DNA from: Dipodascopsis uninucleata var. uninucleata
Taxonomy: Eukaryota; Ascomycota; Lipomycetes; Lipomycetales; Lipomycetaceae
Reading direction: 5' to 3'
DNA: 64,000 nt
Assembly (NCBI GenBank): GCA_030568195.1
Contig: JAJLTO010000006.1
Location: forward strand, 124,001-188,000
The position numbers and the translations under genes were made by a program. Positions 1 to 64,000 of the stretch are shown here, in pieces (positions within the stretch are counted from its first letter, which is position 1; every line of letters begins with the position of its first letter). A model generated the notes under the pieces. It was given only the letters and a program-made list of their open reading frames with translations. It did no database searches and had not been told where the DNA came from.

Positions 1-489
1 GAACCTGGTTCACGAACTGGACAGTCATTGGTTCACGTGGGAGCCGCATCCTATTTGAGTATGCGCCATTCTTGACGTAGCCATAGGGTTTAATGCATTT
101 GCCATGGTACAATCCCCTCGTTAAGTAGCAATTGTGTGTGCCTGTCGGAGACGCCTGCATTTCTCTAGTATTATTGAAAAAGATTTGATGAGAAATCAAA
201 TAGACCTAAGCATAGTTTCGAACATCTCGCTCTGGTGAGTTTTAGATTATATATTAAAAGAACATAATTCAAGCGGTTGTATAAAGCTTTCATCAGCTAG
301 TAAAATTCAGCTTACTCTCTTGTAGATGTTATCTCTGACCTGTTGCTATAGCAAGTATCCTGATTATAGAGGAAGAGCATTTGATTGCAGCAGCAGAGCA
401 GTATCGCGTGGGTGGCTGATTTGCATAATAATTTTCTCAGATAATAGATTATTTTAAACGTACAACTAGTGGATTAGTAGGTCTACTTA
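1..489. other. Intergenic, upstream of AKR1
   Basis: No coding region is seen. A CACGTG E-box (Cbf1/Pho4-type core) lies at 34-39. The rest is AT-rich and probably holds the AKR1 promoter and 5' UTR. Confidence 0.5.
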
Positions 490-2893
490 ATGGCGAAGTT
501 ACCAGATTCTCTTCAGCCAACTACTGAGCTGCAGACTGTCACTGGTCGGAGAGATTCAGACGTACGCCCGGCAAATGGTGGTATCAATGAGACCGGAGAA
601 GAAGGGCCAAATGGCGTCCCAGCACAGTGTATGTGATGATTTTAAAATAATTCAAGTTGGAAGTGTTAAATGGAGTATCTGAGGTGTAAAATCGGATGAT
701 ATGATAGTGCTGGGTGCAGAGATAATGCTGACCAAGACTGCGATCTATTCGCATATAATAACAGTATCCGAGTTGATGACAGCTGCCCAGCAAAATGATG
801 TTTCTGAAATTAGTCGGTTGATCGAATCAGGAGAATACAGTATTCAAGATACATCTCCTGATGGAGCCACTGCGCTACATTGGGCGGCTATCAACAATGG
901 AATAGAATCGATAAAATATTTAATAGAGCATGGCGCTGAAGTGGACAGAAAGGGAGGCGATCTTTTAGCAACTCCTCTTCACTGGGCCTGTCGGGTAGGT
1001 CTCTCATACGCTGTAAATCTTCTGATACAGTATGGTGCAGACCCACTGAGGACGGATTCACAAGGATTTAATGCACTACATATAGCTGTTCATTCGTCCA
1101 ATGTAATGCTCATCGTTTATCTACTCCATCAAGGAATGCCAGTCGATAATACAGATCCACAGGGTCGTACTGCTCTTCACTGGGCAGCCTACCAGGGTGA
1201 TGCACTTTCTGTGGATATCCTTCTCCGCTGGGGTGCAGATGTCAAACTACGTGATGTCACAGGGTTCACCGCGTTGCATTGGGCAGTCGTCCGAGGAAAT
1301 ATGGCTTCCATGCGTCGACTAATAGAAGAGGGTTCAGAAGTCAAGGCTGAAACAAATGATGGTAAAACACCGGCCATGATTGCTCGTGAGATGATGTGTC
1401 ATCCTGTTTGGCTTCACGCACTAAAGAGAGCAGGCCGTGACGCTGATGGAGTAGTTATTCCTAAACGGTTATCTAAGGATGCCCTGAACTCTATCGTTTT
1501 TTTCTGGCCTTGGCTTACTCTTTGGATGGCACTTTGGCTTTTTACTCATTTCATATCTTTCGTTTCGATACCAGCGGCGATTTTATCAGTATGGGGTCTA
1601 CATACAGGTCTTACAAAATTTATTAGCTATTCACGCTCCAATTCTACTAATCTTTATAAAACTCCATATCTTTGTGGAATATTTTCTGGATCCGCTTTCT
1701 TTGTTGCAGTCATATGGATTACACGGGTCCTTCCACACACATATGAGCTACATCCTATTTTGAATTTTGTATTTTTTGTCGTCTTCGGTCTCTCTATGTT
1801 TTTCTTTGTTAAAAGCGCTCGTATGGATCCGGGATATGTACCAAAGCCATCTGGCGTGTCGGAGCAACGGCAAATTATTGAAGACTTAATTGCTGTTGAG
1901 GAGTATGATTCGCGGCATTTTTGCATTTTCTGCTTTACTCGCAGACCACTTCGAAGCAAGCATTGCCGGTCGTGTGAGCGTTGTGTTGCTCGTTTAGATC
2001 ATCATTGTCCTTGGACCAGTAATTGTGTTGCTGTTCGTAACCATAGAATTTTCCTTCTCTATGTGATTTTGCTTGAGATTGGGATACCTCTATTTTTTGG
2101 TCTTGTATATTACTACATTACAGAGGCATCTTATGATCCTACAGAGCTGCCGACTTGTCTTGTTTTTAATGAGACGCTTTGTGCACCCTTGCAGTATGAT
2201 GGATTCACAATCTACTTAACAGTTTGGGCGGTTATGCAATTTGTTTGGGTTTCTACGCTTACCGTTGTTCAACTCTTCCAAATAGCGCGTGCCGTGACTA
2301 CTAATGAGGCATACAATCTCCATACATATGGTTGGATGGGGGGAGCAGGTGACGATGAAGCTATGCCTTCAAGTGTTGCGGATCCAACAGCTCATGATAA
2401 GCCCGGCGCATTCACTCACCGACACCAACATGGTAATGCCTTCACCCTTTGTTGCAAATTATTGGGGATCAAGCAATTTTGCAACACTGTCTCTGACTTT
2501 TGCACTACGTCCTCTTTTCTTTCTTTTTTCTCTGCATCTGCTTCTGAGAGGCATGCTTCTGAAAGACGTCAGCGTGCAACTTCAGCGGCTGCACGATTAA
2601 GGAATCATTTTAATCCGTTTGATCACGGTATTGTAAGTAACTGTCGTGATTTCTGGACGGGCGATGAGTCTGTCTTCACTAGCAAAATTGTAGAGATACC
2701 GGGAGTAACTGGTGCATTTGGACGCATCGGTGGCCATACAGTTGACTACTACAAATTATGGGATATAAACTGGGCCGACGATAGCTCTGCACAGCTGGGA
2801 ACCAGACCTAGCACGTCACGGCGTCGTTTAGTTCTCAATTCAGATGGAGACGATAATGATTATGAAGTTCTTCCTGGAAGTGATTTTGAATAA
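490..2893 (+). CDS. AKR1: Ankyrin-repeat DHHC palmitoyltransferase, AKR1 family
   Basis: Membrane S-acyltransferase that palmitoylates cytosolic proteins at the Golgi (in S. cerevisiae the kinases Yck1/Yck2). Exons 490-628 and 765-2893 give 755 residues, close to the 764 of S. cerevisiae Akr1. The 136-nt intron has a GTATGT donor and a GCTGAC branch site; splicing restores the ankyrin start LSELMTAAQQND. About six ankyrin repeats fill residues 50-250, then two hydrophobic segments, a second pair near 310-380, the Cys-rich CRD (RSKHCRSCERCV) and the active site D458-H-H-C461, then two more membrane segments. The catalytic motif is canonical DHHC, whereas S. cerevisiae Akr1 has DHYC. Family assignment is firm; the substrates are inferred. 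Confidence 0.94.
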
Positions 2894-3281
2894 AGTAACA
2901 CGTGTTCTGTTCGTCTTGAAAGAAACCTTAACTCTAGGACTTAATGCTTATGGATGCTTCGCTGTCCACTTGATATCTAAATTGTTTAACTCTCATGGTT
3001 GTAATTATGCTTGTTTATATTTTTGGAGGGTTTATATGTATGGCATATGGAAATTTTTTACATAGTTTAAGTTCAGCTCTCTATTCTTTCTTGATTTGCC
3101 ATTATTTAAACCGTAGCTTAACGGTTGTCCAGAAATGTTATGAAACATTTAAGGATTTTTCATGTTACTGAGACATCTTTGCTGGGTATTCTATACGGTA
3201 GCAATTCTTAGGACTAAGGCAACTAATCTATATTCACATTTATATCTCATATATGTGTAACTGTTGGATAAAATAATTTGG
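2894..3281. other. Convergent intergenic, AKR1/CAB2 3' ends
   Basis: AT-rich sequence between two converging genes. It must hold both 3' UTRs and polyadenylation signals; I see no gene or repeat in it. Confidence 0.5.
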
Positions 3282-4500
3282 TTAATAAGATGTTGCAGAA
3301 TTTTGAATCCAGTCGTTATGCAACTCGATAACTTTTGGTATTATAATACTTTCAATTTCGATGCCTTCTGCTTCCTGTTCTTTGGTAATCCTAATCCATT
3401 CAAAGTTATTACCAGGCTGTACGAAGCAAACTTCATATTTTCTGGTCTGTAACAAATTGCCGATAACTAGCTGGTGTGAGTACCTCTCCAGTGCTTGTTC
3501 GGCTTTTTCGATCAGAATTTTACGATCAGTTTCCAGTTTAAAAGAAATAATCATTGCCTCCGGAGCCCAATTGTCAACTAATCGCTTTAGAAACTTCGGA
3601 ACTGGATCCAAATTCATAACAAGTTTGTTATTTCCGCCTTTTGACTGGATTTTGTGTTCGGGTATGCGGCTTGGGGGAACAAAGAAGTCAGAGACTGCCG
3701 CAGCTAGATAGAAAAGTGCACGATCACCAATGTCACTTAAAATGAAAGACAATGCACGTAATGTATGAAGATATTGATTGATTGTAGTAAACGGCAGAAG
3801 GAGTAATAGGTTGTTTTCTTTCGCGTATTGATATTTTCGAAGAACAGACAGCATTTCGCTCTGGTATTTTTGATCCACTAGTTTTAGGCAACTGGTTAGC
3901 TCGAGATGCATTCGCTGCTCCACTGCGACATAACATACCCACCACTTTCCCGTCCATCTCATGCATAAAGTCAAGAAAACAATTTGTTGAATGCGAATAG
4001 TGACGTGAATATGGTAGTAGACTAAACTGGCGATGGAGAAAAATCACCGAGTAGCCATTTTCGAGGAAGTACTCAGCCGACGTAGCTCCTCGGGTACCAG
4101 CAGAGAAATTATCGATAAATCTCACAGTCTGGTTCTCTAACGGCACTGTGGTCCCTCCAGACTAGATTCATATACTATTAGTTAACAAAAATTCTAAAAA
4201 TCCATAGCCGCTCAAAGTCTACAGAATTTTGACTTGATCTTCAATTTATCTCATGATCTTGAACTTCAATTGATATCTCACCGTTATCAAAACTATCTTA
4301 TCTGTTTTGTGGAAATCCACAAATTCGCGCACCGACTGCTTCAATTCTTCTAGATACTCTGGTGGTTCATTGTTGTCAAAATAGTTGCTCTCATCTAGCT
4401 CAAGAGCGGGCGGCAACACGATAGTACTTCGATCAATGGCGCTTTCAAGCTCTCCAGTCGAGAGCTTACGCGTAGGAATGTTCGGCATATGAGAAGTCAT
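3282..4500 (-). CDS. CAB2: Phosphopantothenate-cysteine ligase
   Basis: Second step of coenzyme A synthesis from pantothenate: joins 4'-phosphopantothenate to cysteine. Three exons on minus (4500-4282, 4161-3939, 3877-3282) give 345 residues. The 120-nt intron joins KIVLIT to SGGTTVPLE exactly as in yeast Cab2; the 61-nt intron (donor GTATGT, branch GCTAAC, acceptor CTAG) joins two frames that would otherwise look frameshifted. Family landmarks in order: [26 protein letters not shown], the [11 protein letters not shown] segment, then [13 protein letters not shown] and the EHKIQS nucleotide/substrate region. Start ATG is the first in frame and matches the family N-terminus. It shares a 288-bp divergent promoter with the OHCU decarboxylase gene. 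Recognition is certain; the exact boundary of intron 2 is a little less so. Confidence 0.92.
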
Positions 4501-4788
4501 CTCCGATTTCTGATTAAAAATTTATGGGTGTAAATTCTAAGTTGATTAGCAGGAGACTTTTTCAAAGATATACCGCTAGTATATGACAAGAAATTCGACG
4601 TAAATACTATACTAATGATGTAGTCTGCGGCGTTAATTTAGAGCATACAGCCTCGGACATCTCCATTTCTCTAGATATTCATCACTCTTAGGTATTAAAT
4701 CTTTTAATATAGATTTTCAACATCCTTGTATTGATTAACATTATATATTGAGATCTCAAGATTCATCCGTTACAAGCAGACTCAAGGA

Positions 4789-5379
4789 ATGGCAGATTAT
4801 CAACTTCCAGATCCAAGTACGTTCAGATCAATATCAGATCAAGAGAAGTCAATAATCTTGACTCATCTTTTTGAGAAGTCTTCGGCATTAGAACAAATAA
4901 TTCTGCCTATTTTCTCTATGGTTTTGTCTTACAAGGAGCTCATATGTGAGTGTAGAAAGGTTCTTCTTAGTCTTACTGCAGAGGCTCAAAACAATTCCGA
5001 GAAAAAGACTAAGCTCGTAGAGATCCTGGCCGCTCATCCTCGCCTGGGTGCCAGGAAGGTGGACTCGGTTCACTCCGCTGCAGAGCAAGCAAGTCTCCAA
5101 GGTGAAACAACAAAGTTGGCCGCATTGAATGAAGAATATGAGAAGAAGTTCCCAGGACTACGTTATGTAGTGTTTGTGAATGGTAGATCTCGAGAGACGA
5201 TCATGGCAAACATGCGTAAGCGAATTGACGGTGATGACTACACTGAAGAGACTATAGAGGCCGCAAATGTAAGTACAATGATATATACTCAAGTATTTAC
5301 CACTTTACTAAGGTTATACGAATCACAGGCAATGTGCGATATTGCTTTTGATAGAGCTAAGAAACTTGGAGTAGAATGA
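4789..5379 (+). CDS. OHCU decarboxylase (S-allantoin forming)
   Basis: Converts 2-oxo-4-hydroxy-4-carboxy-5-ureidoimidazoline to S-allantoin in urate breakdown, after uricase and HIU hydrolase. The open frame reads 196 residues, but a typical 60-nt intron (5269-5328, GTAAGT donor, TTACTAAG branch, CACAG acceptor) lies inside it without a stop. Removing it gives 176 residues and restores the family C-terminus AANAMCDIAFDRAKKLG. Landmarks: AAHPRLG with the catalytic His at about residue 83, and FPGLRYVVFVNGRSR. Many yeasts lack this gene, so its presence suggests an intact purine-degradation route. Neither uricase nor allantoinase is nearby. Confidence 0.9.
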   Translation: MADYQLPDPSTFRSISDQEKSIILTHLFEKSSALEQIILPIFSMVLSYKELICECRKVLLSLTAEAQNNSEKKTKLVEILAAHPRLGARKVDSVHSAAEQASLQGETTKLAALNEEYEKKFPGLRYVVFVNGRSRETIMANMRKRIDGDDYTEETIEAANVSTMIYTQVFTTLLRLYESQAMCDIAFDRAKKLGVE

Positions 5380-5733
5380 AAGACTTAAAATAGTGCTATA
5401 AACAATTGTCAAAACATAGAATATAAATCATAGTACAAATAATGCATTGAACGGTACTCCGACGGAAGAATAGATGACATCAAAATGAAAGATACAATAA
5501 TAAATAAATGATTACGTGAATATGAAACTGATATCGCCAATAATGATAATAGTAATAGTAAAATGCCACGCCAAAATGCCATACTTTTATTTAGTCCTAA
5601 ACTCCTGGTTTGAAATGCTTATCTCATTAGAGCAGAGATAATACTGAAAATTGGGTTGATTAATAATAAAAAAGCAAATTATTAAGAGACATTGTTGCGT
5701 AAGACTTTAGTAAGAACCTACTACGAACAAAGA
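5380..5733. other. Convergent intergenic
   Basis: AT-rich 3' flanks of the OHCU decarboxylase and MoxR-like genes. No further feature is seen. Confidence 0.5.
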
Positions 5734-7232
5734 TCACATAGGAGCAGGCACAGAATCAAGTACGTCTTCTATTATAAGATCAGGCGTCCAATTCGACATC
5801 ATCTGTTTCAACGCTTCCGGATCACTACCGTACATCGTACTTCGCTCGTCATCTGCCGGCGGAATAATTATGCGATGCGCATACGTCTTGCGAGTCGCGA
5901 TAACAACCAACGATGGAGTTGCAAAACTGATGCCGTGTAGTGGACAAAGCGACTTGATCAAAGTTTCAAAATCTTTTGATGCTCTCGCGGATACTCCACC
6001 GCGAACAGCTCTGTGCATGCGTAAATGCACAATTATGTCATGAATATAGCGCCTAACGTCGGAACTTATTGATACGTTATTTGCCATCATAGATAGAGTC
6101 TCAAGGTCCTAAAACTGTAAGCTTCTGTACCGTATATATTGCATTCTTGAACATAGTATATTACACTTACCTTTGCAGTAAGTATCGCCTGCTGTTTGAA
6201 TGCAGGTAAAATATCAAGGGAGACTGATCGAGAATCTTCTATTGATGTATCGTCCAGGTTTGCAGGCGCGAAATTATGGCTTACTGAAAAATGATCGAGC
6301 TAAATTAGGTGGATTAGAGAATGATGCACTTCAGACAATCTGCCCAATACACGTCAAACATACCAGATAAGGAAACAGTTGTAAATGGACATTACGATTA
6401 GAAAGTAGAGATACCACTAAAAATGGTGTTGGTGTTATAAAAAATCCATCAGAACTGACAAGTTTTTTTGTCCTCAGAATCTGTCAAAATTCCACGTATT
6501 CAATATCAGCTATGATTCCTTCGCTAACGAACTATATCTCTAATAGCATCTAATATGAACAGACCTCGAGAAGCTGTGCCTGGACGTAATTATTAGAATT
6601 ATCCAGATTACGAATCACAGCTAAATTCGGTAGTCGCCTAGCAAAACCTCTAATGGACGACTTTCCTCTAGATAATGATTTCTGGGTAATATTTTCCTGT
6701 TTGCTGATATCAACCTTATAGGTCGAATTCCACAATGGATACTCCTACCGCCAACAAATTGTTAGAAGGCGTTCTAACAGACTATCTGTTCTTCATACAT
6801 ACCGCCCCCTTCTCAAGAGAGGATGATGGAAGTGGAGAGAAGCTACCTGGTCCTCCAATCGACGGATCACAAGCAATGAGTAACTGATCCACAAACTCCT
6901 CCGTTGTCATCTCTGGCGTGCAAATAATGCTTGTAATACCGAATCCAAAGATATTTGATCCAATCTAACAGTTATTCTTCTATCAGCAAACTATACATGA
7001 CAAGACTGGAAAATCTAACGCCATATTCAATACGCACAAGCAGAATCATTTTTTCAACAAAGTCCAGATAATCGTCTCGACTAACTGTTACAATTGCATG
7101 CTGCTTGCCAATTAGAGATGCAAGGATTTCAACAAATAAATCAGAATCAAAGTCAAACCGCGCTGCAGCTCGGAGAGCCTCAATCTTCGCCATGAATTCC
7201 ATATTCGATAAGACGCTAAGTTTACTTATCAT
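5734..7232 (-). CDS. MoxR/ChlI-like AAA+ protein with decayed ATPase motifs
   Basis: Six exons on minus (7232-7038, 6964-6803, 6744-6565, 6480-6364, 6299-6171, 6108-5734) give 385 residues. Introns are 58-84 nt with GT-AG ends and CTAAC or CTGAT branch sites. The layout follows a MoxR/Mg-chelatase ATPase: an N-terminal segment LASLIGKQHAIV where the P-loop belongs, a Walker-B-like strand LAVIRNLDNSNNYVQAQLLE, then a PFLVVSLLSN sensor-1 region, LLDHF where bacteria have LLDRF, and a C-terminal lid with GVSARA. There is no GxxGxGKT, no DE after the Walker B strand, and His replaces the Arg of LDRF. I infer a non-catalytic AAA+ protein of unknown role. The start is the first ATG of exon 1; a further upstream exon cannot be excluded. 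Confidence 0.8.
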
Positions 7233-7808
7233 CCACAGGTTAAGTCGTTTAGATATGAAATCCTCAATCTCTCTAGCAAATAGAACAAGTAATTGCTGAT
7301 TTCTCTTCTATCAGGAACAGAGACCGTAGTACTTCAGCTTAATATAGAACAAATGCTTGTATTTGTGTCTAGCAGAACAAAGCAACCTTTCTTAAAGCCA
7401 GAGATGGATGATATTGACTTTCTAATAGCCACAATAGCCACATATATTCCTGGGGCCCATAAACTACAGGAAAGTAGTGCTCTGTAACTTTAGATCGACT
7501 TATATTTGTCACTCGGTTCACGATGGTTTGATCTCAAATACCACAAAATACCACTTACTACATACATACGTATAAAAACGTAGTTTACTAAGCTCAAATG
7601 CAACGCTATAATTACCCGGACTATTTAGAGTAACGGATTTTGCATCGACAGGTGGAAAGAATTAGGAAAACACAAACAGAAACCATATATCCAAGAAATT
7701 CTAGTCCGAAAGGAAGACATTTATTACAGTATTTCAGCTTTAAGTGGAAATAGGTGATCATCTGTGGGCTTATTTGTGCCAGAAGGATAGAAAAGGCGTG
7801 GTCGCGTA
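7233..7808. promoter_or_regulatory. Divergent promoter, MoxR-like gene/MKT1
   Basis: About 580 bp between divergent genes. A Reb1-type TTACCCG site lies at 7612-7618, about 200 bp before the MKT1 start. An open frame at 7293-7487 resembles no family I know and is not called. Confidence 0.55.
7612..7618 (+). promoter_or_regulatory. Reb1-type motif TTACCCG
   Basis: The 9-mer TTACCCGGA occurs here and also upstream of the MFS gene (10887) and of the tRNA gene (39270). TTACCCG is the known core for yeast Reb1, a nucleosome-excluding factor. Its function in this species is inferred. Confidence 0.45.
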
Positions 7809-10168
7809 ATGGCAGGTAAGATCAAGTTAGAATTAAACTGATGGGTGACCGAACACGTCAACTTGCTGAAATGAGAGAAAGGGGAAAATAAATACAGGAG
7901 CATTAAGCCATTCCAGAAGATGTAATTCGGTTATAAAACTATGCTGTTAGATAGGAAGAAGTCAGATACTAATGTGTGTGGAATTGAATTGTAGTCAAAT
8001 CACTGGATGTTTTCGTTGGAGAACGTCGACTAGTCAAGTCATTGCCTCTTAGTGCACTGAAGGATGCAACGATAGGCATTGATTCGGAGTTTCTTTTGTC
8101 GCAGCTGCTCTCGGCACCAGGAAAGAAAGAGCCACTGCTTTTGGCACTAGGTGGTCTACCTTTTTCACTAGAGGCATCCCTTGAGAATTTCTTGAGTGCG
8201 ATTAAAAGTGCTGGGGCGAAGTGCCTGTTCGTGTTCAAAGGGATCCAGACGTATAAGTCAGACGATCCATTCTCACCTAGTTTAGAGATTCGAGATCAAA
8301 AGCGTAATGAAGCCTGGGAAGCATATGGTAAAGCAAAGGGTGAAAAAACAGTGAATATTTTCAATGAAATTGAGACCATACCGGTTTCTGAGGTTACAAG
8401 ATATGTCATGAAGATTTTGTACGAGAATGGTGTTGACTTTATGGTCGCACCCTACTGTCCCAGTGCTCAGCTTGTTTATCTTCTAAAACACGAAAATCAA
8501 TTTATTGATGCTATATACGGCACTCAAGAGACTTTGATGTACGATATAGATCGATTGATTACAAATGTGGATGTGAATACCTTGAATTTTAGCTTCTTGA
8601 ACAAGACTGCTATCCTCTCTGAACTTGGTGGACTTAATAATGAACAGTTTATGGACGTCTGTATTCTTAGTGGTATTAATGGTTCACCAACCTTCCCACT
8701 TGTTGACCAGGGTCTTCACAATGGATCATTGACTATTCGTACTAGTCGTGACCTGGTCAAGAATTATACTTCGGGATATGGCGCGGTTATGTCTTATGCG
8801 GACCATGCTCTTATCAAGAATTCGAAGTATGTGGATGTCTATAAGCGCACTCATTCTGCTGTGAAATATCATGTGATTATGGCAGCTAATGGCAGAGTAG
8901 AGCCTATAGTAACTGATAATGCACCGAGTGATGTTCATGAGTTTATTAGTCAGCGTCTACCAGAAGAAATATATTTTTATATGTCTGCAGGAATAATTGG
9001 CTCAGAAACTCTCAATACATTGACTTCTGGCAGGATCGTGGAAAATGTTCCTCTAGATGGAGGTGACAGTGCAGAATATCATAAATATTTGCGTGATTTA
9101 GAGGGAATTCGATCACAGACACTTAGTCTACTAACGCAACCATTGCACAGATTTTATCAGGCCAAAAGAGTATATGCTGTCTACTGGTTTGACCGTAATA
9201 ATGAGCATGACCTCGTCCATCGTCTGACTCCCACACTGTATGAGACAGTATCTACGTGGAACACGCCTATGTCTGTATTGAAAGATAAATTGACAGTCTC
9301 AGAGAATCATGTGGATTTGTACTTCATAATTACTTCCTTAACAGACAAAACTTTTGCTGAATCTACAGTAGCTAAAAAGAAAGCAGATGCCCCTCTTAAG
9401 TCGTTTGATGAGATTTTTTTCAACGTTTATGGCAGATTCTTACAATTACGCACATTTGTGACTCCTGAACACAAGCTTACGTCTTGGGGTTCCGCGCTTG
9501 CAGCAGCTCTGACAGCTGCTGATAAGGAGGATAATTTCGCCGAAGCTCTGATAGCAGGACTCGAACTGATCAGATTCAAAGTTTTGACTTATAAGCCATA
9601 TAATCCATCCTATACTGGATCTCCGACCAGAGGAAAAGATTTTGAAAAAGCTCATATTCTACTGATTTCGCGGGTAGCATGCTTGCTTCCTATCAACCAT
9701 AATGCTGTTGGATTTTCAGGACCCTTGAGCCGAAATTTATTGTCCTTTAGCACTTTCGTTGCCAGATATATGCAATCAGCGAGATCAATGTTAGAAATGG
9801 TCCTCTTTTCCCTACTGGCAAATGGAGATGCGGATAGATTGGCGCAGAAAGACTGGCATAAGTTCGGAATCAATCTGCCTTTCATAGCACCTCCGAATGC
9901 TGGATTGGGGATTGCCGTGAAAACTTATTTGGATGAACTGTGTGGCAAGTCTGAACCTACAGATAAGACCGAGAGATCTAAAATGAAGGATGCTCTCAAA
10001 AAAATGTTTGCACATACAGTTGATGTGATAGCAGACTTGGAGAAGGCATTCCGACTCTGGGATGCAGTTGTGGAAGCTGTTAAAGTTGCTCAAAGAGATG
10101 GTGTTATGACAGCCACCGAAGCGGAGGCATTCACTGATGCTCAGGAGTGGTTAAAGGATCGACGATAA
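7809..10168 (+). CDS. MKT1: MKT1 post-transcriptional regulator
   Basis: XPG/PIN-like protein that in yeast works with Pbp1 on specific mRNAs such as HO. Exon 1 has only seven coding bases (7809-7815, ATGGCAG); a 179-nt intron (7816-7994, GTAAGA donor, TACTAAT branch) leads to exon 2 at 7995-10168. Total 726 residues. Splicing yields MAVKSLDVFVGERRLVKS, which parallels the yeast N-terminus MAIKSLESFLFERGLV. The XPG-N-like segment holds the ALKDATIGIDSEFLL motif; conserved Mkt1 N and C domains follow. Without the first exon the frame has no ATG near this point. Recognition is strong; the first-exon choice rests on phase and N-terminal similarity. Confidence 0.9.
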
Positions 10169-11722
10169 ATATAGGACGGATATATAGGATTACAGAAACG
10201 AGCTCTACTCTAATTCATGCTCTTTTTAAAATATAACGATCAATAAAGAATCTGCCAACTCAAATTATGCCATTCTGGCTTCAGTCCCTGAATAATAGAT
10301 AGATCGCTACTCTTGCAGAGTTTTCGATTTGATTGCGTGCTTACTTTACATGATTTTTATACCAGCATACCAGATCATGTACCTAGTTTATAATGTGTTA
10401 CCAATCTAAAGTCCATGTCAGTTCTGAAGCGGCTCGATACCTACTCTCAACTTATTGGCCATATTCCTAGTTTCTTTTATATGTATAGATACCAAAGATT
10501 CGATTAGAAGTTAAATTTGTCTAGATATGCGACACTATAGCGCTCTACTCTCCGCTCTATCTTTGAAGAGTAGCTAACCTTAACTTCTAGATTTAGCTTG
10601 GCTTGAAGTCATTGGCTCGATGGAATATACCAGGTCCACAAAGTATACGCTATCTGGAGGTGCTCTCAAGGATTCATACAAGCTACAGAAAAGGCACCAG
10701 TTGACAAAATATCGTTGTGAGTACTAGACAAGTTTTGTTGGGTAAACAAGTAATACTACTAGTTGCGATCCGTTCTCCACTGCGCCTGCTTAAGAATTCA
10801 AATACGCCCGGAAGGGTTGCTATGATGCTAGATCTTATCTTCACCTAACCCGACACTTTGCCTATCTCATCTTAGCTTATTGGCTATTACCCGGAATATG
10901 GAAATTCCGATATTGAAGACATTCGAAGCTCGACTGATAATTGTGTAGATTACTCGACGTTTTCGGCCATGGAAATTAATAATTAGTTCACTTTAATGAA
11001 AGGAGATATTCACGAATGTACTGCTCAGAAAAAACAAAGATTTTCTCAAGCAGGTGACATTTGATAGTCAGGTTCTAGAGATCGTCTATTATAAATCTTG
11101 TTATAAGCAGATTGTCAACTAGTCAACGCTTCTCAGCAGATAACAAATTGCAATATATTTTTCTTCAAAACCGGGCAAAAAAAATCTGTAGTTGTACTCA
11201 AGACCTATTCGTTTAGCGCAGAAGTATATAGCTATATTATAACGCGTTGTGTTCAGTGAGACGATTTCCTAGAAGACAATTGTTTTCGCTTATACTATGA
11301 TGCATATGTTAGCTTGACTAGTGAAGAGTGATTAATACCGATTGACTATTTATTCAGCTGATCCCAATACTGCTCTGTTTACGTTACTGTTTACACGAAT
11401 TTGTTGTTTATGTGTAGAAGACGCTGTGCATTGGCTAACAAAAGTGTGATAACACTTTAATATATTGACGTCCGGTTCTAACACAGGTTACATTAGCCAG
11501 ACGCTACAGTGATATATGTTGATAGCATCTATATATGCACATATATAGTTCTACTCTGAATCTCTTTTTATCTTGATCGTCGACAGAGACCGTGGAGCAA
11601 CATATAGATAGAGTACGATCAAAGTGTCTCTATCGTGATAAAGGAATTACGGCTGGCTGCTTAGTCAACAATTGAAGGCAATAGAATTTCAAGTAAATAC
11701 ATCTGTGTAAGCGGTAGCAAGA
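10169..11722. other. Long intergenic upstream of the MFS gene
   Basis: About 1.55 kb of AT-rich sequence. A Reb1-type TTACCCG lies at 10887-10893. No gene, tRNA or repeat longer than short TA runs was recognised. Confidence 0.5.
10887..10893 (+). promoter_or_regulatory. Reb1-type motif TTACCCG
   Basis: Second intergenic copy of TTACCCGGA, about 830 bp upstream of the MFS gene start. Confidence 0.4.
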
Positions 11723-13648
11723 ATGTCACAATATGATACTATTGCCGTCGTGGTCGAAGAAGAATCTGAGATTGGCACTGCTATTATTAAAGGATCGTCG
11801 TAAGTTAACTTTTTCTTGAGGATTGTATCATAGTGATAGCTAGTAATTTCTCAAATTGAGTTGAGCTGCTAAATACTAACCATTTTCTATAGCAGACCTA
11901 AACGTGGTTCTTCGAAAGATCCAAGTGATCAAGTAACGGTAACTTCGTACAATGATGACCTAAATGGAGAGTTGGAAGAGCTTGATATGGCAACATATGG
12001 ACAATATAATAAGAAATCGATAGTCTGGCTCCTGATACCGTTTGCATTGTTCACGCTAGCATTCGGAGGAAATGTCGCGCCTAAAATTAGTATCATTGTC
12101 CAGCTAGTTTGCAGAGAGTACTATGCCAAAACTCAACAAAATGATTTAGATTTAAATATATCGGATCTAGTTACGAATTCCATTTTCCGGACTCTTGGGG
12201 TAGATACTGGCTACCACGGCTCAAGTCAGACTTGCCAAGTTGCTTCAGTCTTCGAGAAAGCCTCGACGATCAATTTATGGGTGGGACTGATAACTGGTTT
12301 AGTTGGGTCTTTTACTGCCCCCAGATTTGGAGCTCTATCTGATAGATTTGGACGAAGACCAATTATGGCTATAGGGATTCTTGGACCCTTCGTCAGTGAT
12401 TTAATCACAATCGCTGCTGCGAAGTCACCAAATTTGAGGTCGTACCGCTTTTTTTATCTCGTTGCTCTTGCAGATGGAGCTACAGGTTCATTTCTGATGT
12501 TGATGGCAATGTGCCATTCCTATGCTTCTGACTGTACTACTCCCGATAAGCGAGCGGCAGCTTTTGGAATGTTTCACGGTGTCTTGTTTGCCGGGCTTGC
12601 TATTGGCCCGACACTTTCTGGTCTCTTGATCAGCAAAACTGGAAATATTTTGAGCTACTTCTATGTCGGTCTTTTTATGCAAATATTGTTTGCCCTGTTG
12701 GTGATTTTTGTTGTTCCTGAATCTCTTTCTCGTAAGGAGCGAGAGAAAGCCAAGAAGCTATATCGGAGGCAGAAGCTGCTAGAAGCCAGTAATAGCAGTA
12801 GTACCACTTCAGTATTTGGATTTTCAGCGATGCTTAAAGCAGTCAACTTCTTTGAGCCATTGAAAGCCTTCTGGCCAAATGATGGTACGAGACTGATTCT
12901 CAAGAAGAATCTTGCATTGCTTGGTATTATGGATACGTTGGCTGTGGGCAATAGTTTAGCTGAAATGATGGCAGTTCTTATGTATTCCGAGTACACCTTT
13001 GACTGGGACTCAGTTGAGAGCGGACGCTATGTGACGGTTATAGGCATTTGCCGAACTATTCTGTTATTTCTTGTTCTACCGAATGTTGTAGAATATTTGA
13101 AGAATTATGTTAAGCGTCTACAAATTAGGAATAGCACATATATTCCGGATGAAGAGATTTCAGGAGCAAATGACGTTGATATAATTCTGATCCGAGGATC
13201 TGCCATTATTGGAATGACAGCTTATTTGGGCTTCTTTCTTTCAAACTCACCAAGTCATTTCTTAATGTGTGGTGCTTTATCTGCCTTTGCTGGTGGTCTT
13301 GCTCCAACCTTAGAATCCTGTATTTCAAAGCATGTTCCAAGTCTCAAAACAGGGAATATTCTAGGAGCAGTAGCACTGTCGCATTCAATTGCTAGAGTTG
13401 TAGCACCTACAGCTTATCTTGGAATTTATAGCTTAACAGTCTCAGTTTATCCTAAGACTTTATTCTTAGTATTCATTTCTAGTTTTCTCCTAGTCTTCAT
13501 TAGTTCTTTTTTTATAGTAAGAAATATTACGGGCGGAATAATAGAGATCAACGATAATAACGCTCTTAATGCAGGTGATTCTTTGATATCAGAAAATTTT
13601 ATTTCGGACTCGTTGGAGATAGATCATAGCGAAATTCGTTTATCATAG
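11723..13648 (+). CDS. Major facilitator superfamily transporter, YCR023C-like
   Basis: Twelve-helix secondary transporter of unknown substrate. Exons 11723-11799 and 11893-13648 give 610 residues; the 93-nt intron has a GTAAGT donor and a TACTAACC branch. A hydrophilic N-terminal tail of about 90 residues precedes the first helix (VWLLIPFALFTLAFGG). The MFS signature GALSDRFGRRPIM lies in the loop after helix 2, and a long basic middle loop with KEREKAKKLYRRQK separates the two halves. This pattern fits the yeast YCR023C/TetA-like group. The last 40 residues are hydrophilic and may be regulatory. Substrate cannot be told from sequence. Confidence 0.85.
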
Positions 13649-14406
13649 TGATTGCTTTCGCTTTGTACAGTTGAACATTGCTGCTGTCACACTCTTATAT
13701 ACGTGTTTGGATGTCATCAAAAAAATTTATGGATTTTAATTGATGGCTCGCTTATAATGTGGATGTAGATTGATTAAGCAAGCTTTTACATAAATATATT
13801 GGACTATAGTCGGAAACCGATACTCGAAATAAAAAGAAGTCCATGAATTTAAATCGATCTAAATAGATATCCAAAAAATAGAGGAAAACAGTAGATAATT
13901 TGATGACTGAAATAGTATTAAGCAATTCAAATTTATTGTCATAAAAAAACGAGAGGATGAAATTATAAGTTTTCTGAAGGCTCACATAAATTAGGTACCT
14001 GTTAAAGTGGTAATAATAGTAGTAGATAATCACGTATCAATAATCGGTATATTGTTGCGATTAGCATATGATGATGTATAAAAGTGATAGATGACATCAG
14101 GCTCTTTTAGTTGTAAAACACTACCACATTTTCATGCAAACAAATAAAAGAACGTCTCTCATACAAAAAACAAGCGCATATTAAATGACAATAAATGATC
14201 TGCGGCTAGAGGAGTCAAAACAACGATGATTGTAATTAATAAACAAAGCGGATGAGGATGAATTAGTTAGAGAAAGACAAAACAGGTTGAATAAATATAA
14301 GAATTAAACAAATCGAAAATTCAAATTCAATACAATCAAAACAATAACAAAATTAATCCACCTTGAAATGATTATTCTCCTTAAAAACAATAGCTATTCT
14401 CCCTAT
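13649..14406. other. Convergent intergenic
   Basis: Very AT-rich 3' flanks of the MFS gene and MUB1. Open frames here are low-complexity and not believable as genes. Confidence 0.5.
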
Positions 14407-16593
14407 CTACTCTGGAGGAACACACCAATGTCTATGAAAATACCAAGCTTTTGATTGACAGCTCTTGCTGCAGTATTTCGTCCGCCGACATCGTCGACAC
14501 TTTGCAAACTGCTTAGGATACTCTTCCCACTTTCCACATTCAAAATAGCCACATTGACGAACTCCACCTCTAGATTCATCTTTACGACAAGAATTTCTCA
14601 TGATAACACAAGCCCAATAATGTAAGTCACCCATATAAGCCCTAGTAGTGAATCTCTCCACTAGCTGAAAAACATTAATTGACGGCAATTTGTATTCACT
14701 GGCAATATAAGATTGATCGTCAGGAAAAAGAGAGGTATCGTGTATGCCCGACGGATCTTTACTATCGATCTTAACATCATCAATAGGAAGATCGGTCCGC
14801 ATAGACAGTGACGGAACAATATGGGTGTTCTGAAAGTAAGATCGAAGGTAGACATATTTAGAAACATATGCCAGTAACTGCAATGACATCAGGACATCCT
14901 CCTCTCTTGGAAGATTGTCCTGGTTACCTAAAAATGACGGAAACATCGATGGTGAGTTGGTAGAGTCACCATCACCATGTACAGGTCCCTGGGGTAAATT
15001 TGGAGGAGCTGCCTGGTCTGGTAACGTTCGTGTACCAGTAATAGTATCAACAGCTTGATTCGCAGTAGGTAGCGGAGCAGCAATGTTGTTCGAAAACAAT
15101 GGAGTAGCACCAGTTCCAAGAAGAGTAGAGCCATGAGCAGTAACAGATGTACTAGATACAGTATCTGAACGATCAGTGAACAAAGAGGTGGTTCGCACAG
15201 GTCTAAGAGTACTACCATTATTTACGCCATTAACTTCATTAGATTCTCCAGGCTGAGAATCCGACGCTACGTCAGCCATGTCGTCTCCAGACTGAACTAT
15301 ATCACCTACAACGTCAGCCGAAGTATTTAGGCTACCGTTCTCATTTCCATAGAATGAAGCTTCTTCTCCAGAAGAAGTTTGCGCATCATCTAACTCCACA
15401 TTCCCTTGCTGCTGTTGTAAAGGCCGTTCATCAATCTCCATTGCGTTACTGCTATCTAATGCAGATGCATTACTGATAGTATTGTCGCCGTTAGCAGTGG
15501 ATGATGTTGCAGAAATATGACTGTGCTGTTGAGAATGTGAATGAGAGTGAGAATGCGAATGGTGGTATCTGTGATGATGACGGTGATGATGATGCATATG
15601 ATAATGAAGACGATTCTGATAAGCACTGCTGTTGAAAGAGTTACTGTTAGTGCTATTGGTGTTAATACTGTTATTGGTGTTTGTAGCTGGATCAGTAGTA
15701 GATACAACCATGTTATCAATGGCTGCGTTAGGAGAGGCTACAGATGACTCGACTTGACTTATGCTTTCCGAGTCAGTCTCTGTATTTAATGGTTGCAAAG
15801 AGCTTGACGCTGTGTGAGAAACAATATTGAACTGCTGCTGGTTCTCGCTGTCTTGCTGGACCGCTGTATCCGCAGCCTCTGTCGAGGTAACAGCTGCATC
15901 TATCACGGACGCTAACATTTCAGATGTGTCAACATCGATTCCAGAATCAAACATGAATTGGTCTTGTCGTGTTTGCTGACGATGCCGTTCCTGTTCCGAC
16001 CCTCGACCTTGCTCCAGTTGTCGCTGCTCACGTGTATCAATCTCGGACTCCAGACGCGATTGGGCATCTGGCGTAAGCGCAGCATTCAGGGCATTCTGTG
16101 CCGCAGATGCAAGACCAAGACCAGAATTTCTATTAGATAGCCCAGAAACGTAACTATTCTGCGACTGTGCCTTTACAAAAAAATCATGATATAACCTGAG
16201 CTTCTCAATAGCTTCTAAGAAATTGTCTAGTACTGTGGCAAGAATAGGAACAATGTCAGCCTCCACAACTCTACGCCGGACTGCCTCTGAGCCTCTGACG
16301 CCTACAGACGATAGGCATTGTAAAGCCAAAGACCATTTCCAAGAGGTCAAAAGATCTCGTGAATGCATGCCCTTGCATGATTTCAGTATCGACACAAGGC
16401 GATCTATTCCACCATCTGTAGCTAAGGACTCTCGAATAACCTGTGATGACGAAACAAGCACACATAGACTACTCAACGAGTTTACCAACGGTCGATCATA
16501 TGGACAGTCTAACGCCCGTCGGTCATACATCGTCGGCGTCATGTTGGCCGCAGCCTTGTTATTAAAGACTGAAAAGAAGTTGACATCCCGCAT
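14407..16593 (-). CDS. MUB1: MYND zinc-finger protein MUB1/SamB
   Basis: In yeast Mub1 works with the E3 Ubr2 and the E2 Rad6 to ubiquitinate targets such as Rpn4 and Dsn1; the Aspergillus orthologue SamB affects morphogenesis. One exon, 728 residues from the ATG at 16593 (MRDVNFF, the family N-terminus; a GTG two codons upstream is not used). The N-terminal 160 residues (YDRRALDC, VNSLSSLCVLVSSS, DGGIDRLVSIL) form the armadillo-like part. A long low-complexity Ser/Asn/Gln middle follows, with a His-rich tract (HHHHRHHHRYHH then HS repeats). The C-terminal MYND finger spans about residues 681-724: C-x4-C pairs, CRRCRRTKYCSKSC and HRHWC. The middle region is much less conserved in the family. 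Confidence 0.92.
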   Translation of the reverse strand: MRDVNFFSVFNNKAAANMTPTMYDRRALDCPYDRPLVNSLSSLCVLVSSSQVIRESLATDGGIDRLVSILKSCKGMHSRDLLTSWKWSLALQCLSSVGVRGSEAVRRRVVEADIVPILATVLDNFLEAIEKLRLYHDFFVKAQSQNSYVSGLSNRNSGLGLASAAQNALNAALTPDAQSRLESEIDTREQRQLEQGRGSEQERHRQQTRQDQFMFDSGIDVDTSEMLASVIDAAVTSTEAADTAVQQDSENQQQFNIVSHTASSSLQPLNTETDSESISQVESSVASPNAAIDNMVVSTTDPATNTNNSINTNSTNSNSFNSSAYQNRLHYHMHHHHRHHHRYHHSHSHSHSHSQQHSHISATSSTANGDNTISNASALDSSNAMEIDERPLQQQQGNVELDDAQTSSGEEASFYGNENGSLNTSADVVGDIVQSGDDMADVASDSQPGESNEVNGVNNGSTLRPVRTTSLFTDRSDTVSSTSVTAHGSTLLGTGATPLFSNNIAAPLPTANQAVDTITGTRTLPDQAAPPNLPQGPVHGDGDSTNSPSMFPSFLGNQDNLPREEDVLMSLQLLAYVSKYVYLRSYFQNTHIVPSLSMRTDLPIDDVKIDSKDPSGIHDTSLFPDDQSYIASEYKLPSINVFQLVERFTTRAYMGDLHYWACVIMRNSCRKDESRGGVRQCGYFECGKWEEYPKQFAKCRRCRRTKYCSKSCQSKAWYFHRHWCVPPE
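15545..15605 (-). repeat. His/His-Ser codon repeat in MUB1
   Basis: Triplet-rich stretch of ATG/GTG-type repeats on plus that encodes a run of His and His-Ser pairs in the MUB1 linker. Probably a slippage-prone coding microsatellite. Confidence 0.75.
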
Positions 16594-19281
16594 GACCACT
16601 AATGAATTTTGTTAGTAAAATTACTACAGCAGAAGCCACTATATTAATCCTCCGTTAGTGCGGTACATCAGCCACCTGAAGCGAGCAATCAGCACAAGGA
16701 TAGCGAGATAAGAGAGACGACAAGTACAACACAGATGAGATAAATGAAGGTGAAATAGACTGAAGGGAGAGTGCAGATGACATGACGCTACAGTTTTGTT
16801 GTGCATCACAACACTACCATTATTACCACCTGATCCTTCTATCACCAAATGTTGCATTCACAATCATTTGCCCAGTAACCACAACACCCAAATTCCATTT
16901 CTATCTTCAAGCATTCACTAATTTCTTTGAACAAAAATGATTTTATATGGTATTAACCCACAATTTTCTTCAGAAATGATTGCCGCTTGAACTGTGTATT
17001 TCGAAATCTGACCCTGATCTACCCCTTGTAGTTCTGACCATGCTTCTGAATATTAAACTTGCCCTTACTATGCCATTCACCAAACAACCTCTCCCTACTG
17101 CCCCTCCATCGACTCCTCCTTATTTTTAAGCATCCATCTCATTCGCTCCTATGATATCATATCCAATATCGGCCCCTTTATATAAGCCCTTAAATCGTCG
17201 GAGCAGATGGCGCGTAAGATGTGTAGTTGTCTGATTTTCACCTATCGTATCTCCAAGCCCTTCTAACAACATATTATCCATTAAGTAATAAATCTGAATC
17301 CACAATAACAGATCATCAAGAATCCACATGCATGAATCCCTGTTATCTATTGTCACCTTCATCCACGCACATTATGTCTTTCGAAAAAAATTCCTTCGTA
17401 TATCGTCAATCATGTAATGCTTCTCTCTCTCAGCCGTCCATCTGTCTGTAATCGATGGTCTACATCACGTTCTTCGCTATCTCAGATTCACGCTTATAAC
17501 CGCCCTCAGCCTCCCGCTGACACTTTACATCCAATATCTATTGACTAACAATACCTACCCTACTACTGTTTCAAAAATTTTCCGGTAGTTACTGTAATAT
17601 TGCGCAGTACTATTTCTAACTAACCGGTGTACGTCCCCGATATACATACATACATACAATACTATATATATATGTATATATACGCTGAGCTGTATGTACA
17701 CAAAGCAAATTATACTGCCGGTCCAAATATAGTATCTCAATAAGATATATCCTTCAAATATTCAAAAAATATTGTTTATGCCTCTAAAAACCGGATATCT
17801 TGCACAAAATCCCGTGGAAATGTGAAAAAAATCCTATGCAAAAAGACCTATCTTGCCGTTTTACACTGTAAAACAGGAGAAATACTAGAAATAGCTTTAA
17901 TAAGCAGTTCACCACACTCGAAAATTAAGCATACAATAAGAAGCAATTTTTTTGCCCCCAGTTTAAACCCTACTCCAGGATATATCTGCTACAGCCATTA
18001 TTCTACTCAGTGCATATATATTGTGGCACACATATCCTCTTTGCTCATAACTTTGATCGCCCTAACCCGTTTTGTTTGCCACACCAGCCTGCGCCGGTGC
18101 CGCCGTCTAGAATGACAAGACATGGCATTGGTCATATATTAGTCATATAGAATGTACGGGCGACATAAGGGAGATTACATAATGCAGTAAGTTCTGTAGG
18201 CACATGGGGCAAAAGGACGCGAGCAATGCGAGCAAGGTGGGCATATGTCGAATGTGGAGCACAGCTTGATGTTGTATAGCCGCAAACGCATGGTAGTTGA
18301 CAGGCCACACAAAAAAAGTATCGATCGCGGTACCTCGCAGGTAGCCTGGCGGTATCTACCACCACAATTGTGTACATGACAATGGCAGCGAGTTAAAAGG
18401 TTTAAAAGAAGTGGGTATGTCGTCGGATATGCAGGTAACACGAAGATGCGATGGTAACATCATTAGAGTTCTGTGCATGATACCTAATAGTAGTTCTTAA
18501 CAAGATTCCATCACCATAATTTCTGTTACTCAGTTGTTACCTGAACTTACAGATAATAAGCCTTTGTTTGTAACAGGCAGGCAAAAGTGAAGTCCAGTAT
18601 ACAAATTTATATCATATGGAGGAATATTCTACAGTGAAACCGTGCTTGAGCTACCAACAGACAGGCTGTAAATAGACTACTATACGAAGCAAACTGGAAT
18701 GTACAGCGGTCATTTTTGTAGAATAATAAAGTACAAAACCTGCTTAGTCCACAGCTGTAAATTACAATTAGCAGAATAAATAAGGAGCATGTGGCCTACT
18801 TGTTGAAATAATAAAACTTGTGCACAGCACTCACAAACTGAGATCATTTTACAACGTAGCCTGTGATCTGGTGAACACTCTATACACAAGGACGCTAACT
18901 GCTAGAATAATTCCCAAAGAACTAGAGCCAGCAGTGCAGTTAGAAAACATGTGCTAGTGGATATACAGATACAGACACGTAAAAAAAGGCAGTAATAGTA
19001 AGCCAGAAATATAATAACGCAACTCTACAAAATGAATGACTTCTGTCATTACTGAAACAAATAAATACAGTCATAATAATGCGCCTATTCTACATATTCT
19101 TGTGAACCTATGATGACACCTGTGGAGTGGTAAAGCTAGGAAAAATAGATATATGTAATAAACGAAATAATAGAACCACGAAAAAAAACAAAAAAGATGT
19201 CTACCGATCCAACAGCTGCTTATAATTTCTTTGCGAGATACTTCGAAATCAATCAGTGATGGTGCCAAAAACTGTAATACA
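16594..19281. other. Long intergenic between MUB1 and CRN1
   Basis: 2.7 kb holding the MUB1 promoter and the CRN1 3' flank. It contains a TACA/TA microsatellite at 17643-17683 and a telomere-like CCCTAACCC at about 18059. A moderately GC-rich patch at 18050-18360 has no convincing open frame. I recognised no RNA gene. Confidence 0.5.
17643..17683. repeat. TACA / TA microsatellite
   Basis: Four TACA units followed by runs of TA. Simple-sequence repeat in intergenic DNA. Confidence 0.8.
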
Positions 19282-21458
19282 CTAGCTGTCTTCGGAAGCC
19301 TCAACACCGTTAGTCTTAGTAGACTCAGTGGGTTCGACGACGTCCTTCTTCGTCACCTTTTCAAGCAGGCTCTTGATTTCAGCGAGCTCTGACTCCAAAG
19401 CAGCGAATTTCTTGTCATAAGCCTCGATCTTAGATTCCAATGCACTAATCTTTGAGGTTTCGGACGAAGAAATTGTTTTTGCAGGGGCTAAAGTCTTCGT
19501 CGACTCCTTGACAGGAGTCGCTTCAGGCTCTTCAGGCTCTTCAGACCATGAGCTTTCTTCTTTGGTAAGAGTAGAGGATTTGGGTGTTTCCTCGGCCTTA
19601 CTTGCCTTATCCAGCATGTCATTGACCTTGGGTGTAGACAGAGCCTTCTCAATATCCTTCTCTGGCTGTTGGTAAGGTGTCTTTTTGGGGGATCCAGCGG
19701 CCGAAGGAGCAGGAGCAGGCTCACTAGACTTCGCTGGTGAAATGGGTTTTTTAACGGCAGTTGGGGTAGATGGGATGCTGCCTGGCATAGGCACTGGCTC
19801 AACACCATCATAGACCGACTCCAGAGAAATCAGCTTTGGTCCAGAAGTTTCGCCCTCAAAGAACTGGCTAGCAGTCAATGCTGCCTCACCGCTTGGGCAG
19901 TCAGGATAGATGTCACTTTGGAAAGTTTCTGCTCGTCGCGGGACAATAAACTGAATTGGTTCAATCAAGCTGTCGTTGACTGTCTTATAAGCACGAACAA
20001 CTTCATTATTGTGTACAGAAATGCCTCTCTTTGGCATAAAAGTAATTCCACGCTGTGGCTCTGAAGACTTGTATTCTGAAAGAGCAAATAATTCGTCGTT
20101 CTCATATTCAAAGTATCTAATGTTACCATCACCCTTACCAGCCAGATACAGACACTTAGTGCCTTCATCGTAATGAATCATGTTGATACCAGCAGACGAG
20201 TCCAGCATGATGAAGTCGCCAATTGGACCGCGTTTAATATCAGTAGTATCCCAAATGGCAACTTGACGGTCACTCATTCTGCTGAAGCCAGTAGTAGCAA
20301 CACGATCGTACTCACCCATCCAGACGATGTGTGAGTTCTTTGCGCCTCCATGACCTGGCCCCTCCGAAACAATCTCCTCTGAACGAGTATCCCATATTCT
20401 AATCTTCTTGTCCCTTGAAGTAGTAGCTAAAAGGGCTCCAGTATAATTGAAGGACATGCTAGTAATTGTGTCACTGTGCTTGAGTGTGTACATGGCCTTT
20501 CCTGCCTCGACATCCCAGATCTTCACTGTGTAATCGCCTGAAGAGGACGCAAGAACATTGGAAGCAACTGGATGGAAACGAACGTGACCAACTTTTCTGG
20601 AGTGGCCACTTAATTTGGAGACTGGAGCAACGTCTTTAATATTTTCTCCGATCGCAGTGTGAACAGTGAAATCCTCGGGCACTTTCCAGATTCCGACCTT
20701 CCCGTCTTCAGACGCAGTAGCTACTACCGAGTCATCAAAGGGGTTCCAGTCTGTATCCAAAACTGTGGCTGTGTGGCCTCTGAATAATGGGATTTGGTCA
20801 GGTACTTTTCCGCGTTCCTTCAACGGTATGACCGCAAATGCACCACCTCCCGAGGCGTCCCAGTTTACCGACAAATAAAGAGGATTGACCTAAATATCAT
20901 ACAGTGTTAGATACTCGAACGGACTCAAATCCGTAAGCCGATGCCTGCTAGAGCAGAAAATCACAACGGCTGGTCTATTTACCTTAATTAAACTCGAATC
21001 CCATGCATTCTTGCTATAAGAAGACTTTAGTTAATCCTTTTATTTACTTGTATGGATTTCTTGCCTTTCTGCTAGCTCTATTGGTCTCATGCTCAGCTAC
21101 TTGCATACCGACAAAATGCTGCTAGTAAATAACAGTTTATTGCTACGTACAACAATGCCTTGCGTGCTAATTGACCTTAAAAAATTCATGCAAACACTCA
21201 CCTCAATCGTACGTTCTCATAGCAGAGCTCTCTTTTTGTAGGCTGGCCGTAAACGTGGCGATATTTAGATGCTCTGACAAATCGGCCGCTACAACAATCA
21301 TCAAAACATTAGAAACGGGTGTTTCGGGACACCGAATCAGCAGTGGCCCGACCCATTATCGACCTGTTAGCCTTGGTTTCTTCTCGTCATGCCTCAGTGC
21401 TGAAAGAAAGCGATTTCAGCCTTGACAGCCTCAAAAATTTGAGCATTTCATACCTCAT
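19282..21458 (-). CDS. CRN1: Coronin, actin-binding WD protein
   Basis: Binds F-actin and regulates the Arp2/3 complex at actin patches. Four exons on minus: 21458-21454 (only ATGAG), 21288-21202, 21013-20983, 20889-19282; 576 residues. The spliced N-terminus starts MSGRFVRASKYRHVYGQP and runs on through KNAWDSSLIKVNP to LSVNWDASGGGAFAV, all strictly conserved in coronins. Introns of 165, 188 and 93 nt each have a CTAAC, CTAAT or AACTAA branch site. Residues 30-340 form the beta-propeller (DTDWNPFDD, HSRKVGHVRFHP, SGDYTVKIWD, SRDKKIRIWDTR), followed by a Pro/Ser/Glu linker and a C-terminal coiled coil (SALESKIEAYDKKFAALESE). It is somewhat shorter than S. cerevisiae Crn1 (651) because the linker is short. 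Confidence 0.95.
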
Positions 21459-22381
21459 TGTCACTAAAGATCTACGTGTATTAGTGTAATCACAGAACAA
21501 TTGGATAATCTAGACGCAGCTATGACTGAATTTCACCCAAATGTGCTTGTAAGCGATCAATTTTTCTTAGCAAAAATGGAGATAGATATCTGATTTTAGA
21601 TATTAAATAAGATGACAGATATTGAATGCCGTTCTATTATGGCAAACGAAATTGTGTGATGATATACCGGATTGAAATGTTAAAGATGGCTGCAAATTGT
21701 CGGACGTGGCTTAAAATTAGCCTCTTTAGATTCTTTTGAAAAAGACTATTATTGACTGTAGCATAAAAAAGTCTGATTCTAGTCGCTTTGATCCTTCTCT
21801 CTAATAAGACCAGAGTATCTTTGCTATTATGAAAAAATAAAATATCTACGTGAAATAGTATTTAATAAGAAATATAAAGCGAGAAATAAATTATGAATTA
21901 CATCCACCATTGCAAGATATCATCCGATGCTCTCTCCCTTACAAGTACTACCAAAACATAAATAGCGAGACCAAATAGAATGATTAAATGGTTGTCATTG
22001 AATAATAATAATATGAACCATCAGTTAGAATTTGTGAAGTTATATTTCACTCTAAATAAATAATATCTAATACACATAATATACGCCGGTCCTCGACAAT
22101 CATACACAAAAACAAGAAAATAGAATGGATCGTTAACAAATGATAGAATATAGACAATGCAGGTCATACATTTCAGGATACCAAAAAAAAAAGAAAACAA
22201 CGGCTATTAATGAATAGAAGATAAGATTAGGAATTAGTGACGAGGTTCAAAATATATAGCAGATGCCCTGAACTCATTTATAAAGTACTCATGCAGGTGA
22301 ACCTGCATAGGTATATAATAGTATGACAATACAAGAATTCTACCTTTTAAAGAGTCTAAATGCAATTATTAAGATCATTAA
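21459..22381. other. Intergenic, CRN1 promoter and DNF3 3' flank
   Basis: AT-rich sequence between two minus-strand genes. No additional feature recognised. Confidence 0.5.
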
Positions 22382-25300
22382 TTAGCGTGAACGATAGCCA
22401 TTGTCAACACTAAAGCGAACCTTCGTAGGATTACCGAACACATCTGCACTTCGGATACTAACTTGTTCACTCGAAATGCTATTTCTCACGATATCACTAC
22501 GTGTATTTTGATCATTGAAATCATCATAACCAGCATCTGCTCGACGCTGTCTTAATAATTCTTGGATCTCAAGCTCTTCTGCAGTACCTCCAGCTTCTAA
22601 TGTAGTTAAATCGTCTCGTGTCTTCTGTATGCGTTCTTGACGAGCTTCGTCATCAGCCCAACCTTGTCTTAATTCTTCCTCAGCTTCTAGCTCTAGTCGA
22701 CCTCTCAGCTTCTCATCTTTCTCAATTGCCTGGAATACATCCGTGTCTGAAGGAAACAAGGTAGCACGAGTTACTAGTAGACAAAGGTCAAGAACGACAG
22801 GTGCAAGAGCACAAAGGAAGAATGTTAACCACCATGTTAAATCCTTTCCGAATCGAGTGAAAAGCGAATCCTTCACAATATACAGCGTAAGTTTGAACGG
22901 GTAAACTTGAGTCAAAAGAATTGTCCATAGAAACCAACCACCTGTGGAAATGATCACAGAGGCGAAGCAGAGGATACTTCTATTGTGCATCTCAACCAGA
23001 TTCAATTTGGTTGCAATGGCAAATATAATGGCCGCAAAGTTCAACGTACTCATTGAATACAACGTGTTGTCCTTTGGATATTCAAGGCCATAAACATAAA
23101 GCATACAATATGTCACGACAACAGACTGAGCACTAGCAACGGCAAGCCACCCCACAAAAATACGGAGATTAAAATGCTTGCTAAGACGACTAGTCGCATA
23201 GAGCTCAGGAACGGCAATGAGAGTAGCGGGAGAAAGATCCTTGAGAAACACTCCCAGACACAAGACAGGAAGAGACGTAAACAAGGTATTGTACATTGTG
23301 AGAGAGACAGATTCATACAAGCTGGTTCCCGAGTACATAGTAAATCGTTGGAAAATAGCTTGAGAAAGATAAAAGAACATCTCTTTATAAAATGTCGCCA
23401 AGACATATTTTGCAAGTCTAATATAGTTCCATCTTCCATGAACCAGAAGAAGTTTGAGTAAAAATCTGAACTGGCCAACAGAGAAGTCTGAAGAACGAGC
23501 AGCCTGAAGGCCCTCTTTTCCAGCAATACCAATTCCAACGTCCGCAGCCTGAATCATGGCAATATCATTGGCTCCGTCACCAATAGCCAATGTAACAGCG
23601 TTCTTCACTTTTGAGCGGACAGCGGTAACCATCATAGCCTTTTGCGATGGGCTAGCACGACAACAAACCACGGAATCAGCACGTATTCCCAGCTCAATAA
23701 ATAGGGTCATCAGAGTCATATCTTTCTCGATATCAGTAAGTGTGCCCCCGTCCACAACAACAACGCTGTGAGCAACATGGCCAGCTTCCAATTCGATCAT
23801 CAAGGATGCCATCTTATTCTGCATTTCTGGATCATCAGAACGCAAAATTAAAACAGTGGAATAATCATGAATCAATCTACAAGAATGACCTATACTAATA
23901 GCAGTTTCCCTCTTATCTCCTGTAATCATCCAAAGCTTTATTCCGGCACGGCGTAGCTTATCAATAGCATCTGGAACACCATTTTGAAGCTTATCCTCGA
24001 TGGCAGTAGCCCCACAAAGTTCCAAATTAGTTTCAATCAATTCAGCAGCAGTTTCGATTTTCTTAGTACGACTTTCCAAACTAGTAAGAGCATCTGAATA
24101 TATTTTAGCCCAGTGACTGTATTCTTCAGGAGTCAAAAATTTATATGCATAAACTAGCGTACGTAAACCTTCAGTTGCGAACTCATCGATGTGAGTCATA
24201 GTGCGTTCAATGATACCAGGTGTATCAAATGCCAGCTTCTCATCCACCATAGCATCAAGAAGAGCGGAATTGATGCCCGAAGCTGCTGCGGAATCTACTC
24301 CTGTTACTGTCGTCTGAAGAACTTCACGAGCTCCTGCAGATGTACCTTCATCATAGGAATATCTGTTACGAGATATATCAACCTCCACTGACTGTCTAGG
24401 GGTATCCAGAACATCAGAACCAGCTTCACGTGCTTGCGCATTTCGTAGAAAACCATCTAAATGTGTCAACGTCTCCTTTCGTCTGTGGTTAAAGCTTGGA
24501 CGTCCAAGACTCGTACTCACTCTTGAAGGACGTGGATGATCAATACTAGAACTTGTACGTTCAGCTGACATACTTTCACGAGCAACAATCGCACGGGTTG
24601 CTTCTGTGTTTTTACGTAATGTAATTCGGCGTTGAACTTCAGCTTTCTTTGATTTCACGACTGAGGCTGCGACTAATCTTTCAAAGATAGCTGAATCAGC
24701 TCCTTTGCAGAATAGGCAAATTCGGCCATCTGGGAATTTCATAATAATTGACATCCTCTTTCGCGAAGAGGAGAATTCTATAGTTTGAAGAATCTCATAT
24801 TTCTCACTTACAGGATCTGAATCGTAGCCATTAGGATATGTCTTCACAGTGACTGTCTTTAATTCGCGATCTATTACGACGAAGCCTAGGTCTCTAGCTG
24901 CATTCACAAGAGCGAGCTCATCTGGAGAAGCAGCCTGATAAATAATCTTAAAATCTTCATCTTCATCGTCGTTGCTGCTCTCTCTACTATTTGGCGATAG
25001 TTTCGAGTCTTCGCACGCTTCACCGGAGCCTGTTTTGTCAGGTATACAGGTATGACAAAGCGCAATACTGAGAAGAAAGAACCTCGCACGACGCGAAAAC
25101 TGAGAGTTCGGCCTAAGTTGAATGTACTGTATAAGGTCAAATGTGGAACGCACAAATGATGTCTGAATGTCATGATCGAAATTGATGCTCTGCGACTTTC
25201 GACCATAGGCCGTCGATTGCCAATGAGGCCCACTGTCAGTAGTGCCTCGAGTGTAAACACTAGAAAAGCTCTTCTTGTGCTTTAGAACTTCAGCTTCTAT

Positions 25301-28063
25301 TGATGCCTCGAGCGTCTGAGCACGGCGAAATGCCTTAGGAACATTGTTACTGGACACAAGTAAACTTTTAGATCTAGTATGTCCACTACTAAGATTGCTA
25401 GATCTTGCACTAGCAATTGGCTCAGCTTCTAATGAGCCAGTAGAAATTCTAGAACGTCTAGAATTTGTAATAGAGGCTACCTTAGAAAGAATCTTCGAAT
25501 TTCGAAAAACATTTTTCATTTGAGAGGACGGTTCGGAGACCGTTTTAAGTTCTTGTTTAAGGAATGCTTCCTTAACATCCAGATCATGCAACCAGGCATG
25601 CCCTGCAACCGTTATCTTTCGAAAAAGCATGATATTGTCAGTAAGAGTTCCGGTCTTATCAGAAAAGAGATAGGAAATTTGACCCAGCTCTTCGTTGATG
25701 GATGAAGTTTGTGCCACACAGGGTGTATTTGTAGGCTCGTAGTACATGTCAATATCCCAAGTAATCAAAAGTCTTTGTGCCAGCTTAACGATTTCCATAG
25801 AAACATAGAGGGATAGAGGAATAAGAGTATTAAACATAATAACGAAACTCATAATCAAAGGAAGAAGGCTGATGTCACCAGAAGGCAAATACCAATGGCT
25901 ATGTGAAGAATTTGAAACCCACACGCGCTCAGCAACGGTACAGAAAGCGGAAATGAAGATGACAAAAGCAACCATAAAAATAATGATCTTATTAATGCGT
26001 GTCTGTAGTCTAGGAGCCTTCACGCGTGGTGTCTGGATCGCATTCTTTCTAATCTTGGTTTCCTGGCCCGTGAAGGCTACAATTCCAATAGCTCTGTTAG
26101 TGTTTCTTATAATAGATCCACGATATATGACATTATCATTCGAAAGAGAGTATTTAGAACCCTTCATGGTGACGTTTCCTTCAAAGTTATAAAGATCTGT
26201 GTTTGGATCTTCGAAGAGAAACTCGGCCTTGGAATCAGGATGCGACAATTTCTCATCGGTCTCGGCCAAAGATGCTAGAGAAGGCAATGGAATCTTACTT
26301 TTCAAGTTTGTTTCGCCATCAAGAGCAGCAGTCTCTACAAATGCAGTATCGCCCAAACCATCGGCGTGCAAAAGAATAATATCACTTGGAACCCAATCAT
26401 TTCGTGAAAGCTTGATGACATCGCCGACTTTGATATCCTTCCAAGCAGTTTTACGCCATTCAATGGTCTTGGATGCAGTCTGAGTTCTAAAAAGACTCTC
26501 AGCAGAGATAGATTGTGCATCAGTATCACGAGAGAGCGCTTGATCCGTTAGCCAAGCCACATATGCAATTTTATTATTTTCGGAAGCATCCTGACGATGT
26601 CTTTGCCAGTCATCAAAACCCTCACGAGCCATGGCAATGAAAGTAAAGATCATAAAGGTAATGAGTGAGTTGAAGGTACCGGTGGTGGAGAAATTGGGAA
26701 TTGTCTGCAAAATGGAAACAACCAAAAAGTAGACGTTTGCAAGCTTACTAAACTGCGCAAACAGAAGAAGAGGAAATGCATTGTATTTGTTGTAAATCGA
26801 GGAGACGATAATATTGGATACGAAAGGTCGACTGGTACGTTCATCAACAAGATCTAGTCCTCTTGCTCTATGCATATCAAGAGGCACAAATCTACCGTTC
26901 TCGGAAGGAGGAATTCTTTCGATTTGGAAGATGTAATCTCGAACAGCATGGTAAATCCTATCGAAACGACCACGGAAACCAGTTCGAAACAAACGAGATG
27001 ATGCCCAATTGCTATAATTGGGTAGACCAATTCTTGCATTGCTGTACGCACTGTGTTGTCCAGAGTATGTCGTCTCAATAGGATAGACCTTGCTGGAGGA
27101 GTCATTTGACGACCCCATGGTATCAGAGTAGACAAAGTCTCCAACATGGCTGATATTACTATCGCGATTTCGACGATGGATGCCAGTCGGGGGAAAGGAG
27201 GAAGGAATCTGACCTTCCTGGGAGAGAGCTATATTTTTGTCGCGCTGCTCGCGGAGCTGACGTTCCATCTCACTAATACTACTGACATTTTCAGTCATTT
27301 CAATAGGAGACAACTGGGTATTCTGTTGAAGGTTTCGATTGAAGAGCTGAGTACGCAAACTAAAGCCTCGGCCACGGCGCTTCGGAGGGACCTGCGAAGG
27401 TGGCAGCATGTTGTTACCACTGTCACCAGAAGAAGCATCAGCCGGTGCTGACGCACTGACGGGACTAGTCAGCGCAAGAGAACGCGCAAAATTACGGGCT
27501 GCGACCGACATTGGTGAGGTAGCAGGGCTGTCTGTGGAGTGAGCAACCCCAATCTCATTACTAATGTCAATGAGCTGATCTGAGTCGGGCTCAGACTCGG
27601 AAGAGCTGACACGGCCTTGTAAGTCTATGTGTGAAGGCCGATGTTCGAGATCAGGGCGCTGAGGCTGCCACGACTGACTGGAGGTGTCAACAATGAGCTG
27701 GCCCGCCGGTCTCTGGGTGCGACCAGCCGAGCCAGCTGAAAACAGGTCATTCAGCGGCCTGTATACAGGAGGGGCGGACTCGAAAGCGGCAGGCGAAATG
27801 GATTGGGAGCTACTGGATCCGATCGCAGACGAGGGACGCAATGGCGCGCCGACAGGCTGAAAGCCTCTGCTTCGCGGTCTGTCGTGATCCTCAGAAGCTC
27901 TTGACAACACGGGCGATACGATATGCGGTGAAGACGACGCAAAGATGGCTGCCGGATTGCCGTTGCTATTGTCAAGCATGCTATTATTGCTATATATAAA
28001 ATCGGCCGAAACATTCTCTTGGTCACGACCCCGGTCGTGACCAGAGTTTGGTGCCGGTTCCAT
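22382..28063 (-). CDS. DNF3: P4-type phospholipid flippase, Dnf3 class
   Basis: Moves phospholipids to the cytosolic leaflet in trans-Golgi/endosomal membranes. Single exon; 1893 residues from the first ATG (28063). The frame stays open about 40 codons further up without an ATG, so an upstream exon is possible. A disordered N-terminus of about 370 residues precedes ERTSRPFVSNIIVSS and KLANVYFLVVSILQTIP (helices 1-2). Then the actuator ALDGETN, the phosphorylation site D802-KTGTLT, a long nucleotide-binding domain with a Ser-rich insert, GDGANDIAMIQ near residue 1495, and the C-terminal helices. The segment TDNIMLFRKITVAGHAWLHDLD and the STTGTFNSL loop resemble Dnf3 more than Drs2 or Dnf1/2. 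The C-terminal tail is charged and predicted coiled (EELRQGWADDEARQER). Confidence 0.92.
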   Translation of the reverse strand: MEPAPNSGHDRGRDQENVSADFIYSNNSMLDNSNGNPAAIFASSSPHIVSPVLSRASEDHDRPRSRGFQPVGAPLRPSSAIGSSSSQSISPAAFESAPPVYRPLNDLFSAGSAGRTQRPAGQLIVDTSSQSWQPQRPDLEHRPSHIDLQGRVSSSESEPDSDQLIDISNEIGVAHSTDSPATSPMSVAARNFARSLALTSPVSASAPADASSGDSGNNMLPPSQVPPKRRGRGFSLRTQLFNRNLQQNTQLSPIEMTENVSSISEMERQLREQRDKNIALSQEGQIPSSFPPTGIHRRNRDSNISHVGDFVYSDTMGSSNDSSSKVYPIETTYSGQHSAYSNARIGLPNYSNWASSRLFRTGFRGRFDRIYHAVRDYIFQIERIPPSENGRFVPLDMHRARGLDLVDERTSRPFVSNIIVSSIYNKYNAFPLLLFAQFSKLANVYFLVVSILQTIPNFSTTGTFNSLITFMIFTFIAMAREGFDDWQRHRQDASENNKIAYVAWLTDQALSRDTDAQSISAESLFRTQTASKTIEWRKTAWKDIKVGDVIKLSRNDWVPSDIILLHADGLGDTAFVETAALDGETNLKSKIPLPSLASLAETDEKLSHPDSKAEFLFEDPNTDLYNFEGNVTMKGSKYSLSNDNVIYRGSIIRNTNRAIGIVAFTGQETKIRKNAIQTPRVKAPRLQTRINKIIIFMVAFVIFISAFCTVAERVWVSNSSHSHWYLPSGDISLLPLIMSFVIMFNTLIPLSLYVSMEIVKLAQRLLITWDIDMYYEPTNTPCVAQTSSINEELGQISYLFSDKTGTLTDNIMLFRKITVAGHAWLHDLDVKEAFLKQELKTVSEPSSQMKNVFRNSKILSKVASITNSRRSRISTGSLEAEPIASARSSNLSSGHTRSKSLLVSSNNVPKAFRRAQTLEASIEAEVLKHKKSFSSVYTRGTTDSGPHWQSTAYGRKSQSINFDHDIQTSFVRSTFDLIQYIQLRPNSQFSRRARFFLLSIALCHTCIPDKTGSGEACEDSKLSPNSRESSNDDEDEDFKIIYQAASPDELALVNAARDLGFVVIDRELKTVTVKTYPNGYDSDPVSEKYEILQTIEFSSSRKRMSIIMKFPDGRICLFCKGADSAIFERLVAASVVKSKKAEVQRRITLRKNTEATRAIVARESMSAERTSSSIDHPRPSRVSTSLGRPSFNHRRKETLTHLDGFLRNAQAREAGSDVLDTPRQSVEVDISRNRYSYDEGTSAGAREVLQTTVTGVDSAAASGINSALLDAMVDEKLAFDTPGIIERTMTHIDEFATEGLRTLVYAYKFLTPEEYSHWAKIYSDALTSLESRTKKIETAAELIETNLELCGATAIEDKLQNGVPDAIDKLRRAGIKLWMITGDKRETAISIGHSCRLIHDYSTVLILRSDDPEMQNKMASLMIELEAGHVAHSVVVVDGGTLTDIEKDMTLMTLFIELGIRADSVVCCRASPSQKAMMVTAVRSKVKNAVTLAIGDGANDIAMIQAADVGIGIAGKEGLQAARSSDFSVGQFRFLLKLLLVHGRWNYIRLAKYVLATFYKEMFFYLSQAIFQRFTMYSGTSLYESVSLTMYNTLFTSLPVLCLGVFLKDLSPATLIAVPELYATSRLSKHFNLRIFVGWLAVASAQSVVVTYCMLYVYGLEYPKDNTLYSMSTLNFAAIIFAIATKLNLVEMHNRSILCFASVIISTGGWFLWTILLTQVYPFKLTLYIVKDSLFTRFGKDLTWWLTFFLCALAPVVLDLCLLVTRATLFPSDTDVFQAIEKDEKLRGRLELEAEEELRQGWADDEARQERIQKTRDDLTTLEAGGTAEELEIQELLRQRRADAGYDDFNDQNTRSDIVRNSISSEQVSIRSADVFGNPTKVRFSVDNGYRSR
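28021..28042. repeat. Perfect 10-bp inverted repeat, 2-nt spacer
   Basis: GGTCACGACC and its exact reverse complement, separated by CC, lie at codons 8-15 of DNF3. It could form a hairpin in the mRNA just inside the start. Confidence 0.8.
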
Positions 28064-31000
28064 CGCAAGATCCTGCTGCCAGCAGTCGTGGGGAGACGCA
28101 GAAACGTCGATCTGAGGAACTATAGAGGAGGTAGAGAGCGAGTATTGCCTGCAATATCCTGGGTAGCGAAGAACCTTTTTCACCTTTGAGAATTTTACTG
28201 GCAGGCATCTATAAAGACGATGGACGAGCAGACTGGTGTTTGCATATTCACACTGATAATTAACTGGCTGACTTGGACGCTAAAAAAATAGTCCATTCTG
28301 AGTTTAGGCTCTAGTCTCCTTGTTGAGACATGCACAGCCACTTGACACCACATGCACATTTCTTTTTAATTTTTCTAAAAATTTTCTGTAGTACTAGCTA
28401 TTTCTTTTTGACCTTTAAGTTTATTTTGATTTATTTTAATTTAGTTTATATATAATTTAATTTATTTGTTTTTTCCCTTGTTTTACCATATTGCTGCTAG
28501 CTTCCCTATTCCTATTTCCTGTTCCCACTTTAACGTTTTTGTGTGTTATATTACCGTATCTGCCATGTCGCTCAGCTTACGTATGTTAATCATAGCTTCC
28601 ATTTTGTTTGTCACAACGACACGTCAATTGCGGTAGCACTAGCTAGCCAGCTAACGGAAATTTGCGAATGCGACGTCGGGCAGAGAATACGCAGATTTTG
28701 CGAATAGCTCAGAACAACATTAGCAGCTGGTAGTCATACTAGTGTTGTGCAGGTGTCGAATTGCACGCACAGAAGTGCGTCAATAAGGGTATGTACTGCA
28801 CAGATTCGCAGGCAACACTGATCTGCCTGTTAATATGCTACTTAGAACGATGAAACGATGACTATGGTGCAACGCAATCTGCACGGGCATGCAATCTATA
28901 TGTAATATCCAGGCTGCTCGCATCCATATTGCACGGGCTCTTGCACGTAGCGTAGCACGTATAACGCGTACCGTTTCACGTCGGCTGCGAACCCGGTCTT
29001 CGTATACTGTCCGCCGTGTACCATGGCCACGACTGATCAGGCCCGACGCGACCATCTCTGCGACGTCCAGCCTTAAACCACATAGTGCCAATGCCTTAAA
29101 CCCCAGGTACAAGTGCACGCGACCTGGACCGCCATTTGGGCCGCTCCAGCTGGCCAAAGTAATGCCCATCCGCTCCCGTCCTGAGGACACCTGCTGTCCA
29201 AAACCCCTACCCCTACCCCTCATTGCGTGAATCACTTACGCTGAGTCATCGCATACGAGGAAGTGACTAATCAGATACATTATAGCGCTGTGCGCAAGCT
29301 AGGACAGCTGATGCTGTAAGAGCAGCAGCTAGCTAGGTAGCAGTGCTACTGCAGTGCAGCTTCTGCCGGCAAGCCCGTAAAGGGGCAGGTGTCTGCTACT
29401 ACTAGCCGCGAGCAGCGATAATGCATGCTGGCGGATAATAGCGAGAAGCGGCGGAAGTATCAGCATGCTAGCAGTAGGTGAGTTAGGTATATAGCCAGAG
29501 GTAACGTCCCGCAAGCATCACCTACATACTTTTCGTCCTCGTCGGATACTCTTAGAAGCTGCAAATGTCTGGTTAGTGTAGATTTTAAACATCTGCAGTG
29601 GTACTAGTACTTTCTGCTAAGGGACTGCCAATAGACGACAGTCCACCTCATGGCTGCTGCCAGTTAGGGTTATGAAACTAAAATTGGCGAAGTAGCCTCT
29701 TAGGTCTGGCTACAAGCTACAAGAAGCGCGACCGTGAAGCAGCTGACAGACTAACTACAGCTATGCTCATGTCCTGCTAGTGCCTCTACTGAGCCGCTGC
29801 GAAAACGTAGAAAGTGGCGAGCACAGGAATGCCACTTGTGCCGTCGACGTCACGATGCCAAAGAGAACTGCCCGATATGCTCGATGAATGCTCCCATGGG
29901 CCGCTTGGGGGGCTGCTAGTTGTCTTCTAGGCACTACTATGCTTGGCAATTGACGCTCACATATAGTGTTGAGCCATAGCTCAGTCCAGCAGCCCACCGT
30001 AGCGCTTGCCAGTATTTCCCATAGACCCGCTTACTCTCAACCATCGCCCTTCCAGAGCTCATTGCTCGCTGCAGTCTACGACGTAGCAGCCGCCCCATAT
30101 CAGCATTCTGCTACTAGCCACTGCACCGCCAAAGACACCTCTGATTCGGCTGAGCAAGCTCAGCAGCCTTATGACTAATCGGCGATGCTGAGCTTATCTA
30201 ATGGTAATGCGCTCTAGGGCTCGGATTAACGTGTGCTGGGGAAGGCATTGTGTTTTTCGGCCAGGCCGATGCAGACCGCGATTGCATCGGCTGGAGCAGT
30301 ACATTCTTGGCGCCTGCTCGGCCGTAGGCATTTTATGTCCACGGCGCGAGTTCCCGGTGCTGAGTTCGTTATTCATAAGCTATTCGCGAGTAATCGTGCG
30401 CGTATCTATATGCATCTGGCTGAACGTGAAGTCTGTTCGGCGGAATTGGATGCATAGCGCTCACGTGCACGATACACATCTACGCTTCCTTCACTGTCTT
30501 CATGCGAATAGCAACTTACTATATCTACCTGTACGGATCAGTTTCCGTCGCCCACTCTCGCACACACCCATCTATATGTCTGCATCCTTGGCCGCACCTG
30601 TGCCCACGCATCGCTACTTTAGCCAAGACCGTCAGTAATTACTCGCGCGGCCCGCTCTGGCACGTGAAATGCTTCCGCACACATAAGTAAATAGCAATCC
30701 AAGCATTTATCTTTAATCTTGGATAATACATGAAAGGACGCCAGCCTGCGAACTTTGGCTGACAGACGCGCTAGCTTAATCTGAGCCGAAAGCACCATAG
30801 CACAACCCTATCTATGTGTTGCGTACGTCTCTGTCCAGTAAATACATAATAATAGCCTCTAAAGAACCGTTCGCATGCTGCAAAACAAGGCAGGACCTGT
30901 TGAAAGTTAAGCGCCCCGTGCAAGCCACTTCAATTGGCGCCTCCGCCACACTACACCGCACCAGTTTAATAGCTAGTGGCTTTTCGTCCCAGATGCACAT

Positions 31001-31374
31001 TACCATAGGGTTAGGTGTTACGGAGTGACGCGAAAACAATTAAAGGACGAGGGGCGAGACGTGTTGTTGTCGAAGCAACACGTCTGCATACGCGCTAACT
31101 GTTTTTGATTAATTTTTTGTTTTGTTGACTGAAGAGTCCAGCGGTCTTCTCTGGCAATGTCTGTCTCTATTTCACCCTCCAGTCTTTGATCGCACTGCGC
31201 TGAGCTGTCAGAATTCAGATCGCAACAGTAGTCCTGGCTTTTTGGAGGTCTCACTTAGCTGACATACTATTTTTCGTCTGCTCGTATACAAAGCCTGCTG
31301 TGCACGGCCGCCGCGTATCAACCCTGCTCGACGTCGTCGCTCCAAATCACTAGCACATACACATCCAATATACC
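28064..31374. other. 3.3-kb divergent intergenic with a GC-richer core
   Basis: Lies between divergent DNF3 and haspin. The outer parts are AT-rich like the rest, but about 28860-31060 is visibly richer in G and C and has open frames on both strands that resemble nothing. It holds triple CCCCT at 29204-29220 and telomere-like AGGGTTA motifs near 29667 and 31010. I see no RT, transposase, tRNA or rRNA. Confidence 0.5.
29204..29220. promoter_or_regulatory. Three tandem CCCCT stress-response-type motifs
   Basis: CCCCT repeated three times at 6-nt spacing. CCCCT (AGGGG) is the STRE core bound by Msn2/4-type factors. It sits 1.1 kb from DNF3 and 2.2 kb from haspin; function is inferred. Confidence 0.35.
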
Positions 31375-34002
31375 ATGAGTCAGCTCAGACAAGAACAGCA
31401 GCAGGCTCCGAGGCGCACTTATGGCCGACGAAACCACCAGAACCATCACTGGCAGGGCCTCCAAGACACTGAATTATGGAATAAGGCGAGTCCTGTCAAG
31501 CGATCGAGTCTGATAATGGCCAGCAGTTTCTCTCCCAATGTCGTGCAACTTAGCAAACAGAGCTCTGATAGCATCGTTGTCAAGAACCAAGATCTCAAGA
31601 AGGACAGCTTCAGCTTTCGCACTCCTAGGAAGTCTACTTCAAGTCGTAAGCTGTCCTTTGTCTCAGAGAACAAGGAAAATTCTGTTCCAAGCTCGGTGTC
31701 CATGAACTTTCAGTCGCTGCTCAAGGTGTCTGTTGGCAAGATCAAAGGTGCTCTTCACTCGAAGCAGGACGACACGCACTCTGATATTCCTGCTCAAGAT
31801 GACAGATATTCAAACTCGTCGCGGAGACCTTTACTTGGCAAGAATGCAAATACAGCGGACAAGTTCCCGCAGCTCCCAGTTAAAGGATCTGTCAGTCCTG
31901 TTACGCAGGACAACAAGAGGAAGTCTCTTCCATATGTTATCCAAGGTCAGAAGCCACTTGATTTCTCTGACTTATCTTCTTGCCTCGTGGCCTTACCTGA
32001 TGACCATACCTCCAGATATATCTGTGATTCTTCTACTACGCCGTATCTCCAGTCTGGCCAAATTATTACGAGAACTCCAACTTCAGTAAAATTATCTCCT
32101 ATGGGAACGATAATTCCTCGCAGAATAAGCAGTGCTATACATCCTACTGTGGGCATCATCCCCGAGACTGCTAGAGCAGATGACTCTGACAGGCATAGTG
32201 AAACTAATACCGAAGATGAATGGGAATTTGATGAGTCTATTGTATCTATGGGAACTGCTATAGTAGCATCTCCCGCATCTATGTCCACCATTCAAAATAA
32301 CTTTTCAAATGCAAGCACTTATCCTATTGACAGCAAAGATACAGCATCCGAATCTCTTCATCTGGTTATGCCGCCTACCAGCCAAACGCCAACATCGAAG
32401 AAATCAATTCTCACAAATAGTTTTATGTCAACAACCCCTGAGTCTCTTACTGTTAACATTGATCCGACCTTCTCGCCTGCTTCGCAAAAGTCTGCATACA
32501 GCCCTAGTGCCCACAGACTATCTAATGGAAAGCAAGCAATGATTTCTAGCTCAAGTTCCGTTAATATTACTCCCAAAAATGTGAATTCCAGTTTAAAAAT
32601 GGTCGATGCACAGTCTAGCAATGAAAATACAATTCGGAAGTCAGCAAGCGTTGAGAGCATCAGTGCACATTTGTCTGTCGCAGCTGGTACTCAGCCACCC
32701 TCTCCTCTTAGGAATGTAGTGAATGCTAATGATACTGAGGATGATAGTCATACGTACCTAAATGACCTGCTCAAGCTATTAGAAAGCTGTTCAATAGCAA
32801 AGATCCAAAGCTTCTCAGAATATATTAGACAGCTACAGTCGGGCTGGATTCTCCGAAAACTTGGCGAAGCCTCTTATTCCGAAGTCTACTCTGCGGTAGA
32901 TAAAACCAAGCAAACGTCGAATGTCTTGAAGATAATGCCGTTTGGAAAACTAAACCCTACCTCAGAACAAGCATCTGTCAATGACATTATAAATGAGCTC
33001 AAGATAACCAAAGCACTCATGTCTGTCAATGGATTTGTTCAGCTTCGAGGCGCATTTATTGTCAGAGGCAACTATCCCCAAGAACTATTAGAGCTCTGGG
33101 ATGAGTATGACAAACTGAAGAACTCTGAAAATGACAGGCCAGATTTCTATGAGAGTGATCAGCTTTACTGTGTGATAATACTAAACAATGCTGGTGTTGA
33201 TTTGGAACACTTTGAGCTTCTCTCTTGGAAGGAAGCAGCTTCAATCTTCTGGCAGACTACAAGAGCTCTTGCAGAAGCAGAGGACCGATTCTCGTTTGAG
33301 CATCGTGATTTACACTGGGGTAACATAGTCCTTGAACGAGAAAATTGTAATATAGAAGTCGAGGACATGCTTGGTAAGCTATCTCTGGGAGGTAGGAGGA
33401 GACTAAGCACAAAAAAGCGATCATGTTCTGACAGTATCAAGGTTACTATTATTGACTATACATTGTCGAGAGCAGTCTATAATGATGAGCTTGTAATTAC
33501 ACCTCTTGATGACCCTTCAATCTTCTCTGGTCGCGGCGATTATCAATTCGATATATACAGATTCATGAGAAAGCTTTTTTGTCAAGTAGATTCTTCATCT
33601 GAAGAGCAACAAGTGAACGAACAAGTCGACATGAACGATTTAAAACCTCGCCGAAGGTCACTGTTGGTAAGCAATAATGAACCAAAATACGATTGGGCCG
33701 ACTATGTACCCCGTACCAATGTTCTTTGGCTGCATTACCTAGTAGAAAGGCTCCTATTACACAAGAAGCTCTCGGCACCGAGACTTGCTCGTCACAGCAG
33801 CAGACGTGGAAACCCCGCTATCGATGACAGTATCAATCATCAAATTGAGATCGAAGCATACCAGTCGCTCAATACAGTCTATAAATCAATTGATCCAAGA
33901 AAAAAACGATTTGCGAGATATGATATGCCAACGGTTTCTAATACGCGTGAATTTTTAGAATGGGCAGAGAAAACCAAGATAGCGCTATATTTCGATAATT
34001 GA
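31375..34002 (+). CDS. Haspin-family histone H3 kinase
   Basis: Mitotic kinase that phosphorylates histone H3 Thr3 (yeast Alk1/Alk2, S. pombe Hrk1) to guide the chromosomal passenger complex. One exon, 875 residues. The N-terminus has the TYGRR motif (residues 15-19) found at the start of many haspins. About 480 disordered Ser/Thr/Pro-rich residues follow, with a KEN box at K100-E-N102. The kinase domain fills about residues 490-870: LGEASYSEVYSA glycine loop, VLK519 lysine, H643-R-D645 in EHRDLHWGNI, and D694-YT in place of DFG, which is diagnostic of haspin. FSGRGDYQFDIYRFM matches the C-lobe. Confidence 0.93.
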   Translation: MSQLRQEQQQAPRRTYGRRNHQNHHWQGLQDTELWNKASPVKRSSLIMASSFSPNVVQLSKQSSDSIVVKNQDLKKDSFSFRTPRKSTSSRKLSFVSENKENSVPSSVSMNFQSLLKVSVGKIKGALHSKQDDTHSDIPAQDDRYSNSSRRPLLGKNANTADKFPQLPVKGSVSPVTQDNKRKSLPYVIQGQKPLDFSDLSSCLVALPDDHTSRYICDSSTTPYLQSGQIITRTPTSVKLSPMGTIIPRRISSAIHPTVGIIPETARADDSDRHSETNTEDEWEFDESIVSMGTAIVASPASMSTIQNNFSNASTYPIDSKDTASESLHLVMPPTSQTPTSKKSILTNSFMSTTPESLTVNIDPTFSPASQKSAYSPSAHRLSNGKQAMISSSSSVNITPKNVNSSLKMVDAQSSNENTIRKSASVESISAHLSVAAGTQPPSPLRNVVNANDTEDDSHTYLNDLLKLLESCSIAKIQSFSEYIRQLQSGWILRKLGEASYSEVYSAVDKTKQTSNVLKIMPFGKLNPTSEQASVNDIINELKITKALMSVNGFVQLRGAFIVRGNYPQELLELWDEYDKLKNSENDRPDFYESDQLYCVIILNNAGVDLEHFELLSWKEAASIFWQTTRALAEAEDRFSFEHRDLHWGNIVLERENCNIEVEDMLGKLSLGGRRRLSTKKRSCSDSIKVTIIDYTLSRAVYNDELVITPLDDPSIFSGRGDYQFDIYRFMRKLFCQVDSSSEEQQVNEQVDMNDLKPRRRSLLVSNNEPKYDWADYVPRTNVLWLHYLVERLLLHKKLSAPRLARHSSRRGNPAIDDSINHQIEIEAYQSLNTVYKSIDPRKKRFARYDMPTVSNTREFLEWAEKTKIALYFDN

Positions 34003-34476
34003 TGAGCACATGTCTGAAATACGTAATTAGATGCTTTGCAATCTTCCAAATATAGATAACTGCAATCTTCTTATCTATACTTGAGCTTCGGAGTTTAATA
34101 TCTAAATAGATAGCTATCTACTAGGTCATTGTAATTTTAAATTTATGGGAGGGGGGAGAGTAATTGTATGAATAGTGGAATTGATATAGCGTCCGCAACC
34201 ATTTAATTCATTTTCAACGTTTTTTAATAATGCTATTCAGAACTATACAGGATTATAAGTAAATTAAAAATAAATCTACCTTAGCATTAGCTTCACCTGA
34301 TTCAACAGAAATTAGGTGGATTTGCAATATAAAGTACACTCAAGATCATTATATATTACACTCAAAAGAAAAAAGTAGCAAGCTAATGACTACTAAATAT
34401 GTGTCAAATAAACAAGAAGTTAATATTAAGTGTCACACCACAGTCTCTTTATGAAGCATATCGTATTTCAAACAAC
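34003..34476. other. Convergent intergenic
   Basis: AT-rich 3' flanks of haspin and HAT1. Nothing else seen. Confidence 0.5.
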
Positions 34477-36214
34477 TCAGCTCGAATCTGCAGTCTTAGG
34501 TCTCTTAGTATCATCTGGATCGAGTAAAAAGCCAACTCTCTTCCCTTTGCCCTTATTTTTTGAAGTCTGATCAGCAGATTCGTCAGTGATAGACTTATCC
34601 GAACTTGTCGCAACCGTATCTGAGGAAGGTACTTCTTCAAGAAGTCTGTAATAATCGTCTTCCACCGATCGATAAGTGTCATCCAGTCTACTAATCTTCT
34701 CATATTTATCAAGATCTTTCAGTGCTTCCTATAACCCAAAAATATATATCTTAATATACTTCTAGTTGAAATCTAATGACAAAATTATATTAAATACCTT
34801 GTTATGTTTATAAAGCCGCTTTTTCACTTGTAACCTATAGTTTCGATATTTCGTTTTGTTCGACTTGTTCAGCTTTCTCAAAAGGGCCATTTCCATGCAC
34901 CGTAGAAATTGCCTGTCCATTAGCTTAGTCTTCTGCTGTGCAAATTGGATCCATTGCTTGCTAACAGGTGCTTCGCCAAATCCTTTGTCTTGCCAAATTC
35001 CAAGTCGGTCAAGGCGTTCGATATCGCAACGATCCCGCATATCGTCGAATGAGTTGTTAGGGTCTTCAACAGTAACTTCCTTAATCATAGGATCACCATA
35101 AAACTCATCCATTAAGATGTTATACAATTTGCCTTTTAATTATAAGTCAGTACGAACAGCTGCTACTATCATTCTGGTACTGATAGAACATACCTCCATG
35201 TCTCTTGCCTTGATAAGGAGGAAGAATAACAAACTGAGAAATTCTCTTTCTTTGATACAATTTAAAGAAATCATCGGATTCTATGTCTGCAGCGAGTTTC
35301 GTTTGCGAATCATAAGTTTTAGAGTCTTTGTACCATAGATAAGAATAGGCCGTGGAAAAGCCAATGAATTTGTAGACGCCTATCGCGGACTTCTCATACA
35401 GTGAATATATTCTCCACCTGTCATCTGCCTCATCGATGTACGACCCTCCCTCTATAAAGAACAATACAAAAATTTGCATTCTTCTGTGTAATTTGAGCTG
35501 ATCCGTATCTGTAATTGGTGCCCTCCATACCTCGAATGTAGAGCCCTCTTGATTATACGAATCAACCATTTCTCCAGGAGGTTTGAAGGATTCCTCACTC
35601 TCCTTTAACTTTAATAACCACGCGTCCTCCGCGCTATATACGTCTTCTGGAAGGAATTTTCGAAGGACTTTCTCTGGATCTTCTTCTCTATCATTGATTT
35701 CATTTTCATCGTAGTCACTTTTCTCGTCGTCAACATCAACGCCGTCATTCATTGCCTTCAGTTTGGCTGCATCGTGCTCGATGATCTTATTCAGCATCTC
35801 CTTGTCAGCAAGCTTTTCAGAATAACTAATATGTAAAAACGGAAGAAGATCTGTGGCTCCAAATTTAAGCTATAACATGAGAAAGTCATTAGTAATTAGC
35901 ACGCATATGTATTCTATAGATATAGTAGCTGTAAAGCTACTCGCGTAACTTACATCAATCGTCAGATTTTTGTAGCCATAAATCGTCTCAGCATCACCAA
36001 AAATCGGATATGTGAATTGTGGATGGAAAGCCTTTCCACATAAGCTACCATCCCCTTGCACTGCTTTGATGTCAGCTCATACAGCTTATAAAGGCTTCAA
36101 TGCTCGTAAAAGCACATATGAAGTCATAGAATACGGTTACCAACCTAAGGAAATAGACAGAGCCTTGTTGGAATCCGTAGTCCACACTTCAGGCAGACTC
36201 ATCAACGAGCTCAT
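34477..36214 (-). CDS. HAT1: Type B histone acetyltransferase catalytic subunit
   Basis: Acetylates newly made histone H4 on Lys5/Lys12 together with the RbAp-like Hat2. Five exons on minus (36214-36145, 36060-35954, 35869-35194, 35132-34798, 34728-34477) give 479 residues. Splicing of the first intron (donor GTTGGT, branch GCTGAC, 84 nt) joins WTTDSNKALSISL to VQGDGSLCG, and then FHPQFTYPIFGD and IYGYKNLTID follow as in all Hat1 proteins. The acetyl-CoA motif QGKRHGGKLYN spans the third intron. VEDPNNSFDDMRDRCD is the conserved segment that contributes the catalytic acid. The C-terminal 80 residues are hydrophilic with a KKRVG-type basic patch. The 471-bp upstream gap is shared with ATX2. 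Confidence 0.94.
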
Positions 36215-36685
36215 AGTTATATGTGTATAATGTACTCTAATCGCAAATAATATGTAATTTCCGCTTTTGCTTCTAGATGTTTTCGATAGATAAATCAAAG
36301 AAAATGTACTTTCAATCGTGCGTACGTCAGTGGAGAAATCAACTGAAATGCATTTGTCGAATTTCGCGCTATTCGACATGGAACGGCTCTCTGTCGCGGT
36401 GGCTGAAATTGACGCTTCAAGCCACATTTACTATTGTCCACTTTGCTCTCCATGTCGTTCACTACCGACACGAACCCTTTACAGGAAGTGGAGAGACTCT
36501 TTCTTCCAAGAAATTTTCTTTGAGAAGCTGGCTGTCGAACTCAAGGGTGTCAATTAACTAAATTGTCTTTCTTATAAGAGAATATAATATAGATGAGGAA
36601 TTTTTGGCGTATGAAAATCTAGAGTAAGACTAAGAAGAAGAAAATTGATTCACGCCATTACAAAGATCGACTACAACACGCTGAG
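36215..36685. promoter_or_regulatory. Divergent promoter HAT1/ATX2
   Basis: 471 bp between divergent starts. Two overlapping open frames at about 36277-36560 on plus are not supported by homology and share no clean splice context. Confidence 0.5.
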
Positions 36686-38020
36686 ATGTTAGCAAGCGCA
36701 ATAGGCACAAATGGGCTATTAGCTCTGATCATCCTATGCTCACTTATGGGATTAGCGTGAGTAACCGGCCAGTACTATCAATGTGTAGACCATAACGGTA
36801 TTTATGGTCGATCAGCAAGGAGAATTGTAACGGTATAGTTGAGCAATGCTAACTTTCTGTTATTTCATAATGATAGGTCATTCGGAACTGGAATGCTTCC
36901 TCTGACAGTGTCTCTGTCACAAGATCGCGTTCGTCTTGTATCCACAGTTGGAATGGGTATGCTGATGGGTACTTCCTTGATTGTAATCATCCCAGAGGGC
37001 GTACAGACAATCTATAGCACGCCTTTCAAGAGTAATACGCTACGGCCAGTGCCTGGCCTACCTCATCCAAATCCAATTACGCCTCCGACTAATAAAGATG
37101 ATACAGGTACGATTGAGAGTAGCTGGCTACTTTCCGGATTATACATACTTATATAGGTACTAATTTTCTGCCAATTAATGATGAATATAGGTCTGAAAGA
37201 ACGAATGGTAGAGAAAGCTCGACGATACGCAGAGAGGAAAGCTGAAGACATAAGCGAGGAAAGCGACTACGACATTGGATTGAAAGAAATCCCAATAAGC
37301 ACAGCGGCCAAGCCATCATTTGATCCTGATTCTCACAAATATATTGGAATTTCGCTGATATTCGGTTTCATTTTCATGTATCTGATTGACAGGATTCCGC
37401 CTCTTTTCTTTTCATCGGGCGCACACTCCCACCACAATTCGGTCGATGTTTCTGAGCTTCGCACATACTCGGTTTCTTCAAATGGAAGCCCTACAACTCG
37501 AACAGCCTCTGACAATATTTCACCTCAAAGCGCGTCATCATTAACCACAGGTATCGTGATCCATGCTATAGCCGACGGTATAGCTCTTGGTGCAAGTGTT
37601 GCATCTTCGAGCGCTACACTAGAGGTCGTTGTGTTTGTAGCCTTGATGTTGCATAAGGTGCCAGCAGCTTTTGGTATGGCAGCAGTTCTTCTTCGCACTG
37701 GAATTAGCAAAAAACAAGTAAAGCAGCATTTATTAGTATTTTCAGCCGCTGCACCAATTGGGGCACTTGTAACCTGGATAGCTATCATGATGATTGGATA
37801 CACAGATGGAGGCGTCGGATTACAGTGGTGGACAGGTGTTATCTTAGTATTTTCTGGAGGTACATTTTTATACGTTGCTATTCATGTCATGCAGGATCTA
37901 GACGAGTCAGCTAAACAAGATTCTAATGGACAAATGCACATGTCTGTAGCCGTAAGAGATATCATCGCAACAGTAATTGGAATGGCCATACCTCTTGTGA
38001 CCCTACTTGCTGATGAATAA
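36686..38020 (+). CDS. ATX2: ZIP metal transporter, ATX2/ZIP9 type
   Basis: Golgi-membrane Mn/Zn transporter; yeast Atx2 controls manganese homeostasis. Exons 36686-36756, 36877-37106, 37191-38020 give 376 residues. Introns of 120 and 84 nt carry GCTAAC and TACTAAT branch sites. The spliced N-terminal helix reads LLALIILCSLMGLASFGTGMLPL, then GMGMLMGTSLIVIIPEG with the family's conserved Glu. The middle loop is variable. The signature HAIADGIALGAS, the metal-binding helix, is followed by MLHKVPAAFGMA, the second metal-site helix. FSGGTFLYVAIHVM is the penultimate helix. Longer than S. cerevisiae Atx2 (313) because of the loop. Cation preference is inferred. Confidence 0.92.
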
Positions 38021-38332
38021 ATATTAGTAACGGACGATATGTAATGTTAAAGCGACAGAGAGTGGGCGAAAATAGTGATTTTATTGAATTTTAACTGCTG
38101 TAATTTGATAAAAGATATATGATAAAACTCAACTTCAGAATTTGTTGTTTCAAATTCTTAAACTGGATATATTCTTTAGACTAATTTTCTTCGTCCCATT
38201 TCAACCGAACAGTAACAATTACATCTTTGTACAGGTAATGAAACAATAACCAACTTAGCCTTCCGTATGATAATGGTGAGATTGATGAAATGATTACAGT
38301 GAATGATAAATATAAAATGATATATAGTGCTG
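38021..38332. other. Convergent intergenic
   Basis: 312 bp of AT-rich 3' flank between ATX2 and BUD21. No feature seen. Confidence 0.5.
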
Positions 38333-39100
38333 TTATATAGTAATCTTTGACTTTTGAATATTTCTTACAGTCTTCCTCTTGAGCCATTTATCTCTAGATT
38401 TTACAACTTTCCTTGTAGCTGGTGGTGCCATTGTCTTTATCTTCTGCGCTTTCAGCACGCGCAAAGTAACGTCGCCTTTCTTATAGTCGCGCACCTCAGG
38501 TTCATTAAAGACAATCTTCTTTGGCCTCTTTAGTGAGCTCTCGACCTTAGCATCGTCAGCTTGCTCGAGACTCTCGTCCAAGTTTGTTGTGACTTGACTC
38601 AAGATTGATGATGGAAGTAGTAGTGGCAGGTTCTGTGAGCTTGCCGAAGACTGTCCATCCTGTGTCTGCTCTTCTCCCTTTCTAGCACCCCTCTGTATTT
38701 TCTGCTTCTTGAGGAACTCATTCTGAGCTTCCCTCTTTGCCTTTACCGACTCTATCACTGCTTGGATTATCTCATTCTTCTGTGCCTCGAGAGCCTTGAC
38801 TTGTTGCTTACTTCCCTTGAATGACACATCTTCAGGAGCGTCATCGTCGTCATCTTCAGATGCAAGCGACTCTTCAGCAGTTACATAGCCCGCCATTGGA
38901 GTGTCAGGGGCAGTTCTATCGTCGAGATCGGCGCCATTAATATCGTCACTCTGATCCTCATCGAAAGTGAGGTGCTTGGATCGCTTTTCACTCGAATTCT
39001 GTGGAGTACTGAACCGTCGCTCTCCTTGCTGCAACTGCAGTACTCGCCTCGGGCGCGAGGCTTTCGCTCTACTAGGTACCGAGCTGCTAGCCATGATCAT
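38333..39100 (-). CDS. BUD21: U3 snoRNP/SSU processome protein BUD21 (UTP16)
   Basis: Nucleolar protein of the small-subunit processome, needed for 18S rRNA maturation. Single exon, 255 residues, ATG at 39100 (a second ATG two codons on). An acidic middle (SEDDDDDAPEDVSFKGSK) leads into a helix (QQVKALEAQKNEIIQAVIESVKAKR in pieces) and a basic C-terminus with KVVKSRDKWLKRKTVRN. The VSF-x-x-x-K acidic-to-basic arrangement and the C-terminal lysine-rich block are typical of Bud21/Utp16. The family is small and low in sequence identity, so the name is probable rather than certain. Confidence 0.75.
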   Translation of the reverse strand: MIMASSSVPSRAKASRPRRVLQLQQGERRFSTPQNSSEKRSKHLTFDEDQSDDINGADLDDRTAPDTPMAGYVTAEESLASEDDDDDAPEDVSFKGSKQQVKALEAQKNEIIQAVIESVKAKREAQNEFLKKQKIQRGARKGEEQTQDGQSSASSQNLPLLLPSSILSQVTTNLDESLEQADDAKVESSLKRPKKIVFNEPEVRDYKKGDVTLRVLKAQKIKTMAPPATRKVVKSRDKWLKRKTVRNIQKSKITI

Positions 39101-39269
39101 ACATGTGCTTCTGGGCTCCTGTGAAAATACTATCCTGGAACACTTTTCTACTCGTGCGTCCTGAGCTGTCGGTCGCTGGGAATTTTTTTTTTAATTCCAA
39201 TAATTTTTTCCTCACATTACCCTACTCCACATTTCATGCCTCTGACGGATTACCCTGATGAGTTATTTG

Positions 39270-39276
39270 TTACCCG
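39270..39276 (+). promoter_or_regulatory. Reb1-type motif TTACCCG
   Basis: Third copy of TTACCCGGA, 50 bp before the tRNA gene and between it and BUD21. Reb1-like factors often bind near tRNA and Pol II start sites. Confidence 0.45.
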
Positions 39277-39326
39277 GATTCTCAATGGCGGGTTAGCAAG
39301 AAACGCGTTTATGACTACACATTGCG

Positions 39327-39398
39327 TCCGAAATAGTGTAATGGCTAGCACGGTCCGCTCTCACCGGGCAAATCGGGGTTCAATTCCCCGTTTCGGAG
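39327..39398 (+). tRNA. tRNA-Glu, anticodon CTC
   Basis: 72 nt, no intron. Acceptor stem TCCGAAA pairs perfectly with TTTCGGA, discriminator G. Anticodon stem GTCCG/CGGGC with loop CTCTCAC places CTC at 39360-39362, reading GAG. T arm CGGGG/CCCCG with loop TTCAATT is perfect; the internal B box GGTTCAATTCC is at 39377-39387. The overall sequence is very close to other fungal tRNA-Glu genes. Confidence 0.97.
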
Positions 39399-39406
39399 TT
39401 TTTTTT
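39399..39406 (+). terminator. Pol III terminator, eight T
   Basis: Run of eight T immediately after the tRNA discriminator base. Confidence 0.9.
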
Positions 39407-41558
39407 AGTCATCTGCGTGTTTCTCTCTACTGTGAGAGCAGAGAATGTGGTAAAGGAGTGCGCTGAGAAGACTTGTTCTGCCGCAAATTTTTGATGTTGT
39501 TGGTTCGTGGCATCCGCGGTGTTGGTGTGTTATTTGACCGGGCAGCGCATGTGCAGGATCTGTACGCGCGACTGCTAGCGAAAAGCTGCTGGCTCCCACG
39601 CTAAAAGCAATTCTAGAAGAGACTGCTTCACAGTGATAATAGGAACGATCATATGTACACCATCATAATAGCGTGAGCCTAACAACTAAACTGCCAGACG
39701 CGCTCTGCATGCAGTAAGTACAGCAATATAGAGGCTCTGCAGCGTGCAATGCAGAACGGCAGTGCCCCTGCTGCAAGCGAGTAATAAACCCTTACTTTCT
39801 TAGCGCTCCTCTGCTTGCCCTATGTTGTCAGCTAATGCCTACAGCCACGGTCACACAGGATATGCGTCGCTCTTAACATCGTCCTGTATAGACTGCATGC
39901 GTCCAAGCTTTACATGGCTTGCACACTAACGGCAACGACGGCCGCCAGGAAGAACACCGGGTGGCATGTAGGACGGCCAGTACAAGGCAAGAAACATGGC
40001 ACCACTAAAGAAGAGCCAGGCAGAGGTAAAGGCGCTCTTCCTGATGATTCTGTGCAGCAGAAGGAGGCACTGTGGTAATGCTAGTCTAGTACTAGCACTG
40101 GAGCAAGTATCAGGTACATGTCAACGATAAAGCAACTCGTAGTGGCAGATACCCAAGAGATTGGGGCTGAAATGTGACAGACCTATCTATCGCTGTATGT
40201 AGAGTTCACACTAATGCATGTTAATGCGCGCCGCATGGACGCCGCAGCGTCATCTTCACAAAGCTAGCTCTGAACTGCCTTGCAATTAGGAGGAAAAGTC
40301 GAAATATACCTAATAAATTACACGGAGAGAAACAAAATAAATAATAAGGAACACCTTCTGGCTGCTTGCTGAATGACAGAATCCATTGCGCAAAGATCGT
40401 TCTCAATGCCACTCTCGTCCTGCGCGTACTTACTCTACAAACCAAATTCAGAAGGAGCAGCAGAAATGCATCCAGCACCGCCATCCGCGCTAGCACGCCC
40501 TCTACTGGCCTCGCGTCTGCCTCTAATCAGGACTGGTCCGTCGTCGCCCCCTGGACATGAATACTGCGCACAAAGGCGCGCCAGCGCGAGCTCGCTGTTA
40601 GTCAGCAGAGTGTCAGCCCCCAGCGGACTGACCAACATTGTGACATCATACATTTCTAATTCCAAGAGAGTTATTAGTCAGCAGCCAAGGGTCAGTCGAA
40701 ATCAATTAGTCTCGAGATAAAGTTTGCTTATAGTGATAAATGAACTTTAAATGTCCGCTAAAGACCGTAGGGCTGCAAACCTTAACGCAAGGAAAATGCG
40801 TTACACTCCCAAACTTATTTTTTGGCTGCTTCGACTAATCCGATCTTCAAGAAATTTCTCTCAAGACGCAAGAAAATTCGCTTTTTCCTCAGCTGTATTT
40901 CAATTTCTTCGGATAACGCAGCGGAGAGGAAGAATAAACCTCCCTCATCGTTCCTGGTCAGAACGCACAATTCACAAGGTGCAGCTTGCAGATTGGCAGT
41001 CGTATCTCATTTAGTCTTCTTTCGTACAGCTGCCGCTGCCAGACGTCCTCTACAGTCAGCTGATTCAACTAAAGCTAGCTGTTCTAATTAAAGATTTACC
41101 ATTTCTACTACTTTGCAATATACAGTACCGCCTACGTCTTGCTTCTCTCCTGTTGGTTTACTCTTGCTGCCGATATCTCTCGGGCCCTCAATGCACTTGT
41201 GCTACTGATCAGCTGCTTTAAGCACCGTTTACGCGCGCTGCCACCGTCCGACCTGCTGGCTGTCAGCATAGTTCTTTTACGCTCCTTCGGCGCTGTAGCC
41301 TCGCGTTACAGTATATCCAGTAGCACCTGCTGTTACTCCGATCACAAACCGCCTCTCTTGAAACCATCAGTTTGATCGCACTCGTTACAAGCTCGCGTAT
41401 CTGTCATATCTATCTCCACATACGCAATTCTCGTCACCAGCCGTCGCATCTGTGGCTGTTCTTGTCTGTCGGAACTGTCTTGGCATCTGTCGCGATCCAC
41501 AGATAATACTCTGTTTGACGGCCAAACCTGATACTTACTCATTCCAGTCTCAATCACA
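39407..41558. other. 2.1-kb intergenic, GC-richer
   Basis: From about 39400 to 41400 the sequence is less AT-rich than other spacers, like the core of the DNF3/haspin spacer. Open frames on both strands (largest 115 codons) show no family resemblance. It may hold a long 5' leader or promoter of the SGNH gene, or an unrecognised RNA. Confidence 0.45.
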
Positions 41559-43046
41559 ATGGCGCGATTCACATCGTCTTTTGGCGGCTCCAGCTCCTCT
41601 GCATCACGTACGTGGCAGCCCAATTCATCCAGAGGCTACTGGTCTTCTAGAATACGGCAAAATTCTCACAATCGCACAAACCAATTTTTGCAGCCTCCAG
41701 CTGATGCTGGTTCAGCTAGCAGCGATGACGATCGCTCAAGTGATAGTGAGAATAGATACTTGAATCTCAGCGATCATGATCTCGAAAATGCAGGAGAAAA
41801 ATCTATGGAGGGCTACAAGCGTAGGAAACGGTCTGCTCTCAATGGTGCAGATATTTTATTTGCAAGACGACCTGTCACGTCCCGTCAAAAAATTGGTGCG
41901 ATTCTCTTTGGCGTATGGCTAGTCATTATCCTGGTCATGCTCTTCGGCAGCCCGATATCAGTTGAGTTCGATCCTCTACGCAGTAGGATTCAGCGCACAA
42001 AGGCAGTCGTGGTCCCAACAAATCCGAATATTCACTATGTAGGTCGTTGGTCGCGTAACAAAGCACCAGAGTCTGTCACTGGATTGCTTGTATCCACCCC
42101 ATTCAAGGGAATGTATATGGATATCCGATTTACAGGCACTTCTCTCGCTGTTCATCTTGGTAATATCGAAGATCCAGCTACTATTTTAGTGAAGGTCGAC
42201 AATAATGATAAATTTGAACAGCTTCCTTATGGCCGTGAGACGGTCTCACTGGTAAACAATCTTCCAAATGGAGAACACACTGCACGTGTAATATTTAGTG
42301 GTGCTCATCGTATAGATATCGAAGCTATTTACATCGACAAAGAAGCCTCCCTTCTGCCATACGTGAGCAAGGAACGACCGCAGCGACCATTAATCGAAGT
42401 CTTACAGGACACTTACAACAACTCTCTACCTGAGGTTTATTCATGGTCATATCTGTTGGCAGACCGCTACAATATTGATCGCTCTTTAATATCGGAGGAG
42501 AATCTGTGTATCAGCAATTGTCCTGGTGACACTATTGGTTTGGACAAGTTTTTCTTCCTCGGTAGTTTGTCTGCGTCGCGCTCCATGGCGAAGTACTGGC
42601 ACTTTGAGGAATATCGCCCTAGCCTATTGATCATCGATGTTGGCGTGGCAACCAAACGGCTCATTGACAAGCGTTTAATGTATCGGACAATGCTGCCACA
42701 GGACGCTTCGAAAACTTATCGTGAGGCATTTGTGAATCTCATCAGACAGATACGCAAGAAGGCTTACAAACGGGTCCCAATTTTAATTTTACGTCCTTTC
42801 ACCGGCGAGCTGGAGCAAGAGAGTTTGCAAGTTGTTACTACTCTGCGTGATCAGTATGGTGACAAGAATGTCTACTGGATTGATACAACCTCCTGGACGC
42901 ATTCTGGTGACACCGAAGAAATAAAGCAGATCAAGCGTGCCGCTTATCTGTCGGAGCATGTCTGTCCGTTATTGAGAAGCTCTTTTGAGTGCCAATTTCT
43001 GGGACCTTTTGAAGGCAAAGGAGTTTCTGGCGCGGAAGATGCTTAA
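41559..43046 (+). CDS. Type II membrane protein with CE2/SGNH-like fold
   Basis: 495 residues, one exon. The first 110 residues are Ser-rich and basic (cytosolic), one membrane helix lies at about 112-133 (GAILFGVWLVIILVMLFG), and the rest is lumenal. Residues 155-270 look like the jelly-roll domain of carbohydrate esterase family 2 (HYVGRWS, MDIRFTGTSLAVHL, RIDIEAIYID). Residues 278-480 follow the SGNH layout, but the key blocks are altered: LQDT where GDS is expected, GVAT where GTND is expected, and no C-terminal D-x-x-H. I infer a secretory-pathway protein that has lost or changed the esterase chemistry. No gene name can be given. Confidence 0.75.
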   Translation: MARFTSSFGGSSSSASRTWQPNSSRGYWSSRIRQNSHNRTNQFLQPPADAGSASSDDDRSSDSENRYLNLSDHDLENAGEKSMEGYKRRKRSALNGADILFARRPVTSRQKIGAILFGVWLVIILVMLFGSPISVEFDPLRSRIQRTKAVVVPTNPNIHYVGRWSRNKAPESVTGLLVSTPFKGMYMDIRFTGTSLAVHLGNIEDPATILVKVDNNDKFEQLPYGRETVSLVNNLPNGEHTARVIFSGAHRIDIEAIYIDKEASLLPYVSKERPQRPLIEVLQDTYNNSLPEVYSWSYLLADRYNIDRSLISEENLCISNCPGDTIGLDKFFFLGSLSASRSMAKYWHFEEYRPSLLIIDVGVATKRLIDKRLMYRTMLPQDASKTYREAFVNLIRQIRKKAYKRVPILILRPFTGELEQESLQVVTTLRDQYGDKNVYWIDTTSWTHSGDTEEIKQIKRAAYLSEHVCPLLRSSFECQFLGPFEGKGVSGAEDA

Positions 43047-44830
43047 GTATATTTTTATTATTAATTTTATTTTTCTTTGGTTGCATTTCCACAACTTGGC
43101 CTACGCACTCAGAAACATCAGACCTCAGTCTAGCATCTGAGAAGCAAAAAGTTCTACATAATGTTTGATATATATGAAATATGACTCTAGTCTGTACCAT
43201 TAGCATACACACCGACATTCTCACTCATTAGTTTTCTAATTTTTCGAAGTTCATCTATTTTTGTTGTTTGGTTTCCAGCTTTCTCTTTCTTACAAATTCT
43301 ATCCTTCTAGATAGATGGACACGTACGCAGTGAGTGTTTACGATAAATGCTTTTGTATATAATTTTTATCTGCTTATCACTTAGCATCGACAGCCTTATT
43401 TTTTCTTTCATTATAACTGTTCTTTTAAGTAGCTTCATATGCTTTTTAATTAATGATTCACTACATACTTGATTGTGTTTATATAACAGTCCCATTATTT
43501 TTAATGTTCAGTTATCTCATTGACACATAAATTAGTATTTAGCACTGACAGTTGGAAGACATGATGTGGTGTTCGTACTGTACTTTCAAATCTGCAATTA
43601 TGTAGCTCGCGTGCCGTAGCTCAATGTCAGAAATCTTACTTCTTCATAGTAAGTACATATTGGGCATTTCTGACTGAATACAGTTTGAGTATATCTTGTG
43701 TCTTAGCGGTCTGCAGCTAATCTGGTATTGTCCTAGGCCCAGTCATAATCTTCATCTGCTCAAACTCAGCTTTTCCTGTCCAGCCGCGTCCTACTATTAT
43801 GCAAGTTAAGCCGCATTGGACTACGCTTTCAACCGCAATTGCTTTTGCTAATTATCGCTTGAATATTATATAAGAATCTCATGTTTATGACTAAGTATCT
43901 TTTTTTCTGACACTTCTGGTGCAGAGAGCCCCAAAACAAGGCTCAAGACGGTCAGTTATCAGTAAACTGACGTGAAAGTCAGGTGTAGCTATGTATATCC
44001 AAGCACCGACAGCGTATATATGAGAACCCTATTGGGTTCAGTTTCTAAACCTATCCTTACTGAGAGATTCCCTTTCCTTTATTCACTTCCATCTCCGAAT
44101 CCAACTTTCTTTTCTATGCAAAGAAGGATTTGCGTAATTGCCCGCAGATAGAAGAGGACGAAAAAGACAGCATCGGAAGTCCATCGAAAAAGCAAGGCAG
44201 CTGATCGATATTGCATCGTATCAAAGTAAAAGAAGTACTCAGGTACTGAAGAAAGTGGTCTACACTTCATAACTGATAAAATTGATTTGTGCCAGCAATT
44301 CACTCATTGAAAGTGAGAAGGTCATTACTTAGGCAACTTAAAAAGGCCTAAAATAATCCAACACCGAAGGCATTTAGAAAGGCGATATAGATAATAGACG
44401 GTGTGTATACGCAGAAAAGCTAGTGGCGCATAGTTTAGTGAAAAGTGTTTAGGTAGTCAACTAGCACGATTTATTCGATTGAGAGTACAAACGTGCCTGA
44501 CGGACTAGATTAGGTCAAGAGGAGGTGCGGAAAAAAATATAGGAAGGAGGGAAACTATCGTAAGCCAGCATACATATCGAGATATGTGCATGTACGCACG
44601 TATGCATATGCTAGTTTGAATGTGTATATAACGTTATAATACTGTGTACGAATTTCTACTATAAGAGAAAAAAGACAAAACTATATAGCATAATCACTTT
44701 TCGTTTCTGATTGATGTTAAGGTGGTGCCATAACATCCACCTTCCTTCGTCTAGAGCGTTTTCGCGGTTAGTCTATATCTTACCTTGGCCGCCTCTTACA
44801 GTATTATTTTTTTATTCAACAATTTCTGCA
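43047..44830. other. Intergenic with a hairpin cluster
   Basis: 1.8 kb between two plus-strand genes. A set of short perfect hairpins at 43926-44039 is listed separately. Otherwise AT-rich with no open frame of note. Confidence 0.5.
43926..44039. other. Hairpin cluster, candidate structured RNA
   Basis: Stems seen directly: GAGCC/GGCTC (43926-43944), GTCAGTT/AACTGAC (43951-43971), CTGAC/GTCAG (43967-43982) and GAACCC/GGGTTC (44024-44039). The second and third stems share the same CTGAC and so exclude each other. No known RNA family was recognised. Confidence 0.35.
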
Positions 44831-46320
44831 ATGAGCAGCTCATCTAACGAGACAATAAGCAATCCCGGAAACTCGAACGGTGATGGAGCAGATGGTGGAG
44901 TGAACGTTCCGCTACTGATAGGTTTAGTGTCGACCTTCGGATCTATAGGCGTGCTTACCTTTTTCTTTGCAATACTCTACTTTTTGTTTTATACTAGGCA
45001 AGGTAGAATTTTGCTACATCGTGGACGGCCTGGCGAGTATGATGACGAGCAAGCATTTTTGCGTGAGGAGGAGGCCGGTTTGGAGCAGATGAACGAGTTC
45101 CAGCGAACGTCATATTTTCAAGCAAGAGGTAAGGATTTAAATTCATAATACAAGCCGCCAGTTTTTTACTATTTAATAGTCTGAAATTACTGGGATGTTT
45201 ATTGATAGCTATGTAATGATTATATGATATGATTGATCTGACGTGATATTGGTTTCTAGCATATCAAGAAGCAAATCCACCTGATAGCGTTCCAACAGAC
45301 ATCAGCTTATCTCAGTTTATGACTATCCAAGAAAAAGGTGTTTCAGCATGGGAATTTGAGCCAGACTTCGAAAATGCTAATTGTTTTGTGGAAGCGCGTA
45401 CAGAAATTGCGTTTTACGATAGTGAGTGTTGCGTACAAACCAATTTACCTGTGCCGAAGCAGAATGACGTCTACTATTGGGAAGCCAAATTGTACGATAA
45501 GCCTGAACAGACTCTTGTTGCTATTGGCATGACCACCAAACCATATCCTACGTTCAGACTTCCGGGATATCACAAATTTTCTGTTGCATACAATTCTCTT
45601 GGTGAGCGCCGTAACAATATGCCTTTTACCGCTCATGAGAATTATGGACCCGTTCTGCAGCAAGGTGATGTTGTTGGCGTTGGTTTCAGACCTAGAACGG
45701 GAACTGTTTTCTTCACTAGAAACGGAAAGAAGCTGGATGACGCTGCCCATGGCATGAAGTTTAACTTGTTCCCAACCATTGGAGCTAATGGTCCTTGTAC
45801 CGTTCATGTTAATTTTGGACAAGCTGGATTCGTATTTATAGAAGCTAATGTTAAAAAATGGGGTCTTGCTCCTGTCACTGGTAGTCTTGCTCCTCCTCCT
45901 CCTTACGGTGCTGAGCAAGGATCTATTCTACTTGAAATTGGTCGAACCGGAGCTCCTTCATCGAATAATTTCGGCGGTCCTGGAAGTTATCGCAATACCA
46001 GGTCGCCGTTTCCGCCAACAGATAGCTACGATATGAATACAACCGATAGTATTAATATGGCGCATATTAGAGTTGCTGATCCATCGTCTTCTAAGTCACC
46101 GGTCGGTCGAGCCCAATACCTTCCTGCAAATCATCGATCAGTCAGTTTTCATCCTCGTGCACCACCAAACAAACCACCAAGCTACACTTCTGATAATGAA
46201 ACGTCAACCAGTGGCTCAGAGTCTGCAGCACTTTTGGGACGATCGCCGCCACCTCCATTTGAGGAAGCGCAAAGATTATTAGAAGAATCAAGCAGTTCAA
46301 GAAACGAAGAGAATGTTTAA
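44831..46320 (+). CDS. SSH4: SPRY-domain Rsp5 adaptor, SSH4/EAR1 family
   Basis: Single-pass endosomal/vacuolar protein that brings the ubiquitin ligase Rsp5 to membrane cargo for sorting into multivesicular bodies. Exons 44831-45128 and 45260-46320 (intron 131 nt, GTAAGG donor) give 452 residues. A short Ser/Asn/Gly lumenal N-terminus precedes the helix at about residues 27-54, then a basic stop-transfer and the conserved RTSYFQARAYQEANPPDS segment across the splice site. The SPRY domain spans about 150-300 (VYYWEAKLYD, VGVGFRPRTGTVFFTRNGKKL). PPxY motifs for WW domains are PPPY at about 312-315 and PPSY at about 405-408. An in-frame ATG at 44714 would add 39 residues with a hydrophobic stretch. 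SSH4 and EAR1 are paralogues in S. cerevisiae; this is the single pre-duplication type. Confidence 0.92.
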
Positions 46321-47372
46321 TGATTTTTTTTGTAGTGCCAATTTAGTCTAAATTTTCCCTCGCGTCATTGAAAGTTATCGTCTCAATTTTGAAAATATGT
46401 CGAGAGTTAGCGTTTCATATAATCAAGCTAGGGGTTGTATTGTGGAGGGCCTTATTTTGTGAAATTTTTCGATTTCCTTTTTTTTCAGCTATTCTATTTC
46501 AAATTTGGCGCTGTAGTGTTGGGTGCATATGTTTGATTGGTTACTGTTTGTTTATTCCGGCATGTGTCCATGGTTTATTATTACTCTATTATATTATTAT
46601 TATATATTACTATTTCTATTTTATTATTAGTTTAGATGGTTGTATTGGTAGAACTTATGTGTAATGAGGATGAGGAAGTAGTTAAAGGAATCGAGGTGGA
46701 GGAAAGTCTGGTAGCCAGATAACATTTTTCATTTCAAATCAGAAAGAAATGTGAAAACTTAGTATTTATCTATCCTAAGCAATAGACTGCAGAAAGATCG
46801 GGATCCGCAAACAGTATAAACCCAAGGAGAGGATATATACTGGGTTTATTTCTTAGTTATTGATCAGTTCTCTTTTTTTGTTGCAATTTCGTTTATATCT
46901 CTGGTTTCCGATAATGATTGCCTACTAGCAAGTAGCATTCGTACGTCATGTTTTTACTCACACCATTACTTTCTCCTGGCCATTTTCTTTCTTTTCTCGT
47001 TTCTTTTCTCTCTTTTTTGATCTACCTATTTAAAAGCGAAATAATACGTATCGTATTTATGAAATTTCAATGTTAAATGTATTTTTTCCTTCCGAGATAA
47101 TAGATGTTTTCATTTTTATTATGCGTTCAACATAGAAGCGTTGAATTTGTTGCAATTGCACGTGTTTCGACGCAACCAATTTTTGATAAATTTTCTTACT
47201 GTTACATGGGACTCACTTGTATCATAGTTCATGGGACTCACTTGTATCATAGTTCACGAAAGCTATACTTTCGACTAATAACTTGCTATACCGATTGTAT
47301 GACGCATTTCTGATGCACAGAACTGTATATAAGTGAATCTGAAATTATAGTTAGGAACAAGTAGTGTGTACA
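46321..47372. other. Intergenic upstream of MDE1
   Basis: T-rich DNA with a 25-bp tandem duplication at 47206-47255. No gene seen. Confidence 0.5.
47206..47255. repeat. Exact 25-bp tandem duplication
   Basis: Two identical head-to-tail copies of a 25-bp unit that begins ATGGGACTCACTTG, ending 117 bp before the MDE1 start codon. Confidence 0.95.
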
Positions 47373-48253
47373 ATGAGTAGCGACGAACTAATTACTTCGG
47401 ATGACCCGTACCATCCAGCAAATGTGATTTGCGAGCTATGCAGAAATTTCTACAGCAATGGATGGGTTACTGGTACTGGAGGTGGTCTCAGCATCAAAGA
47501 TGGGTAAGAATGACCTAATACATATAACCAATGTTTCGAGATCGCTGTTTATATCTACGGTAGCAGATTGAAAAACTATAGATTTACTGACACTTGCTAT
47601 CGATAGGGATAAAGTCTATTTAGCACCCTCGGGCGTCCATAAAGAGGTATGTAGAGCTTTTGTCGTATCTAAATGATAGCAATAACTATGATTCAAAAGT
47701 CTGATCTGACATCCGCTGAATCAAGAGAATGGTCCCCAATAATATATTTGTTATGGACTTTAAGTCCAGAGAATATATTAGGAAGCCTGAGATTTATAAG
47801 CCCTCGGCATGCACACCTCTGTTCCTGGCCACGTATAGTATCCGTGGTGCAGGTGCCTGCATTCATACTCACTCCCAGCATGCGGTAATGGTCTCGCTTT
47901 TATATGACGACGTTTTCAGGATTGCCAACATCGAGCAAATAAAGGCATTACCAAAAATCACGGAGCCAGGATACATGGGCTTCTTCGATACGCTCGTCAT
48001 TCCTATTATTGAAAACACGGCTCACGAAGAAGATTTAGAAGATACACTAGCAGAGACTATTCGGAAATATCCACAGGCTACTGCTGTTCTTGTGCGAAGG
48101 CATGGTATCTACGTATGGGGAGAAAACGTCTGGAAGGCCAAGGTCTACAATGAAGCCATCGACTATCTCCTTGAACTTGCAGTTAAAATGCGTCTGGCTG
48201 GTATTGATCCTGCTGGACAAATTGGATCCGAGAGAAATTCGCGACGTTGCTAA
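47373..48253 (+). CDS. MDE1: Methylthioribulose-1-phosphate dehydratase
   Basis: Methionine salvage: dehydrates 5-methylthioribulose-1-phosphate in the cytosol. Exons 47373-47503, 47607-47646 (40 nt) and 47726-48253 give 232 residues. Splicing yields [38 protein letters not shown], here quoted in parts: the glycine-rich motif GTGGGLSI and the substrate loop [10 protein letters not shown]. The zinc ligands are in [10 protein letters not shown] and the later HGIYVWG. Class II aldolase fold, length typical of the family (244 in S. cerevisiae). Branch sites ACTGAC and TCTGAC; the second acceptor is CAAG. Confidence 0.94.
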
Positions 48254-49017
48254 ATATATATACTTCAGTATTCACTTCATTTTGCTTGATCTCACTGCGT
48301 GGTCATGATCTATACATGCTACAACTGATTCAAAGTACAGAAGAACCCTTATGTGTACGTAATGGTCCAATCCGCTGTAGTTCACATATTACTTTTCACT
48401 TCCTGGATCTAATGTATATCCTAATAGTAACGCACCTTATGGTCCAGTCATCTGATTGCCATTTGGACTCAATTGATAGTAATCTATCAACTATTATCGC
48501 GTTGGCTAACATCCCGGATTACTCTTCTACTATACAACGGCCGCTACCGACAGAAAATTCCAGATAAACATGGCCTTGTACAATTTCTATCAGAGTTCAT
48601 AGATCCTTCAGAAACTAACCGTACATCCACTAATTTTAAAGAGTACACGTTAATAGCCAGTTAGCCAATTATTCTAGCCATTTTCTTGTACTATTCGACA
48701 TAGACTCCGCAAACTAGACAGTTGTCGAAATTTGTAAACGTGGCTTTTAAAGTGGACAAGCCATCTCTTTATGTATATATGGCATAAACGCGAAACCTAG
48801 CGAACAAGCCAGGTGTCATTAAGCTTAGTTACATCACAACAATAAATCCAAGTTCTTCGTCCTTCTTTTCACTCACCTTTTCACCTTTTGAAACCGCTGC
48901 AATTTTTTCTTGCTATTACTCTTTCATTAGCACCGTGATTCAATATTATATTTCCTGGTAGTTGTGTACCGGATTTAATTGAAGCTGACGTCCTAGTTCT
49001 CAAGTTAAATTGATTTA
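48254..49017. other. Intergenic upstream of calnexin
   Basis: 764 bp, AT-rich. No unfolded-protein-response element or other motif was recognised with confidence. Confidence 0.5.
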
Positions 49018-51089
49018 ATGCGTGGATTAATTAGCTACTCGCTTTACGTGCTTGCTGTTTGCGCAGCAGCTCGAGGGGCGGCTGCCCAGGACAATGTCGT
49101 CGACATGGAAATCACGACGTCATCGTCGATAGAGGCCCAGGCCACTGATAGTGCTAGTGCCCCAGTTTTCTCTGTAAGTTAAGCTATTTGTCGTATCTCT
49201 GCGAGACCAAACTTGGTCAATTGAATCGGATCGGATCGAGAGTGGTAGTGGTTCACTCGTGTGCTCTGTCAGGAGACCATCGCCGAATGGTGAGATGACA
49301 CTCGTTTGAAAGAGACCTATTTCTCTAGCTTATGAAAAATGAGCCGAGTCAGAGGTTACTAGACTGGATCGCTGGGTTCAGTAAGCACTCACGATCTGAT
49401 GGCCGACTGGCTTTTGTGGAGCTAGCTTTATACGACCGCAAAATGAAAGGAGTTTCGCATGATATTCATAATTTCCCTAACATTTTTTTTTAGCCATATG
49501 TTGCGACCGAGGCTGTATTCTTTGAGCAGTTCACTGATGACTGGGAGTCCAGATGGAAGGCGTCATCAGCTAAGAAAGAGACTGGAAGTGGAGATGATGT
49601 CTTCTCTTATGTTGGTAGATGGTCAGTAGAGGAGCCGATTGTTTTCCCGGGTATTCAAGGTGACAAGGGTCTTGTCGTAAAAGACAGAGCTGCCCATCAC
49701 GCTATCTCCGCTAAGTTTCCTGAGCCCTTGGACAATACAGGAAAGACTCTTGTAGTACAATACGAGGTCAAGACCCAAGATGGTCTTGAGTGTGGTGGTG
49801 CCTACTTGAAGTTATTGTCAGACAGTGACGAGCTTCACAGTGAGGAGTTCTCTGATAAGACTCCATACCAGGTCATGTTTGGTCCTGATAGATGCGGCTC
49901 CACTAACAAGGTCCATTTTATTGTTCGTCGAAAGAATCCCAAGACTGGTGAATATGAGGAGAAGCATATGATTGGTGGCCCTCACTCCGCTTCCACCAAG
50001 ACGTCTTCCTTGTATACCTTGATTATCAAACCAGATCAGACCTTCGAGGTCAGAGTTAACTCTGAGGTTCTCAAGTCTGGATCATTTTTCGATGCCCTCA
50101 ACTTCGCACCTGGATTCAATCCTCCTCTTGAGATTGAGGATCCTGATGATGTGAAACCCGCTGACTGGGTTGACGATGCAATGATCCCTGATCCTGAGCA
50201 GTCTACCAAGCCAGAGGATTGGGATGAGACCGAGCCTCGTGAGATACCTGATCCAGATGCTGTCAAGCCAGAGGACTGGGATGAGTATATGGAAGAGCTC
50301 ATACCAGATCCAGATGCTGAGAAGCCAGAGGACTGGGATGACGAGGAGGATGGAGAGTGGATACCCGCTCTTGTTTCTAACCCTGCTTGTGAAGAACATG
50401 GATGTGGTAAGTGGACTGCTCCTTTGATTCCAAACCCATTGTACAAAGGAAAATGGGTTCAGCCTAGAATACCAAATCCAGATTACAAGGGACCATGGAG
50501 CCCAAGAAAGATTCCCAATCCAGATTATTTCGAGGACAAGACGCCATCTGATCTTGAGCCTATTGGTGCTATTGGATTTGAATTGTGGACTATGCAGAAA
50601 GATATTTTGTTTGATAACATCTATGTCGGTCATTCAATTGAGGAGGCTGAGAAGATTGGCAATGCTACTTTTGCTGTTAAGTATCAGGTCGAGCGTAAGC
50701 TTGAGGCAGATGCTAAGCCAAAACTCGAGGAATCAAAGGAGGCAGACGAAGCACCCAGCATGTGGAAATTGTTTACTGAAGACCCAGTTACTTTCCTAGC
50801 TGAAAGAATTAATGCTTTCTACCTTGTTTTCCAAGAAGATCCGATCTATGCTGTTAAGATGTTTCCGGAGACTGCTGCCGCCATTGGAGTTGCAGGTGTC
50901 ACTATTCTTTCTATCTTGTTCGGTACCATTTTGTTCCTTATTGGCGGCCAGAGTACAGAACCTGCTAAGACTGGCAAGCCTGCGAAGGCTACTAAGACTG
51001 AGAAGGAGGGTGCGTCTGCTGAGGCGACGAGTGCATCTGTTCAAGAAACAAGTGCGAAAAAGAGAGCCACACGATCTTCTGCCGAATAA
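49018..51089 (+). CDS. CNE1: Calnexin, ER lectin chaperone
   Basis: Membrane-bound lectin that holds monoglucosylated glycoproteins during ER folding. Exons 49018-49173 and 49494-51089 give 583 residues. A signal peptide ([17 protein letters not shown]) starts exon 1. The lectin domain follows ([39 protein letters not shown]). The P domain has three type-1 repeats (IPDP-x-x-x-KPEDWD) and three type-2 repeats ending in PNP ([33 protein letters not shown]); S. cerevisiae Cne1 is more degenerate here. [20 protein letters not shown] closes the lectin fold. One membrane helix spans about 514-537, with a 46-residue Lys/Ala-rich cytosolic tail lacking a KKxx signal. The 320-nt intron is the longest in the window. 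Confidence 0.96.
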
Positions 51090-52811
51090 ATATGTTCTTT
51101 GCTATAATACTAAGTAAAGAATAGCTTGCATCCTTCTAGATTTTTGTTATAAAACCTTCGGTAAAATTATCTGTCTGATATAAGCAGCGCAACAGACAGT
51201 GTATTATCCAAATCAGACCATTGTTTATTCTTCTTATTTACTAGGTATTCTATTTTATATTTTACGATCTTAGTATATTAGTATATTTTATTCTCTATGA
51301 ATTATCGAGTGTCTAACCTAAAGCACATAAAAATTGTGTCTATGTATTAAAAAAATGAAATAAAAGAATATTATCTGAAAATACTAGGGTATTCAAGTTT
51401 TATCGCCGGTGATATTAAAGGTTGTATGTAAAGATCGTAAGATACGTCTTAGTCGATTGGGTTTTCTGATTATTTGTATTTTCTATATTCTTGCTAGATT
51501 ATTGCTTGTCTAGTAACATGATTCTCTATAGGTATAGCCATGTTAATAAAATTTTAGCATTAAATTGTCCTGAGCACACCCTCGCGTAGTTGACTTTGAG
51601 CCTGACTTTTGCTGGATACGGCCTGTCGCATATATTTCCGCTCTCTTCTGATATCCTATTGTCTATCTGTTCGTCTGTTATTTATTGCTTGCAGGTATCT
51701 CATTCCTGTAATACTCTATATTTGACTGGGCGTCGCGAACTAAGGACTTATATACATTAACGATACACATTGTGGCTGACACCATGTACTTAATCTGCGA
51801 TCTCGCATTTCACATAACGTTTCAGGGGGATGAGCCGCATGTTCTCACTTGTGCATTAAATTAAACTCTAAATTATTATATTCTATTTTAATATTTAGTT
51901 AATGGGGTAAGGGTAATTAGTATAGCAGCCGAATATTTAGCCGTGTCATAGTTCGGATATAAACAAAAAAGGTTCATGCTCTCATGGCAGGTCAGCACAA
52001 GAAGAATAAGAGATTCTGATATCTCATCACTACCATTACGATATTTATAGCTAACTTAGTGCTTCTAGGAAGGATATGTCAATTATGGTCTCATAAACTC
52101 AAGTATCAGAGGGTCGTCGCGCGCCTAAGCCGACATCAAAGCACTGTCTCCCGTGGGTCTGCCACATAATCTTACATATATGTATTCAATTATATAAGTA
52201 CAACTATACAGGTATATCTATGTAAGTGTATAATCTACAAATTAATGGCCTTATACGATTAGAGGTAGAGAAATGCTCGCATATAAGCATGACCACATGA
52301 ATAGGTATATTTAGATGATGTGAATGAGATATTTATAATTAATATATTCTATTATAGGAGGCCTCCGTTCACTTCTACAAAGGCGTCGATATTATTTTTT
52401 TAAATCTTTCATTGCATATAGACAGGTGTGAAATGAGATCAAGGTTCAATGACAATCTCCTTTTCATCGTCTCGTTATACAGCAGACATCTCTCGGCTAG
52501 TATTTATCTCATCTTGTCCATATTCATATGCATGTCGCACGTCTCATTTAACTTGACCAAAGTACCACGACAGTTAGAGATTTCATAAAATCTGCAAGGA
52601 TCCTTTGGCTCTTCATTCTTTGTAACATCAAGTAGCCCACACGTTCGTTTTAGAATTTTGCACTAGACTGTCATTCGTTTCAGCTCACAGGACATTTCCA
52701 CGTCTCTTTGCACGCTATCTGCCAATATCAAGTCAACGAGAGCATAGATAGCTTTTGTCGATCTATAGTAATAGAGCCACCTACCTAGCGATATTAACAT
52801 AATCATTTGAA
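51090..52811. other. Intergenic between calnexin and aspartyl protease
   Basis: 1.7 kb of AT-rich DNA. A GGTAAGGGTAA sequence near 51904 matches the core described for S. pombe Reb1. No gene recognised. Confidence 0.45.
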
Positions 52812-54387
52812 ATGACTAAACAGTTTCAGATGTTCATTACATTTGCGTTTTCGCTAATTTTGATGGTTGGGCTCATAGCAACAATGAGCGAGTGTCGTAA
52901 TTTCTACTTCCACGGAAGCAAGATGCGCGACGGTATGTCATTTCCCTTGCAGACAAGGATTTCCGATCATTACCATTCTCCTCACATGGCAATTTCTAAA
53001 CTTCTCGCTGAGAGTATACGGCAAGAGCATGGACAGGTTGTCATGAGTCCCCGCGAGAAGAGCAAAACTGCCACTTCAAATCAAATTAATGACGGAACGA
53101 GATTATCACATAGATCAGCCATATATACCATCACAGTCGGCGTAGGCAGTCCTCCGCAGGAGCAGTCTCTTCTCCTTGACACTGGGAGTTCTGATCTGAT
53201 GATTTTTGCGGCGTCTAGTAGCCAATGTCAGAAGTCAAGCTGGGGATGTGGGGGGGGTTATAATCCATCGGCATCCTCAACCTTTAAAAATCTAAATATG
53301 TCGTTTCTATTTGGGTTCGGAAATGAGAGCGCAACTGCGCGAGGATCTTTTGTTCAAGATCATGTTCACTTGGGCGACTATGTTATAGAGAATCAGCCTA
53401 TAGCTATGGTTGAAGATTCAATTTTGGATTTCGATATCGAAGGGTGGGTTTGTGAATTTAATATGGTCGCAAATATTACTAACATTTCTACCCGAATCTA
53501 GTGTCCTTGGCCTGGGATACCAAAATAGACAGCAATCCGATTTCAAATACGATACGATCGCTTCCAGATTTTACTCAAAGGACGGGCTTAGCAAAAAGCC
53601 GATTTATTCATTATATTTAGACTCTCGACGAAGATCGCCCACATTAGAAGTCTCTAACACAAAGCTCAAACATAAAAACATAAGATTTGCCAAACGAGAA
53701 AAGGAGGATGACATCGACAGAACAGATAAATTCCCTCAAGCTTCCCTTGACGTTGGTTTTATTGACTCCAATAAGTACAGAGGTGACATGATAGCATTTG
53801 TTCCTTTCACTACTAAGGACGACTTCACCGTGAAAATCGAGTCAATCAAGTTTCAAAATGGTACAAAGCTGGCTTCTCGTTCAAGGAAATTGAGACGTCA
53901 GGCAAGTTACAGCGAGATTACTAGAAGAGATGGAAGCCCTATTGAGACGGAGGCGCTGCTAGATTCAGGTACCGTGGGCATACATCTTGACGATGACATC
54001 GCTGATAACTTTGCAAAATGTATCTCTAGAGATGCTATATATGATGAATCACTTCCTGGTTATCGAATCCCCTGCAGTGCCGTGATCAACGATAATAAAG
54101 ATATGAGCGAGCAAGACTATTTTCAGTTTGAGTTTCCTGTTGATTATGCGTCAGGTCTTGAAAATATAAGAAACAAGAAAATAATCAAGGTTTCAATCTC
54201 TGAGCTCTTCAGGACAACTTCCGATGGCTCTCAATGCATGCTTGATATTGTCCGAGAATCCACATACGGAGTCGGCAATATCCTGGGAACTGCATTCTTA
54301 TCAAGTGTTTACGCAGTATTTGATTTTACACAGAACAGAGTGGGTCTAGCCCAAGCAACCTACTATGAAGGGAGCTTCGAATCCTAA
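52812..54387 (+). CDS. Secreted pepsin-family aspartyl protease
   Basis: Exons 52812-53443 and 53502-54387 give 505 residues. The 58-nt intron has a perfect TACTAAC branch; removing it yields DFDIEGVLGLGYQN, the usual pepsin segment before the flap-side loop. Signal peptide or anchor at residues 8-27 (ITFAFSLILMVGLIATM), then a pro-region of about 80 residues. First catalytic Asp is D123 in LLDTGSSDL, second D365 in ALLDSGTVGIH. VGNILGTAFLSSVYAVFDFTQNRVGLA is the pepsin C-terminal core. A long hydrophilic insert between the lobes carries basic pairs (KRE, RKLRRQ) that Kex2-type enzymes might cut. No C-terminal hydrophobic GPI signal, so it is likely secreted, unlike yapsins. Confidence 0.9.
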
Positions 54388-56110
54388 GTCACTTATTAGT
54401 GGACGAAGACGAGCTATATATAATAAGTATGTATCAGATGCGATAACTGTAACTGCCTAATATAATAACTGCCTCGGGCGATGCGAGTACTAATTTAATG
54501 CAAAGAGTAATTCTGCTTTATGTAAACTGTCCTTAATTGAGATTTCAATTGTTTAGTTAACGTCACTTTAACTGGTTTTCTTGTTACACCTAATTTTTCG
54601 GCCTTGTTTCTTCTTTTTATTATTCAATGCGGCTATTTCTGTTTCATAATTTCCACTGCTTCTTTAAGAACAGCGTTGGATAACCTTATGCTGGCTGTTT
54701 CCTATGCTTGTTGTAATAACGTCATCTCACAAATTGTATATACGGTTTGTTTGAATTCTTTCTAATTCTATGTTTCCATATTTTATTTAATTATTGAGGC
54801 GACTATCATTTAATTTCTCAGATTTCAAGTTGAGATCATCTTGACTCAATGCAAGCTATCTTGAATCACAATAATTTCACAGTTTCTAGATTTTATCCCT
54901 TGTAGAGAGTATGCATGCAACCGTGTCACGACAAAGTTTATCAAAATAAGGCTCATATAAATTGAGTCGTCCTCTATCAATCTCCATTATAGAGTTTTCC
55001 GATATAGATAAAAGAAAGAAAACGGAATCCAATAAAAGCATATTATCACCCGCTCGTACCAAGGTATGACCTTTCTTACATTACGCTGCATCTATAAAGT
55101 CGAAGATGCAATCGATGCAACTGCGAAAACAAAAAAAATTAGCATACTGTTATATATCCATAAGGAGAATAATATGAGGATTATAGATAAGAAATTATAA
55201 GCGGTATATGATAGAAATCGCAAGAATATTTCGAAATAACAGAGATACATTAAAACCTAGTGAATCTGACGCATAAATGCAACGAAAATACACTAGAATA
55301 CAAACACATATACATGACGACATCTGCATAGAATACTTAACAAAGACAGCACAAAACATAAGAGTTAATTAGATATTTCAAATATAAACAGAAATAAGAA
55401 AGAATGTAGCTTAAAAAGTTGAGAGTTAAGGCAGCTTTTTCTAGGTACAAGAGGAATCATAAATCACATAAAGAAAGACATTAAACTCGAGAAATTAAGA
55501 AAAGAATATGATAAAATATAAAAGAACAAATGGTAAAAACTTTTCCAATCCTTATTTCTTCACATTTGCATTCCACATCTAGTATTGTCTCTCGAAGCAA
55601 TACACTATTAGCGTTTTATATCATCAAATTTCCCTTTCGCATTCATATGAATGCAAATCTGAAATATTTTATAAAAAAACTTTTTCTTCGCCCTCAGTTT
55701 TGTCCTTTTTTGAGCACATAAAGCTGTTTGCTGCTGTTGCTGTAGTTCAGCGCGCAATCAGTATATAATGGGCAATAATAGCCAGAATAATATGTGTCCA
55801 AGACCGTCATCTGTTCGAACAGAATTCCTTATGTGACAACGGAATTTGCTGAAATTACACAGCGAAAGACATGATAAATAAAAATAAAAAAATAAAGACA
55901 AATAAAGACAAATAAACAAGTAAACGAAATATGTAAAATAGCTTAGACTGCTCGGATGCCAGTAAACAAATCAGAACTTGCAATCATTCAAAATATAAAT
56001 CAGTTGTTGTCCAATTATCTTAGTTCATAATAGAAAATGAAACCTTGAACATAGTCAGCTTTCCCTACTTTTATCATCCACACATTATACTAGATAGTTT
56101 TAAAGACTGA
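54388..56110. other. Convergent intergenic
   Basis: 1.7 kb, very AT-rich, with short A-rich tandem motifs near 55890. No gene recognised. Confidence 0.5.
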
Positions 56111-57690
56111 TTACTTGCTCTGACCACCAGAGACGGTGCCAGAACGCTTGAAGTTACCACGGTTGCGGTTATTGTTAGCACTGTTAGATGCAGAATTGTT
56201 GCTGCCGTTATTAGAGCCACCCTTGCCGCGTTTTTCTTCCCATTTGCCTTGACCATTGCGATTGTTATTATTGTTATTATTGTTATTATTATTATTATTG
56301 CTGCTAGTGTTCTTATTGACACCGGCATTGCCGCCTCGACGACGTTCTTCTACATAAACCGTGTGCTCGTCAACCTCGAGATCATGTGCAGCTAATGCAA
56401 GCCTCAAGGCATGAGCATCCGCAAAGTCAACAAAAGCGCAGCTCTTCTGTCTATTGATTTCAAAATGCTTAAGAGGACCGAAACTAGAGAGAGCAATTTT
56501 CAAAGATTTTTCATCAACCTGCTGGTTAACACCCTTAATGTAAGCCGAGAATGGTTCAATAAGCTCCTTTTTCTTCTTATCATCCTTTGGAGTTTCTTTA
56601 GCAACCTTAGCGGTCTCAGTATTCTGGGTAGCAGGTGAGGTAGAGGTTGTCTGTGTAGAAGCTAACGCAGCTGCAGCATTCGAGCTATTCTTAGCAACTA
56701 ATGCGGCCCAAGAGACTGGGCCAGAAGCGACTGCAGGTACAGGTTCCGATGTCGAAGCTTCAATAGTAGCAGATTGAGAACGGCTTGGAACACTCTCTTC
56801 GTCAACTGGACTTTCGACTGGATGTGCCGCCATAGCGGGCTTCGAAGGCTCATCGATAATGACTGCCGGTGTAGATTCCGAGATAGAAAGAATGTGCTCA
56901 GAAGAAATATTTTCCTGAATGGTTGCCTCATCCTGCTCAATGGATTCAGGTCCAGGCGATACTTCCGTCGCAGGAACCTCGTGAGGAGTTAATGAAGAGG
57001 CTCTACCAATCTGATCAGCGAAGAGAGATCTGTCGGAAGGCTTCTCTGGCACTGGTTCCTCAATTGTCGGAACATAGTCTTCTTCTTCATATTCGCTACC
57101 AACATCCTCTTTAAGGAAACGGAAGATATCGTTAAGTACGAAATAACCACTCTTCTGTTCAGCCAAAAAGAAAGTCTCAGCAAATTTTTGAGATGGACCG
57201 CCCTTGTTAGACATTTCACCTAACACCTGGATGATGAGCCCTCCATTTGCAGATGGTTGAGAGTCGACATTAGAAACAAGAACTTTGCAGTCATGGAAAT
57301 CGAGCTCCTGGATCTTCTTGTTGATTTGCTATAGAGTAAAATGAGGTCAACAACTGGTTCATGCGAGAAAACCTAGTCTATAACTTTGATTGCCTACCTG
57401 CTGTCCTATCAAAGGTTGAACGCTCTCACCCTCATTTCCATGGCACATAATAGATTTCTTAGTATAAAATTGCTGGAATTATATTAGCATCCATCAGTTC
57501 CATAAAATATTCAAACAATAGCTGACGAACTTACGTGCAATCTATGGGGTTCCTTGTTCAAGAAGGTATAATACTGCTGTACGAAGAGCCAGCCGACTTC
57601 GACCTGGGAGATGGCCTCGAGCTCCTTTTCAGGCTGCTCAGTAGCAAGCCCTCCTCCATACTCTGTCTTATTGTTCGCGTCACCGTTCAT
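56111..57690 (-). CDS. BRE5: NTF2-domain/RRM protein, G3BP-BRE5-Nxt3 family
   Basis: Cofactor of the deubiquitinase Ubp3 in yeast; homologue of human G3BP, which nucleates stress granules. Three exons on minus (57690-57535, 57472-57398, 57328-56111) give 482 residues. The NTF2-like domain covers about residues 30-147 (VGWLFVQQYYTFLNKEPHRLHQFY, KSIMCHGNEGE, VLVSNVDSQPSANGGLI in parts). An acidic Glu/Pro/Ser linker follows, then the VSWAALVAKN element. A divergent RRM lies at about 336-408 (AYIKGV, GPLKHFEI, CAFVDFADA). The C-terminus has an Asn run of about 20 residues with Gly/Arg/Asn-rich flanks (RGG-like), suited to RNA binding and phase separation. Confidence 0.92.
56262..56301 (-). repeat. 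Asn-codon repeat in BRE5
   Basis: ATT/GTT triplet run on plus that encodes poly-Asn on minus. Coding microsatellite. Confidence 0.8.
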
Positions 57691-59191
57691 AATTGATTTG
57701 TATCGAATAAGATTCAAAATAGGTTTAACTCGTCAGATAGATGTGTTCGTTTCTGTATATTTAAAGCAAATGGCGAGTCTTCGTTCAAAACTGTCCTATT
57801 TACTTTCAGATAGTTGGTCTCGCTTTTATATATATACGATTCCGACTTTTAAATATGCTAACTTTAGTCAATCCTACCAATTGGTTTATAGAAGAGTCTA
57901 GACAAAACTTTCAAACGCTTGTTAGTTCGCATATCAATATAGAGTCATATGTGTAGCAACTGCCGAGATTGGCAAATGGCTACCACATGGCGATTTTTTG
58001 CTATTTTCATAGCTCTTTTCGCTTAGTTAACTATAGCGATATTCTAAAATTTTTCTAATTGATAGTTGAATCAAATTTGTCATTTTTTCTCAGTCGTATA
58101 CTATCCAATGTTGTCTCTTCTGTAGCTGTTTCAATCAACCACTGAAGGTGGATCACTACCTCAAAAAAAAATCAAATTACTTACTCAGCGCAGAATATTA
58201 CAATTATTCACTCTAATCTAGTAAAAGGAAATTATCTCTATATTTGCTTGTATTCTGTATAATGTGGTTACAGAATAACAATACTTATATTACTCTGGTG
58301 GAAAATTGGAATTAAAATAGATAATCTTTCTGTGGATTGCAGTTAAATAGAATATTTTTTACCAACCCGATTTTTTGTATTTGGCTGCGAAAACGCGACC
58401 TACTTGTGCATAGTTGAAAAGTCGAAACATCTGGAAATCTAGAATGCATGAGTTCCATAATTTAACCCCAAGTGCGGAACGTAAGTAACATTCAAGGCGT
58501 TCTCGAGAAAACGATACAATTTATGGCATAATCGTACTAACTTTGAGCTCTACTGTCGCGGGGAAAATAATAGCTGGCAAATGTCAAAAGCAGTACTGCA
58601 GAAAAAGATTTGCATACTAGCAAACCAATAGAAATTCCACATAATAATTGTAGCATTTATTGTACAGGAAGTTATGAGAATTAAGTATATATTCGTTAAA
58701 AATGTTTAATATTGACTACTAAGCACAACCATTACTATTAGTATATATTATAGTGATACAGCATGTCTACGCAAGGTGAAGTTATTTTTAATCGCTGTTA
58801 GCTAATCAGTGAGGTAAAGAACATAAACCCATTTGTAAAGGAAGGGACTGTATATAAATATGAACACAACAAGATATATACAAAGGCTTTCAAAGAATTT
58901 AGAGTGAAAAAACTAGCAAATATAGGGTTTGCGAAAAAAAGTTGCTTTATAGCAGTAGAACTTCAAAATGGTACAGGTGTAATCGTGAAAATCAAATAAC
59001 TATTACGTATATATATATCAATAAAAATAACCTAGAACACAAATATTAAATATTTTCTTCAGAAAAACTATGACTAGTCGACAATTTATATAGTGTTACG
59101 GAGATATAATTGTGAGCAAGGCTGCTAGCAAAAAAGAGACTTAAGTTGCGGTAATATAACCAGTTCCTGGACTATGGGAGCTCGATATAAC
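57691..59191. other. Intergenic between BRE5 promoter and ALA1 3' end
   Basis: 1.5 kb, AT-rich. No gene or RNA recognised. Confidence 0.5.
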
Positions 59192-62100
59192 TTAGACAGT
59201 CAACTTCTCTTTGAAGAGTTTGTCAAGTGTAGAAATTGCCTCCTCCAGATTCTTAATTTCACTACCAACACCTTGAACTGTAGATCCCTTGCCCCCGCTC
59301 TTACCGCCCACCAATTTGCAAACCATAGTTCCAAGTTCCTGCGCCGAAAGTCCTGTGTCGACTGTAATAGCATCAGAAACATAACCACCATGCGCAATTT
59401 TTTCATCATTTCCATCAGAAGCGAAAAGGTAAACTGCCTTTGAGGGCTGCTTAGCCTTCACATAGCTAACAGCTTCACTGATCGCCTTTGCATTTGCGGA
59501 AATGCCAGGTACCTTAGCAACTAAGAATGGGAGCCTCTCTGTATCTTCTGATGTAAAAAACTCGGTGACCATATCTATAGCCTTTTTCGACTCTTGCTTC
59601 TGTCGTGCCTTACCTTCATCAACAATCATCTTCTGAATTTTAGCAAACTTTTCCTTAAGCTCTGCTTTCTTGACAACTGAGATGGATGCCTGATTAAGAT
59701 AATAACCTATGGTCTTCGCTTCAGCCTCCTTGGCCGCGCCCAACGGCATCTTCTCGAGATTATCCAACTTCTGAAACCATTCATCAGCCAGTCTTTGGAC
59801 AGCATATGCTTCATTTCCGGTAACGGCAACTATTCGACGAATACCCTTAGCAATACCACTTTCCTCAATAATGATGAGTTCCTTGATATCCCCCGTAGAT
59901 TTAACATGAGTACCACCGCAGAATTCAACGCTAAATTCACACCAACTGTTGTTCTTCAAGTCCTCCAATAAAGACTCAACTGGAACACCAACCGAAACAA
60001 CTCGTACAGGATCAGGGTATGTCTCACCGAAAACTGCACGTACTCCAGCGATCTCACGAGCAATCGAGAGAGGAACGTCTTTAGCATACACAGTGAGATC
60101 TTTGCGGATCTGAGCAGTTGCGATGTCTTCTGCACGGGAAACTTCGTTCATGGACATTCCGCTCTTGTGCGAGAAATCAAATCTAAGTCTGTCTGGAGCA
60201 ACTAAAGATCCCTTCTGATCAACTCCATCGCCAAGGACTGTACGCAAAGCATAATTCAAAACATGAGTTCCCGTATGGTTATTTCTAATGGGCCACCTTC
60301 GGAGCTCATCATACTCGGCAAGGATAGAATCGCCAACCTTGAGAGAACCATACTTCAAGAAACCAGTATGGAAGACGTAGCCACCATACGATTGAACATT
60401 TTCAACAGCAAACTCCGCTTTTCCGTCAATAATCATCTTACCGGTATCATACTCCTGGCCACCTTGCTCAGCATAGAAGTTTGTTCTGTCAAGTATGATA
60501 CCAGCCTCCTTCTCGTCTTCAGTAAAATCAATGGCATCGACAAACTTCTTGTCGACATAGATAGCCTTAACTACTGCAGTTATATCGCCTAAATTATGCT
60601 TGTAATGATCATCGGTCTTAGGGAGGCCTTCTTGTTCGAGATATCCAAGATCGTGGACATCTAACTTCAGCATCTCGCCATCCTTTATAGACTTCTTGCC
60701 TCCCTTGCTTGCCTCCTTAGACTTCATCTGAGCTTCTTCAAAGCCTTCCTCGTCAATGGTAAGGCCATTTTCTTCCGCCATCAAACGAGTCAAATCAACT
60801 GGAAAGCCATAAGTGTCATATAGTCGCCAAACATCTCTTCCATTCAGGACACTTTTACCCTCAGCACGAGTCTGCTCGGCATATTGCTCAAATAATTTCT
60901 CGCCACGATCTAAGGTGCGAGAGAACGACTCTTCCTCCTCGTTCAAGATCTCAAAAACATCATCAGTCTTCTTAGATAGTTCTGGGAAAATATCCTCCAT
61001 TTGCTCAATTAAAACAGGAGCCAGCCTAGAGAAGAAGTTACCGATAGGAACATTGAATTTCTTTCTAACATAACGCGCACCTCGGCGAAGAATTCGTCGC
61101 AAAACATATCCTCTTCCTTCATTGTTTGGAACACCACCATCGCTAAGAGCGAATGTCAGAGTTCGAACGTGATCAGCAATGATACGATATGCTGTGTCGA
61201 TACCGTCGACGTCCTCATCACCAAACTTTCCAGAGTAAGGCCGCGCTCCGGTCAACTCCTGAATTTTTTCAAACAGAGGAGTAAAACAGTCTGTGTCATA
61301 ATTTGACATCTTATCCTGTAGCACTGAGACCAGTCTTTCAAAACCCATACCAGTATCAACATGTTTCGCGGGCAAACTTCGTAGAGTTCCATCAGATTCA
61401 CGGTTGAATTGGATAAAAACATTGTTCCAGATCTCAAGAACGTTTGGATCGTCCATGTTGACAAGATGAGCAGCATTACGACCTCCAATACGGTCATAGT
61501 GTATCTCACTGCAAGGACCACATGGACCTTGGTCACCCATCTCCCAAAAGTTGTCCTTTAAGTTTCCTGGTAATATATGGTCATCAGGAAGACCAATAGC
61601 TCTCCAGAGTTCCTTGGTCTCCAAATCGGGCTCTAAACCACTTTTTTCATCGCCACCAAAGTAAGTGGCATATAATCTGCTAGGATCAAGACCGTATACT
61701 ACTGTTAATAGTTCCCAAGACCATGCAACTGCTTCCTTTTTAAAATAGTCACCGAATGACCAGTTACCCAGCATCTCAAAGAAGGTATGATGATAACTCT
61801 AAACCAGAACCTCGTTAGTACAGACGCATATTGTTTTATAAATCATGACGGCAATTAGAAATGTACTAACATCCTTTCCGACATCCTCCAGATCTACATT
61901 TTAATTGAAAAATCAGTAAGTCAACTTTACTCAGAATAAAAAAAGCGATTAAAATTTTGGTTACCATTATGCTTGCCACCTGCACGAATACACTATACAC
62001 AATCAAGTCAGTACTATAATGAAGTTAGATCTATTAACAGATAAACTGCACGCACCTTCTGCGAATTAACTGCTCTCTTTAGCTTTGCGAAATCGCTAGC

Positions 62101-62437
62101 AGGATCTACTTTTCCTAAAAAGATGGACTTGTATTGGTTCATGCGTAAAACCGCAGTTAGTATGATTACTGAACGCGACCATATGTCATCAACACAATAA
62201 GAAAAAAGTGCTACATATCTGCATTGGCGAAAAGTAATGTCGGATCATCATAAGGAATAACAGATGAGCTCGGAACGAAGGTATGTCCGCGCTTGGTTAC
62301 GAAATAATCTAAGAATGTGGAGCGCACCTAGATTTAGCGGAATCCATCCGCGTTAGTAGTCTGCGAGGCCAACACACTTTCTGAGCGCTAAGCCAACAAC
62401 CAACCTTTGATGCGGGCCAATCTGACGGATTTGGCAT
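59192..62437 (-). CDS. ALA1: Alanyl-tRNA synthetase
   Basis: Charges tRNA-Ala; one gene usually serves cytosol and mitochondria in yeasts. Six exons on minus: 62437-62405, 62327-62219, 62144-62056, 61992-61965, 61893-61871, 61798-59192; 962 residues (958 in S. cerevisiae). All five introns lie in the first 95 codons, and exons 4 and 5 are 28 and 23 nt. Four introns are GT-AG; intron 2 (62145-62218) is AT-AC. Class II core: [82 protein letters not shown]. Editing domain zinc ligands: [12 protein letters not shown] and [12 protein letters not shown]-terminal C-Ala domain ends [14 protein letters not shown]. The frame continues 42 codons above the ATG; see the separate entry. Confidence 0.95.
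62145..62218 (-). other. ALA1: AT-AC intron of ALA1
   Basis: 74-nt intron that starts ATATGT and ends TTTTAC, with TACTAAC ending 11 nt before the 3' end. Cutting here gives GCA G|GC ATG AAC, i.e. FANA-G-MNQ, a near-invariant AlaRS motif. No GT-AG pair in the interval restores it. The branch site and ATATGT donor look like a U2-type intron with G1 changed to A and the final G to C, not a U12 intron (ATATCC donor). Confidence 0.85.
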
Positions 62438-62743
62438 TTTCAATCGTTCAGTCTCAATTGAATATAATCGATACTGATTATAGCCCTGGAAAAGCTTCTG
62501 AAATCTGACTGAAATGCAGTCTATATTAAAGACAAGCGCAGACCTAACACAAATAACTATTAGTCACTAACTCATATTCTCCAACACATAGCAGATCTCT
62601 AAAGTTGCTATACTAGGCTTATTCAAAGCAAATATATACATAGAAATCCAAATTCATTCTTCCTGATCGTACCTTTTATAGTATCGAGGTATAGTTGTCA
62701 AAAGTAGCGTATGATTGAGTCTAAAGAAGCTCTCTTTGCTCAT
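62438..62743 (-). other. ALA1: Candidate mitochondrial presequence region of ALA1
   Basis: Directly upstream of the ALA1 ATG the frame is open for 42 codons (62438-62563) without an ATG and reads as a basic, Arg/Gln/Leu/Phe-rich segment with ISVRFQKLFQGY and YRLYS, an RxY-S cleavage-like site. It could start at a near-cognate codon (ATT 62515-62513 or ATA 62524-62522), as S. cerevisiae ALA1 is known to use ACG codons for its mitochondrial form. Alternatively an exon 62743-62673 (MSKESFFRLNH...) joins in frame through a GT-AG intron 62544-62672 with a GACTAAT branch. Either gives a longer isoform. Confidence 0.55.
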
Positions 62744-63582
62744 TCAGTCCCGGTTTTGCCTTTCTAAAACTATTCAAAAAATTATTTTAACATATTAATT
62801 TTTAAACAGCTCGTATTTAAACCTAACCCTGGTTATTATCGGGCTGTTGTGGATATTAGGGTGGATAGACGCGCGACTATGTCGGCGATTCGGTCTAAGA
62901 AATAAGGATTACAGTATATGGCGATCGATATTCTTGAAATTGTAATGAAAATATTTTCTTACTTTATTCATAAGAGAACCAATTTCTTTTTTATAAATAT
63001 TGATATCGAAAGTATTATCTGCATCATATTGAGATCATGATCATCCCAGGAGTTCGCTTCGGCCAAACAGCCGTTGGTGTATTAGGGTATAATAGCGAGC
63101 TGTCGTATCTAAATTAAAGATCGTCTAGTATGTTCTGTAAGTGTCATCAGTTATATTAAACACGATATAATACAACAGAACCAGAAGCTTTTTTTAAGAA
63201 AGATTAATTTGTATATAGTATAATAGCGAAACAGGCTGTCAGAATAGTCAACATCAATCCCATATATCTTGAAAAAGAACAGAGAGCAGGAAAAGAACAA
63301 AATCAGTGACTGCATTTCTGCGGAAGTTGGTGTCGAACACTGGCTATTCACAGGAAAATCATGATCATCCCCATAGATCAAATTGGCGCAACTCACGTCC
63401 TTTGTCTAGTATACAAATAATTTACGTCTAATTGTAATATTATATTATCAATTCTAATTAGCCAAAAGAAATAGCAGGATCTAAAGTCACGGCGTAGACC
63501 TGTGATAGATACTGGCTAAGGAATAGAGAAGCATCGCGTTTTCGGAAGCTGTGTCAATACAGATAGGATAAAAGTAACAGCA
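62438..63582. promoter_or_regulatory. Divergent promoter region, ALA1 / partial gene
   Basis: 1.1 kb with three telomere-type motifs: TAACCCT at 62824-62830, TTAGGGT at 62856-62862 and TTAGGGT at 63082-63088. These match the Tbf1 core known from yeast promoters. No separate gene seen. Confidence 0.45.
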
Positions 63583-64000
63583 ATGATCCAACAGGCGGCA
63601 ACATCTGCCTTAAAGAGACAGAGGACTCCCTTCGACGAATCATATACGCACCCGCACTCGAGATCAAAGAAGAGACTTATAGACTCATTTACAAAGCTAT
63701 CACTCGGTAAGTGTATATTACGCTCATATTGTGCCTTAAGGAAGTTCTACCGGCTAACATGATTCGGAGTTTTGATAGAAGCCGACAGAAAATTAGAGTC
63801 CAACGATAACAAACACAAGTACGATGGAGCCTACAAACATAAACATAATTTCAATGAAGAGAACCAACTTCGCAGGAATGAGAGCCCTTTGCGTGTACAT
63901 AAATCAAAACATAAAGAGCCTATATTAGGATATGATTACTGGGATCGAAGCAAATCAAAGGATAGTGTGGGGTCGTTGACCTACAGTGACACATCCGATA
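63583..64000 (+). CDS. Unrecognised protein, 5' part only
   Basis: Exon 1 at 63583-63706, intron 63707-63778 (72 nt, GTAAGT donor, GCTAAC branch), exon 2 runs off the window end. The visible 115 residues start MIQQAATSALKRQRTPFDE and include SKKRLIDSFTKLSLE, an amphipathic basic motif seen near the start of several short fungal nuclear proteins, then a very hydrophilic Lys/His/Asn-rich stretch with LGYDYWDRS. I do not recognise the family. The intron fits the style of its neighbours, so the gene is probably real. Confidence 0.7.

Follow-up and report, generated by a model that had tools for sequence, protein, structure and literature searches.

A very probable U2-type AT-AC intron in the alanyl-tRNA synthetase gene of Dipodascopsis uninucleata

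The second intron of ALA1, the gene for alanyl-tRNA synthetase (AlaRS) in Dipodascopsis uninucleata, has AT at its start and AC at its end, an observation first made in a first-pass annotation of the window (the whole stretch of 64,000 nucleotides analysed here) and confirmed by our analysis. We consider it very probable that the sole ALA1 of the species here carries a genuine U2-type AT-AC intron, that it would be removed by the major spliceosome, that the enzyme would require its removal, and that its ends are shared with relatives. The cut, its motifs, the failure of GT-AG cuts and the non-G ends in relatives come from sequence, and from these we infer the splicing, the spliceosome and the history of the intron. 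A conserved AT-AC intron in the single gene for an essential enzyme would, if true, put to a natural test both the rule that the two end bases of an intron must be compatible and the notion of AT-AC ends getting trapped.

ALA1 and its exon-intron structure

The gene lies on the minus strand of the window and is laid out as follows, the exons being those of the spliced translation.

59192..62437, minus strand: ALA1 (alanyl-tRNA synthetase), 6 exons, ATG at 62437, stop at 59192, 962 amino acids
62437-62405, 62327-62219 and 62144-62056, minus strand: exons 1-3
61992-61965, 61893-61871 and 61798-59192, minus strand: exons 4-6
62328..62404, minus strand: intron 1, 77 nt, GTTGGT..TACTAAC..TAG
62145..62218, minus strand: intron 2, 74 nt, AT-AC, phase 1 (codon G|GC)
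61993..62055, minus strand: intron 3, 63 nt, GTGCGT..TACTGAC..TAG
61894..61964, minus strand: intron 4, 71 nt, GTAACC..TACTGAT..TAG
61799..61870, minus strand: intron 5, 72 nt, GTTAGT..TACTAAC..TAG

When spliced in this way, the 962-residue frame is intact and aligns over its full length to yeast AlaRS, and the N-terminal 200 residues align to PDB chains named cytoplasmic alanine-tRNA ligase. One ALA1-like locus was found in the 16.2-Mb assembly using the exon-6 protein as the query, and the alanyl-tRNA synthetase gene is of an essential kind. The annotation had placed intron 2 among otherwise GT-AG introns, which is true within ALA1, where introns 1, 3, 4 and 5 are all of this type. The branch motif lies 24, 14 and 15 nt before the intron end in GT-AG introns 1, 3 and 5, respectively.

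Two further features of the gene can be seen in the same layout. The distance from branch site to intron end differs inside ALA1, with 24 nt in intron 1 (62357-62328) and 11 nt in intron 2 (62162-62145), and two of the exons are very short, exon 5 (61893-61871, minus strand) being a 23-nt micro-exon and exon 4 having 28 nt.

The join that restores the conserved protein

Three signals can be placed on intron 2 from the sequence.

62213..62218, minus strand: 5' splice site ATATGT, differing from GTATGT by its initial A; this A is also implied by FANA-D-I in the public model P0001
62156..62162, minus strand: branch site TACTAAC, 11 nt before the end of intron 2
62145..62146, minus strand: 3' splice site AC, the last six bases being TTTTAC (62150-62145)

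The annotation had the intron at 62218-62145 with ATATGT at its start, TTTTAC at its end and TACTAAC 11 nt before the end, all of which is exact, and it had pointed out that reading through from FANA hits a stop, which is found at GCA GAT ATG TAG. Its further statement that no other cut restores FANAGMNQYKS also holds. When we enumerated joins of exon 2 to exon 3, with the donor anywhere between 100 nt before and 60 nt after 62218 and an intron of at least 30 nt ending within exon 3, the cut at 62218-62145 was unique among 5573 in-frame, stop-free joins. Within the enumerated range, the sole join giving the conserved protein is thus one with AT and AC ends, by which a U2-type AT-AC intron is recognised. 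None of the eleven GT-AG joins among those listed keeps the conserved peptide.

The peptide itself is found throughout the family: of the 170 AlaRS relatives listed (one listing being the best 120 of 7997), 164 carry NAGMNQ[FY]K, the six without it being P0001, P0005, P0009, P0070, P0074 and P0114, and the region around FANAGMNQYKS aligns to PDB cytoplasmic AlaRS chains. The joint chance of finding TATGT just inside the fixed 5' cut and TACTAAC near the fixed 3' cut is about 1.5e-6, a post hoc figure based on window frequencies, with a 13-position tolerance for TACTAAC, and computed when both motifs had already been seen.

The public gene model and a GT-AG alternative

The best-scoring AlaRS relative of ALA1 is a public protein labelled as D. 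uninucleata (P0001), and it can be rebuilt letter for letter from the DNA of the window by means of two GT-AG cuts, 62214-62096 and 61930-61797. The second of these joins 61931 to 61796 and skips the 23-nt exon 5. The first implies a different intron in the region considered here.

62096..62214, minus strand: GT-AG intron implied by P0001, judged false; GTAGCA..GCTAG, 119 nt, 17 residues removed

One could take P0001 at face value, with GT-AG 62214-62096 as the true intron and an enzyme that does without the 17 residues. The cut is in frame, free of stops and encoded exactly by the public model, and the genome behind that model was annotated after transcriptome sequencing if P0001 stems from PMC11024372, section 2.2 of which describes this order of work for its genomes (including those of D. 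tothii CBS 759.85 and of D. uninucleata Phaff 50-6, a strain listed under project PRJNA1069695). We nevertheless consider this reading very unlikely. The cut deletes the NAGMNQ[FY]K stretch that is conserved in 164 of 170 listed relatives and aligns to PDB AlaRS chains, its AG lies 60 nt past TACTAAC compared to 24, 14 and 15 nt in introns 1, 3 and 5, and P0001 has a second evident error in the skipped exon 5. P0001 is a model in which the AT-AC intron is evaded at the cost of 17 residues. If P0001 and the D. tothii protein P0009 are models from PMC11024372, transcripts failed to steer the pipeline to the AT-AC join, and we take this miss as a limit of the pipeline because P0001 also skips exon 5.

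The junction FANA-D-I of P0001 requires an A at intron position 1, which bears on another way of explaining the ends, namely that the intron is an ordinary GT-AG one with sequencing or assembly errors at its two ends, or that the gene has decayed. The window by itself is one assembly, which leaves room for error; however, two errors falling precisely on both end bases would be improbable, P0001 seemingly comes from another assembly (its contig has 1,231,699 bases, compared to 1,228,313 for the contig of the window) and needs the same A, and the Lipomyces starkeyi model described below likewise requires it. Decay is opposed by an intact frame of 962 residues at a single locus. We give errors or decay next to no credence.

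Spliceosome assignment

Both sites of the proposed U2-type AT-AC intron resemble those of ordinary yeast introns. The 5' site has a single mismatch to GTATGT and a G at +5, compared to four mismatches out of eight to the U12 consensus RTATCCTT. At the branch site, 11 nt from the intron end, stands a perfect U2-type TACTAAC. For the U12 branch consensus TTCCTTRAC, the best match within the last 45 nt is TTCAGTAAT, which has three mismatches, lies 20 nt from the end and is off the TACTAAC site. U6 (93 bits) and U2 (152 bits) snRNAs were found in the genome. The annotation had proposed searching for U12-type snRNAs as well, and none of the four (U11, U12, U4atac and U6atac) was found in the genome, a result that is uncalibrated, as the control genomes were also without a match.

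Intron 2 could in principle be of the U12 type and be removed by a minor spliceosome. It is in phase 1 and has its branch site near the end, both of which are common in U12-type introns, and AT-AC ends are reported to be common among them too. Against this stand the four mismatches in eight to RTATCCTT, the lack of a close TTCCTTRAC at the right place, the failure to find U11, U12, U4atac and U6atac (uncalibrated, with control genomes also lacking a match), and a passage of PMC2846911 in which U12 splicing is absent from Ascomycota; we regard removal by a minor spliceosome as extremely improbable. The U2-type reading given in the annotation, for an intron in a single-copy gene, is supported by the U2-like 5' site and branch site, but the part of it by which the variant arose here, through change of G1 and the last G, is not supported by comparison with relatives.

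Conservation of the unusual ends in relatives

A comparison with sister species, also proposed in the annotation, was made at the protein level and revealed bases other than G at both intron ends in L. starkeyi and at the last position in D. tothii; conservation is read here from the protein letters of gene models, for which C and A at the last base are inseparable. In the L. starkeyi model P0005 (LIPSTDRAFT_102287, strain NRRL Y-11557), FANA-DMWSPKICTDFLVR-MNQYK takes the place of the FANA-G-MNQYK seen in other Lipomyces. The model reads FANADMWSPKICTDFLVRMNQYK, which back-translates, after the codon base G, to A-Y-A-T-G-T-G-G, and the retained letters force the first base of the intron to be A and the last to be C or A. 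With GT-AG ends, both places would instead have glycine codons. A similar picture emerges for D. tothii, a member of the Lipomycetaceae that bears the NCBI name Neoaidaea tothii. Its model P0009 reads TDYCSR-MNQYK, which leaves only C or A for the last intron base, the first base being outside the retained letters.

In the retained stretches of P0005 and P0009, TACTRAY is possible solely at 10 nt before the intron end, and random stop-free intron ends permit ACTRAY at exactly 10 nt with a probability of 0.005 (0.5% of trials). Seven other Lipomycetaceae (P0002-P0004, P0006-P0008 and P0010) have the correct GMNQYK and are silent on their introns. Judged from the gene-model letters, the AT-AC ends are probably older than D. 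uninucleata, and the unusual ends probably date to the common ancestor of Lipomyces, Dipodascopsis and the genus of D. tothii. A practical fault also emerges, in that the ALA1 models of D. uninucleata, L. starkeyi and D. tothii drop or add residues at intron 2.

Three more AlaRS sequences, P0074 (Sugiyamaella lignohabitans, Trichomonascaceae), P0070 and P0114 (metagenome AlaRS), start exactly at MNQYK. As a weak lead, this suggests an unmodelled intron at the position of ALA1 intron 2 in other yeasts.

Origin of the AT-AC ends

The annotation had regarded the intron as a natural double variant arisen in this species, that is, a lineage-private paired change in D. uninucleata from G to A at the first base and from G to C at the last. 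A change of this kind is workable, given that a yeast intron altered to AT-AC at its two ends is still spliced (reported in PMC6726248), but at this position L. starkeyi lacks G at either end and D. tothii lacks it at the last base, which puts any paired change further back, and a private origin seems to us very unlikely.

Another history, which we put forward tentatively and as clearly less likely than not, is that intron 2 is a fossil U12-type AT-AC intron in a yeast lineage that lost the minor spliceosome. Substitutions confined to +5 and +6 would have turned its ATATCC into ATATGT, after which the ends would have stayed trapped across Lipomyces and Dipodascopsis, perhaps at a position shared with the Trichomonascaceae (Sugiyamaella). 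A route from U12 to U2 that leads from ATATCC to ATATGT would need no change of an end base. We counted the phase 1 position of intron 2 as fitting a U12 ancestry, phase 1 being common in U12-type introns. A route of the same kind is described in section 16 of PMC2831892, where an AT-AC U12 intron first acquires G at +5, then either A at +4 or T at +6, turns U2-type, and is then trapped with its AT-AC ends, both of which would need to change jointly.

Mechanism and known AT-AC systems

For a U2-type AT-AC intron removed by the major spliceosome, the reading we prefer, U1 and then U6 would pair with ATATGT, in which G at +5 and T at +6 are as in GTATGT, TACTAAC would be paired by U2, and branching would go ahead. 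Exon ligation would take place with A1 facing the final C instead of the usual G-G contact; the scheme of U1, U6 and U2 pairing and of the G-G contact is itself well established. The AT-AC ends may persist, as neither end would be able to revert singly without loss. In the spliceosomes of both yeast and human, the two end bases of an intron interact with each other in the post-ligation active site (PMC6461851). According to PMC6726248, AT-AC comes second only to GT-AG in junction efficiency when tried in a yeast intron, and it is used by some U2 introns, although by none of the standard S. cerevisiae introns under normal circumstances.

The U2-type AT-AC introns of animal sodium channels (SCN4A intron 21) are like ALA1 intron 2 in having AT-AC ends with a G at +5. 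The original studies of SCN4A intron 21, as cited in PMC2831892 and PMC6726248, are said to have described it as a U2-type AT-AC intron. Section 16 of PMC2831892 has the sodium-channel AT-AC introns as long-lived and handled by the major spliceosome. ALA1 intron 2 differs from SCN4A in belonging to a fungus of the budding-yeast subphylum whose minor-spliceosome RNAs were not found (in an uncalibrated search), and in having a perfect yeast TACTAAC and lying in the gene of a housekeeping enzyme.

For S. cerevisiae, an intron with an AT-AC double change was reportedly studied by Parker & Siliciano in 1993. AT-AC is also used in SUT635 and RPL30 of this yeast (PMC6726248). As far as these sources describe them, the S. 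cerevisiae cases are like ALA1 intron 2 in that an initial A combined with a final C is tolerated by the U2 spliceosome of yeast, but they are engineered, alternative or a non-standard protointron, whereas in ALA1 the AT-AC join is the only one found that makes the enzyme.

Fungal AT-AC introns are tallied under "Other AT-AC introns" in PMC2846911, and make up 0.019% of fungal introns in Table 1 of PMC7072748. As presented there, these tallies concern introns of the same kind as ALA1 intron 2, but they are bulk counts in which no gene is followed, whereas ALA1 intron 2 is traced into two other genera through gene-model letters. A point against rarity in yeasts is the annotation of Meyerozyma guilliermondii, with about 6.67% of major non-canonical sites, a value that takes GC-AG and AT-AC together (PMC7072748). 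Our literature searches, which left most subscription journals outside their coverage, found nothing on AT-AC introns in Lipomyces, on an AT-AC intron in a fungal alanyl-tRNA synthetase, or on a U12-type intron in any alanyl-tRNA synthetase. For AT-AC splicing in Saccharomycotina the sole match was to strings naming KS-AT-ACP domains, and among the matches listed for hemiascomycetous introns none had AT-AC together with Yarrowia.

Genome-wide search for further AT-AC introns

We scanned the genome for AT-AC motif sets, adding both strands and using reversed patterns as controls. Counting nested ends of single sites, as all of these counts do, ATATGT..TACTAAC..AC occurs 32 times compared to 38 for its control, ATATGT..TACTRAY..AC 90 times compared to 95, and ATA[ACG]GT..TACTAAC..AC 30 times compared to 55; the same search for GTATGT..TACTAAC..AG gives 76 against 21. 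The AT-AC motifs thus show no genome-wide excess, and provide no second case that would support a class. The pattern search is blunt, and a handful of other AT-AC introns could hide in it.

Candidate introns lying 150 nt or more from a locus end were also scored for coding potential on both sides; with L033-L062 left out, there were 109 of them, representing 88 site pairs. ALA1 intron 2 ranked 8th of the 109 (score 3.4), the coding score being a weak one, and the seven above it were checked singly. Four of them (L030, L080, L079 and L119) were rejected as AT-AC introns, being stretches of a multiple of three that stay open and hence plain coding sequence. Another, L016 (C5, a DUF2423 protein), was rejected as a second AT-AC case, as removing a 232-nt GTTGGT..GATAG intron instead yields the public D. 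uninucleata protein P0171. At two other loci an AT-AC-like motif set lies between open frames: L112 (C13:120164-120213), where there are 4 in-frame GT-AG alternatives, and L075 (C3:389085-389146), where there are 14.
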